Assembly: GCA_019429255.1 (NCBI GenBank)
Contig: JAHYIY010000014.1
Span: 1-62,348 of the forward strand
From: Desulfuromonadales bacterium
GTDB lineage: Bacteria > Desulfobacterota > Desulfuromonadia > Desulfuromonadales > Geopsychrobacteraceae
DNA: 62,348 nt
Reading direction: 5' to 3'
Both the position numbers and the translations under genes were made by a program. Positions 1 through 62,348 of the stretch are shown piece by piece. Under the pieces are notes generated by a model. It worked only from the letters and a program-made list of their open reading frames with translations. It was not told the origin of the DNA and ran no database searches. Position 1 is the stretch's first letter; every line of letters begins with the position of its first letter.

Positions 1-137
1 TGGTCATGCCTGGTGACAACATTGCCATGACGGTAGATCTGATCACCCCGATTGCCATGGACAAAGAGCTGCGCTTTGCGATCCGCGAAGGTGGCCGTAC
101 TGTCGGCGCCGGTGTTGTCAGCGAAGTGATTGAGTAA
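1..137 (+). CDS. tuf: Elongation factor Tu, 3' end only (first copy)
   Basis: This is the last 44 codons and stop of an EF-Tu gene cut by the window start. The reading frame begins at base 3 and encodes the C-terminal beta-barrel domain that contacts aminoacyl-tRNA. The 137 bases line up with 16290-16426 of the complete tuf in this window with one silent difference (base 128 G against 16417 A). Similarity ends within a few bases of the stop codon, so the copies are held identical only across the coding region. It is followed by a terminator-like hairpin and rpmG, the usual tuf-rpmG-tRNA-Trp-secE-nusG order. Confidence 0.95.
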
Positions 138-163
138 CAACCAAGGAATCAAGCTGAACTGAT

Positions 164-191
164 CCCTCCCGATTGTCTCGGGAGGGGTTTT
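164..191 (+). terminator. Hairpin after first tuf
   Basis: A nine-base-pair stem, CCCTCCCGA (164-172) with TCGGGAGGG (178-186), has a five-base loop and is followed by GTTTT. It lies between the tuf stop and rpmG and could end or attenuate tuf transcription. The T tract is short, so termination may be partial and rpmG may still be read through. Confidence 0.55.
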
Positions 192-205
192 ACGAGGTAG
201 CTATT

Positions 206-355
206 ATGCGTGACATTGTCACTCTCGCCTGCACCGAGTGCAAGCGCCGGAACTATACAACAACAAAGAACAAGAAAAATACTCCGGATAAATTGGAGTT
301 CAACAAGTACTGTCGCTTCTGTAAGCGCCATACACCACACAAGGAAACCAAGTAG
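206..355 (+). CDS. rpmG: 50S ribosomal protein L33
   Basis: This 49-residue basic protein starts with [12 protein letters not shown] and carries two Cys-x2-Cys pairs (ACTEC near residue 9-12 and YCRFC near 36-40), the zinc-binding form of L33. The ATG at 206 is preferred over upstream in-frame starts because it follows a GAGGT ribosome site and gives the family length. An upstream start would run into the tuf terminator stem. It lies just ahead of tRNA-Trp and secE and is probably co-transcribed with them. Confidence 0.93.
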
Positions 356-382
356 CATTTAATCGCTGCCTGGGTTCTCTGC

Positions 383-459
383 AGGCCAGTAGCTCTAACG
401 GCTAGAGCACCGGATTCCAAATCCGGGTGTTGGGGGTTCGAATCCCTCCTGGCCTGCCA
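383..459 (+). tRNA. tRNA-Trp (CCA anticodon)
   Basis: All four arms fold. The acceptor is AGGCCAG (383-389) with CTGGCCT (449-455), the D stem GCTC/GAGC, the anticodon stem CCGGA/TCCGG with loop TTCCAAA and anticodon CCA at 417-419, and the T arm GGGGG-TTCGAAT-CCCTC. CCA is encoded at 457-459. The position between rpmG and secE is conserved in many bacteria. Confidence 0.97.
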
Positions 460-501
460 CTTTTTATAGAGCAAGCTCCACACAGTGAGGCTGACGGACC
501 A

Positions 502-687
502 ATGACTGGAAAAATGAACGAATTTCTTGGCAATGTAAAAGCAGAACTGAAAAAAGTTACCTGGCCATCTAAAAAAGACACCTATGGGTCCACCATGGTA
601 GTTATAGTCGTTGTCGTGTTCTGTGCAGTTTATCTGGGGGTTGTCGATATGATTCTCTCGCGCTTGATCCAAGTGGTTCTGGGCTGA
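502..687 (+). CDS. secE: Preprotein translocase subunit SecE
   Basis: This 61-residue protein has an amphipathic start, the SecE signature AELKKVTWPSKKDT (residues about 14-27) and a single transmembrane helix rich in V and I. It clamps SecY in the inner-membrane translocon. The ATG at 502 lies about 11 bases after GAGG. A second in-frame ATG at 514 is possible. Longer upstream starts overlap tRNA-Trp and are rejected. It is followed 20 bases later by nusG, its usual partner. Confidence 0.92.
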   Translation: MTGKMNEFLGNVKAELKKVTWPSKKDTYGSTMVVIVVVVFCAVYLGVVDMILSRLIQVVLG

Positions 688-707
688 CGGGAGTAAAAGG
701 CTTTTTC

Positions 708-1241
708 ATGGCAATGAAATGGTACGGCGTACACACCTATTCGGGTTATGAAAACAAGGTGAAGCTCAGTCTCGAGGAGCGAATTCGTTCTACCGGGGTT
801 GAAGATTTTTTTGAAGAGATTCTGATCCCTTCTGAAACGGTTGTTGAGATGCGTAAAGGTGAGCGCAAAACCTCAACCCGCAAGTTTTTTCCTGGTTACA
901 TCCTGGTAAAAATGGTTTTGAACGATGAAACCTGGCATGTGGTTACCGGAACGGCCAAGGTCACTGGTTTTGTCGGTGGCGGCGTCAATCCGCCGGCGAT
1001 TCCTGAAGATGAAGTTGCCAAGATTACCAATCGTATGGTTGAGGGTGTCGAAAAGCCCAAGCCCAAGGTTGAGTTTGATGTGGGTGAAACCGTACGGGTT
1101 GTTGATGGCCCCTTCCTGAATTTCACCGGCATCGTTGAAGACGTCAGGCCCGAACGTGGGACCCTGAAGGTTATGGTCAGTATTTTTGGTCGGGTCACCC
1201 CGGTCGAGTTGGAATTCATTCAAGTCGAAAAAACCAGTTGA
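708..1241 (+). CDS. nusG: Transcription termination/antitermination protein NusG
   Basis: This 177-residue protein has the N-terminal NGN domain beginning MKWYGVHTYSGYE, with FPGYILVKM near residue 62, and a C-terminal KOW motif (GETVRVVDGPFLNFTG, about residues 125-140). NusG binds the RNA polymerase clamp and couples it to Rho or to ribosomal protein S10. Length and domain order are normal. It sits between secE and rplK. Confidence 0.97.
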   Translation: MAMKWYGVHTYSGYENKVKLSLEERIRSTGVEDFFEEILIPSETVVEMRKGERKTSTRKFFPGYILVKMVLNDETWHVVTGTAKVTGFVGGGVNPPAIPEDEVAKITNRMVEGVEKPKPKVEFDVGETVRVVDGPFLNFTGIVEDVRPERGTLKVMVSIFGRVTPVELEFIQVEKTS

Positions 1242-1283
1242 GTGCTGCTGGGGTAAAGGTTTTGGACGTTTAAGGAGTCGGTA

Positions 1284-1706
1284 ATGGCCAAGAAAGTTAT
1301 AGGACAGATAAAATTGCAGATCACCGCTGGCAAAGCAAACCCGTCCCCACCTGTGGGCCCGGCACTTGGTCAGCACGGTGTCAATATCATGGAGTTCTGT
1401 AAGGCGTATAACGCCAAGACCCAGGATCAGGAAGGATTGATTATTCCTGTTGTTATTACGGTTTTCGCAGATCGGTCTTTTTCGTTTATCACTAAGACCC
1501 CCCCTGCTGCCGTCCTGCTGTTGCGGGCAGCTAACCTGAAAAAAGGGTCCGGGGTTCCAAACAAGGACAAGGTTGGAAAAGTTACCAGCGATCAGGTGCT
1601 CGAAATCGCTCGTCTGAAGATGCCTGACCTCAATGCGTTTTCTGAAGATGCTGCGGTGCGGATTATCGAGGGTACGGCGCGCAGTATGGGAATTGAAATC
1701 GCCTGA
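1284..1706 (+). CDS. rplK: 50S ribosomal protein L11
   Basis: This 140-residue protein starts [18 protein letters not shown] and has the [18 protein letters not shown] segment of the L11 N-domain, the target region of thiostrepton-type factors. The C-domain binds 23S rRNA in the GTPase centre. An AAGGAG site precedes the ATG. It forms a unit with rplA, 26 bases downstream. Confidence 0.97.
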
Positions 1707-1732
1707 AATAGCGAGTAGTGGAGAGAAAAAAG

Positions 1733-2434
1733 ATGGCAACTGGCAAGAAGATTAAAAATTCAAAAGAGCTTGTAGATCGTGCCCGCACCTATGGTATTGA
1801 TGAAGCCCTGGAGTTGTTGAAAAAGGCGGCTTTCGCCAAATTCGACGAAACTGTTGAAATCAGCGTACGCCTTGGTGTTGATCCGCGTAAAGCCGATCAG
1901 ATGGTCCGTGGTGCTCACGTTTTGCCCAACGGTCTGGGTAAGAATGTCCGGGTGCTGGTGTTTGCCAAGGGCGAAAAAGCTCAGGAGGCTGAAACTGCCG
2001 GTGCCGATTTCGTGGGTGCCGATGACCTTGCCGAAAAAATCCAGGGTGGCTGGTTTGATTTTGATACCGCTATTGCTTCCCCGGACATGATGGGTGTCGT
2101 CGGCAAGATTGGTCGCCTGCTCGGCCCGCGTGGTTTGATGCCTAATCCGAAGGTTGGCACAGTCACCATGGATCTGGCGCGCGCCGTTCAGGAAGCAAAA
2201 TCGGGTAAGATCGAGTATCGAGTTGAAAAAGCCGGTATCGTGCACGCTCCGGTGGGCAAAATTTCTTTCGACGCCGAAAAGCTCAAAGAAAATATCCTAT
2301 CTCTGCTTGATGCCCTGGTCAAGGCGAAGCCTTCGACATCCAAGGGGATTTACCTGAAGAAGATGTCGTTGTCCAGCACCATGGGACCTGGTATCCATCT
2401 TGACATCCCAGCGCTACAGGCAATGATCAAATAA
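1733..2434 (+). CDS. rplA: 50S ribosomal protein L1
   Basis: This 233-residue L1 protein forms the L1 stalk of the ribosome and in many bacteria represses its own rplKA message. Recognisable segments are [20 protein letters not shown] and [20 protein letters not shown]. The ATG at 1733 follows GGAGAG. A GTG at 1718 in the same frame would add only a non-homologous MERKK. Confidence 0.96.
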
Positions 2435-2449
2435 CACAGACTCTAAGTC

Positions 2450-2585
2450 AAAGACAGCAGGCATGCGTTAGTGCATTTAATGGTTTTGCCACCTGCCGAG
2501 GCTGCAGGGTGCTGTGACAATAAGTCACCGCTCTCCCTCATGCTGACTTGGTCGGGACATCCAGATCCCACGATCTTAAAGAAAG
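2450..2585 (+). promoter_or_regulatory. L10-type leader of the rplJL message
   Basis: The 162 bases between rplA and rplJ contain no gene. They carry the GC-rich, hairpin-forming sequence expected of an L10(L12)4-binding autoregulatory leader. A clear small stem is GTGAC (2514-2518) with GTCAC (2524-2528), next to CTGCCGAGGCTGCAGG. A strong AAGGAGGAG site precedes rplJ. The call rests on position, length and general sequence character and was not checked with a covariance model. Confidence 0.65.
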
Positions 2586-2596
2586 GAGGAGAGTGA

Positions 2597-3115
2597 ATGA
2601 ACAGAACAGAAAAGGAACAAGTTGTTCAAGAACTGGCAAAACGCCTTGCTGAGACGGATGCGGCTTTTCTGGCCGATTATCGCGGCATCAACGTTGATCA
2701 GGCGACCAGACTGCGGCGTGAATTAACCCAGGCCGGGGTTGAATACCGGGTTGTGAAGAACAATCTGATTAAACTGGCGGCCAAGGGAACCTCTGCCGAA
2801 CCTCTGCAGAAATTCTGTGCCGGGCCAACGGCTATTGCCCTGGCGGGAGCTGATCCGGTCACCCCAGCAAAAATTCTGAGCAAGTTTGCCAAGGATGTTC
2901 AGGCCTTTGAATTAAAGGCAGGGGTGCTGGGCGGAAAGTTATTGTCCGTTGCCGACATTAATGCCCTTGCCGATCTGCCGAGCCGTGAAGAACTGCTGGC
3001 TAAGGCCCTTGCTTCGATGAATGCTCCGGTATCCAACTTTGTTGGTACGCTGGCTGCCATTCCGCGTTCGTTGGTCCAGGTTTTAAACGCCATTGGCCAA
3101 AGTAAAGCTGCTTGA
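2597..3115 (+). CDS. rplJ: 50S ribosomal protein L10
   Basis: This 172-residue protein has an N-terminal rRNA-binding domain (FLADYRGINVDQATRLRREL near residue 24, VKNNLIKLAA near 54). Its C-terminal helix carries the L7/L12 dimers (PVSNFVGTLAAIPRSLVQVLNAI). It forms the base of the ribosomal stalk and normally binds its own leader to repress translation. The ATG has an AAGGAGGAG site. rplL follows directly. Confidence 0.97.
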   Translation: MNRTEKEQVVQELAKRLAETDAAFLADYRGINVDQATRLRRELTQAGVEYRVVKNNLIKLAAKGTSAEPLQKFCAGPTAIALAGADPVTPAKILSKFAKDVQAFELKAGVLGGKLLSVADINALADLPSREELLAKALASMNAPVSNFVGTLAAIPRSLVQVLNAIGQSKAA

Positions 3116-3169
3116 TCTTGATCCCTAAACTTTTATAAACATCGCTACATATATCTTACGGAGGAAAAA

Positions 3170-3547
3170 ATGGCTGGAGTAACTAAAGAACAAGTTGTTG
3201 AATTTCTTGAGAACATGACTGTTCTTGAAATGTCTGAGTTCGTCAAGGAACTGGAAGAAAAATTTGGTGTTTCTGCTGCTGCACCAGTAGCCGTTGCTGC
3301 TGCTGCCGGTCCTGCTGCTGAGGTTGCTGAAGAAAAGGATGAGTTTGATGTTATTCTTACCAGTGCCGGTGAGAAGAAAATCAACGTCATCAAGGTTGTT
3401 CGTGCCCTGACCGGTCTCGGTTTGAAAGAAGCCAAGGATCTGGTTGATGGCGCTCCGAACCCGGTTAAGGAAGGCGTTTCCAAAGCTGAAGCGGAAGACG
3501 TCAAAAAACAGCTTGAAGAAGCTGGCGCCGGCGTGGAGCTGAAATAG
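3170..3547 (+). CDS. rplL: 50S ribosomal protein L7/L12
   Basis: This 125-residue acidic stalk protein has an N-terminal dimerisation helix, an Ala/Val-rich hinge (about residues 38-55) and a C-terminal domain with [25 protein letters not shown] that recruits translational GTPases. An ACGGAGG site precedes the ATG. An attenuator hairpin lies between it and rpoB. Confidence 0.98.
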
Positions 3548-3572
3548 CAATTGTAAGTGAATAGTCGAGCAT

Positions 3573-3601
3573 TAGCCAAGGTCGCGGTGCGGCCTTGGCT
3601 A
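3573..3601 (+). terminator. rplL-rpoB attenuator hairpin
   Basis: The perfect stem TAGCCAAGG (3573-3581) with CCTTGGCTA (3593-3601) is extended inward by G-C and G-U pairs and followed by TTCTCGTTGTTTGG. It lies in the 200-base gap between rplL and rpoB, where many bacteria place a partial terminator that lowers RNA polymerase expression relative to ribosomal proteins. The imperfect T run fits attenuation rather than full stop. Confidence 0.7.
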
Positions 3602-3748
3602 TTCTCGTTGTTTGGAAGACCTTGTTCCATAACAGGATTTGGTCGCCCCCGGGGTTGTTATCCCCCGCTGACAGGCCGAACCCGTGACACTATAGTAGTT
3701 GGTTAACTGTCTTTACCGGCCTTTTGATTTTGACCCCAAGGAGAAACC

Positions 3749-6700
3749 ATGGCCTATTCGTTTGCGAATAATCCGCTCCTCAGGAAGCACTTCGCAAAGG
3801 TTTCGAATATCATCGATATTCCGAACCTAATCGATATTCAAAAAACTTCCTATGCCCGTTTTTTACAAGCTGACATTCCTGCATCGTCGCGCAAGCAAAG
3901 TGGCCTCGAGTCAGTGTTTCGCTCGGTTTTCCCTATTCGTGATTTCAGCGATACCTGCTCTATGGAGTATGTATCCTATGATTTAGGTACGCCCAAGTAT
4001 GATGTCGATGAGTGTCATCAGCGCGGTATGACGTTCGCTGCACCGATGAAGGTCAAGGTGCGTCTGGTCACTCTTGACACCGATAAAGACTCAGGCACCC
4101 AGTCGATTCGTGACATCAAAGAGCAAGAAGTATATTTCGGTGAAATCCCGCTGATGACAGAGAATGGTACCTTCATCATCAATGGCACCGAGCGGGTTAT
4201 CGTCAGTCAGTTGCATCGCTCTCCCGGCGTCTTTTTCTCTCACGACAAGGGCAAAAGTCACTCCAGCGGCAAGGTCCTTTACAGCGCCCGCATCATTCCG
4301 TATCGCGGTTCCTGGCTGGATTTTGATTTTGATCACAAAGATCTGCTCTGGGTGCGTATTGACCGTCGCCGGAAATTGCCCGCGACTGTCCTGCTGAAGG
4401 CGTTGGGCTACACGACGGAAGAGTTGCTCAAGCATTATTACGATTTTGAAGAAATTTCCTGGAACAACTCGGTGTATGTCAAAAGGGTCAACTATGACCT
4501 GCTTGTTGGCCAGCGTGCCGCTTCGGATGTCCTTTCCAACAGTGGTGAGGTGCTGGTTAAAGCGAACCGCAAATTCACCCGGGCTGCAATTCGCAAACTC
4601 AAAGAAGAGGGGCTCGAGTTTGTGCCGGTAACCACCGAAGAATTGCTCGGTAAGATCGTTGCTACCGACATTGTCGACGAAGCAACCGGCGAGGTGCTGC
4701 TCGAATGCAACAGCGAGCTGACTGAAGACAAGCTCGCTGAATTCAAAGAGCGTGGCATCCAGGATTTCAATATTCTGTTTATTGACCACCTGTATGTCGG
4801 TTCCTATTTAAGTGACACCCTGCGCACGGACAAGATCGAGACCGCAGAAGATGCCATTATCGAAATTTTCCGACGCTTGCGGCCCGGCGATCCTCCCACG
4901 GTTAAAACGGCAACGGCGCTCTTTGAGAGCCTGTTCTTTAATCCCGATCGCTACGATATTTCGGCGGTGGGGCGCCTCAAGCTGAACCACAAACTCAGCC
5001 TGGACTCACCCCTTGAACAGTCGACCCTCACGAAGGACGACATTATCGCAGTGGTGCGCTATCTGATCGACCTGCGTAACGGCAAGGGATCGATTGATGA
5101 TATCGACCACCTTGGCAATCGACGTGTCAGGGCGGTAGGTGAGCTGCTGGAAAATCAATATCGGGTTGGCCTGGTGCGGATGGAACGCGCTATTAAAGAG
5201 CGCATGAGCCTGCAGGATGTCGACAGTCTGATGCCCCACGATCTGATCAACTCAAAGCCGGTTTCTGCCGTCGTCAAGGAGTTTTTCGGATCGTCGCAGC
5301 TTTCGCAGTTTATGGATCAGACCAACCCCCTCTCCGAAGTTACCCATAAGCGGCGCCTGTCAGCTTTGGGACCGGGAGGTCTGACCCGTGAACGGGCCGG
5401 CTTTGAGGTGCGTGACGTGCATCCGACGCACTATGGCCGCGTCTGTCCCATCGAAACCCCGGAAGGACCGAACATCGGTCTGATCGCATCACTTTCAACC
5501 TATGCGCGGATCAATGAATATGGCTTTGTTGAAACCCCATACCGGATTGTGAGCAATGCCCAGGTGACTGATGAAATAAAATATTTCTCAGCGCTGGAGG
5601 AAGAAGGACATTCGATCGCTCAGGCCAATGCCCCGATCGATGAAAATAATGTCTTTATCAACGACCTTGTCAATGTGCGCAGAAACGGCGAATTCATGTT
5701 GCTGACCCCTGAGGATATTACCCTCATGGATGTGTCGCCGAAACAGATTGTTTCGGTCGCCGCCGCGCTGATTCCATTTTTGGAAAATGATGATGCTAAC
5801 CGCGCCCTGATGGGCTCCAACATGCAGCGTCAGGCTGTACCATTGTTGCGCTCCGATGCGCCGCTGGTCGGCACCGGCATGGAGCGGATTGTCGCCCATG
5901 ATTCCGGCAGTTCCATCGTTGCTCGCCACGATGGGGTGGTTGAGCGGGTTGATGCCGGCCGTATCGTTGTCCAGGTTGACGACAAGGATATGGAAGAAAC
6001 CGGTACCTGGGTCGATATCTACAATCTTCTCAAATTCAGCCGTTCCAACCAGAACACCTGTATGAATCAGAAACCGATCGTCAAGGTTGGTGATCGAGTC
6101 AGGGCTGGTGATGTGATTGCTGATGGTCCATCAACCCAGTGGGGTGAGTTGGCGTTGGGGCAGAATGTCCTGGTCGCTTTTATGCCCTGGCATGGTTACA
6201 ACTTTGAGGATTCAATTCTGATTTCCGAAAAGCTGGTCCAGGATGACCGTTACACCTCGATCCATATTGAGGAGTACGAGTGTGTTGCGCGTGATACCAA
6301 GCTCGGCAAGGAGGAAATTACTGACGATATTCCCAATCTCGGTGAAGATGCCCTCATGGATCTTGACGAGTCGGGGATCATCCGCATCGGCGCTAGTGTT
6401 AAGGCCGGCGATATTCTTGTGGGTAAAATTACCCCCAAGGGGGAAACCCAGCTCTCGCCGGAGGAAAAGTTGCTGCGTGCCATCTTCGGTGAGAAGGCTG
6501 GTGACGTCCGCGATACCTCACTGCGGGTTCCACCCGGTGAAGAAGGCGTCGTCATCGGTGCGCGGGTATTCTCGCGCAAGGGATCTGACAAGGATGCCCG
6601 CACCGAGCAGATTGAGGCGCGCGAAATTGAGCAACTGCGCAACGATCTGAACGATGAGATCCGCATTCTGCGATCTTCCACACGCAAGAAGATTCGCTCA

Positions 6701-7852
6701 CTGCTGTCCGGTCAAACCGCCGCTGTAACCATCGAAGATAGCGACGGCAATGTCTTACTGCCCAAGCGGCGCAAAATTACTGACGAGGCCTTTGATAAGG
6801 TTCCTTTCTCACGTATCCAGGATATCTCTATTTCTGGAAACGATGAAATTGAAGCTAAAGTCAGCAATCTGCAGGTCCGTTTGGCCGAACGTGAGCAACT
6901 GGTCAACGCTGTTTTTGAGGACCGTATCGAAAAATGCAAGCGTGGTGATGATTTGCCCCCAGGTGTCATCAAGATGGTCAAGGTTTATATCGCCATCAAG
7001 CGCAAGCTCCAGGTCGGTGACAAGATGGCTGGTCGCCATGGTAATAAAGGTGTTCTTTCGCGGATTCTGCCGCAGGAAGATATGCCCTACATGGAAGACG
7101 GCACGCCGGTCGAGATTGTACTGAACCCCCTTGGGGTGCCGTCACGGATGAACGTTGGCCAGATCCTCGAGACTCATCTGGGTTTGGCGGCACGTGGCCT
7201 CGGTAATCAGATCAAAAAGGTGCTGGAAGAACAGTATAGCGAAGCCGCGCTTAAAAAGCAGATCAAGACCGCTTACGCTGATCCGGAACTCGACGAATTT
7301 ATCGATGGTCTGACGGAGGATGACCTGCTTATCCTCGCCCGGCGCCTGCAAGACGGTGTACCCATGGCGTCACCGGTTTTTGAGGGGGTTAACGAAGAAC
7401 AGATCAAGTCCGAGCTTGAGCGCTCCGGCTTTGCCAAGAGTGGTCAGATGACGCTGTTTGATGGTAAAACCGGTGATGCTTATAAGGAGAAAGTGACCGT
7501 TGGCATCATGTATATGCTCAAGCTCCACCACCTGGTTGATGACAAGATCCATGCGCGCTCCATCGGCCCCTATAGTCTGGTTACCCAGCAGCCGCTGGGC
7601 GGTAAGGCGCAGTTTGGCGGCCAGCGCCTTGGTGAAATGGAGGTCTGGGCGATGGAAGCATATGGAGCAGCTCATGCCTTGCAGGAGTTTTTGACGGTTA
7701 AATCGGATGATGTGGCCGGTCGAACCCGCATGTATGAAGCCATCGTCAAGGGGAAGCATACCCTTGAAGCCGGCTTGCCGGAGTCCTTCAACGTTCTGAT
7801 CAAAGAGCTTCAGGCTTTGTGTCTCGATGTTGATCTGCTCGAAGAAGAATAG
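3749..7852 (+). CDS. rpoB: DNA-directed RNA polymerase subunit beta
   Basis: This 1367-residue catalytic subunit is of proteobacterial size. Landmarks include the rifampicin pocket ([27 protein letters not shown], around residues 520-545), the [14 protein letters not shown] segment near residue 1090 and the C-terminal [18 protein letters not shown]. The rifampicin region carries the common sensitive residues (D, H, R and S in the usual positions). An AAGGAG site precedes the ATG at 3749. Confidence 0.98.
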
Positions 7853-7927
7853 TCAGGAGCGGTTTTCGACTCCTGACATTATAAATTTACAGCAACCCAA
7901 GCACTCGTCCAACAAGGAGGATGCGTT

Positions 7928-12085
<4,158 letters not shown>

Positions 12086-12148
12086 AGGCTCTGTGAGTTT
12101 TTGGGCGCTAAACGGTATGCAGAAAACGCACGCCGGGCATAAAAGGTC

Positions 12149-12175
12149 TTGACAAAGGCTGGGCCGATTGATAAT
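12149..12175 (+). promoter_or_regulatory. Candidate promoter of the str operon
   Basis: A perfect TTGACA (12149-12154) is followed 15 bases later by GATAAT (12170-12175) in the 164-base gap between rpoC and rpsL. The spacing is short of the ideal 17, so strength is uncertain. The location, 75 bases before rpsL, fits a separate promoter for rpsL-rpsG-fusA-tuf. Confidence 0.45.
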
Positions 12176-12249
12176 GTCTGCGAGTTTTCCTCGCGGAAAG
12201 CCCGGTACATAGGTGATTGAAATGATGATAAGAAACTGGGAGCAACAAG

Positions 12250-12621
12250 ATGCCAACAATTAACCAGCTGATTCGCAACGGACGCAAAAAGAGGGTGACC
12301 AAGTCAGGCTCTCCAGCGTTGAAATCCTGTCCTCAGCGGCGTGGAGTCTGTACGCGAGTTTATACCACAACCCCAAAGAAGCCAAACTCGGCATTGCGTA
12401 AGGTTGCGCGTGTACGTTTGACTAACGGTATGGTCGTTACCTCTTATATCCCCGGTGTTGGTCATAACCTGCAGGAACACTCCGTTGTGTTGATCAGGGG
12501 CGGCAGGGTAAAAGACTTGCCAGGTGTGCGTTATCATATTGTGCGTGGAACTCTTGACCTTGCCGGCGTAAAAGATCGTAAGCAGGGACGTTCCAAGTAC
12601 GGCGCCAAGCGCCCGAAGTAA
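12250..12621 (+). CDS. rpsL: 30S ribosomal protein S12
   Basis: This 123-residue decoding-centre protein begins [14 protein letters not shown]. The two loops where streptomycin-resistance changes occur, [13 protein letters not shown] and [14 protein letters not shown], show the wild-type lysines. A GGGAGC site precedes the ATG. It heads the rpsL-rpsG-fusA-tuf cluster. Confidence 0.98.
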
Positions 12622-12645
12622 ACAAAGTCTGAAGAAGAGGACCTT

Positions 12646-13116
12646 ATGCCAAGAAGAAGAGAAGTTCCCAAGCGCGTTATCCTGCCTGATCCCAAGTTCG
12701 GTGATCAGCTGGTTGCCAAGTTTGTCAATAACGTCATGGTCGACGGCAAAAAAAGCACTGCCGAGCAGATTGTCTATGGCGCCTTTGATATTGTCGCTGA
12801 ACGTAGTGGCAACAATCCTCTTGATGTGTTCCGGACGGCAATGGACAATGTTCGCCCCATGCTTGAGGTCAAGTCGCGCCGCGTTGGTGGCTCGACCTAT
12901 CAGGTTCCGGTAGAGGTGAGCCCGTCACGGCGCACCGCACTGGCGATGCGCTGGCTGGTTAACTATGCCAAGGGGCGCAGCGAAAAGACCATGTGTGAGC
13001 GTTTGGCAGGTGAGTTCCTTGATGCATCCAATAATCGTGGTACTGCGGTCAAGAAGCGTGAAGATACCCACCGGATGGCTGAGGCCAATAAGGCTTTTGC
13101 CCATTACCGCTGGTAG
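12646..13116 (+). CDS. rpsG: 30S ribosomal protein S7
   Basis: This 156-residue 16S rRNA-binding protein organises assembly of the 30S head. It begins [10 protein letters not shown] and contains [11 protein letters not shown] and [11 protein letters not shown] typical of S7. In other bacteria S7 represses the str operon. It lies 24 bases after rpsL and 26 before fusA. Confidence 0.98.
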
Positions 13117-13142
13117 ACCCGGTTGTCATTAGGAGATAGATT

Positions 13143-15221
13143 GTGGCTCGTATAGTACCACTGAATAGAACACGTAATATCGGCATTATGGCTCACATCG
13201 ATGCTGGTAAAACTACAACAACTGAACGGATCCTGTTCTACACAGGGGTTTCTCATAAGCTGGGTGAAGTCCATGATGGTGCGGCAACGATGGACTGGAT
13301 GGAGCAGGAACAAGAGCGCGGTATTACCATTACCTCCGCTGCAACAACCTGTTTCTGGAAAGACCATCGTATCAATATTATTGATACCCCTGGTCACGTC
13401 GACTTCACCATCGAGGTAGAGCGCTCACTTAAGGTCCTCGATGGCGCCGTTGCCGTCTTTTGTTCCGTCGGTGGTGTCGAGCCCCAGTCTGAAACTGTCT
13501 GGCGTCAGGCCGACAAGTACGGCGTTCCCCGTATCGCCTTTGTTAACAAGATGGATCGCATTGGTGCCGATTTTGATCGCGGTGTTAACATGATCCGCGA
13601 ACGTCTCGGCGCAAATCCTCTGCCGTTGCAGTTACCCATCGGTTCGGAAGAAAACTTCCGCGGTCTGGTTGACCTGGTTACCATGCAGGCGCTGGTATGG
13701 GATGATGAGTCGCTTGGTGCCAAGTACGACATCATTGATATTCCAGCCGAAATGGCTGACGAAGTGCAGGCTGCTCGTGACGCCCTGCTCGAAGAAATTT
13801 CATCACATGATGATGTGTTGATGGAAAAATATCTCAGTGGCGAAGAGTTAAGTCTTGATGAAATCAAGGCAGCCATTCGCCAGGGCATGAAAAACATCCA
13901 TTTCTGTCCAGTGCTGTGTGGCAGCGCTTTTAAGAATAAGGGCGTTCAGACCTTGTTGGATGCGGTGGTTGACTATATGCCTTCACCAGTCGATGTCCCC
14001 CCGATTAAGGGTTTGCATCCTGATACTGGTGCCGAACTCGAGCGACCTGCAGCTGATGAGGCCCCCTTTGCCGCCCTGGCGTTCAAGATCATGACCGACC
14101 CCTTTGTCGGCCAGTTGAGTTTTTTCCGCGTGTATTCAGGTATTGCTGAATCCGGTTCAACAGTGCTTAATTCGACCAAGGGCAAAAAAGAGCGCTTTGG
14201 ACGATTGCTCAAGATGCACGCTAACAAGCGTGAAGAGGTCAAGCAGGTTTACGCCGGTGATATTGCCGCCGCCGTCGGTCTGAAGCATACAACCACGGGC
14301 GATACCCTCTGCAATCCGGAGCATCCGGCCCTGCTGGAGTCGATGGATTTTCCTGAGCCGGTTATCCACCTGTCGGTTGAGCCGAAAACCAAGGCTGACC
14401 AGGAGAAGATGGGCGTTGCCCTTGGCAAGCTGTTATCCGAAGACCCTTCAATGCGCGTCAGAACGGATGAAGAAACCGGGCAGACCATTCTTTCCGGTAT
14501 GGGCGAGTTGCATCTTGAGATTATTGTTGATCGCATGAAGCGTGAATTCAAAGTCGAGTGTAACGTTGGTGCTCCACAGGTTGCCTACCGTGAATCGATT
14601 ACCAAGTCGGTTCAGGTGCAGGGCAAGTTCGTGCGCCAGTCCGGTGGTCGTGGTCAGTACGGCGATTGCTGGTTGCGTATTGAGCCGGGTGAGCCTGGCG
14701 AAGGCTTTACTTTTATTGACGAAATTAAAGGTGGCGTTATTCCGCGTGAATATATCCCTGCCGTTGGTAAGGGTGCGGAAGAGGCAGCGCAGAATGGTGT
14801 GCTTGCAGGTTTCCCCATCGTTGACGTTCGTGTTGCCGTATTTGATGGTTCCTATCACGACGTTGACTCGTCAGAGATGGCCTTCAAGATTGCCGGCTCC
14901 ATGGGTTTCAAGGAGGGTGCCAAAAAAGCAGCACCTGCCTTGCTCGAACCCATTATGGCGGTTGAGGTAGTGGTTCCTGAAGAGTACATGGGCGATGTTA
15001 TTGGCGATCTGAATAGTCGCCGGGGCCGCATTATGGGGATGGATTCACGTGCCGGCGCCCAGGTAGTTAATGCCCATGTGCCGTTGTCGAGCATGTTCGG
15101 CTACGCCACCGATCTGCGCAGTGCGACCCAGGGTCGTGCAACCTATACAATGGTATTTGATCATTACGATCAGGTGCCCAAAGCGCTCAGCGAAGAGATT
15201 ATTGCCAAGGTTAATGGCTAG
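13143..15221 (+). CDS. fusA: Elongation factor G
   Basis: This 692-residue ribosomal translocase GTPase has G1 [12 protein letters not shown] (about residues 17-28), G2 [12 protein letters not shown]3 DTPGH and G4 NKMD, followed by the five-domain EF-G body ending in [19 protein letters not shown]. The start is GTG at 13143 after AGGAGA. It is followed 11 bases later by tuf. Confidence 0.98.
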
Positions 15222-15232
15222 AGGAGTTTACA

Positions 15233-16426
15233 ATGGCGAAGGCAAAATTTGAGCGGTTAAAGCCGCATGTTAACGTCGGAACGATCGGTCACGTTGACCA
15301 TGGCAAGACGACCCTGACCGCAGCGATCACCAAGGTGTTGGCTGAGAAGATGGGTAAGGGTGAAGTCAAGGCCTTCGATCAGATCGACAATGCTCCCGAA
15401 GAGCGCGAGCGTGGTATCACCATTGCCACGGCTCACGTCGAGTACGAGACCGAAAACCGTCACTATGCTCACGTTGACTGCCCCGGCCACGCCGACTATG
15501 TCAAGAACATGATCACCGGAGCTGCGCAGATGGACGGCGCCATTCTGGTGGTGTCTGCCGCCGACGGCCCGATGCCCCAGACCCGTGAGCACATCCTGCT
15601 CGCCCGTCAGGTTGGCGTGCCGGCCATGGTTGTCTTTTTGAACAAAGCCGACATGGTTGACGACGAAGAACTGCTTGAGCTGGTCGATATGGAGATCCGC
15701 GAGCTGCTGTCCAGCTACGATTTTCCCGGTGACGATATCCCGATCATCGCCGGCAGCGCCCTGGCCGCCCTCGAAGGGCGTGACGACGAAATCGGCAAGA
15801 ACAAGGTTCTCGAGCTGATGGAAGCCGTAGACAGCTACATCCCCGAGCCCGAGCGTGCCATTGACCGTCCGTTCCTGATGCCGGTCGAAGACGTCTTCTC
15901 CATCTCCGGACGTGGTACCGTTGCCACCGGGCGGATTGAGCGCGGCATCATCAAGGTGCAGGAAGAAGTTGCCATCGTCGGGATGAAGCCCACCGTCAAG
16001 ACGGTTGTTACCGGCGTCGAGATGTTCCGCAAGCTGCTCGATCAAGGTCAGGCAGGCGATAATGTCGGCATCCTGTTGCGCGGGGTCAAGCGTGAAGATA
16101 TCGAGCGTGGCCAGGTGCTGGCCAAGCCCGGCAGTATCACCCCGCATACCAAGTTCAAGGCCGAAGCCTACATTCTGACCAAAGAAGAAGGTGGTCGTCA
16201 TACCCCATTCTTCAAAGGCTATCGTCCGCAGTTCTATTTCCGTACCACCGACGTGACCGGGATTGTCGAGCTGCCCGAAGGTATTGAGATGGTCATGCCT
16301 GGTGACAACATTGCCATGACGGTAGATCTGATCACCCCGATTGCCATGGACAAAGAGCTGCGCTTTGCGATCCGCGAAGGTGGCCGTACTGTCGGCGCCG
16401 GTGTTGTCAGCGAAGTAATTGAGTAA
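15233..16426 (+). CDS. tuf: Elongation factor Tu (second, complete copy)
   Basis: This 397-residue GTPase delivers aminoacyl-tRNA to the ribosome. G1 is GHVDHGKT (about residues 19-26), G3 DCPGH, G4 NKAD, and [13 protein letters not shown] opens domain 2. An AGGAG site precedes the ATG. Unlike the first copy, it is followed after 23 bases by rpsJ with no terminator, so tuf and the S10 operon are likely read together. The last 137 bases match the partial copy at the window start. Confidence 0.98.
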
Positions 16427-16449
16427 CAATAAAAAACTGAGGATTACAG

Positions 16450-16758
16450 ATGTCTACACAAAAAATCAGAATTCGCCTGAAAGCGTACGATCACAGTTTG
16501 CTGGATCAGGCTGTTGCAGAGATTGTTGATACAACCAAGCGCACCGGATCACGTCTGGTCGGCCCGATCCCTCTGCCCACCGTTATCAATAAATACTGTG
16601 TGCTACGTGGACCCCATGTTGACAAAAAGAGCCGTGAGCAGTTTGAAATCCGTACGCACAAGCGTTTGCTCGATATTATGGATCCAACCCAGCAGACAGT
16701 AGACGCCCTGATGAAGCTTGATCTGTCGGCCGGTGTAGACGTGGAAATTAAGCTCTAG
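16450..16758 (+). CDS. rpsJ: 30S ribosomal protein S10
   Basis: This 102-residue S10 (also NusE, partner of NusB and NusG in antitermination) begins [15 protein letters not shown] and contains [22 protein letters not shown] site precedes it. It opens the S10 gene string, which here follows tuf directly. Confidence 0.98.
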
Positions 16759-16795
16759 GCGTTTGTCTTTTAAGCGATAAGTTAAGGCTACGACA

Positions 16796-17419
16796 ATGAT
16801 CAATGGATTGTTAGGAAAGAAAATAGGAATGTCGCAAACCTTTGCGGCTGATGGCCAGCGTATTCCGGTGACGGTTATCGAAGCAGGCCCCTGTACGGTA
16901 TTGCAATTGAAAACCGTCGCAACCGATGGTTATGATGCTGCTCAGGTTGGCTTTGGCGTAAAAAGTGCGCACCGTGTCAACAAGCCGGAAATGGGGCACT
17001 TCAAGAAGGCTGGTCAAGGTGCTTTTGTCTTTGTCCGTGAGTTCGAGACGACCGGTAACTGTGCTGTCGGCGATCAGATCGTTTGCACTATGTTCAAGCC
17101 GGGCGACCGCATTGACGTAACAGCTACAAGTAAAGGTAAGGGTTTCCAGGGGGTTATCAAGCGTTGGGGTTTTTCCGGCGGTCGCGCCAGTCACGGCTCC
17201 ATGTTTAAGCGCAGACCCGGTTCTATCGGTCAATCAGCTACTCCTTCCAAGGTGATGAAGGGGAAGAAAATGCCAGGTCAGATGGGAAATCAGCGCACTA
17301 CCACACAGAATCTGATCGTCGTTGATGTGAGACCGGAGCAAAATCTTCTTCTTGTCCGTGGTGCTGTTCCCGGCCCTAAAAACGGACTGGTTGAAATTCG
17401 CAAAGGCATTAAGGCTTAG
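16796..17419 (+). CDS. rplC: 50S ribosomal protein L3
   Basis: This 207-residue early-assembly 23S rRNA-binding protein begins with LLGKKIGMSQTF. The long central loop that reaches the peptidyl transferase centre contains KGFQGVIKRWGFSGGRASHGS and PGQMGNQRTT. The gene sits in the standard S10 order between rpsJ and rplD. Confidence 0.97.
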   Translation: MINGLLGKKIGMSQTFAADGQRIPVTVIEAGPCTVLQLKTVATDGYDAAQVGFGVKSAHRVNKPEMGHFKKAGQGAFVFVREFETTGNCAVGDQIVCTMFKPGDRIDVTATSKGKGFQGVIKRWGFSGGRASHGSMFKRRPGSIGQSATPSKVMKGKKMPGQMGNQRTTTQNLIVVDVRPEQNLLLVRGAVPGPKNGLVEIRKGIKA

Positions 17420-17446
17420 CAGGCCAGGAGCTTCAGGAGTTAGATA

Positions 17447-18070
17447 ATGGCAACAGCAACCTTGTATGATCAAAATAAAAATCAGGTAGGTGAGTGTACC
17501 CTGTCCGATTCGGTTTTTAATGTCGAAGTCAAGGAGTATTTACTCCATGATATGGTACGTTATCAGCGCGCCGCCCGCCGTCAAGGGACTGCAGCGGTCA
17601 AAAGCCGCAGTGCGGTTGCCGGTGGTGGTAAGAAGCCCTATCGCCAAAAGGGTACAGGCAACGCCCGTCAGGGAACCATTCGCGCACCTCACTTCGTTGG
17701 TGGTGGTGTTGCCTTCGGGCCGACGCCGCGTTCCTATGCCTTTAAATTGAACCGTAAGGTGAAGAAGGCCGCACTGTGCAGCGCCCTTTCTGCCCGCTTT
17801 CAGGGTGAAAAATTGCTGCTGTTGAAGGATCTTTCGCTTGAAACGATCAGCACCAAGCAATTTCGTCAGTTCGTTGAGCGTTTTGATGTTGAAGGAGCGC
17901 TGATTGTTATTGACAGTGAAAACAAAAATGTGGAACTGTCCGCGCGCAATCTGCATAAAGTCAAGGTTCTGCGTGCTGCCGGCATCAATGTCTATGATAT
18001 TCTCAAATATCCGAATCTGATGATGACAGAGGCGGCTGTGACAGAAGTAGAAGGAGCGTTGGAGCAATGA
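17447..18070 (+). CDS. rplD: 50S ribosomal protein L4
   Basis: This 207-residue exit-tunnel protein has the L4 loop [21 protein letters not shown] (about residues 61-81) followed by [18 protein letters not shown]. In other bacteria L4 regulates its own operon. No long S10-type leader is present here, because rpsJ follows tuf closely. The stop overlaps the rplW start by four bases (ATGA). Confidence 0.97.
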
Positions 18071-18354
18071 AACCACTGCATCAGATTATTCGCAAGCCGC
18101 TGATTTCTGAAAAAGGCAACCTGCTCAAAGAGGACTGCGGCGTCGTTACCTTCGAAGTTGCGCGCGATGCTAATAAGGTCGAAATCAAGCGGGCTATTGA
18201 AGATGCCTTTGATGTCAAAGTGAAGACCGTTAACACCGCTATTATCCGAGGCAAGGTTAAGCGTGTAGGTACCAACTTGGGGCAGCGCAACAATTGGAAA
18301 AAGGCTTTTATCACCCTCGAAGAAGGCCATGACATCGATTTTTTCGGCGTCTAA
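18067..18354 (+). CDS. rplW: 50S ribosomal protein L23
   Basis: This 95-residue protein at the tunnel exit is the docking site for trigger factor and SRP. It begins with [12 protein letters not shown] and contains [20 protein letters not shown], typical of L23. It is translationally coupled to rplD by a four-base overlap. Confidence 0.97.
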
Positions 18355-18387
18355 TCAGTACGCTTAGCAGGTATGGAGTAGCTAATT

Positions 18388-19215
18388 ATGGGCATCAGAA
18401 AGTATAATCCGACTTCTCCCGGTCGTCGTCAAATGACGTCTTCGACTTTTGAAGAAATTACCAAAAGCAAGCCGGAAAGATCATTAATCGAACCGATCAA
18501 GCGTAGTGGCGGCCGCAACAATGCAGGGCGTATTACCAAAAGACACACCGGTGGTGGTCATAAAAAGCAATATCGTGTGATCGATTTTCGCCGTGACAAG
18601 CTGGAAGTGCCGGCAAAGGTTGCCGCTGTAGAATACGATCCCAACCGCAGTGCGCGCATTGCTTTATTGTTTTACGCGGACGGTGAAAAGCGCTATATTC
18701 TTGCTCCATCGGGGCTTAATGTCGGGGACACTGTGGTTGCCAGCGAAAGTGCTGATATTCGTCCTGGTAACGCCCTTGCTATTCGCTCGATCCCTTTAGG
18801 TACCTGGGTTCACAATGTTGAGCTGAAGGTTGGCAAGGGCGGTCAGTTGGCCCGCAGTGCTGGTGCCTATGCCCAGATTGCCGCCAAAGAAGGTCGTTAT
18901 GCGCAGTTACGCCTGCCATCGGGTGAGGTTCGCCTGGTGCTCCAGGAGTGCCGTGCAACAATCGGTCAGGTTGGGAATCTTGATCACGAAAAAATCAAGA
19001 TTGGCAAGGCCGGCCGTAACCGTTGGCTGGGCAAGCGCCCACAGTCTCGTGGTGTGGCGATGAACCCGGTCGATCACCCCCATGGTGGTGGTGAAGGCAA
19101 GAGTTCCGGTGGTCGTCACCCGGTCACTCCCTGGGGTGTTCCGACCAAGGGTTACAAGACCAGATCTAATAAACGTACTGACAATTTTATTGTTCGTCGT
19201 AGAAACAAAAAATAG
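18388..19215 (+). CDS. rplB: 50S ribosomal protein L2
   Basis: This 275-residue core protein of the large subunit begins [16 protein letters not shown]. It has [20 protein letters not shown] near the N-terminus and the catalytic-region histidine segment [12 protein letters not shown] near residue 229. The length is normal, and it lies between rplW and rpsS. Confidence 0.98.
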
Positions 19216-19239
19216 TAGCTAAGCCTGTAGGAGGCGTTC

Positions 19240-19518
19240 GTGGCAAGATCGGTAAAAAAAGGACCTTACGTGCAAGCATCGCTGATGCGTAAATTTGAAG
19301 TTGAGGGTGACACAAGTCGTAACAAGGTTGTCAAGACCTGGTCTCGACGTTCAACAATTATCCCTGAATTTGTCGGAATGACCTTTGCCGTACATAACGG
19401 TAAAAAGTTTGTACCGGTGTTTGTCAGCGAAAACATGGTTGGACATAAACTCGGTGAATTCGCGCCAACCCGTACCTACTACGGCCATGGCAGTGACAAA
19501 AAAAGTAAGGTCAGATAG
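19240..19518 (+). CDS. rpsS: 30S ribosomal protein S19
   Basis: This 92-residue S19 begins [15 protein letters not shown], contains [20 protein letters not shown] and ends in the basic [13 protein letters not shown] region. The start is GTG, after AGGAGG. It contacts S13 in the head of the 30S subunit. Confidence 0.97.
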
Positions 19519-19545
19519 TTAGTATCCTGACAGGAGTTTCGAATA

Positions 19546-19878
19546 ATGGAAGCACAAGCTAAATTGCGAAACGTTCGCCTTTCTCCACGTAAGGCGAGAC
19601 TCGTTGTCGATATGATACGTGGTAGAGATATTCAGGATGCCCTGAACCTGTTGCGCTTTTCGCCACAAAAAAGTGCTCCGATCGTCAGTAAGTTGCTTCA
19701 GTCGGCAGTTGCCAACGCTGAGCAGCAAGGTGCAGCTGATGTAGATAAATTGTTTGTTAAGTCGATTATGGTTGATCAGGGTCCCGTGCTCAAGCGCTTT
19801 ATGCCGCGAGCTCAAGGGCGTGCCAGCCGGATTCGTAAACCGACCAGCCACATTACCGTGGTTTTGAACGTCAAGTAA
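19546..19878 (+). CDS. rplV: 50S ribosomal protein L22
   Basis: This 110-residue protein has a tunnel-lining beta-hairpin. It contains [16 protein letters not shown] near residue 11 and the conserved [17 protein letters not shown] hairpin near the end. An AGGAG site precedes it. It is placed between rpsS and rpsC. Confidence 0.97.
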
Positions 19879-19895
19879 TTCGAGGAGGTATCCCT

Positions 19896-20546
19896 TTGGG
19901 CCAGAAAGTTCATCCGATAGGATTTCGTCTGGGTATCAACCGGACTTGGGAGTCCCGCTGGTACGCAGATGCTGATTATGCTGCCAAACTCCATGCAGAT
20001 TTGAAACTGCGTGATTTTCTTAAAAAACGCCTTTTTCATGCGGGCATTTCCAAGATAGAGCTTGAGCGCGCTGCGAATAAAGTTAAGATCAATATCTATG
20101 CTGCGCGTCCCGGCATTATCATCGGTAAAAAAGGTTCTGAGGTTGAAGTTCTGAAAAAAGAACTGGCCAAAATTACCGATGATGAGTGTTTTATCAATAT
20201 CCAGGAAGTACGCAAACCTGAAGTTGATGCGCAACTTGTCGCTGAAAACGTTGTGCTGCAACTCGAACGCCGGGTTGCATTTCGTCGCGCGATGAAGCGA
20301 AGTGTCACTATGGCCTTGAAATTTGGCGCCAAAGGGATCAAGATCACCTGTTCCGGTCGCCTCGGTGGTGCTGAGATGAGTCGAACCGAATGGTATCGTG
20401 AGGGGCGTGTTCCCTTGCACACCCTGCGCGCTGACATTGACTACGGTTTTGCTGAAGCAAAGACGACCTACGGAATTATTGGAGTGAAAGTACTCATTTT
20501 CAAAGGTGAAGTGCTAGGCAAAGAGAAAGAACAGCCAGCGGGCTGA
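19896..20546 (+). CDS. rpsC: 30S ribosomal protein S3
   Basis: This 216-residue S3 begins [15 protein letters not shown] and has a KH domain with the GxxG loop in [14 protein letters not shown]. It lines the mRNA entry helicase site. The start is TTG at 19896, six bases after AGGAGGT. No ATG lies nearby in frame, so the TTG is well supported. Confidence 0.97.
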
Positions 20547-20562
20547 TCAGGAGTAACATATC

Positions 20563-20985
20563 ATGTTAATGCCCAAGAAGGTTAAACATAGAAAGCAGTT
20601 TACCGGCAGGATGACCGGTCAGGCCACTCGTGGCACGGAAGTTAGCTTCGGCGACTACGCACTACAGGCGACTGAATGTGGTTGGTTATCCTCCCGTCAG
20701 ATTGAAGCCGCTCGTCGAGCCATGACCCGCTACATCAAACGGGGCGGAAAAATCTGGATTCGCGCCTTTCCCCATAAGCCGGTCACCAGTAAGCCGGCTG
20801 AGACCCGTATGGGTAAGGGTAAGGGTTCCCTTGACAAGTGGGTTGCTGTCGTCAAACCCGGTCATATTCTCTATGAGATGCAAGGGGTAACCGAGGACAT
20901 CGCCCGTGAGGCATTCCGCCTTGGCGCCCATAAACTGCCGATGAAAACCAGGTTCGTGAAGAGAGAGGTCGGTAATGAAGACTAG
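20563..20985 (+). CDS. rplP: 50S ribosomal protein L16
   Basis: This 140-residue protein begins [12 protein letters not shown], matching the L16 family N-terminus, and contains [26 protein letters not shown]. It binds near the A-site tRNA. Its last 11 bases overlap the start of rpmC, so the two are translationally coupled. Confidence 0.97.
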
Positions 20986-21166
20986 CGAATTTAAAGATCT
21001 CAATATCGATGAGCTTTGTGCCAAAGAGGCTGAGCTGCAGAAGGAATTGTTTAACTTACGCTTCCAGTTGCATACCGGCCATTTAGAAAATTCGGCCAGA
21101 GTGTCCCAGGTGCGCAGGGATATTGCGCGGGTCAAGACGTTTCTGTCCAGCAAGCAGCAAGCTTAA
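20975..21166 (+). CDS. rpmC: 50S ribosomal protein L29
   Basis: This 63-residue two-helix protein at the tunnel exit contains [20 protein letters not shown], the L29 signature. The ATG lies inside the end of rplP (GGTAATGAAGACTAG). rpsQ follows almost immediately. Confidence 0.96.
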
Positions 21167-21178
21167 GTGAGAGGTCAC

Positions 21179-21454
21179 ATGAGTCAAGAAGTTACAGAGC
21201 GCGGCAAGAGAAATACCAGGGTGGGCATTGTCGTCAGCGACAAGATGGATAAAACCGTTGTTGTCAAGATGGATAACCTGGTGAAACATAGCATGTACAA
21301 AAAAATCATCAAGCGGAAGGTCACCTGTAAGGCTCACGATGAGACAAACAGTTGCTCCATCGGTGATAAGGTTCTCATTGTTGAATCCAGACCCTTGTCG
21401 AGAGACAAGCGGTGGCGTGTGCGCCAGATACTGGAGAAAGCCGTTACGGCGTAG
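21179..21454 (+). CDS. rpsQ: 30S ribosomal protein S17
   Basis: This 91-residue OB-fold protein contains [16 protein letters not shown] and the C-terminal [16 protein letters not shown]. The ATG at 21179 after GAGAGG is chosen. A GTG four codons upstream lies directly after the rpmC stop and would add MRGH, which is not family-like. Confidence 0.96.
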
Positions 21455-21465
21455 GAGTTGATGTC

Positions 21466-21834
21466 ATGATCCAGATGCAATCCATGCTTAGCGTGGCAGA
21501 TAATTCCGGGGCCAAGAAACTTTGTTGTATCAAGGTTCCCGGTGGTTCCAAGCGCAAATACGCCGGAGTTGGCGATATCATTATTTGTAGCGTGAAAGAG
21601 GCTTTGCCGAATTCAAAAGTTAAAAAGGGTGATGTCGTCCGTGCCGTAATTGTCCGGACAACCAAAGAGGTGCCCCGTCCAGACGGATCCTTTATCCGTT
21701 TTGACAGCAACTCAGCAGTTGTTGTCAATACCGGTAATGAACCTATTGGAACCCGTATTTTTGGCCCTGTTGCCAGAGAACTGCGTGCTCGCCATTTCGT
21801 GAAGATCGCGTCGCTGGCTCCGGAAGTTCTGTAG
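21466..21834 (+). CDS. rplN: 50S ribosomal protein L14
   Basis: This 122-residue protein begins [19 protein letters not shown] and contains [20 protein letters not shown] at the end, both diagnostic of L14. The ATG at 21466 is preceded by TAGGAG. A longer in-frame extension overlaps rpsQ and is not used. L14 forms part of an intersubunit bridge. Confidence 0.97.
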
Positions 21835-21860
21835 TAAATCATCACTGGAGAAATTAAGTC

Positions 21861-22190
21861 ATGTCTATAGCCAAACTGCATGTCAAAAAAAATGACATGG
21901 TGAAGATTATCGCAGGTAAGGAGCGTGGCAAGACGGGTAAGGTATTGCGCGTGTTGCCTGACAAGGGGCGGGTCATTGTTGAAAGTTTGAACGTTGTAAA
22001 GCGTCATACGCGTCCGAGTCAGCTCAATCCCGAGGGTGGCATTGTTGAGAAAGAAGCGGCAATCAGTCTTTCCAATGTCATGCTTGTCTGTGGGTCCTGC
22101 AGCCAGCCGACTCGTACCGGTGTGCGCAAGCTGGAAGATGGAAATAAAACCCGTTACTGCAAAAAATGTAACGCGAGCGTTGATAAATAA
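21861..22190 (+). CDS. rplX: 50S ribosomal protein L24
   Basis: This 109-residue assembly-initiator protein has a KOW motif (VKIIAGKERGKTGKV, near residue 14) and the segment LNPEGGIVEKEAAI. Its C-terminal half carries a Cys-x2-Cys pair (VCGSC) and a second pair (YCKKC), a zinc-ribbon form absent from the E. coli protein but known in other phyla. Confidence 0.96.
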   Translation: MSIAKLHVKKNDMVKIIAGKERGKTGKVLRVLPDKGRVIVESLNVVKRHTRPSQLNPEGGIVEKEAAISLSNVMLVCGSCSQPTRTGVRKLEDGNKTRYCKKCNASVDK

Positions 22191-22202
22191 ACGGAGATCT
22201 TG

Positions 22203-22742
22203 ATGGCCAGGTTAAAGAAGATTCATCTTAACGAGCAGGTTCCAGCTCTGATGAAAGAATTCCAGTACAGAAATGTGATGGAAGTTCCAAAAATTGAGAA
22301 GGTAGTCCTTAATATGGGGTTGGGCGAAGCCATCCAGAATCCTAAACTCCTCGAATCCGCCGTAGAGGAACTCGGTCGGATTACCGGTCAGAAGGCAGTC
22401 ATTACGAAGGCCCGAAAGTCGATTGCCAGTTTCAAGTTGCGTGAGGAAATGTCAATCGGTGTTTGCGTTACCTTGCGTCAAGACCGTGCCTGGGAATTTC
22501 TTGACCGGCTTATCAACGTGGCTTTGCCGCGTGTTCGCGATTTTAAAGGGATTTCGGCAAAGGCCTTCGACGGGCGTGGAAACTACACCCTCGGGATACG
22601 CGAACAACTTATTTTTCCAGAAATTGATCTTGACCGCATCGCCAAGATTTCCGGACTGAATATTACCATTGTCACAACGGCAAAAACTGACGAAGAAGGA
22701 CGTGCTTTGTTGTCCGGACTCGGCATGCCGTTCAGAAAATAG
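22203..22742 (+). CDS. rplE: 50S ribosomal protein L5
   Basis: This 179-residue 5S rRNA-binding protein contains [16 protein letters not shown] and the C-terminal [28 protein letters not shown]. An ATG at 22203 and a TTG at 22200 are adjacent. The ATG after GGAGATCT is preferred. It is followed by rpsN. Confidence 0.97.
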
Positions 22743-22766
22743 TTATTACCCAAAGCGGAGGAAACT

Positions 22767-22952
22767 GTGGCAAAGAAATCGATGATTGCTAAATCAAAAC
22801 GAACCCAGAAGTTTGGTGTTCGTCAGTATAATCGCTGCCCGATTTGCGGTCGTCCACGTGCTTATTATCGTAAGTTTGATATGTGCAGAATTTGTCTGCG
22901 GAAACTGGCGTCAGCAGGGAAGATTCCCGGTGTCGTCAAGTCCAGCTGGTAA
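22767..22952 (+). CDS. rpsN: 30S ribosomal protein S14, zinc-binding type
   Basis: This 61-residue short form of S14 has two Cys-x2-Cys pairs (CPICG and MCRICL, residues about 24-43) that bind zinc, unlike the 101-residue zinc-free form. The start is GTG after CGGAGG. It sits between rplE and rpsH as in other spc operons. Confidence 0.97.
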
Positions 22953-22973
22953 CAGCGTTAAGGAGAACCATCT

Positions 22974-23372
22974 ATGTCCATGACAGATCCGATGGCAGAC
23001 TTGCTCACCCGCATTCGTAATGCCGGAATGGCTGGTCATGCAAAACTTGATTTGCCATCGAGCAATATGAAAGTTGCTGTCGCAACCGTGTTGCAAGAGC
23101 AGGGTTACTTGAAGAACTTCAAGGTTATCAGTGATAACAAGCAGGGAATTTTGCGGATTTTTTTGAAATACGATGAAAATCAACTCCCGGTTATCCATGA
23201 GATTAAGCGGATTTCTAAGCCTGGTTGCCGTGTTTACGTCGGCAAGGGGGAGATTCCCAGAGTTAAAAATGGTCTTGGAATATCTATCTTGTCGACCTCC
23301 AAAGGTGTCATGGACGACGTCTCTGCGCGCCGTGAAAATGTTGGTGGCGAAGTTATCTGTACCGTCTGGTAG
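22974..23372 (+). CDS. rpsH: 30S ribosomal protein S8
   Basis: This 132-residue protein begins [18 protein letters not shown] and ends with [27 protein letters not shown]-type residues (the S8 C-terminal signature GG-EV-C-VW). In other bacteria it represses the spc operon. An AAGGAG site precedes the ATG. Confidence 0.97.
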
Positions 23373-23393
23373 AGCAGAGCGAGGAGTTACAAA

Positions 23394-23930
23394 ATGTCAC
23401 GTATAGGAAAGTTGCCAATTCCCATTCCAGCCGGGGTCAAGGTATCTCTAAAGGATCATGAGATAACCGTGACTGGTCCCCAGGGAACCCTGAAACAGGC
23501 ACTGCACGAGCGAATGGTTATTGTTGTTGAAGCGGAGCAGATTATTGTTAATCGTCCCAGCGACGATAAAACCGATCTGGCGCTGCACGGCTTGACCCGT
23601 TCGTTGATCAACAACATGGTCGTTGGTGTGACCCAGGGCTTCAAAAAAGGTCTTGAGATTCATGGTGTCGGCTATCGGGCCGAAGTCAGCGGCAAGGTGC
23701 TCACCATGTCCCTCGGGTACTCTCACCCGGTTGTCTATGAGTTGCCTGAAGGAATATCGGTTGAGGTGGAAAAACAGACCAAATTAACCGTTAGTGGTAT
23801 TGATAAGCAGCTGGTCGGCTCTGCATCGGCAAAGATTCGTTCGTTCCGTGCTCCCGAACCTTATAAAGGCAAAGGGATCAAGTACGCTGATGAACGTATC
23901 CTGCGCAAGGCCGGCAAGGCTGGTAAATAG
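23394..23930 (+). CDS. rplF: 50S ribosomal protein L6
   Basis: This 178-residue duplicated-domain protein begins [15 protein letters not shown] and ends with [19 protein letters not shown], the conserved C-terminal rRNA-binding segment near the GTPase centre. A GAGGAG site precedes it. Confidence 0.97.
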
Positions 23931-23956
23931 ATGCTTATAAAGCAAGGAGCAAAACT

Positions 23957-24319
23957 GTGAATGTCTCTCAGAAAAGACGTCTAGCGCGACTCAAGCGTCA
24001 AGCCCGCGTGCGTAAAAAAATTCGTGGGACGAGTGAACGCCCCCGGCTTTCTGTTTTTCGCAGTGCAAAACATATTTACGCCCAGATTATTGATGACACA
24101 GCAGGTACTACCCTGGTAGCTGCCTCTACGCTGGAAAGCGGCATCGATATGAATTCCAAGGGCAATGTTGAAGCTGCAAAGGTCGTTGGTACTGCTGTTG
24201 CCCGTAAGGCACTCGAAAAAAATATCAGCAGTGTTGTTTTTGATCGAAATGGATTCCTGTATCAGGGGCGCGTTCAGGCTCTGGCCGATGCGGCACGGGA
24301 AGCTGGACTCAAACTATAG
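23957..24319 (+). CDS. rplR: 50S ribosomal protein L18
   Basis: This 120-residue 5S rRNA-binding protein contains [20 protein letters not shown] and ends [24 protein letters not shown]. The start is GTG after AAGGAG. An upstream ATG is out of frame. Confidence 0.97.
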
Positions 24320-24331
24320 AGGAGATGATCT

Positions 24332-24823
24332 GTGCTGCGCATTGATCCAGATAAATTGGAATTGACCGATCGTGTTATACACATCAACCGTAACGCCAAG
24401 GTTGTTAAAGGTGGGCGGCGCTTCAGCTTTTCTGCCCTGGTTGTGGTGGGTGATGGTAACGGCCATGTTGGTTATGGTCTTGGCAAAGCTAAAGAGGTGC
24501 CGGAAGCGATTCGCAAGGCTGTCGAGCAAGCCAAGAAGAGCCTTATCAAGGTGCCGATTCAACCGGGCAGCACGATTCCCTATGACGTCATTGGCAAGTT
24601 TGGTGCCGGCAGGGTGCTGCTCAAGCCGGCATCTGAAGGTACCGGAGTCATTGCCGGCGGCGCGGTGCGTCCCGTTCTTGAGTCCGTTGGGGTTGGCAAC
24701 GTTTTGACCAAGTGCCTGGGTACGAATAATCCGCACAATGTTGTCAAAGCTACCATTAATGCATTGAAAATGCTTAAGAGTCCGGAAGAAATTTACGCAC
24801 GCCGCGGAATTAACCAGGCCTGA
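24332..24823 (+). CDS. rpsE: 30S ribosomal protein S5
   Basis: This 163-residue protein has [25 protein letters not shown] in its dsRBD-like domain and [23 protein letters not shown] in the C-terminal domain. The start is GTG at 24332 after GAGGAG. It lines the mRNA entry site together with S3 and S4. Confidence 0.97.
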
Positions 24824-24846
24824 GCAAGAAATTAGGGAGACACAGG

Positions 24847-25026
24847 ATGGCGACAGAAGTTAAAGTCACCTTAAAAAAGAGTCCTATTGGCCGTAAGGCT
24901 TATTTTTCCAATGTACTCAAGGGCCTCGGATTTAGACGCCTTAACCAGACAGTGACATTGCCGGACACTCCAGAAACTCGTGGAATGATTCGCAAGGTTG
25001 AACACATGGTGGTCGTAGAGGACTGA
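24847..25026 (+). CDS. rpmD: 50S ribosomal protein L30
   Basis: This 59-residue protein begins [17 protein letters not shown] and continues with [13 protein letters not shown] and [14 protein letters not shown], a full L30 match. It falls just under common minimum gene lengths but is clear from sequence and its position between rpsE and rplO. The ribosome site is GGGAGACACAGG. Confidence 0.96.
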
Positions 25027-25048
25027 TTTCAGAATAAAGGGCAGTATC

Positions 25049-25489
25049 ATGGATTTAAGTCAATTGAAACCGGCTCCCGGTTCTACAAAAAATAAAAAGC
25101 GCATTGGTCGTGGTCCAGGTTCCGGAACGGGTAAGACTGCCGGTAAGGGACATAAAGGTCAGAAGGCACGTAGCGGTGGCAGTATCAAGCCTGGCTTTGA
25201 GGGTGGCCAGATGCCGCTGCAAAGACGTTTGCCCAAGCGTGGCTTCACCTCGATCAACAAGAAAGATTATAACCTGATTAACCTGCGTGATCTTGATTGC
25301 TTTGATGCCGACACGACAATCAGCCTCGAGCTTTATGGCAAGTCAGGTTTGGTGAAGAAAATGAAAGATGGGATCAAGATTCTCGCCGATGGTGAGCTGT
25401 CCAAGGCCCTGACTGTTCAGGCCCACAAATTCAGCCGCGCTGCAGTAGAAAAAATTGAAGCTGCAGGTGGTAAGGCTGAGGTCATTTAA
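25049..25489 (+). CDS. rplO: 50S ribosomal protein L15
   Basis: This 146-residue protein has the long Gly/Lys-rich N-terminal arm ([20 protein letters not shown], residues about 23-42) and [15 protein letters not shown]. Its stop overlaps the secY start (TAATG), so translation of SecY is coupled to it. Confidence 0.97.
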
Positions 25490-26799
25490 TGCTATCGACT
25501 GTACAGAATATTCTGGCAATACCGGAATTACGCCGCAGGATTGCCTTTACCCTCTCTATTCTTGCAGTTTATCGCATTGGCTGTCATGTGCCGACGCCGG
25601 GTATCGACGGTCAGGTTCTCTCCCAGTTCTTCGCTGGAACGGAAGGGACGCTGTTAGGTCTGGTCAGTGCCTTTACCGGTGGTGCCCTCGAGATGATGGC
25701 GGTGTTTGCGCTGGGTATCATGCCCTATATCAGCGCCTCCATTATTCTGCAGTTGCTGACGGTTGTTTATGAGCCGTTGGAAAAGCTGTCTAAAGAGGGA
25801 GAGCAGGGGCGTAAGAAAATCACTGAATACACCCGTTACGGCACTATTGTTTTAGCTGTTATTCAGGGGGCCGGCATGGCCTATGGCCTCCAGGGTATGG
25901 TTGGTCCCGCCGGAGAGCCGGTTGTTCCTAACCCGGGTGCTGGTTTTATCCTGATGACAGTAATCACTCTGACGGCTGGTACCGCGTTTGTTATGTGGCT
26001 TGGTGAGCAGATCACTGAACGCGGCATTGGTAACGGTATCTCGCTGATCATCTTTGCGGGTATTGTTGCCGGGATGCCTTCGGCTATCGTTAATACCCTG
26101 CGATTGCTGGAAACCGGCGCCATGACACCGACAGTGGTTATCTTTATTCTCGTTTTGATGCTTGCTACCGTTGGCGCTATTGTTTTCATGGAACGAGCCC
26201 AGCGCCGCGTACCGATTCATTATGCCAAGCGGGTTGTTGGCATGCGCAATATGGGCGGTCAGTCGAGTCATCTGCCGATGAAGATTAATATGGCTGGTGT
26301 TATTCCACCGATCTTCGCCAGTTCGATTATGATGTTTCCAGCGACGATAGCGAGCTTTGTTGATGCCCCATGGGTCCAGCGGGTCTCTGGCTATCTGTCA
26401 CCTGAGCACCTGGTCTATAATATCTTTTATGTTGCATTTATCGTTTTCTTCTGCTACTTCTACACGGCTATAACCTTTAACCCGGTGAACGTGGCTGAAA
26501 ACATCAAGAATCAGGGTGGTTTTGTGCCTGGCATCCGGCCGGGTAAGGAAACTGCGACCTATTTAGATACTGTGCTCAGTCGCTTGACCTTTGCAGGTGC
26601 CATTTACGTGTCAGCTGTTTGTGTGTTGCCAACGGTTCTGATCAGTCAGCTCAATGTGCCCTTCTTCTTTGGTGGAACGGCGCTGCTGATCGTCGTCGCC
26701 GTTGGTATGGACACATCGGCGCAGATCGATGCGCACCTGATTTCACGTTCGTATGAAGGATTTATGAAAGGCGTCACCCTTAAAGGGCGTCACGGTTAA
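25489..26799 (+). CDS. secY: Protein translocase subunit SecY
   Basis: This 436-residue ten-helix inner-membrane channel carries the plug-region start LRRRIAFTLSILAVYRIGCHVPTPG and GIMPYISASIILQLL. Loop residues include ERGIGNGISLIIF and the C5 loop FVPGIRPG. It forms the SecYEG channel with the SecE encoded near the window start. The ATG overlaps the rplO stop. Confidence 0.98.
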   Translation: MLSTVQNILAIPELRRRIAFTLSILAVYRIGCHVPTPGIDGQVLSQFFAGTEGTLLGLVSAFTGGALEMMAVFALGIMPYISASIILQLLTVVYEPLEKLSKEGEQGRKKITEYTRYGTIVLAVIQGAGMAYGLQGMVGPAGEPVVPNPGAGFILMTVITLTAGTAFVMWLGEQITERGIGNGISLIIFAGIVAGMPSAIVNTLRLLETGAMTPTVVIFILVLMLATVGAIVFMERAQRRVPIHYAKRVVGMRNMGGQSSHLPMKINMAGVIPPIFASSIMMFPATIASFVDAPWVQRVSGYLSPEHLVYNIFYVAFIVFFCYFYTAITFNPVNVAENIKNQGGFVPGIRPGKETATYLDTVLSRLTFAGAIYVSAVCVLPTVLISQLNVPFFFGGTALLIVVAVGMDTSAQIDAHLISRSYEGFMKGVTLKGRHG

Positions 26800-26810
26800 G
26801 GTTTTCTGTT

Positions 26811-27458
26811 ATGAATCTGATATTGCTTGGCCCTCCGGGAGCAGGAAAAGGCACCCAGTCTGTATTGCTTGAAAAGCATTTTGGAATTCCGCAAATTTCT
26901 ACTGGAGACATACTCCGTGCAGCGGTTAAGGCCTCTACACCCATGGGAGTGAAGGCAAAGAGTTTTATGGATGCCGGCAACCTGGTGCCTGACGAGGTTG
27001 TTGTTGGCATTGTGCGTGAGAGGTTGCAGGAATCCGACTGTGCTAACGGCTTCATTCTTGATGGTTTTCCCCGCACTGTTCCGCAAGCTGATGCCCTTAA
27101 CGAGTCATTGGTGCAGTTATCCAGGGAATTGGACGCGGTGGTTTCCTTGCAGGTAGATATCCATGCCCTGGTGGAACGTCTGACCGGACGCCGTACCTGC
27201 AAAGAGTGCGGTAAGGGTTACCATGTGACGTTTGATCCACCTGCCGCAGATGGAACATGTTCCGCCTGTGGTGGCGAATTGGTTCAGCGTGACGATGATC
27301 ATGAAGAGACAATCCGCCGCCGGATGCAAGCATATCATCAGCAGACGGCACCCCTTGAGGAGTATTATCGTCTTGCCGGGCTGTTACTTACTGTCGATGG
27401 TATGTCGGGCATTGAGGACGTGCAACAGACGATTCTGACTGGGTTACAGGCGAGCTGA
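26811..27458 (+). CDS. adk: Adenylate kinase
   Basis: This 215-residue enzyme interconverts ATP + AMP and 2 ADP. The P-loop GPPGAGKGTQ is at residues 7-16, followed by the AMP-site DGFPRT. A long LID carries four cysteines (CKECGKGYH and CSACGG), the zinc-binding LID found in many non-enteric bacteria. It lies between secY and map as in other spc operons. Confidence 0.98.
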   Translation: MNLILLGPPGAGKGTQSVLLEKHFGIPQISTGDILRAAVKASTPMGVKAKSFMDAGNLVPDEVVVGIVRERLQESDCANGFILDGFPRTVPQADALNESLVQLSRELDAVVSLQVDIHALVERLTGRRTCKECGKGYHVTFDPPAADGTCSACGGELVQRDDDHEETIRRRMQAYHQQTAPLEEYYRLAGLLLTVDGMSGIEDVQQTILTGLQAS

Positions 27459-27459
27459 T

Positions 27460-28212
27460 TTGATAGTATTAAAGTCCCAGGCTGAGCTGAAAAAAATGCG
27501 CCGGGCCGGGCGTCTGGTCGCCGAAGTACTGATGATGCTGCGTGACAAGATCAAGCCGGGAGTCACCTCCCTGGAACTTGACACAATAGCAGACACACAA
27601 TGTCGTAAATGGAAGGTTAAGCCTGCATTCAAGGGCTACGGTGGTTTTCCTTTTACAATTTGTGCATCACCAAACGAGCAGATCGTGCATGGCTTTCCAA
27701 ATACCACCCCGTTGGTAGAGGGAGATATTCTCAGTATCGATTTTGGTTTGATCTCTGAGGGATTTTACGGCGATCACGCTATTACCTTTCCGGTTGGCAA
27801 GGTTGATGACGATACCCAGCGCTTGCTTGATGTGACCCGACAATCGTTACAGCAAGGGGTTGATGCTGCGCAGCCCGATGGTTATTTGACAGATATTTCC
27901 CACGCTGTTCAATCCTGGGTTGAGAATGCAGGCTTTAGTGTGGTACGCGAATTTGTTGGTCATGGAATAGGCCGTCAACTCCATGAAGATCCGCAGATAC
28001 CAAACTTTGGTTCGCCAGGTGCCGGCCCCCGATTGCGACCGGGGATGACACTGGCTATTGAGCCGATGGTTAATGTTGGTAAGCCGGGCGTTATCATCCT
28101 TGATGATGGGTGGACTGCCGTCACCGTTGATGGTCAACGCTCAGCTCATTTTGAGCACACAGTTGCAATAACAGAAAACGGTCCGGAAGTACTTTCCCGG
28201 ATTGATTGGTAA
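27460..28212 (+). CDS. map: Methionine aminopeptidase, type I
   Basis: This 250-residue enzyme removes the initiator Met. Metal ligands are visible in SIDFGLISEGFYGDHA (two Asp), VGHGIGRQLHEDP (His), AIEPMVNVG (Glu) and FEHTVAI (Glu). The start is TTG at 27460, one base after the adk stop. There is no strong ribosome site, suggesting coupling to adk. Confidence 0.95.
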   Translation: MIVLKSQAELKKMRRAGRLVAEVLMMLRDKIKPGVTSLELDTIADTQCRKWKVKPAFKGYGGFPFTICASPNEQIVHGFPNTTPLVEGDILSIDFGLISEGFYGDHAITFPVGKVDDDTQRLLDVTRQSLQQGVDAAQPDGYLTDISHAVQSWVENAGFSVVREFVGHGIGRQLHEDPQIPNFGSPGAGPRLRPGMTLAIEPMVNVGKPGVIILDDGWTAVTVDGQRSAHFEHTVAITENGPEVLSRIDW

Positions 28213-28257
28213 CTCCCACATAATCTGTTGGGAAATGGATAGGAAAAGGATCTCACA

Positions 28258-28371
28258 ATGAAGGTAAGAGCTTCGGTCAAGAAGATCTGTGATAAGTGCA
28301 AAACAATCAAACGCAAAGGTGTTATCCGGATCATCTGCGAGAATCCCAAACACAAGCAAAGACAGGGATAA
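28258..28371 (+). CDS. rpmJ: 50S ribosomal protein L36
   Basis: This 37-residue protein begins [15 protein letters not shown] and has the C-x2-C-x12-C-x4-H zinc motif of the primary L36. It is too short for ordinary gene cut-offs but is unmistakable. An AGGAAAAGGA site precedes the ATG. infA, often found between map and rpmJ elsewhere, is absent here. Confidence 0.97.
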
Positions 28372-28388
28372 GGCCCTAGGAGGAAAAA

Positions 28389-28757
28389 TTGGCACGTATT
28401 GCTGGAGTTGATCTGCCGCGCAACAAGCGCATTGAAGTGGCCATGACCTATGTTTATGGGATCGGTCGCACCAAGTCAAAAGAAATTCTTGATCAGGCCG
28501 GTGTCGATTACAACGCCCGCACCGATGATCTGACTGAAACTGAACTGGCCACGATTCGTGAATTGGTTGATCACAACTGTCGCGTAGAGGGTGATTTGCG
28601 TCGCGAAATATCGATGAATATCAAGCGTCTGATGGACCTTGGTTGTTATCGTGGGCTTCGTCACCGTAAGGGGTTACCGGTTCGCGGTCAGAACACCAAG
28701 AATAATTCACGGACACGCAAGGGTCCTAAGAAGACAGTTGCCGGCAAGAAGAAATAA
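28389..28757 (+). CDS. rpsM: 30S ribosomal protein S13
   Basis: This 122-residue protein begins [25 protein letters not shown] and ends in a basic tail after [19 protein letters not shown]. It contacts the P-site tRNA. The start is TTG at 28389, five bases after TAGGAGGA. No in-frame ATG is close enough to keep the conserved N-terminus. Confidence 0.97.
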
Positions 28758-28768
28758 GCGGAGTTATC

Positions 28769-29164
28769 ATGGCTAAGTCAGGAAAAAAAGTTGTTCGTAA
28801 AAAGGTAGAAAAAAAGAACATTGCGCGTGGTGTCGCGCATATTCAATCTACCTTTAATAATACCATTGTGACCATTACCGACCCGATGGGTAACGTAGTA
28901 GCCTGGTCAACCTCAGGTGCAAAAGGATTTAAGGGATCACGCAAGAGTACACCTTTTGCCGCTCAGATTGCTGCTGAAGAAGCAGCAACCAAAGCCATGG
29001 AACATGGCATGCGCTCGGTTGAGGCCTATATCAAGGGGCCTGGTAGCGGAAGAGAGTCTGCATTGCGTGCACTTTCCCTCGCTGGACTGACAGTCACAAT
29101 GATTAAGGACGTCACTCCAATCCCCCATAATGGCTGCCGTCCGCCCAAGCGTCGTCGCGTATAA
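28769..29164 (+). CDS. rpsK: 30S ribosomal protein S11
   Basis: This 131-residue platform protein has [21 protein letters not shown] and [13 protein letters not shown], and ends [13 protein letters not shown], the diagnostic S11 C-terminus. It is encoded between rpsM and rpsD. Confidence 0.98.
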
Positions 29165-29182
29165 GCAACAAGGAGGAAGAAG

Positions 29183-29812
29183 TTGTCTAGGTATTCAGGA
29201 CCTGTCTGCCGTCAGTGCAGAAGAGAAAACGCCAAATTGTTCCTTAAAGGGGACAGATGTTACACCGATAAATGTTCCCTGGAACGGCGTAATTACGCAC
29301 CAGGACAACATGGACAGCGTCGTACCAAGCTGTCTGATTATGGCAGCCAGTTGCGCGAAAAACAAAAGGTCAAGCGAACTTACGGTTTGCAGGAAAAGCA
29401 GTTCAGGCTGTATTTTACCAAGGCTGATCGTATGCGTGGTGTCACCGGCGAAAATTTGCTGGTTCTTCTGGAAAGACGCCTTGACAGTATTGTTTACCGC
29501 CTGGGTTTCGCCGCATCACGTTCGCAGGCACGTACTTTGGTACGTCATGGCCATTTTCAGATTAACGGCCACAAGGCCAATATTCCATCACAGTTGATTC
29601 GTCCTAATGATGTTGTCACATTGATCGAAAAGAGCCGGCAGATTGCCTGTATTAACGAGTCCCTGGATAGCGTTATGCGCCGTGGTCTACCGTCTTGGCT
29701 AGAGCTTGAACGCGATGCTTACAAAGGGTCGATGAAGACCTTGCCGGTCCGCGCAGAGTTGACGACTCCAGAAATTAACGAGCGTTTGATTGTCGAACTC
29801 TACTCAAAATAA
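29183..29812 (+). CDS. rpsD: 30S ribosomal protein S4, zinc-binding type
   Basis: This 209-residue 16S rRNA-binding protein has an N-terminal four-cysteine zinc site (CRQCRREN, then CYTDKC, residues about 9-31) and an S4 RNA-binding domain ([22 protein letters not shown]). The start is TTG at 29183 after AAGGAGGAA. In other bacteria S4 represses the alpha operon. Confidence 0.97.
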
Positions 29813-29855
29813 TCGCAACCTCGCCAAGGACTCTTGAGAGGGAGATTCAAGAAAT

Positions 29856-30866
29856 ATGTACAAAAACTGGAGAAACCTGATCAGCCCCAAACGTCTTGAG
29901 GCGACTGAACTGACTGCCACTTATGGCAAGTTTGTGGCGGAACCTTTTGAACGCGGCTTTGGAACGACCCTTGGTAATTCCTTGCGCCGGGTGCTGTTGT
30001 CGTCATTGCAAGGCGCAGCTATATCATCCGTTCGCATCAAAAACGTCGCTCATGAATTTTCCAATGTGCCGGGTGTTACTGAAGATGTGACCGATATCAT
30101 TCTTAATCTCAAGGGGGTGAAGGTTCGTCTGCATGGCCACGAGAATCGTAATGTTCGGATTGTTCAAAAAGGCCCTGGTGTTGTTCGCGCTGGTGATTTG
30201 ATCACTGACAGTAACGTTGAGATTCTCAATCCGGAACATCACATTGTGACCTGCGGTGAAGAATCTGACCTGGAGATGGATATGCATGTCTCCATGGGCA
30301 AGGGTTACCTCTCGGCTGAGCGTGTACGTGATGAAAATGCACCGGTCGGTACGATTCCGATTGATGCCTTGTTTTCGCCGATTCTCAAGGTCAATTATAC
30401 GGTTTCCAACGCCCGTGTCGGTAACATGACTGACTACGATAAGCTGACCCTGGAGGTCTATACCGATGGTAGTGTGACCCCTGAAGACTCCGTTGCTTAT
30501 GCGGCAAAGATTCTCAAGGAACAACTACAGATCTTTATCAACTTTGATGAAGACCAGGAGCCACAGGCTCAAGAGGAAGAGGGCGAAAAGAACAAGATCA
30601 ACGAAAATCTCTATCGCTCCGTCGAAGAGCTGGAGCTGTCAGTTCGTAGTGCCAACTGCCTCAAGAATGCCCAGATCAATCTGATTGGTGAACTGGTCCA
30701 GCGTTCTGAAGCAGAGATGCTTAAAACCCAGAACTTTGGCAGGAAATCATTGAACGAGATTAAGGATATCCTGGCCGATATGGGCTTGAGCCTGGGGATG
30801 AAGATTGATTCTTTTCCTGATCCCGAATACTTGAAACTGATACGAAAAGGTCAGGATGACGAATAA
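29856..30866 (+). CDS. rpoA: DNA-directed RNA polymerase subunit alpha
   Basis: This 336-residue subunit has an N-terminal assembly domain with [22 protein letters not shown] (about residues 30-51), an acidic linker ([13 protein letters not shown]) and a C-terminal domain with [13 protein letters not shown] that binds UP elements and activators. It is encoded between rpsD and rplQ. Confidence 0.98.
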
Positions 30867-30900
30867 TCGTCCTGTGATTGTTTAAGAAAGGAACATCCCG

Positions 30901-31341
30901 ATGCGTCACAATAAATCAGGAAGAACACTGGGTCGCAAACCAGACCATCGTCAGCACATGATGCGTAACATGGTGACCTCTTTTCTTCAGAATGAAAAAA
31001 TAACAACCACGGTCACCCGTGCCAAGGAACTGCGCAAGTTGGCAGAGAAAATGATTACCCTGGGCAAACGTGGGGATCTCCATTCACGGCGTCAAGCACT
31101 GCGCGTCATTCGTGAGCCGCAGGTCGTTGCGCGCTTGTTCGATATGATTGCACCGCGGTTTGCCGACCGGCCCGGCGGCTATACCCGTATTTTGCGTTTG
31201 GAAAATCGACTTGGGGATAATGCCCCGATGGCTATTATTGAATTGGTTGAAGAAGGCTATGTCGCTCAGGCTACTGATGATGCCGACAGCAGCGAAACAA
31301 CAGCCACAGAAACCGAGCAAAAGGAAGTGGCCGCGAATTGA
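30901..31341 (+). CDS. rplQ: 50S ribosomal protein L17
   Basis: This 146-residue protein begins [17 protein letters not shown] and contains [24 protein letters not shown]. Its last 25 or so residues form a low-complexity Asp/Ser/Thr/Glu tail longer than in E. coli L17. It is the last gene of the ribosomal string, with a strong terminator 26 bases downstream. Confidence 0.97.
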
Positions 31342-31366
31342 TTTCGGCCAGCCGGTAATTATCTAA

Positions 31367-31400
31367 GGGCAAAGAGATGTAAACCTCTTTGCCCTTTTTT
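31367..31400 (+). terminator. Intrinsic terminator of the ribosomal gene string
   Basis: A perfect ten-base-pair stem, GGGCAAAGAG (31367-31376) with CTCTTTGCCC (31385-31394), has an eight-base loop and is followed directly by six T (31395-31400). This is a textbook Rho-independent terminator placed just after rplQ. Confidence 0.95.
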
Positions 31401-31504
31401 CGTGGTCGCCAATGAGTCTAAACATCTCATTCTTTTAATAAAGGCTCGTTTTGGCATGTTATCGGTAGCAGGCCGACGACTTTTATCCGCGATTGGTGGT
31501 AACG

Positions 31505-32863
31505 ATGCATGAAAAAAAAATGCGCTTGCTGCAGGACTCGATCAGCAAATTACTCCGCCGTGACGCCACTCCAAACCTAAAAAAAGTTCTTTCCAAGATC
31601 CATCCCGCCGATATTGCGCACATCTTCCGTTACTTTGATATTAATGAACAAAAAACCCTGCTTTCGCTGATTTCTGATCTTGATCGCGCTGCTGATGTTC
31701 TGGCTGAACTGGATCCCGATTCCTGGCCGGAACTTGCCGGACTCCTCGACCGCGATTATCTGGTCTCTATCGTTCATCAGATGGCTGATGATGACAGCGC
31801 CCTGTTTATTCGCAGTCTTCCCGATGAACTGGCTGAAGATATCCTGACCGAAATGCATGATGACCATTCCGAGGATGTCGAGCGTCTGCTTGCTTATGAC
31901 GAGGATTCAGCCGGTGGCATCATGTCAACGGATGTTTTTTCCCTTAACCAGGATCTCACCGTCAAGCAGGCGATTGACAAGCTCCACGATGCTCAGGACT
32001 ACGAGATGGTCTTTTACGTCTATGTAACCGACGAGCACAATCATCTGGTGGGGGTTTTATCGCTGCGTCAGCTGCTAACCGTGGTTCCCCACACCAAACT
32101 TTCTGCGATCATGTCGACCAATGTCATCCGTGTGCGGGTCGACATGGATCAGGAATATGTCGCCGAATTGGTGGCTAAATATAATATTCTGGCGATACCG
32201 GTTGTTGATGAACATGGCAAGCTGATGGGGGTGATTACCGTTGATGACGTAATCGACGTTATGCGCGACGAAGCGACGGAAGATATCCTGCGCATGGCGG
32301 GTACGACCGAAGAAGAATTGCTGCTGGGGTTTCGCTCCTTCAGTATCGCCCGCCTGCGGCTGCCATGGTTGCTGATGACCTTGTTCGGCGGGGTGACCAC
32401 CGGGTTTCTCATGTGGATGTTCAGGACGACCCTCGAACAGGTGATTATGCTGATTTCTTTTGTTCCGGTTATTACCGGTATGGGGGGAAATGTCGGTGGC
32501 CAATCATCAACCATTCTGATTCGCGGTTTTGCCACCGGCCGCATCGACTTTGCCAGTCTGCGTCAGGTTTTTTTCAAGGAGCTCCGGGTTGGATTGATCA
32601 TGGGCTCGGTCTGCGGTGTCGTCATTGCCCTGGTGGCGATGATCTGGCATCAGAATGTCTATATCGGCCTGGTGGTTGGCCTTGCCATGGTTGCAGCTAT
32701 TACCGTGGCGGCCTGTATGGGGGTTGTGGTGCCGTCATTCTTCAAAAAAGTGGGGATCGATCCGGCCATTGCATCGAGCCCTTTTATCCAGACCGCCAAC
32801 GATATCACCGGAATTCTCATCTATTTCGGTACGGCGACTGTATTTGTCCGGCTGCTGGTCTGA
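31505..32863 (+). CDS. mgtE: Magnesium transporter MgtE
   Basis: This 452-residue inner-membrane Mg2+ channel has a cytosolic MgtE N-domain (about residues 25-125, LLSLISDLDRAADVLAELD), two CBS domains (about 130-250, with IMSTNVIRV and GVITVDDVIDVM) that sense Mg2+, and five C-terminal helices beginning near WLLMTLFGG. The ATG at 31505 after GGTGG is used. TTG at 31493 is an alternative four codons upstream. No M-box riboswitch was seen in the 100 bases between the terminator and the start. Confidence 0.95.
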   Translation: MHEKKMRLLQDSISKLLRRDATPNLKKVLSKIHPADIAHIFRYFDINEQKTLLSLISDLDRAADVLAELDPDSWPELAGLLDRDYLVSIVHQMADDDSALFIRSLPDELAEDILTEMHDDHSEDVERLLAYDEDSAGGIMSTDVFSLNQDLTVKQAIDKLHDAQDYEMVFYVYVTDEHNHLVGVLSLRQLLTVVPHTKLSAIMSTNVIRVRVDMDQEYVAELVAKYNILAIPVVDEHGKLMGVITVDDVIDVMRDEATEDILRMAGTTEEELLLGFRSFSIARLRLPWLLMTLFGGVTTGFLMWMFRTTLEQVIMLISFVPVITGMGGNVGGQSSTILIRGFATGRIDFASLRQVFFKELRVGLIMGSVCGVVIALVAMIWHQNVYIGLVVGLAMVAAITVAACMGVVVPSFFKKVGIDPAIASSPFIQTANDITGILIYFGTATVFVRLLV

Positions 32864-32876
32864 TGGGTGTGTGGCC

Positions 32877-33635
32877 ATGAAGGGAACCCTGCTGCGCAGT
32901 GAAGGCGTGGTGTTGCGCTACGTTAATTATGGTGAGGCGGATCGCATTGTCAGTGTTTTTACTGCCCCCTGGGGAATCACAAAAGGGTTTGCCCGGTCTG
33001 CGCGCTCCAGTCGCAAGCGTTTTGGCGCGGCACTGGAACCCTTTACCCAGGCCCTGTTTTATTGGCGCCAGGGGCGCGGTGAGCTCTGGACGTTACAGGA
33101 AGCCGATCTGATGACCTCACGTAGCGGCCTGCGTAGCGATCTCGATCGTCTCGCTTTGGCCGGTTATGGTGTTGAGCTGGTGGAGTTGCTGGCGGCGGAT
33201 GCCGCAGATCATCAGCGCATTTATCAATTGCTCTGTAGTTATCTTGACTATCTTGAGGCTGGTGGCGACCATGCCGTCGCGCGCCTGTTGTTTGAGTTGC
33301 GCCTGGTGTATCTGCTGGGGTACATCCCCCATCTTTTACACTGCAGCGAGTGCCTGAAAATATTCGCTAATGAGCCGGTGCGTTTCGATTCCCGCCGTGG
33401 TGGCAGCCTCTGCCGTGATTGTGCCGGTGCCAACGACCTCGAGGTCGGGTTGGGCAGCATCGGTTCACTGGCGCGCTCACTGCGGATTTCACACCAGCAG
33501 TTTGAGGGATTTCGGCTGGGAGCGACGACCATTCGTGACGGTCATATGCTGCTCTCCCAGGTGCTGCGTCAGATTCTGCCGCGTGAACCGAACTCATTGA
33601 AATTTCTCGCCCGCTTGGGTGCCCGTGAATCTTGA
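32877..33635 (+). CDS. recO: DNA repair protein RecO
   Basis: This 252-residue protein has an N-terminal OB fold (VVLRYVNYGEADRIVSVFT, WGITKGFARSARSS) and a C-terminal four-cysteine zinc site (CSECLKIF and CRDCAG). RecO loads RecA on SSB-coated gaps with RecR. The ATG at 32877 gives the normal length. A longer frame extends back into mgtE and is spurious. Its stop codon overlaps the -35 element of glyQ. Confidence 0.92.
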   Translation: MKGTLLRSEGVVLRYVNYGEADRIVSVFTAPWGITKGFARSARSSRKRFGAALEPFTQALFYWRQGRGELWTLQEADLMTSRSGLRSDLDRLALAGYGVELVELLAADAADHQRIYQLLCSYLDYLEAGGDHAVARLLFELRLVYLLGYIPHLLHCSECLKIFANEPVRFDSRRGGSLCRDCAGANDLEVGLGSIGSLARSLRISHQQFEGFRLGATTIRDGHMLLSQVLRQILPREPNSLKFLARLGARES

Positions 33636-33660
33636 CATCCTTATGGGTGATCGCTAAACT
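33632..33660 (+). promoter_or_regulatory. Promoter of glyQ-glyS
   Basis: A perfect TTGACA (33632-33637) and TAAACT (33655-33660) are separated by 17 bases. The -35 box overlaps the recO stop codon. The resulting leader of about 60 bases includes a small CAGGC-TTTT-GCCTG hairpin (33698-33711) just ahead of the ribosome site of glyQ. Confidence 0.65.
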
Positions 33661-33726
33661 CCCGAAAGCAGATGATCTTTCCTTATTTTTGTTGTAGCAG
33701 GCTTTTGCCTGTCTCTTGGAGGTACC

Positions 33727-34596
33727 GTGACTTTTCAGGAATTAATCCTTTCCCTGCAGAACTTCTGGGCCGCCCAGGGGTGCATCATTCAACAGCCGTA
33801 CGACATCGAAAAAGGTGCCGGAACCTTTAACCCCGCTACTTTTTTGCGGGTGCTCGGTCCTGAACCCTGGAACGTGGCCTATGTCGAGCCATCACGGCGC
33901 CCGACCGATGGTCGTTATGGTGAGAATCCCAACCGTTTGCAGCACTATTACCAATTTCAGGTCATTCTCAAGCCCTCGCCACTGAATATTCAGGATTTGT
34001 ATCTGGATTCCCTCAAGAGCTTTGGTATCGATCCCCTTGCCCATGACATCCGCTTTGTTGAAGACGATTGGGAATCTCCCACCTTGGGGGCGTGGGGATT
34101 GGGCTGGGAGGTCTGGCTGGACGGCATGGAAATCACCCAGTTCACCTATTTTCAGCAGTGTGGCGGTATCGATTTAAAGCCGATCCCCGGCGAGATAACC
34201 TACGGTATTGAGCGCATCGCCATGTACCTTCAGGGGGTGGATAATGTCTACGACCTGGAATGGGTCAAGGGGATACGCTACGGCGATGTGCATCATCAGA
34301 CTGAAGTGGAATTTTCACACTACAATTTTGAAGAAGCCGATACCGATATGCTGTTCCAGCTTTTTACTATGTACGAAAAGGAATCGGTGCGTCTGGCGGA
34401 GAAAAAACTGGTGTTTCCAGCCTACGATTTTGTACTAAAGTGCTCCCATACTTTCAACCTGCTTGACGCGCGCGGGGCTATTTCGGTGACCGAGCGCGCC
34501 AGTTACATTGGTCGGGTGCGCAATATGGCCAAGCTTTGTGCCGTTGCCTATGTTGAACAACGTGAACGGCTTGGTTTTCCCCTGTTGAATAAATAA
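33727..34596 (+). CDS. glyQ: Glycyl-tRNA synthetase alpha subunit
   Basis: This 289-residue class II synthetase catalytic subunit of the bacterial alpha2beta2 enzyme begins [26 protein letters not shown] and has [26 protein letters not shown]. The start is GTG at 33727 after TTGGAGG. It has its own promoter and is followed by glyS. Confidence 0.97.
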
Positions 34597-34641
34597 CCGA
34601 AACTACCAGCTGCCAACTGCCTGCAAGGATTGGAGACATAC

Positions 34642-36702
34642 ATGTCTGCAGAACTGTTTCTCGAATTGGGAACGGAAGAAATTCCCGCCGGATTTATTCC
34701 GCGCGCCCTTGAAGATATGGAAAACCTGCTGCGTCAGGAACTCGCGCACGCCCGTGTCAGCCATGGTGCGGTACGGACCTTTGCCACCCCGCGTCGCCTC
34801 GCCATTTCCATTGCCGACGTGGCGCGGGTGCAGCACCGCCAGGAACTCGAATTGACCGGTCCGCCGGCACGGATTGCCTATGATGCGCAGGGGCAACCGA
34901 CCAAAGCCGCGATCGGCTTCGCCCGCACCAACGGGGTTGATGTGGCGGAGCTCAAAATCGTGCAGACAGAAAAAGGGGAGTACCTTGGCCTTTCGAAGGT
35001 CATTGAGGGAGGCAACACCACTGATCATCTGCCGGAGATACTGACCCGGGTCATTAACAAAATCAGTTTTAAAAAGTCGATGCGCTGGAAAGATATGGAT
35101 GTGCGTTTTGCCCGCCCGATGCACTGGATTGTTGCCCTTTATGGTGGAGCAGTGGTGCCGGTGACCTATGGCGATTTGCACAGCGGGTGCCGCTCACGCG
35201 GGCATCGCTTTATGGCTCCGGAAGAATTCAGTGTTTCAGGGGTGGATGAGTATATTGACAAAGCCCAACAGCATCACGTCATTGTCGATATCGCTGTCCG
35301 CCGACAGGTGATTGAGGAACAGCTGGCGGCCTTGGCCGAGCAGCTCGGTGGACGCATCAACCCTGACGACGATTTATTGCAGGAGGTCACCTTTCTGGTC
35401 GAGTCGCCGCAGGCTCTGGCCGGCAATATCGCGGCCGACTTTCTGCAATTACCGCCGGAACTGCTGATTACCAGTATGCGTGAACATCAGCGTTATTTTA
35501 CCCTGATTGATGAGCAGGGTAAATTGCTCCCCCATTTTATCACCGTTGCCAATACCCATGCGGTTGATCCAGCTGTCGTGGTCGCCGGTAACCAGCGGGT
35601 GCTCAAGGCGCGGCTGGCCGATGCCATGTTTTTCTGGCGTGAAGATCAGAAAGTAATGCTGGAGTCGCGCCTGGAAGCCCTGAAAAAGGTGGTTTATCAG
35701 GCCCAGCTGGGTACCAGTTTTGAAAAGGTTGAACGGTTCAGTCAGCTTGCCATTGGTCTGGCCGAGCTGTTTGCCGCGGAAACTCTGGAGCTGACCCGCC
35801 GCGCCGCCTGGCTGGCCAAGTGCGATCTGGAAACCGCAATGGTTTACGAGTTTCCCGAGTTGCAGGGGGTAATGGGGCGTGAATATGCCCTGCTCGAAGG
35901 GGAAGATCCCCGTGTGGCAACCGCCATTTACGAACATTACCTGCCGACCCAGGCCGGCGGTGTACTACCTTCCGATGATGTCGGTGCTTTTGTCTCTATT
36001 GCCGATAAAATCGACACCATCTGTGGTTGCTTCAGCGTTGGTCTGATCCCTACGGGAACTGCTGATCCTTACGCTTTGCGGCGCAATGCGATTGGTGTCT
36101 TGAGCATTATTCTCGATCGCGGCTACCCCCTTTCTATTCCCGATTTGGTCGCCCGCAGTGTTGCTCTGCTGGACGGTAAGCGCCAGCGCCCGGCGCAGGA
36201 GGTGGTGACCGATGTGATCACCTTTATCCGACTGCGTCTGGTCAATCAGCTGGCGCAGCAGTATCCGGCCGATGTCGTGGATGCCGTATTGAGCGCCTCT
36301 TTCGAGGCACCGATCGATGCCTTGGCACGGATCAAGGCCCTGACGACCTTGAAACAGCGTGCCGGTTTTGACCTGTTGAGCGTGGCGTTCAAGCGCGTCG
36401 GTAATATGGTCAAGCAGCGGACTGATTCCCGGGTCGATAGCCATCTGTTGATCGACGCCAGTGAAAAAGAGCTGTACCGGCAGGTGCAGTTGGTGGAAAA
36501 AGAGGTGTCCGTCGCCGTACAAAAGCGCGACTACGTAAGCGCTCTGGAGGCTGTCGCGCAACTGCGCAAGCCGGTGGATGCTTTTTTTGATGATGTGATG
36601 GTGATGGTGGAGGATGCCCCGATCAGAAACAATCGACTGGCGCTACTGACCGCAATTTCTGCTCTGTTCAGCAAAATTGCCGATTTTAATCGCTTGTCCT
36701 GA
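34642..36702 (+). CDS. glyS: Glycyl-tRNA synthetase beta subunit
   Basis: This 686-residue tRNA-binding subunit begins with LFLELGTEEIPAGFIP. It contains the conserved SMRWKDMDVRFARPMHWIVAL and the HD-like section ending in a DALR-type anticodon-binding domain (KPVDAFFDDVMVM). The ATG at 34642, six bases after TGGAG, is chosen over an in-frame TTG at 34630. Confidence 0.96.
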   Translation: MSAELFLELGTEEIPAGFIPRALEDMENLLRQELAHARVSHGAVRTFATPRRLAISIADVARVQHRQELELTGPPARIAYDAQGQPTKAAIGFARTNGVDVAELKIVQTEKGEYLGLSKVIEGGNTTDHLPEILTRVINKISFKKSMRWKDMDVRFARPMHWIVALYGGAVVPVTYGDLHSGCRSRGHRFMAPEEFSVSGVDEYIDKAQQHHVIVDIAVRRQVIEEQLAALAEQLGGRINPDDDLLQEVTFLVESPQALAGNIAADFLQLPPELLITSMREHQRYFTLIDEQGKLLPHFITVANTHAVDPAVVVAGNQRVLKARLADAMFFWREDQKVMLESRLEALKKVVYQAQLGTSFEKVERFSQLAIGLAELFAAETLELTRRAAWLAKCDLETAMVYEFPELQGVMGREYALLEGEDPRVATAIYEHYLPTQAGGVLPSDDVGAFVSIADKIDTICGCFSVGLIPTGTADPYALRRNAIGVLSIILDRGYPLSIPDLVARSVALLDGKRQRPAQEVVTDVITFIRLRLVNQLAQQYPADVVDAVLSASFEAPIDALARIKALTTLKQRAGFDLLSVAFKRVGNMVKQRTDSRVDSHLLIDASEKELYRQVQLVEKEVSVAVQKRDYVSALEAVAQLRKPVDAFFDDVMVMVEDAPIRNNRLALLTAISALFSKIADFNRLS

Positions 36703-36746
36703 GCTGGGTTTTGGGGCGGCATTTCTACGTGTGAGGAGAGACCAGC

Positions 36747-39407
36747 ATGGCAAAGTACGTTTATTCGTTTGGAGAGGGTGCTGCTGATGGTGACAGTACC
36801 ATGCGTGAGTTGCTGGGCGGCAAGGGGATGAATCTTGCCGACATGACCTCGATCGGTCTGCCGGTGCCGCCGGGTTTCACCATAACCACCGAGGTGTGCA
36901 AGGCCTTTTATGCCAATGATCGGCAGTATTCGGATGAGGTGCGCCGGCAGGTGGCTGACGCTTTGCAGTTACTCGAAAAGCGCATGGGAAAATCTTTCGG
37001 TGACGGCAATAATCCGCTGCTGGTGTCGGTGCGTTCCGGTGCTCCTGCCTCCATGCCGGGCATGATGGATACGGTACTCAACCTTGGTCTCAACGATCAG
37101 ACCATTCAAGGGGTGATCAGACAGAGTAACGATCCACGCTTTGCCTACGATTCCTACCGGCGTTTCATTCAGATGTATGCCAATGTTGTGATGGGGATGG
37201 ATGGTGAAATCCTCGAACACTTGCTCGACCGGAAAAAACACCAGTGTGGCGTAACCCTTGATACGGAGCTCAGTGCTGACGACCTCAAACAACTGGTTGC
37301 CGAGTTCAAGGCGAGCTGCAAACAGACACTGCAACTGGATTTTCCCGAAGATCCGTTGGCGCAGTTGTGGGGAGCGATCAATGCGGTTTTCGGTTCCTGG
37401 ATGAACCCCCGTGCGGTAACCTATCGCAAGCTGAACGGCATCCCGGCGCACTGGGGTACCGCTGTCACCGTTCAGGCAATGGTGTTCGGCAATATGGGGG
37501 ATGATTGCGCTACCGGCGTTGCCTTTACCCGTGATCCCTCTACCGGTGAAGATTACTTTTATGGCGAGTATCTGGTCAATGCCCAGGGTGAGGATGTCGT
37601 CGCCGGAATTCGCACGCCGCAGCCGATCAATCGCGCTAAATACCAGGAAGGCGACCTGCCGGCGATGGAAGATGTGATGCCGGCCAGTTATCAGGAACTG
37701 GTGAAGATTCGCGATCTGCTTGAAAAACATTACAAGGATATGCAGGATATTGAGTTTACCATCGAAAAAGGGAAACTCTATATGCTACAGACCCGCACCG
37801 GTAAACGCACCGCTCACGCCGCTATCCGCATTGCTGTAGAGATGGTCAAGGAGGGGTTGATCAGCGAACAGGAAGCGGTGCTGCGGGTCAACCCTGACCA
37901 GCTTGACCAACTGTTGCACCCCTCCCTCGATCCACAAGCAAAAACGACTGTCATCGCCAAAGGGTTGCCGGCATCACCAGGAGCGGCCAGTGGCCAGGTC
38001 ATCTTCACCGCCGATGAAGCAGAAGAACTGGCACGGCTTAAAAAAGATGTCATTCTTGTCAGGGTTGAAACCAGCCCGGAGGATATCCATGGCATGCACG
38101 CCGCCCGCGGCATCCTGACCGCCCGTGGCGGGATGACGTCCCACGCCGCAGTCGTTGCCCGTGGTATGGGGAAATGTTGTGTTTCCGGCTGTGGCGCGAT
38201 CAAAATTGATTATGAGAAACAGCAGTTTGTCACTGAATCCGGACTGGTGGTGAAACGCGGCGAATATATCACCCTCGATGGCTCCGCTGGTGAGGTGCTG
38301 CTGGGCAACGTTCCCAAGATCGAACCGGAAGTCAGTGGTGATTTCGCAACCTTGATGGCCTGGGCCGACGGCTGCCGGCGCCTGAAGGTGCGGACAAATG
38401 CCGACACCCCCTACGATTCCAGGGTGGCGCGCGACTTTGGCGCTGAAGGGATTGGCCTGTGCCGGACTGAGCACATGTTCTTTGAGGGCAACCGGATTCA
38501 GACCGTGCGCGAGATGATTCTGGCCAATGACCTCGCCGGTCGTAAGCGTGCCCTCGACAAGATCCTGCCGATGCAAAAGGAGGATTTTCTCGGGATTTTC
38601 CGCGCGATGAAAGGGCTGCCGGTTACTATTCGCCTGCTCGATCCGCCGCTGCACGAATTTTTGCCGCAGAACGACGATGATGTGTCCGAATTGGCTCAAG
38701 CGGTCGGGATCCGTTTCTCTGAGGTCAAGTCTCACGTGGGAAAACTCCACGAGTTTAACCCGATGCTCGGCCATCGCGGTTGTCGTCTGGCGATCACCTA
38801 TCCGGAAGTCTACGATATGCAGGTCCAGGCGATTATGGAGGCAGCCTGTGAGCTGGTGCGCGATGAGCAGTTTGAGATTGAGCCGGAAATCATGATTCCA
38901 CTGGTCGCTCATGTCAATGAACTGCGGATCTTGCGTGAAAATGCGGTCAAGGTCGCTGATGCTGTTTGTGAGCGTTATGGGGTCAAGGTCAAATACCTGA
39001 TTGGTACCATGATCGAACTCCCTCGCGCCTGTCTGACCGCCGATGCTATTGCCACAGAAGCTGAATTCTTTTCGTTTGGTACCAACGACCTGACCCAGAC
39101 CACCTATGGTTTGTCACGCGATGATGCCGGTAACTTCCTGCCCGACTATGTTGACCGCGGCGTGTTGAAAAAAGATCCTTTTGTTGCGCTGGATCAGCGT
39201 GGGGTCGGAGAATTGGTCAGGATCGGATTTGAACGGGGACGGGCTACCCGTCCTGATCTGAAAGTCGGGATCTGCGGTGAACATGGAGGTGAGCCTTCCA
39301 GTGTCATCTTCTGCCACAAGATTGGCCTTGATTATGTGTCCTGTTCCCCTTACCGGGTTCCGGTAGCGCGCCTGGCAGCTGCTCACGCCGCCATCCTCGA
39401 AACATAA
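36747..39407 (+). CDS. ppdK: Pyruvate, phosphate dikinase
   Basis: This 886-residue enzyme interconverts pyruvate + ATP + Pi and PEP + AMP + PPi. The N-terminal ATP-grasp part begins GGKGMNLADMTSIGLPVPPGF. The phosphohistidine loop GGMTSHAAVVARGMGK is near residue 455, and the C-terminal PEP domain ends CGEHGGEPSSVIF with its catalytic Cys. In anaerobic deltaproteobacteria it supports gluconeogenesis from acetate or pyruvate. A GAGGAG site precedes the ATG, and a hairpin follows the stop. Confidence 0.97.
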   Translation: MAKYVYSFGEGAADGDSTMRELLGGKGMNLADMTSIGLPVPPGFTITTEVCKAFYANDRQYSDEVRRQVADALQLLEKRMGKSFGDGNNPLLVSVRSGAPASMPGMMDTVLNLGLNDQTIQGVIRQSNDPRFAYDSYRRFIQMYANVVMGMDGEILEHLLDRKKHQCGVTLDTELSADDLKQLVAEFKASCKQTLQLDFPEDPLAQLWGAINAVFGSWMNPRAVTYRKLNGIPAHWGTAVTVQAMVFGNMGDDCATGVAFTRDPSTGEDYFYGEYLVNAQGEDVVAGIRTPQPINRAKYQEGDLPAMEDVMPASYQELVKIRDLLEKHYKDMQDIEFTIEKGKLYMLQTRTGKRTAHAAIRIAVEMVKEGLISEQEAVLRVNPDQLDQLLHPSLDPQAKTTVIAKGLPASPGAASGQVIFTADEAEELARLKKDVILVRVETSPEDIHGMHAARGILTARGGMTSHAAVVARGMGKCCVSGCGAIKIDYEKQQFVTESGLVVKRGEYITLDGSAGEVLLGNVPKIEPEVSGDFATLMAWADGCRRLKVRTNADTPYDSRVARDFGAEGIGLCRTEHMFFEGNRIQTVREMILANDLAGRKRALDKILPMQKEDFLGIFRAMKGLPVTIRLLDPPLHEFLPQNDDDVSELAQAVGIRFSEVKSHVGKLHEFNPMLGHRGCRLAITYPEVYDMQVQAIMEAACELVRDEQFEIEPEIMIPLVAHVNELRILRENAVKVADAVCERYGVKVKYLIGTMIELPRACLTADAIATEAEFFSFGTNDLTQTTYGLSRDDAGNFLPDYVDRGVLKKDPFVALDQRGVGELVRIGFERGRATRPDLKVGICGEHGGEPSSVIFCHKIGLDYVSCSPYRVPVARLAAAHAAILET

Positions 39408-39436
39408 CCCACCTTTGTTCTGACGTAATCATGCGG

Positions 39437-39469
39437 CAGGCGAGTTCCCGGTCAGATGGAGCTCGCCTG
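39437..39469 (+). terminator. Shared hairpin between ppdK and the facing regulator gene
   Basis: The stem CAGGCGAG (39437-39444) pairs with CTCGCCTG (39462-39469) and is followed on the plus strand by TTGTTGTTT. The stop codon of the opposing GGDEF/EAL gene lies within the loop, so the same palindrome probably ends ppdK and overlaps the end of the facing gene. Confidence 0.6.
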
Positions 39470-41608
39470 TTGTTGTTTGACCGGCTGGACATCCCCAATG
39501 GTGTTTATGTGCGCCAGAATATAGTCAGTGGCCTGGCCCATTGCCAGTGGGCGACTGTAGTAATATCCCTGGCCAACCGCGCCACCATGTTTTAACAGAT
39601 ACTCGTGTTGCTGCCGGGTTTCTATTCCTTCGGCAACAAAGCGTAGCTGCAGCCCCTCTGCCATCTTGATCATTGCTGGAATAATGGTATCGGTCGGATT
39701 CTCTGCGGAAATTTTCTGGGTAAAGGACTTGTCCAGTTTGAGGGTATGAAGCGGTAAGCGGTCAAGATAGCAGAGGGACGAATACCCGGTGCCGAAATCA
39801 TCAACCGCAATTTTAACTCCGGCCTCGGCCAGCTCAACGATGTTGGCAACTGTTGTTTTAAGATCCTGAACCAGGACATTCTCTGTCAGCTCCAGTTCGA
39901 TATCCTGTGGTCTGAGGCGATGGTAATGGATCTGATCCAGCACTTTTGCGGCAAAGTTGTCCATCTGCAGTTGGACCGCAGAAACATTGATCGACACCTG
40001 CACAAAGAGGCCTTTGCGGTTCCACTCGTTGATATTCCGGCAGGCGATGTCCATGACGCGCGCACCGATATCAAGAATCAGCGAGGTTTCTTCGGCTGTC
40101 TCGATAAACTGGTTAGGCAACATGATCTCGCCCGAAGGCAGCTGGATCCTTGCCAGGGCTTCGAGGCTGCTGACCCTCATGGTGTTGAGGTGGAAGAGGG
40201 GTTGGTAGTAGACGATCAGTTGGTCGTTTTTCAGCGCCTGTCGGATCAGGTTTTCAGTAAAGACTTTCTGACTGTTTTTGTTCTCCAGTGACCAATTGTA
40301 GAAGCCATAGGAGTTGATGGAGCGGTTTTTCAGGTTGCATAACGCCGTGTCGACATTTTTCATCAGGTCTTCACAGCTGTTGCCATGCTCGGGATAGGTT
40401 GCAATCCCGATACTGACGCTGATATGGATTTCGTGGCCATTGTCGCGTATCGGCATGGCGGTTTCAGCAACGATACGCTCGGCTCTACGGAGTGCCTCGT
40501 TGTGGGCATTGACGGTGGGCAGTAGTAAGGCGAATTCATCGCCACCGATGCGGGCGAGGGTATCAACGGGGGTGCAGCAGCGTCTCAGACGGTCAGCAAA
40601 GCGGCGCAGCGTCTTGTCGCCGATCGTCTGGCTGTACGTGTCATTGATGAGTTTGAAGCGGTTGATATCGATCAGTATCAATGCGAAGGTTTCATTCGTG
40701 CCCTGGGCGCGCGTGATCATCTGACTTAGCCGCTCATGAAGCAGATTGCGATTGGGCAGACCGGTCAACAGATCGTGATTGTGCTGAAAACGGATGAGTT
40801 CTTCTGAACGTTTTTTCTCGGTAATGTCACGGGCCACCCCATAGGTGCCGATAAAATGACGTCCGGCTTTTTTCGTCCGCCCGAGACGGTAACCGCCGGC
40901 CAGCTTGCGTTCGATATTCAGGGTGCGGATCTCGGTGTAGACGATGTTGGTCTTTTCTTTTCCCTGAAGTCTTAACTCCACTTTTTCGTCGAATCTCAAG
41001 GTCGAGTCAGCCTTGAAGTAGCGGTTCGCCAGATCCAGATCCTCATGATAAACAACCGTACTGTAGTGCCTGCCCAGCAGTTCCTTTCTGGTGAAACCTA
41101 AACGATCAATGCTGTTTTTATTCACGAAGTTAAAATTGCCATGTTGATCGAGCATGTAGACAAGGTCAGGTGAATTGTGGACGATGAACTTGTGCAGTGC
41201 TTCCGATTCCTGCAGGGTCTCGATCATCGCTTTGTTGTCACGTTCAAGCTGGATTTTTTCACAGACGTTGTTGACGGAAAAAAGAAGTTCTTCGGGAGTG
41301 TAGGGTTTGCGGACGAAGTCTTTTGCTCCGGCGTTGAAGACATGAACGGCTTTTCTTATTTCAGATTCACCGCTGACGACAATAACATTGGTCTGCGGAT
41401 GGTATCTGTTGATGTGCTCCAAAACGGCGAAGCCGTCAACCTGCGGCATGTTCAGATCAAGTAGCGCGATATCGTACTGCCGGCGTGACAACTCTGAAAA
41501 CGCCTCGCTGCCGGAAGTCACAATCTGTGAGTTGCGCCCATCCAGCTTGAGGATGCTCTGCAGACTCTGCGCTACCTTGATTTCGTCGTCAATAATCAGA
41601 ATTAACAT
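39452..41608 (-). CDS. Response regulator with REC-PAS-GGDEF-EAL domains
   Basis: This 718-residue cytosolic protein has a REC domain at residues 1-120 (acidic pocket D7-D8, phospho-acceptor D51 in LLDLNMPQ, Lys in VRKPYTPEE), PAS at about 135-260 (LVYMLDQHGNFNFVNKN), GGDEF at about 270-440 with an intact GGDEF motif at 355-359, and EAL at about 455-705 with intact EAL at 483-485 and DDFGTGYSS. The position for the inhibitory RxxD site reads TPVD, so product inhibition at that site is probably lost. It may make or break c-di-GMP under phosphorylation control. It lies 63 bases after a sensor kinase gene on the same strand, its likely partner. Confidence 0.93.
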   Translation of the reverse strand: MLILIIDDEIKVAQSLQSILKLDGRNSQIVTSGSEAFSELSRRQYDIALLDLNMPQVDGFAVLEHINRYHPQTNVIVVSGESEIRKAVHVFNAGAKDFVRKPYTPEELLFSVNNVCEKIQLERDNKAMIETLQESEALHKFIVHNSPDLVYMLDQHGNFNFVNKNSIDRLGFTRKELLGRHYSTVVYHEDLDLANRYFKADSTLRFDEKVELRLQGKEKTNIVYTEIRTLNIERKLAGGYRLGRTKKAGRHFIGTYGVARDITEKKRSEELIRFQHNHDLLTGLPNRNLLHERLSQMITRAQGTNETFALILIDINRFKLINDTYSQTIGDKTLRRFADRLRRCCTPVDTLARIGGDEFALLLPTVNAHNEALRRAERIVAETAMPIRDNGHEIHISVSIGIATYPEHGNSCEDLMKNVDTALCNLKNRSINSYGFYNWSLENKNSQKVFTENLIRQALKNDQLIVYYQPLFHLNTMRVSSLEALARIQLPSGEIMLPNQFIETAEETSLILDIGARVMDIACRNINEWNRKGLFVQVSINVSAVQLQMDNFAAKVLDQIHYHRLRPQDIELELTENVLVQDLKTTVANIVELAEAGVKIAVDDFGTGYSSLCYLDRLPLHTLKLDKSFTQKISAENPTDTIIPAMIKMAEGLQLRFVAEGIETRQQHEYLLKHGGAVGQGYYYSRPLAMGQATDYILAHINTIGDVQPVKQQQASSI

Positions 41609-41671
41609 ATGCCATCATTCTCTCCCCCCAAGTATCAGCATGTCGTCATTAGTAGATGGATGTGCAGTGTA

Positions 41672-43759
41672 TCATGCGATCTCACGTGGCAGAAGTATTT
41701 TGAACTCGGTGCCGGTTGCCGGACTTGAAAAACACGAGATGCTGCCGCCCATTTCCTTTACCAGTGTATTGACAACGACCAGTCCCAGACCCGAGTGTCC
41801 CTCCTTGGTACTGACAACAGGAGTGAACAGGTTCTGTAAAATGGTCGGGGTAATGCCGGGGCCATTATCCTTGACCGTGATCTCAACCAAACGCTGTTGA
41901 TCCTGAAAGATATTATCCCGGGTGAAAACCTGAATGGTTCCACCGAACTCAAGAACTTCCGCGGCGTTTTTAAGCAGGTTGATCAACACCTGTTTGAGCT
42001 TGTCGGCAGAACAGCGAACCGGAGGCAATGTCCTGTCAAGCTGCAGAACCGACTGGATGTGTCCCGACGTGTACAGTGAGTTTTTCAGGATGCGATCAAG
42101 CTCGGATATCAGTTCATTAATATTGGTAATATCCTGGCTGCTTATAACGCCTGAGGTATTCTCCCTTGCGTGCAGCAGGATGCGACCAATCCGCTCAATT
42201 TCTTCGGAAATGGTGCGCAACTCCTCCTGGGCCGCATCCTCCTGGTGAAGCTTTTTGCCAAGAACATAAAGATAGTTGTTGATAATTGACAAGGGGTTGC
42301 TGATTTCATGCACCAGTTGTCTGAATCGGTTTGCTCCCATGCCAAGAGAATTATCCAGGGTTTTGTTGAGAGCAGCGTGGCGCCGGGCGACCTCCTCGCA
42401 AAACAAAGATAACAGGGCCTTGTCGGTTGCCGCCAGGGGTGATTTTTCACGGCCCAGCCCCAGGGCTATCACGCCGATTTTTGTATTCTGGTCAATCAGG
42501 GGGATCAGGGTGGCTGTTGTGCTGTCAAGCAGGCGGAGTAATTGCCGATCGGCGATAGTGGAACCGTCTGTGGTCAGGGTTTCTTCCCTGCCGGAGTTGA
42601 GGGCGGCAATAATCTGACTTTTGTTGTCAGATTCTTCCCAGACCAGATCCTCTAACTGATGCAAGCCAAGATCATTGATCGGAATGACGCAATTTTTTTT
42701 CTCATCGTAACGCAGCAGCAGCAGTTGCTGCAAAGGAAAGACCGAGCAGAAGCTGATTCTAACCTGCTTGGCAAAAGTTATCATATCCTTGCTGAGGCCA
42801 GGTGCAGCAGCCCGGCTCAGAGCGACCCGGCGAACTGCCTCGCGCAGTTGCGGGGCCGATTTTTTATCCTCGGACAGCAGACCTGATTCCTGCTGTTGGT
42901 TGATCAGAGAGGCGGCATCCGGAATACTTAGGGCGGTCAGCATGGCGATACTTTTGTCCAGCGCTTCATGAAGGCAGGTAAGGGCTGTTTCGGAGGTGAG
43001 CCCGAGAAGCTCCGTCGCTCTAGCCAGCGCTGTGGGGTTGTCGTCAGGTTTGCGGCTCCCGGTAAAGCGGGCAGCAACGGCGAGAATTTTTATCAGGGTC
43101 GGAGCACTGCGTAACTCATCAGTAGGAGCGCGTTGAAATTGGATGGCATCGGCAATAAAGGAATCGAGTTTCCAGCTCTGCGCCAGCAGTGCTCCGAGCT
43201 CACAATGATCGATTTGTAGAAGTGCTCTTTCCTGCTCACAGAAACTGTAGGGGGTCTCGTAATAACTGTCCAGCAACTGGAGATAATTGTCACAATCGTT
43301 CATCATCAGGATCAGCATGCCGGACTGGTGGAGCAGGCCGGCAAAAAACGCTTCTCCGGGTTTGTGATAGTTAAGCAGGCGGGCCAGCCGTTCGCACAGA
43401 TTGGCACAACATATGGAGCGCACCCAGATCTGGCGTAACTGGTGATTAAAGGCACTGCTGAACTGGTAAAAAAACTGCTCAATCGCAGAGGTGGTAACAA
43501 TGGTTTTGAGGTTGTGCATACCCAGCACGATCAAAAAACGGCGCAGATCACTGACATCGTTCCATTGTCGAAAAGCCGGAGTGTTGGCAATGTGCATCAC
43601 CCTCGACGTCAGCCCGGTATCTTTGCCGATCATCTCGGCGAACTTGTCAAAACCCGCATCTTCCTGATGACAAAGGTTGAGCAGTTCCACCAACAGATGA
43701 GGGACCGTGGGGAGGTTGGAGATGTTATAGCTTTTTTTGTCGCTGCAAGTGATATTCAT
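41672..43759 (-). CDS. HDOD-GAF-like sensor histidine kinase
   Basis: This 695-residue protein has an N-terminal HDOD domain (about residues 15-215, LPTVPHLLVELLNLCHQED and LTSRVMHIANTPAF), a middle region resembling a GAF domain (about 310-460) and a HisKA/HATPase core. The phospho-accepting His is H484 in VHEISNPLSIINN, and the ATP site has LLKNAAEV and DNGPGI. No membrane segment is seen, so it is cytosolic. The ATG at 43759 is chosen for its AGAGAAG site. A GTG at 43801 would add 14 residues. The downstream gene encodes a REC-GGDEF-EAL regulator. Confidence 0.9.
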   Translation of the reverse strand: MNITCSDKKSYNISNLPTVPHLLVELLNLCHQEDAGFDKFAEMIGKDTGLTSRVMHIANTPAFRQWNDVSDLRRFLIVLGMHNLKTIVTTSAIEQFFYQFSSAFNHQLRQIWVRSICCANLCERLARLLNYHKPGEAFFAGLLHQSGMLILMMNDCDNYLQLLDSYYETPYSFCEQERALLQIDHCELGALLAQSWKLDSFIADAIQFQRAPTDELRSAPTLIKILAVAARFTGSRKPDDNPTALARATELLGLTSETALTCLHEALDKSIAMLTALSIPDAASLINQQQESGLLSEDKKSAPQLREAVRRVALSRAAAPGLSKDMITFAKQVRISFCSVFPLQQLLLLRYDEKKNCVIPINDLGLHQLEDLVWEESDNKSQIIAALNSGREETLTTDGSTIADRQLLRLLDSTTATLIPLIDQNTKIGVIALGLGREKSPLAATDKALLSLFCEEVARRHAALNKTLDNSLGMGANRFRQLVHEISNPLSIINNYLYVLGKKLHQEDAAQEELRTISEEIERIGRILLHARENTSGVISSQDITNINELISELDRILKNSLYTSGHIQSVLQLDRTLPPVRCSADKLKQVLINLLKNAAEVLEFGGTIQVFTRDNIFQDQQRLVEITVKDNGPGITPTILQNLFTPVVSTKEGHSGLGLVVVNTLVKEMGGSISCFSSPATGTEFKILLPREIA

Positions 43760-43894
43760 TGCTTCTCTGATGTTCAGTAGATTCGACAGTTCTGCTACCA
43801 CATGCCGGCAGTTGGGCTGGTGGGTAGCCGACTACAACTAATAGATATATCTAATTAACTAAAACAAGGGAAAAAGGCAAGTATTTTAATAAAT

Positions 43895-44791
43895 TCATGT
43901 GGTGTTGCTAGTGAAGATTCTTTCATTAAGAAGATCACGTATTTTTTCCGCCATGCTTGTACTGATACGACCCGAACCTTCGGCCAGCTGCACGGTTCTG
44001 TTGCCCAGCAGACAATAGAGGTCAAGCAGACCCGTGGTACTGGTTTCCAATGCCTGCAGATGGGCCGTGAGGGTGCCGATATCACCCCGCACAATGGGGC
44101 CGGTCAGCCCTTTTTTTGTGCCACAGGTGGCGACATTGTGCAAGGTCGCTTCGAGTAGCGGGAGCAGACAGGTGTCCCCCCGGGCCGGGTCAATGCCGCA
44201 TTCTTCCAGTAGAGAACCAGCCTCCGCGATCAAGGTGACAAGATAATTGGAGGCCAGGCAGGCGGCGGCATGATAAAGATGTTTCATCTGGGAGCTGATG
44301 AACTGGAGTTGTCCCCCCAGGGCATTACAGAGGGTCGCGGCAGCGGAATAAGCGGCCACATCCCCTTCACCGAAATAAGAAACACGGCTCAATCGTTCAT
44401 ACGCCTGCTTTCGGTCGGCAAAAGGGAGCAGCGGATGGAGGGAAAACAGGAACGTTTGCCCTTGTGGTTGACGCATAATGGCGGCCGGGTGAACACCGCT
44501 GAAATGAAGCAGGACAGAGTCCGATTGGGCTATCTGCTTGAGGTGAAGTTGGCGTGCAACGGCAGCAATTTGATCATCTGGCACCGCGATCAGAATCAGC
44601 TTGGCAGGGGCCGCAGCGTGCAAATCCGTTGTTGCCAGATCCACATCACAGCCGATAAAAGAACAGGCTTCATGCGCTGTGTGTGCGTTGCGACCAATAA
44701 TGGCGACCGGTTGAAAGCCCTTCTCGAACAGGGTTCTGGCAATGGCCGCACCGACCCGACCGGGGCCGATCAGGGCAAAACGGCTGTTCAT
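43895..44791 (-). CDS. Rossmann-like/DUF2520 oxidoreductase
   Basis: This 298-residue protein has an N-terminal nucleotide-binding fold (FALIGPGRVGAAIARTLFEKG, glycine-rich loop at residues 9-14) and the helical DUF2520 C-terminal half (HLYHAAACLASNYLVTL, then GLTGPIVRGDIGTLTAHL). The fold is related to NADP-dependent ketopantoate and pyrroline-carboxylate reductases, but the substrate is unknown. Its ATG overlaps the stop of the upstream FAH-family gene by four bases (ATGA), so the two are translationally coupled. Confidence 0.85.
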   Translation of the reverse strand: MNSRFALIGPGRVGAAIARTLFEKGFQPVAIIGRNAHTAHEACSFIGCDVDLATTDLHAAAPAKLILIAVPDDQIAAVARQLHLKQIAQSDSVLLHFSGVHPAAIMRQPQGQTFLFSLHPLLPFADRKQAYERLSRVSYFGEGDVAAYSAAATLCNALGGQLQFISSQMKHLYHAAACLASNYLVTLIAEAGSLLEECGIDPARGDTCLLPLLEATLHNVATCGTKKGLTGPIVRGDIGTLTAHLQALETSTTGLLDLYCLLGNRTVQLAEGSGRISTSMAEKIRDLLNERIFTSNTT

Positions 44792-45441
44792 GCAACCTCG
44801 ACGGTGAGTGTGCCGACCTGGTCGATACTTCCCTCGAGGGTGTCGCCACTGTTCAGTTTGGCAACGCCGGCCGGGGTTCCGGTAAGAATGATGTCGCCCG
44901 GTTCGAGGGTAAAGTAGATGGAGATCTCGGCAATGATTTCTTCAATTGAACGCATCATCTGGGCCGTATTGCCCTGCTGCCGAATCAACCCGTTCACCTT
45001 CAGTTGCAACTCAAGGTTGTTAGGGGTAGCCACCTGGTCAGCCGGAACAACGTCAGAAAGAGGGCAGGAGGTGTCAAACCCTTTGGCGATTTCCCAGGGG
45101 AGCCCTTTCTCCTTGAGTTGGGTCTGCAGGTCGCGCAGGGTCAGGTCAAGGGCGACAGCATAGCCGGTAACATGGTCAAGAGCATCGGCTGCGGCGATTT
45201 TCTTGCCGCTTTTGCCAATCACTACGGCCAGCTCCAATTCATGATGACACTCTTGGGCAAAGTCAGGCAGAATGATCGTGCCGCCATTTTCGAGCAAACT
45301 GCTCTGAGGCTTGCAGAAAATCACTGCACGATCCGGTACGGCATTGCCAAGTTCGCGGATGTGATCGAGATAGTTGCGCCCCAGGCCGATGATCTTGCCG
45401 GGGTTGAGGGTGATGCCGTTGGTGAATTTAATCTGACGCAT
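44788..45441 (-). CDS. Fumarylacetoacetate hydrolase family protein
   Basis: This 217-residue single-domain FAH-family protein of the FAHD1/YcgM type carries GRNYLDHIRELGNAVPD, the metal ligands in ECHHELELAVVIG (Glu) and D in ALDLTLRDLQ, and the C-terminal ILTGTPAGVA. Relatives are acylpyruvate hydrolases or oxaloacetate decarboxylase/tautomerases. The exact substrate cannot be told from sequence. It is coupled to the DUF2520 gene, suggesting a shared 2-oxo-acid clean-up task (inference). Confidence 0.88.
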   Translation of the reverse strand: MRQIKFTNGITLNPGKIIGLGRNYLDHIRELGNAVPDRAVIFCKPQSSLLENGGTIILPDFAQECHHELELAVVIGKSGKKIAAADALDHVTGYAVALDLTLRDLQTQLKEKGLPWEIAKGFDTSCPLSDVVPADQVATPNNLELQLKVNGLIRQQGNTAQMMRSIEEIIAEISIYFTLEPGDIILTGTPAGVAKLNSGDTLEGSIDQVGTLTVEVA

Positions 45442-45471
45442 GCTGGTGTCCTTGTCGAGTCGGTTAAAAAA

Positions 45472-46083
45472 CTACTGCACTGTGCGAGCTTTGGGTAACG
45501 ACCAGTTACGGTGGATAGCCAGTACCCGGATCAGAATAACGCTGCCGGCAACCAGCAGCAGATTCAACTGCTCAGGCGCTTCAAGACGCGTCAGAATGAC
45601 CAGCATAATACCACCAAAAATGCAGGCGGAGGCGTAAATTTCCTGGCGCAGGATCAAAGGGACTTCGTTAGCAAGGATATCGCGGATAACCCCGCCGGCG
45701 GTGCCTGTCAGTACGCCCATCAACACGGCACCAAAGGGGCCGGTTTCAAACAGCAGGGCCTTGCTGACGCCAATCACTACAAAGGTACCTAAACCAATGG
45801 CATCCAGATACAGCAGTGGTTGCATCAGATTGGGCAGGTGGCGATGCATGACAAAAACCAGTACCGCCGTTGCTGCCGGCACCCAGAAATAGATTTCGTT
45901 CTGCAGGCAAAAAGGGGGCAGATCACCAAGGAGCAGATCGCGCAGGGTGCCGCCACCGATGGCCGTGACCATGCCGAGGGAAACAACACCGAACAGATCC
46001 ATCTCCTTGCGTACACCGACCCAGGCGCCGGAGGCGGCGAAAGCGACGGTGCCGATCATGTCAAGAATAAACAATAGGCTCAT
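45472..46083 (-). CDS. UPF0126/TRIC-like membrane protein
   Basis: This 203-residue protein has six or seven hydrophobic helices arranged as two similar halves (GVVSLGMVTAIGGGTLRDLLLGD and GVLTGTAGGVIRDILANEVP). The GGG-x-RD repeats identify the UPF0126 (YicG/YadS) family, related to TRIC cation channels. Glycine transport has been proposed for some relatives. It is on the same strand as, and 30 bases upstream of, the FAH-family gene, so it may be the first gene of that unit. Confidence 0.88.
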   Translation of the reverse strand: MSLLFILDMIGTVAFAASGAWVGVRKEMDLFGVVSLGMVTAIGGGTLRDLLLGDLPPFCLQNEIYFWVPAATAVLVFVMHRHLPNLMQPLLYLDAIGLGTFVVIGVSKALLFETGPFGAVLMGVLTGTAGGVIRDILANEVPLILRQEIYASACIFGGIMLVILTRLEAPEQLNLLLVAGSVILIRVLAIHRNWSLPKARTVQ

Positions 46084-46186
46084 GGCCAGAACTTTCTCTG
46101 CGTTGAGAATTTGGGCACTGACAACCGCTGTGCCGGTTGCGCCGACTCTGTGTTAGTATATTTGCCTGCCAACCGACAGGATTGCA

Positions 46187-47359
46187 ATGTTTTTTCCTAT
46201 TGCTGATACTCCCAAGCCGCCTGGTCGCCCCTATGTCACCTGGGGGCTGATGGCAATAAATATTGCTGTTTTTCTTCTCATTTCCTTCCCGGCTACCCGT
46301 GCCTCGGTCGATTTGACTGATCCGTTGCTATTGGAATATCTCAGATCACTTGGTTTGTACGGCAGGGTGTCGGCTCAAGAGGTGCTTACGCACCTGAGCG
46401 CGCACGATCTGTTGGTGTTCAAATATGGTTTCAGGCCGGCGGCTGCCTCACTGCCGACTCTTTTAAGTTCCCTGTTTCTGCACGGCGGTTTGATGCATCT
46501 GGCCGGCAATATGATGTTTCTTTATATTTTTGGGAACAATGTCGAATACCGGCTCGGTCATTGGCGCTATCTGCTGGTTTATCTGGGGTGCGGTGTGGCG
46601 GCGACACTTTTTTTCACGCTGTTTTCACTCCGTTCCCACATTCCCCTGATCGGCGCTTCCGGAGCGATCTTCGGTGTGCTGGGGTGTTACTTTCTGTGGT
46701 TTCCCAAAAACCGGGTGCGCTGCCTGATCTTTTTGTTTCCTTTTGTGGTAACGACGATTCTTCTGCCGGCCCGATTATTGCTCGGTTTTTATCTGCTGAT
46801 CGACAATCTGCTGCCGTTTATTGTCAGCGGTACCCAAGGCAGCGGAATTGCCCATGGTGCTCATATCGGCGGTTTTCTTGCGGGCTTAGGTGTTGCCTGG
46901 GGGGGGAATCATTACCGCCAGCTGTTTCCCCAACGCCCGGCGTCAGAGTCGCGGCGACGGCATACACCGTTGGAATCTTTGCGCCGCATCTGTCCAGCCA
47001 TCAATCAGGCGAATCTTGACCAGGCGGCGCACTGTTATTTCAGTTTAAACAGTCGCGAAGAGCGTCAGCAGGTTGCGACCGCAGATTTGCTTGCGGTTGG
47101 CAATTATCTGCTGGCCCAGGAACGCAATCAGGAGGCATTGATTCTTTTTCGCCGATTAATTGCCGAACGCCCACGCGATGTTGACCTTGCTCAGGCGTAT
47201 CTGGGGGGAGGGCAGGCAATGGTAAAAAATCCGCGTTATCTGACCAGCGCTTATCATTATTTTCTCGCGGCGATTGATCTGTCCAGCGATGAGGAATTAA
47301 TTGCCCGGGCGCGTGCTTATCTGCGCTCGATTGAGGAAGGTGGTCCATTTACCCTGTGA
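46187..47359 (+). CDS. Rhomboid-family intramembrane serine protease
   Basis: This 390-residue protein has a six-helix rhomboid core with the catalytic Ser in GASGAIFG (S158) and His in HGAHIGGFLAGL (H226), plus the HGGLMHLAGNMMFLY helix with conserved H and N. A cytosolic C-terminal part (about residues 265-390) looks like a short helical-repeat, TPR-like extension (YLLAQERNQEALILFRRLI). It is transcribed divergently from the UPF0126 gene. Substrate unknown. Confidence 0.92.
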   Translation: MFFPIADTPKPPGRPYVTWGLMAINIAVFLLISFPATRASVDLTDPLLLEYLRSLGLYGRVSAQEVLTHLSAHDLLVFKYGFRPAAASLPTLLSSLFLHGGLMHLAGNMMFLYIFGNNVEYRLGHWRYLLVYLGCGVAATLFFTLFSLRSHIPLIGASGAIFGVLGCYFLWFPKNRVRCLIFLFPFVVTTILLPARLLLGFYLLIDNLLPFIVSGTQGSGIAHGAHIGGFLAGLGVAWGGNHYRQLFPQRPASESRRRHTPLESLRRICPAINQANLDQAAHCYFSLNSREERQQVATADLLAVGNYLLAQERNQEALILFRRLIAERPRDVDLAQAYLGGGQAMVKNPRYLTSAYHYFLAAIDLSSDEELIARARAYLRSIEEGGPFTL

Positions 47360-47663
47360 TCAGGGGCGTTAGGTTGTTGCCGGGCTGAGATTGTTTCTGC
47401 CGTTATTTTTGCGCAGGGCCTTTGGCTCCTGTGGCAAGGGTGTTTGTCGCCATGGACGGCGACAAAAAGCGGTCATGGATGACCCAACGGGAAAAAATCG
47501 CGTCCCTTGACATAGGATCCGAAGATCCGGTGCTGAACAGTTACCAAAAATCAACCGTCCATCCCGCTGATATGCCACGATGGACGGCCTCAAATTTATA
47601 TCAACCAGTACCCTGTAACTCAAGAAATGTCGCAAGATGCGATAGATTATGGGTTACAGGGTG
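47360..47663. repeat. Intergenic stretch with three inverted repeats
   Basis: This 304-base gap separates two converging genes and shows no coding frame of merit. It holds three separate palindromes: TTTGTCGCC/GGCGACAAA (47443-47451, 47458-47466), CCGTCCATC/GATGGACGG (47555-47563, 47579-47587) and ACCCTGTAAC/GTTACAGGGT (47610-47619, 47653-47662). The last encloses a small TCGCA-AGA-TGCGA hairpin and abuts the ackA stop. Some probably serve as terminators, although none has a clean T tract. Confidence 0.6.
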
Positions 47664-48929
47664 CTAGCTGCGTTGAAACGTATCGCGAGCAAAGGAGTAG
47701 CTGAAATTCATGTGATCTGTGTAGGTGTCTTCGAGTATGGCAACGACGTCCTCGGTAAAAACCAGCTCTTCGTCGGTCGGGATAACAAACACCTTGATCG
47801 GTGAGTCGGGGGTGGAAATCATCGTTTCACGCTTGCGGGTCATGGTGTTGCGATTTGTTTCACGGTCAAGTGTGATCCCCATGTGTTCCAGGTTCTCCAG
47901 GGCTTTTTCGCGGATCAGCCATCCCATCTCACCGACACCGGCGGTAAAGACAATGGCATCAAGGCGACCGAGGGCAGCACAATAGGAACCAATATATTTT
48001 TTCAGCCGATAAGATTCGATCTCAAGAGCGAGGCGACAACGCTCGTTGCCGGCTTCGGCGGCCTCGATCACATCGCGACGATCGGTAAACTCGCCGGTGA
48101 TACCAAGGATTCCCGATTTTTTATTGAGAACACTATCAATCTCTTTAGGGGTCAGTCCCTCGCGCTCCATGATAAAGGCCGGAATCGCCGGATCAATGTC
48201 GCCACAGCGGGTTCCCATCACCGCCCCCTCAAGGGGAGTCAGCCCCATGGAGGTGTCCACCGACACGCCATTTTTGATGGCGCTATGGGAAACGCCATTG
48301 CCGATGTGCATGGTGATGATGTTGCATTGCTCCGGCTTTTTGCCGAGCAGGACAGCCGCACGTTTGGATACATAGAGGTGGCTGGTGCCATGAAAGCCGT
48401 AGCGCCGAACGCCGTGCTTGGTGTACCACTCGTGAGGCACCGGATAGGTATAGGCATGTTCCGGCATGGTCTGATGGAAGGCGGTGTCAAAAATGGCAAT
48501 ATGCGGGACATCAGGAAGAACCGCCTGGGCCGCTTCAATGCCGGAAATGTTTGGTGGATTGTGCAATGGAGCAAGGTGTTGAACCTCCTTGATAGCATCC
48601 AGTACGTTCTCGTCGATGCGCACCGAGCAGGTGAATTGTTCACCACCATGAACCACCCGATGGCCGACAGCAGATATCTGGTTCATGTTGGTAACAACGC
48701 CGTGCTCCTTGCCGCTGAGGGTTTTAACAATCAGATGAACAGCGGTTTTATGATCGGGACACTCGTACTCTTCACGGTAGGTGTCGCGCCCTGGTACTTC
48801 GTGGATAATGTAAGAATCGCCGATGGTAACGCGCTCGACCATCCCCTTGGCAATGACTTCCTTGCGTTTCCAGTCAAACAACTGGTACTTTACCGACGAG
48901 CTTCCGCAGTTCAAAGCCAGAATGTCCAT
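47664..48929 (-). CDS. ackA: Acetate kinase
   Basis: This 421-residue ASKHA-fold enzyme interconverts acetate + ATP and acetyl phosphate + ADP. It begins MDILALNCGSSSVKYQLFDW and has FDTAFHQTMPEHAYTYPVP, HIGNGVSHSAIKNG and FTAGVGE, all conserved. An AAGGAG site precedes the ATG. phosphotransacetylase is not beside it. In acetate-using anaerobes it serves acetate activation or energy conservation. Confidence 0.97.
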   Translation of the reverse strand: MDILALNCGSSSVKYQLFDWKRKEVIAKGMVERVTIGDSYIIHEVPGRDTYREEYECPDHKTAVHLIVKTLSGKEHGVVTNMNQISAVGHRVVHGGEQFTCSVRIDENVLDAIKEVQHLAPLHNPPNISGIEAAQAVLPDVPHIAIFDTAFHQTMPEHAYTYPVPHEWYTKHGVRRYGFHGTSHLYVSKRAAVLLGKKPEQCNIITMHIGNGVSHSAIKNGVSVDTSMGLTPLEGAVMGTRCGDIDPAIPAFIMEREGLTPKEIDSVLNKKSGILGITGEFTDRRDVIEAAEAGNERCRLALEIESYRLKKYIGSYCAALGRLDAIVFTAGVGEMGWLIREKALENLEHMGITLDRETNRNTMTRKRETMISTPDSPIKVFVIPTDEELVFTEDVVAILEDTYTDHMNFSYSFARDTFQRS

Positions 48930-49196
48930 GTTGCAATCTCCTTTATAATCAATGTAGAAAATGGATCGGTGACCCTCACGATCGTCCGATAATCATGGTG
49001 GGGTTGCCGGCGACAGCCACTTAAACATAACAGAACACTGGTCCAATTGCGCGTACAGGCTAGCGCGATTAGCTCATTTTTCGCAAGTGTTTTTCAGGTC
49101 TGGACAGGGAGGTTGAGATCGGGTAAAGTGCCACCTGTTGCGAGGGTATAACCGTGCCTGGTGATACCAGAACTTAATTTTTCAGGAGGAAAAATC

Positions 49197-49364
49197 ATGG
49201 CTCATGTAATCTCTGACGAATGTATTGCTTGTGGCGCTTGCCAATCAACCTGCCCTGTCGACGCGATTGCCGAAGGCGACATCTACTCCATCGATGCGGA
49301 AACCTGCACCGATTGTGGCGCTTGCGTTGACTCCTGTCCGGTGGATGCGATCAGCGGGGTCTGA
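49197..49364 (+). CDS. 2[4Fe-4S] ferredoxin
   Basis: This 55-residue protein has two C-x2-C-x2-C-x3-C-P motifs, C9-C12-C15-C19 and C37-C40-C43-C47, each coordinating one [4Fe-4S] cluster. It is a small soluble low-potential electron carrier of clostridial type, as used by pyruvate:ferredoxin oxidoreductase. The ATG at 49197 follows AGGAGG. An in-frame ATG at 49161 lies before that site and is not used. A strong terminator follows, so it is a single-gene unit. Confidence 0.96.
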   Translation: MAHVISDECIACGACQSTCPVDAIAEGDIYSIDAETCTDCGACVDSCPVDAISGV

Positions 49365-49387
49365 TCCTTTCCATACCGAATGAGGTG

Positions 49388-49428
49388 AAAGCGGTGGCTG
49401 TTATTTAACGGTCGCCGCTTTTTTTTGC
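49388..49428 (+). terminator. Intrinsic terminator after ferredoxin
   Basis: The stem AAGCGGTGGC (49389-49398) pairs with GTCGCCGCTT (49411-49420) allowing two G-U pairs, and is followed by an uninterrupted run of T. This is a strong Rho-independent terminator 24 bases after the ferredoxin stop. Confidence 0.9.
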
Positions 49429-49471
49429 GCTGTCGAACTGGTGGAAAAAAAGCAGGGCGGGCGGCGTAAAT

Positions 49472-50551
49472 TTAGCGCTCAGGCGGGCGGGAAGTGGTGA
49501 CATTGACGCTGAACTCGGCAATGTTTTCCGGCAGATCCCTAAAGACAATATCAAAAGGAATACTTCTGCGCGGGTCGACCTTCATGTTGCTTAAGTCTTT
49601 GCCAAACTGGTTCCCCATCATCTGCTCCAGTTCCTCAAAATGAAGGGTGCGCAGTTGTTCATCGCTGATCGGGTTGCCGCAGAAGACGGTTTTTTGCGTC
49701 AGCGGTTTGCCGAGCTGATCGTACAATACCCCCTTGACCTGGATGGCGGAACGAGGCTGGTTGAAATTATTGATCGCCTCACCACGAATCAGGAAAATCT
49801 CGCCGACATGTTCATTTCTTAAAAACCGTCCTTCCAGTGTCCCCAGAGAAATCTGGTTAATGCCGTTTGACTCTTCGGTCGTCTGACCAAAAAATTGCTT
49901 CAGCTTTTCATTGACGGCTTCCGGTCCGTCCACATAGATATAGACTCCACCGCCGATCAGCGCCGCCAGAATGATCAGGAGCATGGCCTTGATCAGAATC
50001 GAAAAAACCGAGCTGCCGGGAGCTGCCGTGGTTTTATTCTTTGTTGCGGAAGCGGCGTACAGTTCCCTGGCTTCTGCCTGCTCCACAGGGGTATCAAGCG
50101 GCTTTTTTCCAGATTCGGGAACAGGTTCAGTGTCTGCTGCTGGAGGGGGCGCCAGCTCTTCATCGTTGCCAAAAGTAAAGTCTTCAGCGGTTGCGTCGCT
50201 GCTATCGAGTTCGCGGAAGCGGTCGTAGTCGAATTCGCTGTCATTGGTTTCAATATCACTGAAGTCCGTCGGATCGTCAGGAATGACGAACTGGTCGCGA
50301 GAAAAAGTGTCTATTTTTTCATGTGCCGGTGGCTCAGCTTCGCTATTCGCGCCCGATTCCGGGGGAAAACCCTCCCGGGCTTCTTCTTTTTGCGCCGCTG
50401 TTGATGCTTCTGAGCCTGTTTCTGCGGCTACCGCTTTGTACACCATGAAAACGTGCCGACAGCGGGCACAGCGTAGCTTTGCCCCGGCATCCGGGATGCG
50501 TTCAGCGGCGACCTTGAAACGGGTGGAGCATTCAGGGCAGGTGATAACCAT
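49472..50551 (-). CDS. Zinc-ribbon (MJ0042 type) protein with DUF3426
   Basis: This 359-residue protein has an N-terminal zinc ribbon, C5-x2-C8 and C28-x2-C31, of the MJ0042 type. A long acidic disordered stretch (about residues 45-170) comes next, then one transmembrane helix (IKAMLLIILAALIGGGVYIYV, about 190-210) and a C-terminal DUF3426 domain. The ATG at 50551 follows AGGAGGT. A longer in-frame form lacks a ribosome site. Function is unknown in the family. It lies 81 bases downstream of hpt on the same strand. Confidence 0.82.
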   Translation of the reverse strand: MVITCPECSTRFKVAAERIPDAGAKLRCARCRHVFMVYKAVAAETGSEASTAAQKEEAREGFPPESGANSEAEPPAHEKIDTFSRDQFVIPDDPTDFSDIETNDSEFDYDRFRELDSSDATAEDFTFGNDEELAPPPAADTEPVPESGKKPLDTPVEQAEARELYAASATKNKTTAAPGSSVFSILIKAMLLIILAALIGGGVYIYVDGPEAVNEKLKQFFGQTTEESNGINQISLGTLEGRFLRNEHVGEIFLIRGEAINNFNQPRSAIQVKGVLYDQLGKPLTQKTVFCGNPISDEQLRTLHFEELEQMMGNQFGKDLSNMKVDPRRSIPFDIVFRDLPENIAEFSVNVTTSRPPER

Positions 50552-50632
50552 ATGCGACCTCCTGTTGGAGCTTATCCATGAGTATTTCAGCACATCAATC
50601 GGCGGCCATGTCGGCTGATGCGCAGAATGCTG

Positions 50633-51166
50633 TCAGGCGTTGTTAACCAGATAGATGTCTGGCAGGTTACGATAGCGTTCGTCGTGGTCAAGGCCGTAGC
50701 CGATGATGAAGCCATCATCCATGGTGATACCGACATAGTCGGCCTCAATATCAACTTCGCGGCGTTTACGCTTGTCAATCAAGGTACAGATTTTAAGCGA
50801 TTGCGGTTCCTGGAGTAATAATTTGTGGTAGAGGCATTCCAGGGTGTAACCGCTGTCGACAATATCTTCGATAATGATCACATGGCGGCCGCGAATGGGC
50901 ATTTCCAGCCCTTTACGAAACTCGATGATGCCTGACGTGCTGGTTTCTGAGCCGTAGCTCGCCAACCGGACGAAATCAACAACGGTCGGAACCTTGATCG
51001 CCCGAATCAGGTCGGCAATAAAAATAAAAGAACCCTTCAGAACACCAATCAGCATAACCTCCTGATCGGCAAAATCGTGGGAAATTTCGGCGCCTAAACG
51101 CTCGACTTCGACGGCGATACGTTCTCGTGAATAGAGGATGCTTTGCTCTTTTTCCGTTATTGACAT
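50633..51166 (-). CDS. hpt: Hypoxanthine phosphoribosyltransferase
   Basis: This 177-residue type I phosphoribosyltransferase has the PRPP-binding loop VIIIEDIVDSGYTL (about residues 97-110) and GVLKGSFIFIADLIRAI earlier. It salvages hypoxanthine/guanine to IMP/GMP. The position upstream of the zinc-ribbon gene suggests one transcript. Confidence 0.95.
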   Translation of the reverse strand: MSITEKEQSILYSRERIAVEVERLGAEISHDFADQEVMLIGVLKGSFIFIADLIRAIKVPTVVDFVRLASYGSETSTSGIIEFRKGLEMPIRGRHVIIIEDIVDSGYTLECLYHKLLLQEPQSLKICTLIDKRKRREVDIEADYVGITMDDGFIIGYGLDHDERYRNLPDIYLVNNA

Positions 51167-51538
51167 TGCTGCTCCCTGATCAAAAATAATAGGAGCAACC
51201 TATAGCAGGAAGAAATAACTCCTGTCAATTGAAAGGGCATTGCCCGGCGATTCTTTAAAGTTGTAAAAACACCTTGTATTCATTGAGATTTTCTGCTTTA
51301 GCGGGGGTGGTTTGAGGAATTGTCGGGTTTGTTGTTCGTATGAAATGAGCCTCTTGCAACAGAAGGAGCGACAAGAGTGCTTTAATGGGATAAAAAAAGT
51401 ATTTAAAAAAAGCTCATCCATTATTATCTTGACGTAACCATTGTGTTATAGTCCCCCTCATATTTTTTCTATGGTCAGAATTTACCGCGTTGTGGCGATT
51501 TCCGACGCAGTCTGTATAACCATCATCAAGGAGTTCCT
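51167..51538. other. Non-coding gap between hpt and the bc-complex operon
   Basis: This 372-base divergent intergenic region is AT-rich and has no convincing gene. A TTGACG (51429-51434) and a TATAGT (51447-51452) lie near each other but only 12 bases apart, so they do not make a standard promoter. The promoters of both hpt and the Rieske operon must lie here but cannot be fixed by eye. Confidence 0.5.
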
Positions 51539-51973
51539 ATGAGCGAAGCCCCTGCCTCCCCTAATGAGAGAAGAACGTTTCTGGGTATTATCCTGGCGGC
51601 TATTGGTGCCTTTGCCGCCGGCGCTTTTGGCTGGTCGCTGTTCCGTTTTCTTTCGCCTGTTGATCGTGGCGGTGAGGACAACCAGGTGCGCGTTACCCGC
51701 GATCTGGTGGCGATTGGCGGTGCCCATTTCTTTGCTTTCCAGGGGCGGCCGGCGGTTGTATTGCAACCACGGGCCGGAGAGTTTGTCGCTTTGAGTGCGG
51801 TCTGTACCCACTTGGGTTGCATTGTTAAATGGATTGATGAGTCGCAGGAATTTCTCTGCCCCTGCCATGCCGGTCGCTTTGCCCCTTCCGGCCAGGTTCT
51901 CGGTGGACCACCGCCACGCGCCCTGGATACCTATCCGGTAATCCTTGACGGCGACGACATTCTGATCGGTTAA
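51539..51973 (+). CDS. Rieske [2Fe-2S] protein of a cytochrome bc complex
   Basis: This 144-residue protein has an N-terminal membrane anchor preceded by NERRTFLG, which resembles a twin-arginine signal. The cluster ligands are in CTHLGC (C89, H91, C94) and CPCH (C107, C109, H110). C94 and C109 form the usual disulfide. It transfers electrons from quinol to cytochrome c on the outer face. It heads a three-gene operon with cytochrome b and a pentaheme cytochrome. Confidence 0.95.
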   Translation: MSEAPASPNERRTFLGIILAAIGAFAAGAFGWSLFRFLSPVDRGGEDNQVRVTRDLVAIGGAHFFAFQGRPAVVLQPRAGEFVALSAVCTHLGCIVKWIDESQEFLCPCHAGRFAPSGQVLGGPPPRALDTYPVILDGDDILIG

Positions 51974-51984
51974 GGAGGTAGACA

Positions 51985-53085
51985 ATGAATCCTGCTAAAG
52001 AAGCAATTGACTGGTTGGATCGGCGCCTGGGCGTTCGTGAATTAATGCACAAGAACCTTGGCGGCTATTTACTGCCGCGCAATATCAATATCTGGTACAC
52101 CCTGGGGGCGGTGCTGCTGGCGATGTTTGGCTTACAGTTTCTTACCGGAACCCTGCTGCTGGTTTACTATGTGCCCGATACAGAAAAGGCTTTTACCAGT
52201 GTCACCATGATCATGAACGAGATCCCCTATGGCTGGCTGATCCGTTATCTGCATGTGGTCGGCTCCAATCTGATTATTGTCTTTATGTTGGCGCACATGC
52301 TCTCGGTTCTTTTCATGGGCAGTTACAAGCGCCCACGTGAGTTAACCTGGATCTCGGGTTTTATTCTGTTTAATCTGGGACTGGTATTCTGTCTGACCGG
52401 TTATCTGCTTCCCTGGAGTCAGCTGTCTTTCTGGGCAACAACTGTAGCTACCGATGCTGCCGGTGCCATACCGATTATTGGGGATCAACTGGTCGCATTC
52501 ATGCGTGGCGGGCCCACCGTCAATGAAGCTACCCTTGGGCGCTTTTTTGCGCTGCATGTCATGGGGCTGCCCTTGGCGTTTTTAGCCCTGGTCGGTTTTC
52601 ATCTGTTTTGTGTCCGCCGCGTTGGTATCTCCAAGCCACCTTTTGGTGATGACTATCGCACGACCGATATGCCCTTGAGCTTCCATCACGAAGAGCATCA
52701 TGATGGCGTGCCGTTTCATCCCAATTACACCATTAAAGATACAGCCATGGTCTTTTTTGCTCTGGCGCTGCTGGTGGCTATCACTTTCTTCGCGCCAGGG
52801 CTCTTTATTCCGCCGGATGCGCTGGAACCTGCCGACCCATTCTTTACCCCTCCAAATATCAAGCCGGAGTGGTACTTCCTGTGGGCTTATCAGGCGCTGA
52901 AAATATTCCCCAATGAGCTTCTTGGTCTAGCCTCCCAGGGGGTGGCTATGGGTTTTCTCGCCATGTTACCGTTTTTTGACCGGGGGCTGGAGCGGCGACC
53001 GGCTCACCGACCCTTGTTTGTCACCCTTTACCTGCTGGGGATTCTGGTGTTTGTCGGCTTGTCACTGTGGGGGCATTACTCATGA
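51985..53085 (+). CDS. Cytochrome b of the bc complex
   Basis: This 366-residue integral membrane protein is a full-length fused cytochrome b (b6-like N-half and subunit IV-like C-half). Haem b ligands sit in RYLHVVGSNLIIVFMLAHML and FFALHVMGLPLAFLALVGFHLF. The quinol-site motif reads EWYFLWAYQALK (a variant of PEWY). It starts 12 bases after the Rieske gene, and its stop overlaps the next start (ATGA). Confidence 0.95.
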   Translation: MNPAKEAIDWLDRRLGVRELMHKNLGGYLLPRNINIWYTLGAVLLAMFGLQFLTGTLLLVYYVPDTEKAFTSVTMIMNEIPYGWLIRYLHVVGSNLIIVFMLAHMLSVLFMGSYKRPRELTWISGFILFNLGLVFCLTGYLLPWSQLSFWATTVATDAAGAIPIIGDQLVAFMRGGPTVNEATLGRFFALHVMGLPLAFLALVGFHLFCVRRVGISKPPFGDDYRTTDMPLSFHHEEHHDGVPFHPNYTIKDTAMVFFALALLVAITFFAPGLFIPPDALEPADPFFTPPNIKPEWYFLWAYQALKIFPNELLGLASQGVAMGFLAMLPFFDRGLERRPAHRPLFVTLYLLGILVFVGLSLWGHYS

Positions 53086-53888
53086 AAAAAACATTTCTGA
53101 CCAATCTGTTGTTCCTTCTTGCCATTCTCTTACTGACTGGCTCCAGCGCTTCTGCTGAAACCACCAGTGTCTGCATCGATTGCCATAGTGGGCTTTCCGG
53201 CCAATTGGGTGAAATTCCGACAGCAGAGTGGCATACCAGTATCCATGCGCGCCATCGGGTTTCCTGTCATGATTGCCATGGTGGCGACCCCACCGATTAT
53301 GTCAATGCCATGACTGCCGAACGCGGCTTCATCGGTGTGCCGGAATATGCCGCGGTGCCGGCTTTTTGTGGTCGTTGCCATGTCGGGGTCGAAGAGGACT
53401 ATCGCGAAAGTCTGCACGGTCAGGTGGTTGAATTTGGCGGTCCCAACTGCGTCACCTGCCATGAAAATCATGCGGTGCAGGTGGCTACCATCGACCTGAT
53501 CAACGAGGTCAGCTGTTCGCGTTGCCATAGTTACGATAAACCGGCGTTGATCAAAGAGGAGATCAGTACTACCGAGGGGGTGCTCAGTCGTCTGGAATCT
53601 TCCGTCGCTTCTTTGTATCGGGTCGGGTTCGATATCGGCCGCCTGCAGGATGACCTGTTTTCGACTCGTAACAACTTCCGGCGCCTGTTTCATAGTGTCG
53701 ATATCGAAAAAATCCGTGCCGAAACAGCTGGTTTTGATGCCGCACTGGAAGAAACCAAGGCAACCATTGACGAGCTGGAAAAAACCCTTGGCCGGCGCAA
53801 GATCGCCGGCGGTGCGCTGGTGCTGTTGTTGATCCTGGGGGGATGTGTCGCGTTGCTGATCCGACGCACCTATGAGGATCACAAATAG
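53082..53888 (+). CDS. Membrane-anchored pentaheme c-type cytochrome
   Basis: This 268-residue protein has a signal peptide ending SSASA and five CxxCH haem sites (CIDCH, CHDCH, CGRCH, CVTCH, CSRCH) within the first 150 residues. A helical, coiled-coil-like region follows, with a C-terminal transmembrane helix (AGGALVLLLILGGCVALLI) and a short basic tail. It replaces a classical cytochrome c1 as the electron acceptor of the Rieske/b pair. It is translationally coupled to cytochrome b by ATGA. The arrangement is known in Geobacter relatives. Confidence 0.92.
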   Translation: MKKTFLTNLLFLLAILLLTGSSASAETTSVCIDCHSGLSGQLGEIPTAEWHTSIHARHRVSCHDCHGGDPTDYVNAMTAERGFIGVPEYAAVPAFCGRCHVGVEEDYRESLHGQVVEFGGPNCVTCHENHAVQVATIDLINEVSCSRCHSYDKPALIKEEISTTEGVLSRLESSVASLYRVGFDIGRLQDDLFSTRNNFRRLFHSVDIEKIRAETAGFDAALEETKATIDELEKTLGRRKIAGGALVLLLILGGCVALLIRRTYEDHK

Positions 53889-53910
53889 GAAGGTCAGTTA
53901 TAAGAGAGAA

Positions 53911-53950
53911 AAAAAGCGGGAATCATCGTCAAGGTGGTTGCCGCTTTTTT
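53911..53950 (+). terminator. Intrinsic terminator of the bc-complex operon
   Basis: The stem AAAAAGCGG (53911-53919) pairs with CCGCTTTTT (53941-53949), extended inward by AATCATC/GGTGGTT, and ends in a T run. The symmetrical A and T tracts allow it to work from both sides. Confidence 0.85.
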
Positions 53951-54041
53951 CATATAAACCAAACATCGCTCTTGCACAATTCCAACACTTAACCGGCATC
54001 CTGGTAACAGCCCTTTGTAGATTCCAAAAGGAGATTGCCCT

Positions 54042-54266
54042 ATGTCGGTTGCTGTTAGCCCAAATGAAAGATCCCATCAGTTGGGTGTCACCTGCCCGCT
54101 TTACTGCGAACGGTCAAGCTGCTGTCAACGTCCTGCAACGGTGACACTGATGTGGCAACTATTGTGTCAAACCGATGACCACGATGCCTGTCCGTTGTAC
54201 CTCAGTTATCTGTTGCGCCGCACGCGTATGGTGCGCTGTGACAACGACTGGTTAGACTGCTGTTAA
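54042..54266 (+). CDS. Small cysteine-rich protein, unknown
   Basis: This 74-residue protein has nine cysteines: C18 and C22 in TCPLYC, the pair in SSCCQ, two in LLCQTDDHDACPLY, and three in VRCDNDWLDCC at the end. A CPLY motif appears twice. There is no signal peptide or membrane helix. An excellent AAAAGGAGA site (54026-54034) precedes the ATG, which together with the composition argues that it is real. Metal binding or a disulfide-rich fold is plausible, but no family was recognised. Confidence 0.6.
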   Translation: MSVAVSPNERSHQLGVTCPLYCERSSCCQRPATVTLMWQLLCQTDDHDACPLYLSYLLRRTRMVRCDNDWLDCC

Positions 54267-54268
54267 CT

Positions 54269-54439
54269 TTAATCGTCGTCAAGATTGCGCTGGATCCGGC
54301 GTCCGATATATAGGCCGATAGAAGCGCCTATTACTGCGGCAAAATAGGCTGTCATTAGTCCCCATGGGCTGCCAGCCAGCCAGCCAAGCCAGCCGCCGAC
54401 AAGCACAGCTATAACAACTACCAGCAGCTTGATGATCAT
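54269..54439 (-). CDS. Small glycine-rich membrane protein
   Basis: This 56-residue protein begins MIIKLLVVVIAVLVGG, then WLGWLAG, a second hydrophobic stretch TAYFAAVIGASIGLYIG and a charged RRIQRNLDDD end. It is a two-helix hairpin with glycine-zipper spacing. An AGGAG site lies ten bases before the ATG. It converges on the cysteine-rich gene, with stop codons two bases apart. It is too short for standard gene finders. Confidence 0.6.
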   Translation of the reverse strand: MIIKLLVVVIAVLVGGWLGWLAGSPWGLMTAYFAAVIGASIGLYIGRRIQRNLDDD

Positions 54440-54574
54440 TTAGACAATGCTCCTGCTCCGGCAGGTTCGGCAGTTGTTGCCCATTCGTCGGAGATCCGCG
54501 CTCAAAAAAAAGTTTATTGCCCTATTATATGGTGACGAAGGGTTCCATACCAAGGTTTTTGGCGATCTTTCCGG

Positions 54575-54603
54575 TTGCATTCAGGCTGCGGATGACGTAT
54601 AAA
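54575..54603 (+). promoter_or_regulatory. Candidate promoter of tRNA-Arg
   Basis: TTGCAT (54575-54580) and TATAAA (54598-54603) are separated by 17 bases, and the -10 box ends ten bases before the mature tRNA. The -35 box is a weak match, but spacing and position are right. Confidence 0.5.
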
Positions 54604-54613
54604 CGTGCCCCAT

Positions 54614-54690
<77 letters not shown>

Positions 54691-54696
54691 ATATAA

Positions 54697-54789
54697 TCAA
54701 TGGTTTAGCGACTTTCGCAGACCTTTTTTTTGTGTCTGTGCCCATCCTGTGCCCATCCACTTGTGGTTTTGACCCTTACCCTCGGCAAA
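54697..54789 (-). pseudogene. Possible integrase C-terminal tail remnant
   Basis: On the minus strand, a 30-codon open stretch reads toward the tRNA and ends GTGWAQTQKKGLRKSLNH. Gly-Thr-x-Trp-Ala-Gln-rich tails running up to a tRNA gene are typical of tyrosine recombinases of tRNA-borne islands (from general knowledge, not a search). No catalytic domain remains upstream, because the frame is closed at 54790-54792. If correct, this is the last scrap of the enzyme that brought the island in. Confidence 0.25.
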
Positions 54790-54816
54790 TCAGCGGTTTT
54801 CCCGAGGGTAAGGGTC
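54771..54816. repeat. Perfect 15-base-pair palindrome beside tRNA-Arg
   Basis: GACCCTTACCCTCGG (54771-54785) and CCGAGGGTAAGGGTC (54802-54816) are perfect complements around a 16-base loop. A second stem, GTGCCCAAA (54818-54826) with TTTGGGCAC (54842-54850), follows directly. Neither has a T tract, so they are not ordinary terminators. They may be recombinase binding sites or part of a structured RNA. Confidence 0.8.
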
Positions 54817-55347
54817 CGTGCCCAAACGACCTTTGCCCAACTTTGGGCACCGTGCCCATGTCTTTACAACGACTTATAAAATAAATAAGCATGCCAACGC
54901 ATCATTTGATAAAAATAATGCAAGAAAATACCGCCACTTTGACCTTTGCCTAGTTCTTCAGACTGTCACATTTTCCCGTATCCAGGCAGATCTCAACATG
55001 CATTTTCCGCAAGAATTAAATACATAAAATCATCCCTTTCATCAATGAGAAAAACTTTCAAATTAAACCAAAACGGACTGACCTCCTATCGGCAATTCCC
55101 TATAAGTCAGGGTATTCAGTAACTTCTCACCTAGACCAATTTCAACCCTCAAAATTAATGCAAGATGATTTATAAAACGAGATCACCTGCCTGCTATTTC
55201 GACTGGCGTGGGTTAGCGTTCAACTTGGTGGAACGTGCTCTATCGAACCAGTGACCATCAGATTAAATTTTAAATTTATCGTGATTGCGGGGAAAATTGC
55301 TTACTGGCGGAGAAGGCATTGCATAAATTGATATAAACAATGCTAAA

Positions 55348-55390
55348 ATGTAAAGTGTCGCTTTACATATAGTCAATATTTTAATATATT
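55348..55390 (+). promoter_or_regulatory. Promoter and palindromic operator of the abiE pair
   Basis: ATGTAAAG (55348-55355) and CTTTACAT (55361-55368) form a perfect eight-base inverted repeat with a five-base spacer. The right arm contains a -35 box, TTTACA (55362-55367), and 17 bases later comes TATATT (55385-55390) as -10. A third exact CTTTACAT lies at 55447-55454 inside the first codons of the antitoxin gene. AbiEi antitoxins of other systems repress their own promoter by binding inverted repeats, so this fits an autoregulatory operator. Confidence 0.65.
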
Positions 55391-55430
55391 GTGTGCTGGA
55401 AACGCACTTTATAAAATTAGCATAAGGCAA

Positions 55431-56195
55431 ATGATGTCAAATGATGCTTTACATTCCAGTGAAATATTAAAAAAAGCCCTTTTTAGCCTGCCTCAGGGAA
55501 TGGCTGTTTCATCGAGTCATCTGAAAGGGTTTGGCGTATCCCGTCAGCTCGCACACCACTATGTTCAGAAGGGCTGGTTAACGCAATTAGGAAGTGGCTA
55601 TTACCTTCGGGCGGGAGATAAACTCACCAAAACAGGTGCGGTGTCATCACTTCAGGCCAACGGTGTCAAAGTCCATATCGGTGGGAAAAGCGCTTTAGCT
55701 TTTAAAGGATTTAATCACTACCTGGGTATAGGAGGGGAAACGCTAACGCTTTACGGGCACGGAACAAGAAAACTCCCAGAGTGGTTTCAAGAGCAATTCA
55801 GGGCCAGCCTGTCGAATAGTATTCTGTTCGATGAGCAGGATAGTTTGGCGGAGCGGCCGTGTGTTTCTCGTTTGGATAATGAACCAAATGCTCCTTTTGT
55901 ATCGGAACCGGAACGTGCCGTTCTTGAATTGCTGGATTTTGTGCCGAAACAGCAGACCCTGGAAGAAGCCAAGCAGATCATGGAAGGACTTTATTCTTTA
56001 CGGTCTAAAAAGATGCAAGAACTCTTGAAGGCTTGCAAGAAAATCAAGGTCAAAAGGCTCTTTTGGAAAGTCGCCGAAGAACTGAAATTGCCGGTGCTGA
56101 AAAAAATAGACCTTGCCGATATCGATTTCGGCTCAATGTCAGATTATACCCTCCAGGGAGAAAAAACCTTGGTGCTGAGAAATCCACATGGATAG
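55431..56195 (+). CDS. AbiEi-family antitoxin (type IV toxin-antitoxin)
   Basis: This 254-residue protein has an N-terminal winged helix-turn-helix (VSSSHLKGFGVSRQLAHHYVQKGWLTQLGSGYYLR, about residues 28-62) and the AbiEi C-terminal domain. ATG 55431 is chosen because it follows AAGG and lies downstream of the predicted transcription start. A GTG at 55389 overlaps the -10 box. The stop overlaps the toxin start by eight bases, giving coupled translation. It is expected to neutralise the toxin and repress the operon. Confidence 0.85.
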   Translation: MMSNDALHSSEILKKALFSLPQGMAVSSSHLKGFGVSRQLAHHYVQKGWLTQLGSGYYLRAGDKLTKTGAVSSLQANGVKVHIGGKSALAFKGFNHYLGIGGETLTLYGHGTRKLPEWFQEQFRASLSNSILFDEQDSLAERPCVSRLDNEPNAPFVSEPERAVLELLDFVPKQQTLEEAKQIMEGLYSLRSKKMQELLKACKKIKVKRLFWKVAEELKLPVLKKIDLADIDFGSMSDYTLQGEKTLVLRNPHG

Positions 56196-57120
56196 TCGCT
56201 ACAAAGATACCGTTGCACTATTGCTTGACGCTATTCCATTCGTGTTCACGCAGAAATGTTTTGCCATGAAAGGTGGCACGGCGATCAATCTGTTCTGCCG
56301 TGACATGCCGAGGCTATCAGTTGATATCGATTTGGTATTCATCGATCCTGCGGCACCAAATAGAGACGACGCGCTCGCCACGATCGAGGGCAGCTTGCGA
56401 CAAGTTGCCCAAGAGCTAGAAAAGCGTTTGAGGGTAAAAGTTCAAAGGACATCTTCAGGCTCCGACCAGGAAACTAAGCTCTTTGTCAGCCGTGGCACAT
56501 GGCGAGTCAAGATTGAGGTGAATCATGTTTTCCGTGGATCGGTTTATCCAATCGTTGAAGGCCGTTTGACCCAGGGTGCTGAGGACATGTTCGAGCGGGA
56601 GGTGAGCGTACCAATGCTCGATGTTGACGAACTCTACGCCAGCAAGTTAGTCGCAGCTCTCGACCGCCAGCATCCGCGAGATCTCTTTGACGTGATGCTG
56701 CTCAATGAAAACGGTGGAATCACTCCTCGCATGAGGCGGGCATTCGTGATTTATCTGGCAGGACACAATCGACCAATGCATGAATTGCTGCCGCCACAAA
56801 TCCATGACATAAAGGGCGCGTACGAGAAAGAATTCATCGGGATGACAACTCGGGATGTCAGCATTAAAGAGCTCGAAGAAACACGAGAGCGTCTATTTGC
56901 AGAGCTGCCCTCTTCACTTGACGATGCCGAACGCAGATTCCTCCATTCTGTCCATCAGGTTGAGCCAGACTGGGATCTGCTCGGGATACCGAATGTCGAG
57001 TCTTTGCCTGCCATCCGATGGAAGCTGATGAATCTTGAAATCCTGAAAGCCAAGAACCCAACAAAATTCGATGAGATGCTGGGAGCACTAGAGCTAGGCT
57101 TGATGTTAGCCAGAAAATAG
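56188..57120 (+). CDS. AbiEii-family nucleotidyltransferase toxin
   Basis: This 310-residue protein has the minimal nucleotidyltransferase motifs: GGTAIN (residues 29-34), S-V-D-I-D (D46 and D48 as metal ligands) and the C-terminal KLVAALDRQHPRDLFD with its Lys and Asp. These match the AbiEii/AbiGii toxin family, which acts in phage abortive infection. Related toxins transfer nucleotides to tRNA. All catalytic residues are intact, so the toxin looks active. It overlaps the antitoxin gene. Confidence 0.88.
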   Translation: MDSRYKDTVALLLDAIPFVFTQKCFAMKGGTAINLFCRDMPRLSVDIDLVFIDPAAPNRDDALATIEGSLRQVAQELEKRLRVKVQRTSSGSDQETKLFVSRGTWRVKIEVNHVFRGSVYPIVEGRLTQGAEDMFEREVSVPMLDVDELYASKLVAALDRQHPRDLFDVMLLNENGGITPRMRRAFVIYLAGHNRPMHELLPPQIHDIKGAYEKEFIGMTTRDVSIKELEETRERLFAELPSSLDDAERRFLHSVHQVEPDWDLLGIPNVESLPAIRWKLMNLEILKAKNPTKFDEMLGALELGLMLARK

Positions 57121-57316
57121 TTGGCCACGCTGAAGCCCTGGCGGGATTTCTGGCAATGCAGGGTCTGTAAGAATCACCGTCTTTGGCCAAATTCACTACC
57201 TTCATACAATGCGAGAGTATAAATGAGAATTGCAACTCTTTGACCTTGCCTGACGCTTGCAGTAAATTGAAGAATATTTTTTTTGTGTAGGTATCTGAGA
57301 AAAAGCAGGAAAGAAA

Positions 57317-57640
57317 ATGGTCAAAAAAGAGATTGAAGAGCTGACAATTTCTATCATTACTCGTCTTCATGAAAGATATGACAAGTTGAATATGGATGAC
57401 GCAGATTATATCCCATTGGTAAAATCTGTAATCATTGGCGCTGTCGATTTTGCTGAAGATTTAGAATTATCAAAGGCGCAACAAAATAACATAAAGGAAA
57501 ATATATATAGCTATGCAAGGTGTCTCTATCTTGTGGGTTGGCTGAATAATATTGAAGAAGACGAAGATATAGACATGGTAAGAAAAGAAGGTATGGATTG
57601 GTACGATTATATATACAAGAACGAAAAGTATCCTCGCTAA
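57317..57640 (+). CDS. Small acidic protein, unknown
   Basis: This 107-residue protein is mostly helical and acidic, with DADYIPLVKSVIIGAVDFAEDLEL and YARCLYLVGWLNNIEEDEDID. There is no signal or membrane segment. An AGGAAAG site precedes the ATG. Its codon use is AT-rich compared with the chromosome, in line with island DNA. It lies 196 bases after the toxin gene on the same strand. No family was recognised. Confidence 0.55.
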   Translation: MVKKEIEELTISIITRLHERYDKLNMDDADYIPLVKSVIIGAVDFAEDLELSKAQQNNIKENIYSYARCLYLVGWLNNIEEDEDIDMVRKEGMDWYDYIYKNEKYPR

Positions 57641-57855
57641 TAAATCACTTTGAACAAATTGTTTGGTTATTTGCTCATAATTTTAAGAACTTGGTTGAGA
57701 GTCACAGACTACGGAGATTCCAAAATATCAGTGTTGATGGGAACCTTCTGATTTTTGGTTGATAGCTTACCGACTGAACCAAGTAAAGAACTTCTAAGAA
57801 GAAGCTTGATTCCCGGATATTCCGTATGCTTCATTGAGATTGGCCCTGTTGATTT

Positions 57856-58930
57856 ATGTCCCAAAAACGTAAAATAATCCATATTGATATGGATGCTTTT
57901 TACGCTGCGGTAGAACAGCGAGACAACCCAGAACTTCGATTTCGCCCGGTGATTGTTGGTGGCGACCCGGACAGCCGGGGCGTGGTTGCTACATGCTCTT
58001 ATGAAGCCCGGCGATTTGGCATTCATTCAGCCATGTCATGTGCCCGGGCTTATCGACTTTGTCCCCACGCAGTCTTTGTGCGCCCACGGTTTCAAGCCTA
58101 CAGAGCTGTTTCAGCCGCTATCCGGGAAATCTTTCACCACTATACGGATTTGGTAGAGCCACTTTCCCTGGATGAAGCCTACCTTGATGTGACAGAGAAC
58201 AAACCGAACATTCAATCAGCAACTTGGGTTGCCCAGGAAATCCGCCAGAAAATCAAAGTAACAACAGAGTTAACTGCTTCAGCAGGTGTTTCGTATAACA
58301 AATTCCTTGCCAAACTTGCTTCAGATATGCAGAAGCCAGATGGTTTGACTGTGGTGACTCCTGAACAAGCCCAGAGCGTGATCGACAGTCTCCCCGTTCG
58401 CCGTTTTCACGGAATCGGCCGAGTGACTGAGAAAAATATGCAAAACAGGGGGATTTTTACTGGAGCTGACCTGAAGCAACGCTCACAGGAAGAATTAGCC
58501 AATCTGTTTGGCAAGGCAGGCGAATATTGCTCGCGGGATCGATTTGCGACCGGTTGTACCCAACCGGGTTCGTAAGTCGATCGGCAAGGAGATCACTCTG
58601 AAGGAGGATATTGCTGACCGGGGTCAAATGTTGACAATCCTTGGTGAGTTGGCAGAAAAGGTCGATGCTTTGCTTCAGTCCAAGGAGACAAGTGGCGCGA
58701 CATTGACGTTGAAAGTGAAATACGCAGACTTTCAGATCCTGACCCGATCGACAACGCGTGATGTTCCTATCACATCGGCCGATGAAATACTTCTTCTGGC
58801 CGAGAAGTTATTAGATAAATCGGTTGTTGGTGTTCAATCTGTCCGCCTGTTCGGTTTGACAATCTCTGGTTTAACAACTCAGATTCAGGTGGATGATCCG
58901 CTACAACTGGAATTTCCGTTTAACGTCTAA
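57856..58930 (+). pseudogene. dinB: DNA polymerase IV, frameshifted
   Basis: The first frame (57856-58575) encodes palm, fingers and thumb of a Y-family polymerase with the catalytic residues D11 in DMDAF and D106-E107 in LSLDEAYLDV intact. The little-finger domain continues in another frame from about 58532 to 58930 (IARGIDLRPVVPNRVRKSIGKE). The break falls at 58522-58532, where the family normally has a few residues between FGKAGEY and IARGID, so a small deletion of 8 or 11 bases best explains it. The joined length would be about 358 residues. The product as it stands would lack the DNA-gripping little finger. Confidence 0.85.
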
Positions 58931-58955
58931 GAAGCAGAAGTTGTGACATTTCAAA

Positions 58956-58984
58956 AAAGCCGTCGGTAAAATTCCGGTGGCTTT
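58956..58984. terminator. Hairpin downstream of dinB
   Basis: AAAGCCGTCGG (58956-58966) pairs with CCGGTGGCTTT (58974-58984) with two G-U pairs and a seven-base loop. The A run before it makes a T run on the minus strand, so it would terminate minus-strand transcripts better than dinB. Confidence 0.5.
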
Positions 58985-59171
58985 AAAAAGAGATTCCAAC
59001 ACATGCGTTATTTGCAATTCCAAGGCCACAAGTGTTCACCATAAACGGTATCCACTAAAGTTTAACGACGATTGTTTAGATAATTTGATATCTGTATGTA
59101 ATTTTTGCATGCTAAAATTCATAAAAAAATCTGATTAGTACTGATCTTCCGCTGTGTTTAACGACAATGCA

Positions 59172-59244
59172 CGTCATACCCGTGAGGGCGGGTATCCAGG
59201 GGGGCTGCTCAGATTTCTGGACTTCCGCTTTCGCGGGAGTGACG
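59172..59244. repeat. REP/MITE-like palindromic element
   Basis: This 73-base element begins CGTCATACCCGTGAGGGCGG and ends CGCGGGAGTGACG. The ends are imperfect inverted repeats, and each half is itself a small hairpin (CCCG...GCGGG and CCGCTTTCGCGGG). The CGTCAT-CCCG...GCGGG-TGACG pattern is that of widespread REP or palindromic repeats in proteobacteria. It lies in a 423-base gap that is otherwise without genes (58931-59353). Confidence 0.75.
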
Positions 59245-59353
59245 ACTTTTCAGAGGAGAGCGGAAGATTGATGCTAATCAGGTAAAAAAATTCCAGTAGA
59301 AATTTCTGCAGTGATTAAACAGTGAAATTCAGGCTACGCAAAAAGGAAAAAAT

Positions 59354-60019
59354 ATGAGAGCTATTGCTATTAATGGCAGTCCCAGAAAGACTTGGAATAC
59401 TGCCATTCTGCTTGAGCATGCTTTGGCGAGCGCCGCGAAGGAAGGTGCGGAAACCGAGTTGATACATCTCTATGACCATGAGTTCAAAGGTTGCATCAGT
59501 TGTTTTGCCTGCAAGCAAATAGGCGGCAAAAGTTATGGCCGCTGTGCAGTCAACGATAGTTTGGCACCCATCCTGAAGAAAGCCGCTGAGGCGGACGTCC
59601 TCTTTCTGGGAACCCCTGTGTACTTCGGTGCTGAAACGGGGGAGATGAGGTCGTTTCTGGAACGCTTCCTGTTTCCATTTCTCACCTACACGCCCGGTTA
59701 TGTGTCTATTTTTCCTGGGAAGCTCCGGGTCGGACTAATTTATACGATGAATATCTCTGAAAAAGATGTTCATACCTACAACTATGACAAGATCTTTGCC
59801 GCCTCGCAGGGTACGTTGAGTCGAGTATTCGGGAGCTGCGATCTTCTGTTGTGTACGGATACTTACCAGTTCAGTGACTATTCAAAATACCTGTCAACCT
59901 GCTTTGACGCAGAGGCCAAGAAGAAACGGCGAGAGGAAGTTTTCCCGCAGGACTGTAAACGGGCATTTGAATTAGGAGGAAAACTCACGGGCCCCGGTGA
60001 AGGTGTTGCGGTTTCATGA
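59354..60019 (+). CDS. Flavodoxin-fold NAD(P)H-dependent FMN reductase / iron-sulfur flavoprotein
   Basis: This 221-residue protein has a flavodoxin-like phosphate loop INGSPRKTWNTAILL (about residues 6-20). Four cysteines, C47-x2-C50-x2-C53-x10-C64, resemble the compact cluster motif of iron-sulfur flavoproteins. LFLGTPVYFGAETGEMRSFLER lies near the FMN. It probably moves electrons between ferredoxin or NADPH and small acceptors; the cluster is uncertain. An AAGGAAAAA site precedes the ATG. It stands alone in the island. Confidence 0.82.
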   Translation: MRAIAINGSPRKTWNTAILLEHALASAAKEGAETELIHLYDHEFKGCISCFACKQIGGKSYGRCAVNDSLAPILKKAAEADVLFLGTPVYFGAETGEMRSFLERFLFPFLTYTPGYVSIFPGKLRVGLIYTMNISEKDVHTYNYDKIFAASQGTLSRVFGSCDLLLCTDTYQFSDYSKYLSTCFDAEAKKKRREEVFPQDCKRAFELGGKLTGPGEGVAVS

Positions 60020-60180
60020 AATGGTGAATAGCGCAGAAAAACTTTATCCAGGTTAGAGCGGACCGGTGCAGTCTGGAGATCTTAAAAAAAACGTCGAAAT
60101 GGGAGCCAATCCTCTGGTCCACTACTGGCAAATGCCATATGCTTTGGAAGTTTGGTTGAGCCCCTCCGTCCCATATATCA

Positions 60181-60239
60181 CCATAAATAGATCAATAAAT
60201 GCCTGCAATTACCAGATTGTGGGCATTTCCTATTTATGG
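60181..60239. repeat. Nested 59-base hairpin
   Basis: The outer stem CCATAAATAG (60181-60190) pairs perfectly with CTATTTATGG (60230-60239). After a small bulge, an inner stem AAATGCC (60197-60203) pairs with GGCATTT (60222-60228), and CAAT pairs with ATTG above it. It lies in the 361-base gap (60020-60380) between the flavoprotein and the facing methyltransferase gene, where no credible gene is seen. It could be a bidirectional terminator or a mobile palindrome. Confidence 0.7.
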
Positions 60240-60380
60240 AGACTTTTGATAGCCAGAAAAAGACTCCGATGTGTCTCGGTCAGACTGCAAGTACCGCCGG
60301 TATTTTTACAACCATTGGGTTCAGCCTGAAAACGGAAATAGGTTTTATCGGTCACTGTGCAGATCACCCTACGAAATATA

Positions 60381-61385
60381 TCAACTCTCCTTGTGTCCAC
60401 ATATGATACCGGCCCCGTTCGGCAGATCTATCTGCAGACGTTCGATCCTGGACAACCCTGCCAGCCGCAGCAGCTCAATGATTTCTTGTTCATTATAAGC
60501 CCTCCCTTCCGGGGTACACACAAGCATGTTCAGCGAAAACAACGCTGGGAAGAGCGGCGCCGTGCGGTCGTTGTCGAGGATAAATTCATGAACAAACAGC
60601 ACACCACCTGACTCCAGTGCAGCAACGGCATTGGACAACATGTTGGAGCAGTTTTCTGGCCCTTCCCCATGCAAGACATGGGATAGCCAAACCACATCAA
60701 AGCCATCAGGATAAGGCCCACCGTGGAAATCACCAGCAACAAAATCGACCCGCTCGTTCATGAAAAAACGCTTTATGGTTGTTTCAGCGAACGACTGCGT
60801 TGTCTGCAGGTCGAGAATCGTTGCGTTGAGTTGTGGGTTTTTCTGGCAAAAATGAATAGCGTAAGTTCCCGGACCACCACCGAGATCCAGCAGCCGACGT
60901 CGGCCGAATAAATCGATGTGCGATGCGACCTTCGGGGCGATAAGCATTGCCAAATTGAACATGCCGAGTAAAAAGCTCTCGCGTTCAACATCTGTCGGTT
61001 CATGAGAGATGCGGTTGCGTACCGGAGTACCAGAGCGTATCGCTTCATCGAGGCGACTCCATCCTTCAACCAGGTGATGATGATGCATGATGATGTAACC
61101 GAGGTAATCGGTTGATTTACGGTCGAGAAAAGCAGAAACACTCTCTGGAACAGAATATTCATCACTCTGCTTTTTAAGTAGCTGCAAAGCGACCAGTGCA
61201 TCAAGCAGCATGGTTAGGCCGCGGGTATCCAGCTCAAGCTTCATAGAGAGCTCCGTGGCCGCACACGGGCCATCAGCCAAGTGAGTAAAAAGATCCAGCT
61301 TTACTCCGGTATGAAGAGCACAAGTTTCCCAGTAGCTTCCTGATAGCTTGAGAAGCATGGCCGGGTTCCAATTGGATATTTCCAT
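60381..61385 (-). CDS. SAM-dependent methyltransferase, O-methyltransferase-like
   Basis: This 334-residue protein has an N-terminal winged-helix dimerisation domain (YWETCALHTGVKLDLFTHLADG near residue 17) and a class I methyltransferase domain with the SAM loop LDLGGGPG (residues 166-173). A late VWLSHVLHGEGPE segment matches the acetylserotonin/phenol O-methyltransferase type. Substrate unknown. The ATG at 61385 follows AAGGAG. In-frame upstream starts lack a ribosome site. It is a single gene without pathway neighbours. Confidence 0.82.
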   Translation of the reverse strand: MEISNWNPAMLLKLSGSYWETCALHTGVKLDLFTHLADGPCAATELSMKLELDTRGLTMLLDALVALQLLKKQSDEYSVPESVSAFLDRKSTDYLGYIIMHHHHLVEGWSRLDEAIRSGTPVRNRISHEPTDVERESFLLGMFNLAMLIAPKVASHIDLFGRRRLLDLGGGPGTYAIHFCQKNPQLNATILDLQTTQSFAETTIKRFFMNERVDFVAGDFHGGPYPDGFDVVWLSHVLHGEGPENCSNMLSNAVAALESGGVLFVHEFILDNDRTAPLFPALFSLNMLVCTPEGRAYNEQEIIELLRLAGLSRIERLQIDLPNGAGIICGHKES

Positions 61386-61641
61386 AGCAATCTCCTTCAT
61401 TTTTTTTCGGCACGACAACCTCATCCTCACTATATCACCAAAAATCATCAAAGGGTTCACTGACTACCATTCACCGGTTCTCACGAGTAAGGGACATTGC
61501 AACGATCACAAGTAATCAGGAACGGCAATAATATTTCAACTCAGGCGCTTGATTATAAAGGTTTTCCCCTGTACGTTTAGTTGTCATACGTCGAGGGCTT
61601 GCCTGGCACCACTAACTTATAAAAGGGAATGGAGAGAATCG

Positions 61642-61914
61642 ATGACCAAAACAGAACTGGTAAATGCGCTAGCGGAAAAATCAGGATTAAACAAAAACGA
61701 TGCGTCCAAGGCACTGACTGCCACACTTGACATCATTACGGATGCCCTGAAGGCTGGCGACAAGGTGTCATTGATTGGCTTTGGTACGTTCAGTGTTTCA
61801 GAACGTGCTGCACGGACCGGAAAAAATCCCCAGACTGGCGAAGCAATAGCCATCTCAGCATCCAAAACCGCCAAGTTCAAACCCGGCCAGCAGCTTAAGG
61901 TTGCTGTAAAGTAA
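61642..61914 (+). CDS. HU-family DNA-binding protein
   Basis: This 90-residue histone-like protein begins MTKTELVNALAEKSGLNK and has the conserved GFGTFSVSERAARTGKNPQTGE and the C-terminal KFKPGQQLK. It bends DNA as a dimer. The ATG at 61642 after GGAGAG gives the exact family length. A longer in-frame upstream extension is not family-like. It could be chromosomal or island-borne. Confidence 0.95.
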   Translation: MTKTELVNALAEKSGLNKNDASKALTATLDIITDALKAGDKVSLIGFGTFSVSERAARTGKNPQTGEAIAISASKTAKFKPGQQLKVAVK

Positions 61915-61937
61915 ATTAAAGACTTAATCGCCTGTTT

Positions 61938-61981
61938 TGACTAAAAAGCCATCAATCACCAGATCGGAGACTTTTTAGTCA
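61938..61981 (+). terminator. Hairpin after the HU gene
   Basis: TGACTAAAAAG (61938-61948) pairs perfectly with CTTTTTAGTCA (61971-61981) around a 22-base loop. The T run lies inside the stem rather than after it, so termination is plausible but not certain. Confidence 0.55.
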
Positions 61982-62348
61982 TGTGCATTTTTGAGCAGCC
62001 TTTGTGGCTTCCGGCCTGCAACGCCTCATTTATGAGGAATTATAGGAAAGTGTCGAATCTCGCCAGGCACGCTATCAAATTTAATGCGGGATAAAACAAG
62101 AGAAATAGAGCGCTTTATTGTTTTCATACAATTGATTGTTCCGCTTTCATTATTGTCAAATAACTTTATTCAAGCTAGACTTGCACGACATCCCCCACCG
62201 GCATCGCTTTTATATTCCAGTCCACCTAAGCTGAGGGGTTTTCTCAACAGGTGTAAACGCCACCCAAAACCCGCAGTTATTTGCCGCATAGTGGATCTCG
62301 CCTGAATTCTTCCTGTTTTATCAATTCAATCATTTGAGTATTTTTTTT
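61982..62348. other. Non-coding tail to the window end
   Basis: About 370 bases with no convincing gene. A small CCTCAT-TT-ATGAGG hairpin is near 62026. A 73-codon frame starting at 62084 has no ribosome site or recognisable content. The window ends in a run of T. Confidence 0.5.

Follow-up and report, generated by a model that had tools for sequence, protein, structure and literature searches.

The locus studied here raises the question of whether a histidine kinase fronted by an HDOD domain and the GGDEF-EAL response regulator encoded beside it work as one signalling pair and, if so, whether this pair makes or breaks c-di-GMP. Both genes lie in a stretch of 62,348 nucleotides from a Desulfuromonadales bacterium, analysed as a whole and hereafter called the window. 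They are very probably a signalling pair in which an HDOD-fronted kinase controls an enzyme making or breaking c-di-GMP, a pair that occurs in many environmental bacteria. The genes, their domains, the catalytic residues and the conserved linkage are directly established, and the positions, strand and 63-base spacing given for the two genes in the initial annotation were exact (Table 1). The start of the kinase was set at the ATG aligned with the starts in relatives; an in-frame GTG at 43801 would extend the protein to 709 residues. The spacing between the two genes in relatives includes a 4-base overlap (−4) in 9 of 39 pairs. A scan for sigma-70 promoters and for terminators gave 7 and 7 sites, respectively, about as many as in shuffled sequences (5.4 and 7.4), so that no operon signal is claimed. 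The whole-protein structure models had low pTM values (0.52 and 0.42), and the arrangement of the domains in them was therefore left unused.

Table 1. Features of the kinase/regulator pair in the window, and related loci where the kinase is followed by other genes.
Feature	Position	Strand	Details
HDOD-GAF-HisKA-HATPase sensor histidine kinase	41672..43759	minus	695 aa, ATG start
HDOD domain	43124..43714	minus	Residues 16-212; Pfam PF08668, E 1.5e-45, 155.6 bits (cut-off 22.9)
GAF-like region	42380..42784	minus	About residues 326-460; Pfam below cut-off, relatives, secondary structure of model
HisKA helices	42158..42334	minus	Predicted phospho-acceptor His484, codon 42308-42310
HATPase_c domain	41681..42007	minus	Residues 585-693; N, G1 and G2 boxes; Pfam E 7.5e-22
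Intergenic gap	41609..41671	minus	63 bases, from kinase stop to regulator start
REC-PAS-GGDEF-EAL response regulator	39452..41608	minus	718 aa
REC domain	41279..41602	minus	Predicted phospho-acceptor Asp51, codon 41456-41458
PAS domain	40823..41188	minus	About residues 141-262; Pfam
GGDEF domain	40319..40780	minus	GGDEF motif 355-359; Pfam
EAL domain	39548..40249	minus	E483, N541, E576, D603, D604, K624, E660 and Q680 all present
Kinase without regulator, then MshEN-like and MinD-like genes	L096 8119-10162		
Kinase without regulator, then MshEN-like and MinD-like genes	L104 2178-4248		
Kinase without regulator, then MshEN-like and MinD-like genes	L126 1242-3177		

The HDOD, GAF-like and HisKA/HATPase composition first proposed for the kinase was recovered, HDOD and HATPase_c as strong Pfam matches and HisKA (E = 3e-4, 21.2 bits, cut-off 26.9) and GAF (E = 0.009, 16.9 bits, cut-off 22.4) as matches below the cut-off. 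Among eight hand-picked relatives, HisKA passed its cut-off in five and GAF in three. These three relatives, together with the mixed helix/strand pattern of the region in the predicted model, weakly suggest a GAF domain; a fold search with the whole kinase, which barely probed the parts outside the core, returned mostly kinase cores and HDOD structures and no GAF structure. By its H-box and its N, G1 and G2 residues, the protein is predicted to be a two-component sensor histidine kinase: His484, Asn598, Asp631, Gly633, Gly657 and Gly659 were found in all 41 rows with letters at these positions (42 rows, one of them partial). Kinase cores of the AtoS, ZraS and NtrB type were among the best-matching families and structures, but the match was confined to the core, and the NCBIfam equivalog of AtoS scored 123.5 bits against a cut-off of 646. 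In the wider alignment of 108 rows, His484 is absent from two tandem copies, L100b and L139. These are second HDOD kinases lacking the phospho-acceptor histidine in two Rhodoferax records (L100, 10464-12467; L139, 4537-6651), and they are possibly pseudokinases. A c-di-GMP site of the CckA type on the ATPase domain was considered and rejected, since an Asn and a Ser align with the contacts of CckA, Tyr (Y514) and Trp (W523), in the alignment with 5idm.

The HDOD assignment agrees with the fold search, in which residues 10-265 of the kinase model matched MmoQ (PDB 3p3q) with a Z score of 23.2 and an rmsd of 3.2 over 250 aligned residues. MmoQ (3p3q, 3ljx) thus shares the HDOD fold, with Z of 23 over about 250 residues, but its PDB entry is a response regulator and not a kinase. 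The HDOD tryptophan, W112, is present in 108 of 108 alignment rows. The position of the HD dyad reads H144-Q145 in the window kinase, and because of this dyad a role of its HDOD as an HD-GYP or other metal-dependent HD phosphohydrolase was rejected. At position 145, aspartate was found in none of the 42 rows of the first set and in 37 of the 108 rows of the wider set.

All four domains of the regulator (REC, PAS, GGDEF and EAL) scored above their Pfam cut-offs. The receiver has the acidic pocket, phospho-Asp and lysine in place (D7, D8, D51, S79, K101), and D51 is present in all 118 regulators. The phospho-Asp and both the GGDEF and EAL motifs had been described as retained, and the Arg of the inhibition site as missing, and both statements hold: residues 346-349 (40562-40573) read TPVD, that is, TxxD in place of RxxD. 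This site is RxxD in 110 of the 118 regulators, carries Thr in 4, all of the window's genus, and Gln in the other 4. The window regulator thus lacks the RxxD by which a product-inhibited diguanylate cyclase would be recognised. Its GGDEF domain keeps the core residues D314, K319, N322, D331, D357, E358, F359 and K427 and departs from the consensus at S326, Q327 and I431. The roles of the EAL residues were taken from their RocR equivalents, mapped by motif, as given in the accessible text of PMC7911125. Position 484, the Ala of the EAL motif, is Ala in 74, Gly in 8 and Leu in 2 of 84 regulators and was left unscored in the residue counts over the 118, which also exclude L050, L056 and L118.

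Whether the two genes belong together was addressed through their linkage in other genomes. Loci were found by similarity to the kinase and not to the regulator, and the matches fetched were chosen by score and length. A first search covered 98 genomes, where many matches comprised the kinase core only, and 40 regions of full or near full length were taken from it (34 window-like and 6 more distant matches). In 39 of the 40, kinase and regulator are adjacent and share a strand; the other region, L041, stops at a contig end. A wider scan of contigs yielded at least 79 loci, where 74 HDOD kinases were complete or nearly so; 67 were left once 7 duplicates were removed. Duplicates linked genomes from the window's family with Desulfuromusa records, which are labelled Geopsychrobacteraceae. 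In a class-wide search, 67 of 194 genomes, a few of them partly, matched the family alignment at E ≤ 1e-60; the matches listed from the wider contig scan include records of beta- and gammaproteobacteria and of Desulfobacterota. The fusion of HDOD to a histidine kinase had been called uncommon; with so many matches within the class, and others beyond it, this part of the initial interpretation finds no support, while the part in which a kinase/regulator pair acts on c-di-GMP is supported by the linkage. From the class-wide search we took 40 further regions, namely, all 25 full-length ones outside the window's order and 15 others; 37 of them were new and 3 duplicates were removed. Together with 108 kinases (the window included, the partial kinase of L032 excluded), they form a pool of 145 HDOD kinases.

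The next gene encodes a REC-PAS-GGDEF-EAL regulator on the same strand in 121 of these 145, a count that takes in two regulators with a broken frame (L050, L056) and four cut by a contig end (L058, L098, L118, L159). The remaining kinases are followed by a REC-kinase-REC hybrid (15), a receiver cut by the contig end (1), no partner (7) or a contig end that hides the neighbour (1). One of the seven without a partner, L123, is located at the end of its contig; two others, L100b and L139, are second kinases in tandem within clusters that do bear a regulator. Outside the window's order, 25 regions came from other families of the class; the regulator is next to the kinase in 22 of them, the exceptions being L170 (receiver cut by the contig end), L153 (hybrid) and L172 (none). 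Unlinked genes in related genomes had been named as the result that would speak against the pair, and the linkage found here did not bear this out. In L050 and L056, the broken regulator frames stand next to an intact kinase frame.

The other neighbouring genes vary between clades. No shared function was found among 20 hand-picked neighbours, where 4 were without a match at E 1e-5 and the rest were mixed, apart from MinD-like ATPases. The window's own genome has four places that match the regulator across GGDEF and EAL (C18, C41, C50 and C31), which are too few to produce such linkage, and a chance neighbourhood was therefore rejected. It is also very unlikely that the two are neighbours without being partners, with the regulator receiving its phosphate from a different kinase or from acetyl phosphate and the HDOD kinase acting on some other target. 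Such an arrangement would agree with the receiver-bearing hybrid kinase beside 15 of the 145 HDOD kinases and with the 7 that have no receiver gene beside them, figures that imply that the kinase does not go with a c-di-GMP enzyme in all cases. It is opposed by the 121 next-gene associations, kept across differing neighbourhoods, and by the history of the partners. The kinase tree, built from 108 rows, accounts for the switch between regulator and hybrid partners with a single change if rows lacking a partner are set aside, and with 3 to 4 changes for each label if they are counted; the hybrid of L153 was found after the tree was made and is absent from it. The three hybrids scanned with Pfam have two REC domains, PAS, HisKA and HATPase, suggesting that regulators and hybrids may have arisen by a swap of the output portion that follows a shared receiver. 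For 84 pairs, path distances on the kinase and regulator trees were correlated (r = 0.79), while none of 500 permutations exceeded 0.106. Each of five groups examined needed as many changes on one tree as on the other, a concordance that shared descent alone would also yield.

We consider a cognate two-component system serving mainly c-di-GMP breakdown to be the probable reading of the pair. The kinase would take its input through the HDOD domain and the GAF-like domain, autophosphorylate at His484 and, we infer, act as phosphodonor for Asp51 of the regulator encoded beside it. Once phosphorylated, and with a second input from the PAS domain, the regulator would presumably have its c-di-GMP activity switched one way or the other. 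In this lineage, the output would be mainly hydrolysis of c-di-GMP by the intact EAL domain, making the protein a net phosphodiesterase, and the GGDEF domain, without its usual product-inhibition site, would be evolving towards GTP binding or weak activity.

The direction of this output was approached by comparing the 24 window-type regulators with the 94 others. None of the 24 shows a change at the ten EAL positions inspected. On the GGDEF side, His327 is retained in 3 of the 24 versus 93 of the 94, the Arg of the I-site in 16 versus 94, a basic residue at position 431 in 13 versus 93, and the second Gly of the GGDEF motif in 14 versus 90. The ratio of GGDEF to EAL divergence was 1.09 in the window-type group versus 0.82-0.91 in four others, from pairs that are overlapping and non-independent. 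An intact EAL domain beside a GGDEF side that is eroded and diverging slightly faster favours net c-di-GMP breakdown by the window regulator. The "synthesis or breakdown" of the initial annotation is thereby narrowed: the window pair leans to breakdown, and a second pair in the same genome leans the opposite way.

Since the core GGDEF residues are kept, the window regulator may still be a working cyclase and, lacking the I-site, could even make c-di-GMP unchecked. An unlikely alternative is accordingly a cognate pair whose regulator is a net diguanylate cyclase, freed of product inhibition by the lost Arg and with a minor or regulated EAL domain. The retained GGDEF motif and core GTP and metal positions would suit it, as would the Thr found at the I-site in 4 of 4 members of the genus and the DgcR cyclase, whose RxxD mutant is described as largely insensitive to feedback in the available text of PMC8041772. 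It has to face the EAL positions, intact throughout the window-type group, the wear of His327, basic residue 431 and second Gly, found mainly in that same group, and the presence in this genome of a better candidate for synthesis, the second pair, where GGDEF and RxxD are kept and EAL is damaged.

Net breakdown also has a parallel in DVU0408 of Desulfovibrio vulgaris, which is, like the window regulator, a response regulator with GGDEF and EAL domains (gene of 2148 bp). According to the accessible part of PMC4114195, its phosphodiesterase was active, diguanylate cyclase activity was undetected, and more product was formed with GTP; unlike here, its GGDEF has Tyr for Phe, and that part mentions no HDOD kinase with DVU0408. 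ArrS/ArrR of Aeromonas veronii is another two-component system where phosphorylation sets the c-di-GMP phosphodiesterase of the regulator, by inhibition in that case, but HDOD is not mentioned in the abstract of PMC11841396.

The second HDOD kinase/regulator pair lies on contig C41, and its kinase and regulator are 27% and 36% identical, respectively, to those of the window pair. Second-pair regulators were sought at 40 loci, two of which (L202 and L211) had theirs outside the fetched piece. GGDEF and RxxD are kept in 38 of the 38 regulators of this clade, whereas K624, E660 or D604 of the EAL domain is altered in 16 of the 38, all from two genera: the window's genus (g1; 4 of 4, K624M and E660K) and g4 (12 of 12, E660A or S). 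We take E660, in the AEGIET motif, to correspond to E352 of RocR, a metal ligand according to the accessible text of PMC7911125. The second-pair regulators of the window's genus (C41 L067, 9520-11694; L182, L187 and L205) also carry GE for DD in the acidic pocket of the receiver, 4 of 135 regulators, and keep Asp51 and Lys101. A cultured relative, Desulfuromusa kysingii DSM 7343, has a pair of each type (window-type L042, second-type L151).

Loss at these EAL positions was found in 16 of 27 second-pair regulators from genomes with both pairs versus 0 of 11 where the window-type pair was not found, although this absence is uncertain in incomplete genomes (e.g., G034, 76% complete) and G010 was scored as having both pairs on the basis of a kinase that is divided between contigs. 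In further genera that possess both pairs, the EAL positions are retained. As the 16 losses are confined to two genera, they possibly represent two events, and no correlation is claimed. The ratio of GGDEF to EAL divergence was 0.87 in both the EAL-lost 16 and the EAL-kept set, and the losses were thus not accompanied by faster overall divergence of EAL relative to GGDEF. One genome thus shows opposite wear, on the GGDEF side in the window pair and on the EAL side in the second pair, which suggests that the paralogous pairs have specialised in opposite directions, through few independent events. If their outputs are indeed opposite, they would offer a natural case in which the copies of a two-component system took on opposite tasks after duplication, one making and the other breaking the same messenger. 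A bolder version, which we regard as quite improbable, has the window pair break and the C41 pair make c-di-GMP in a push-pull arrangement, with HDOD domains that sense a di-nucleotide in cyclic or linear form, each kinase thereby gauging the messenger under its control.

This leads to the signal of the HDOD domain. A reading compatible with the cognate pair, and which we put forward tentatively as rather unlikely, is that HDOD senses c-di-GMP or pGpG and closes a feedback loop on the turnover of the messenger. MshEN binds c-di-GMP, and in L096, L104 and L126 (Table 1) the regulator after the kinase is replaced by MshEN-like and MinD-like proteins, but MshEN passed the Pfam cut-off of 23.1 bits only in L126 (25.4 bits, versus 17.0 in L096 and 15.8 in L104); the L126 kinase is cut by the contig end and its HDOD was not seen. 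Among 119 loci, 11 have a MinD-like ATPase gene no more than two genes away from the kinase; all of these belong to the 79 loci listed by the contig scan, and they include L096, L104 and L126. These MinD-like and MshEN-like neighbours are hints compatible with a c-di-GMP circuit. The invariant W112 would also fit a sensing role, while the CckA-type site looks absent. As to HDOD proteins themselves, SadB, a YbaK-HDOD protein, binds c-di-GMP with a Kd of 0.23 µM, and HDOD resembles the HD-GYP phosphodiesterases, but the binding domain of SadB is not mapped in the accessible part of PMC6543031, the source of all three statements.

In seven gammaproteobacterial loci (L079, L081, L105, L106, L109, L122 and L123), the HDOD kinase is flanked by a divergently oriented gene for a MinD/ParA-like ATPase. 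In L135 (10024-12444), a fusion of MinD-like ATPase, HDOD and a GAF-like region is encoded convergently with the REC-PAS-kinase partner of an HDOD kinase.

HDOD domains have been tied to motility and c-di-GMP in GsmR, DVU0330, I2285 and SadB (PMC9040570, PMC4114195, PMC6543031, as far as their accessible text goes). The conserved HDOD tryptophan is important in GsmR and also in I2285, where its effect is clearest in combination with Tyr194 (available text of PMC9040570). In GsmR and DVU0330, HDOD is the output of a receiver, and in SadB it is joined to YbaK, without a kinase core being mentioned in the accessible portions of these papers, whereas the HDOD domain described here makes up the N-terminal portion of a histidine kinase. 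The component domains and the general scheme are thus already known; the literature searched on HDOD and on GGDEF-EAL regulators, partly accessible and sparse in subscription journals, contained no account of this pair. In the available text of PMC6543031 and PMC4395418, the role of HDOD is presented as not established. In the present family, HDOD stands before a kinase that looks intact and has a conserved neighbour. Kinase activity could therefore serve as a readout in the search for the HDOD signal, one that is not available with stand-alone HDOD proteins.

Elsewhere in the window, positions 47360-47663 (about 300 bases) correspond to a place where sister genomes (L033, L034 and L035) have an extra GGDEF gene between the rhomboid and ackA genes, a gene that seems to have been lost from the window.
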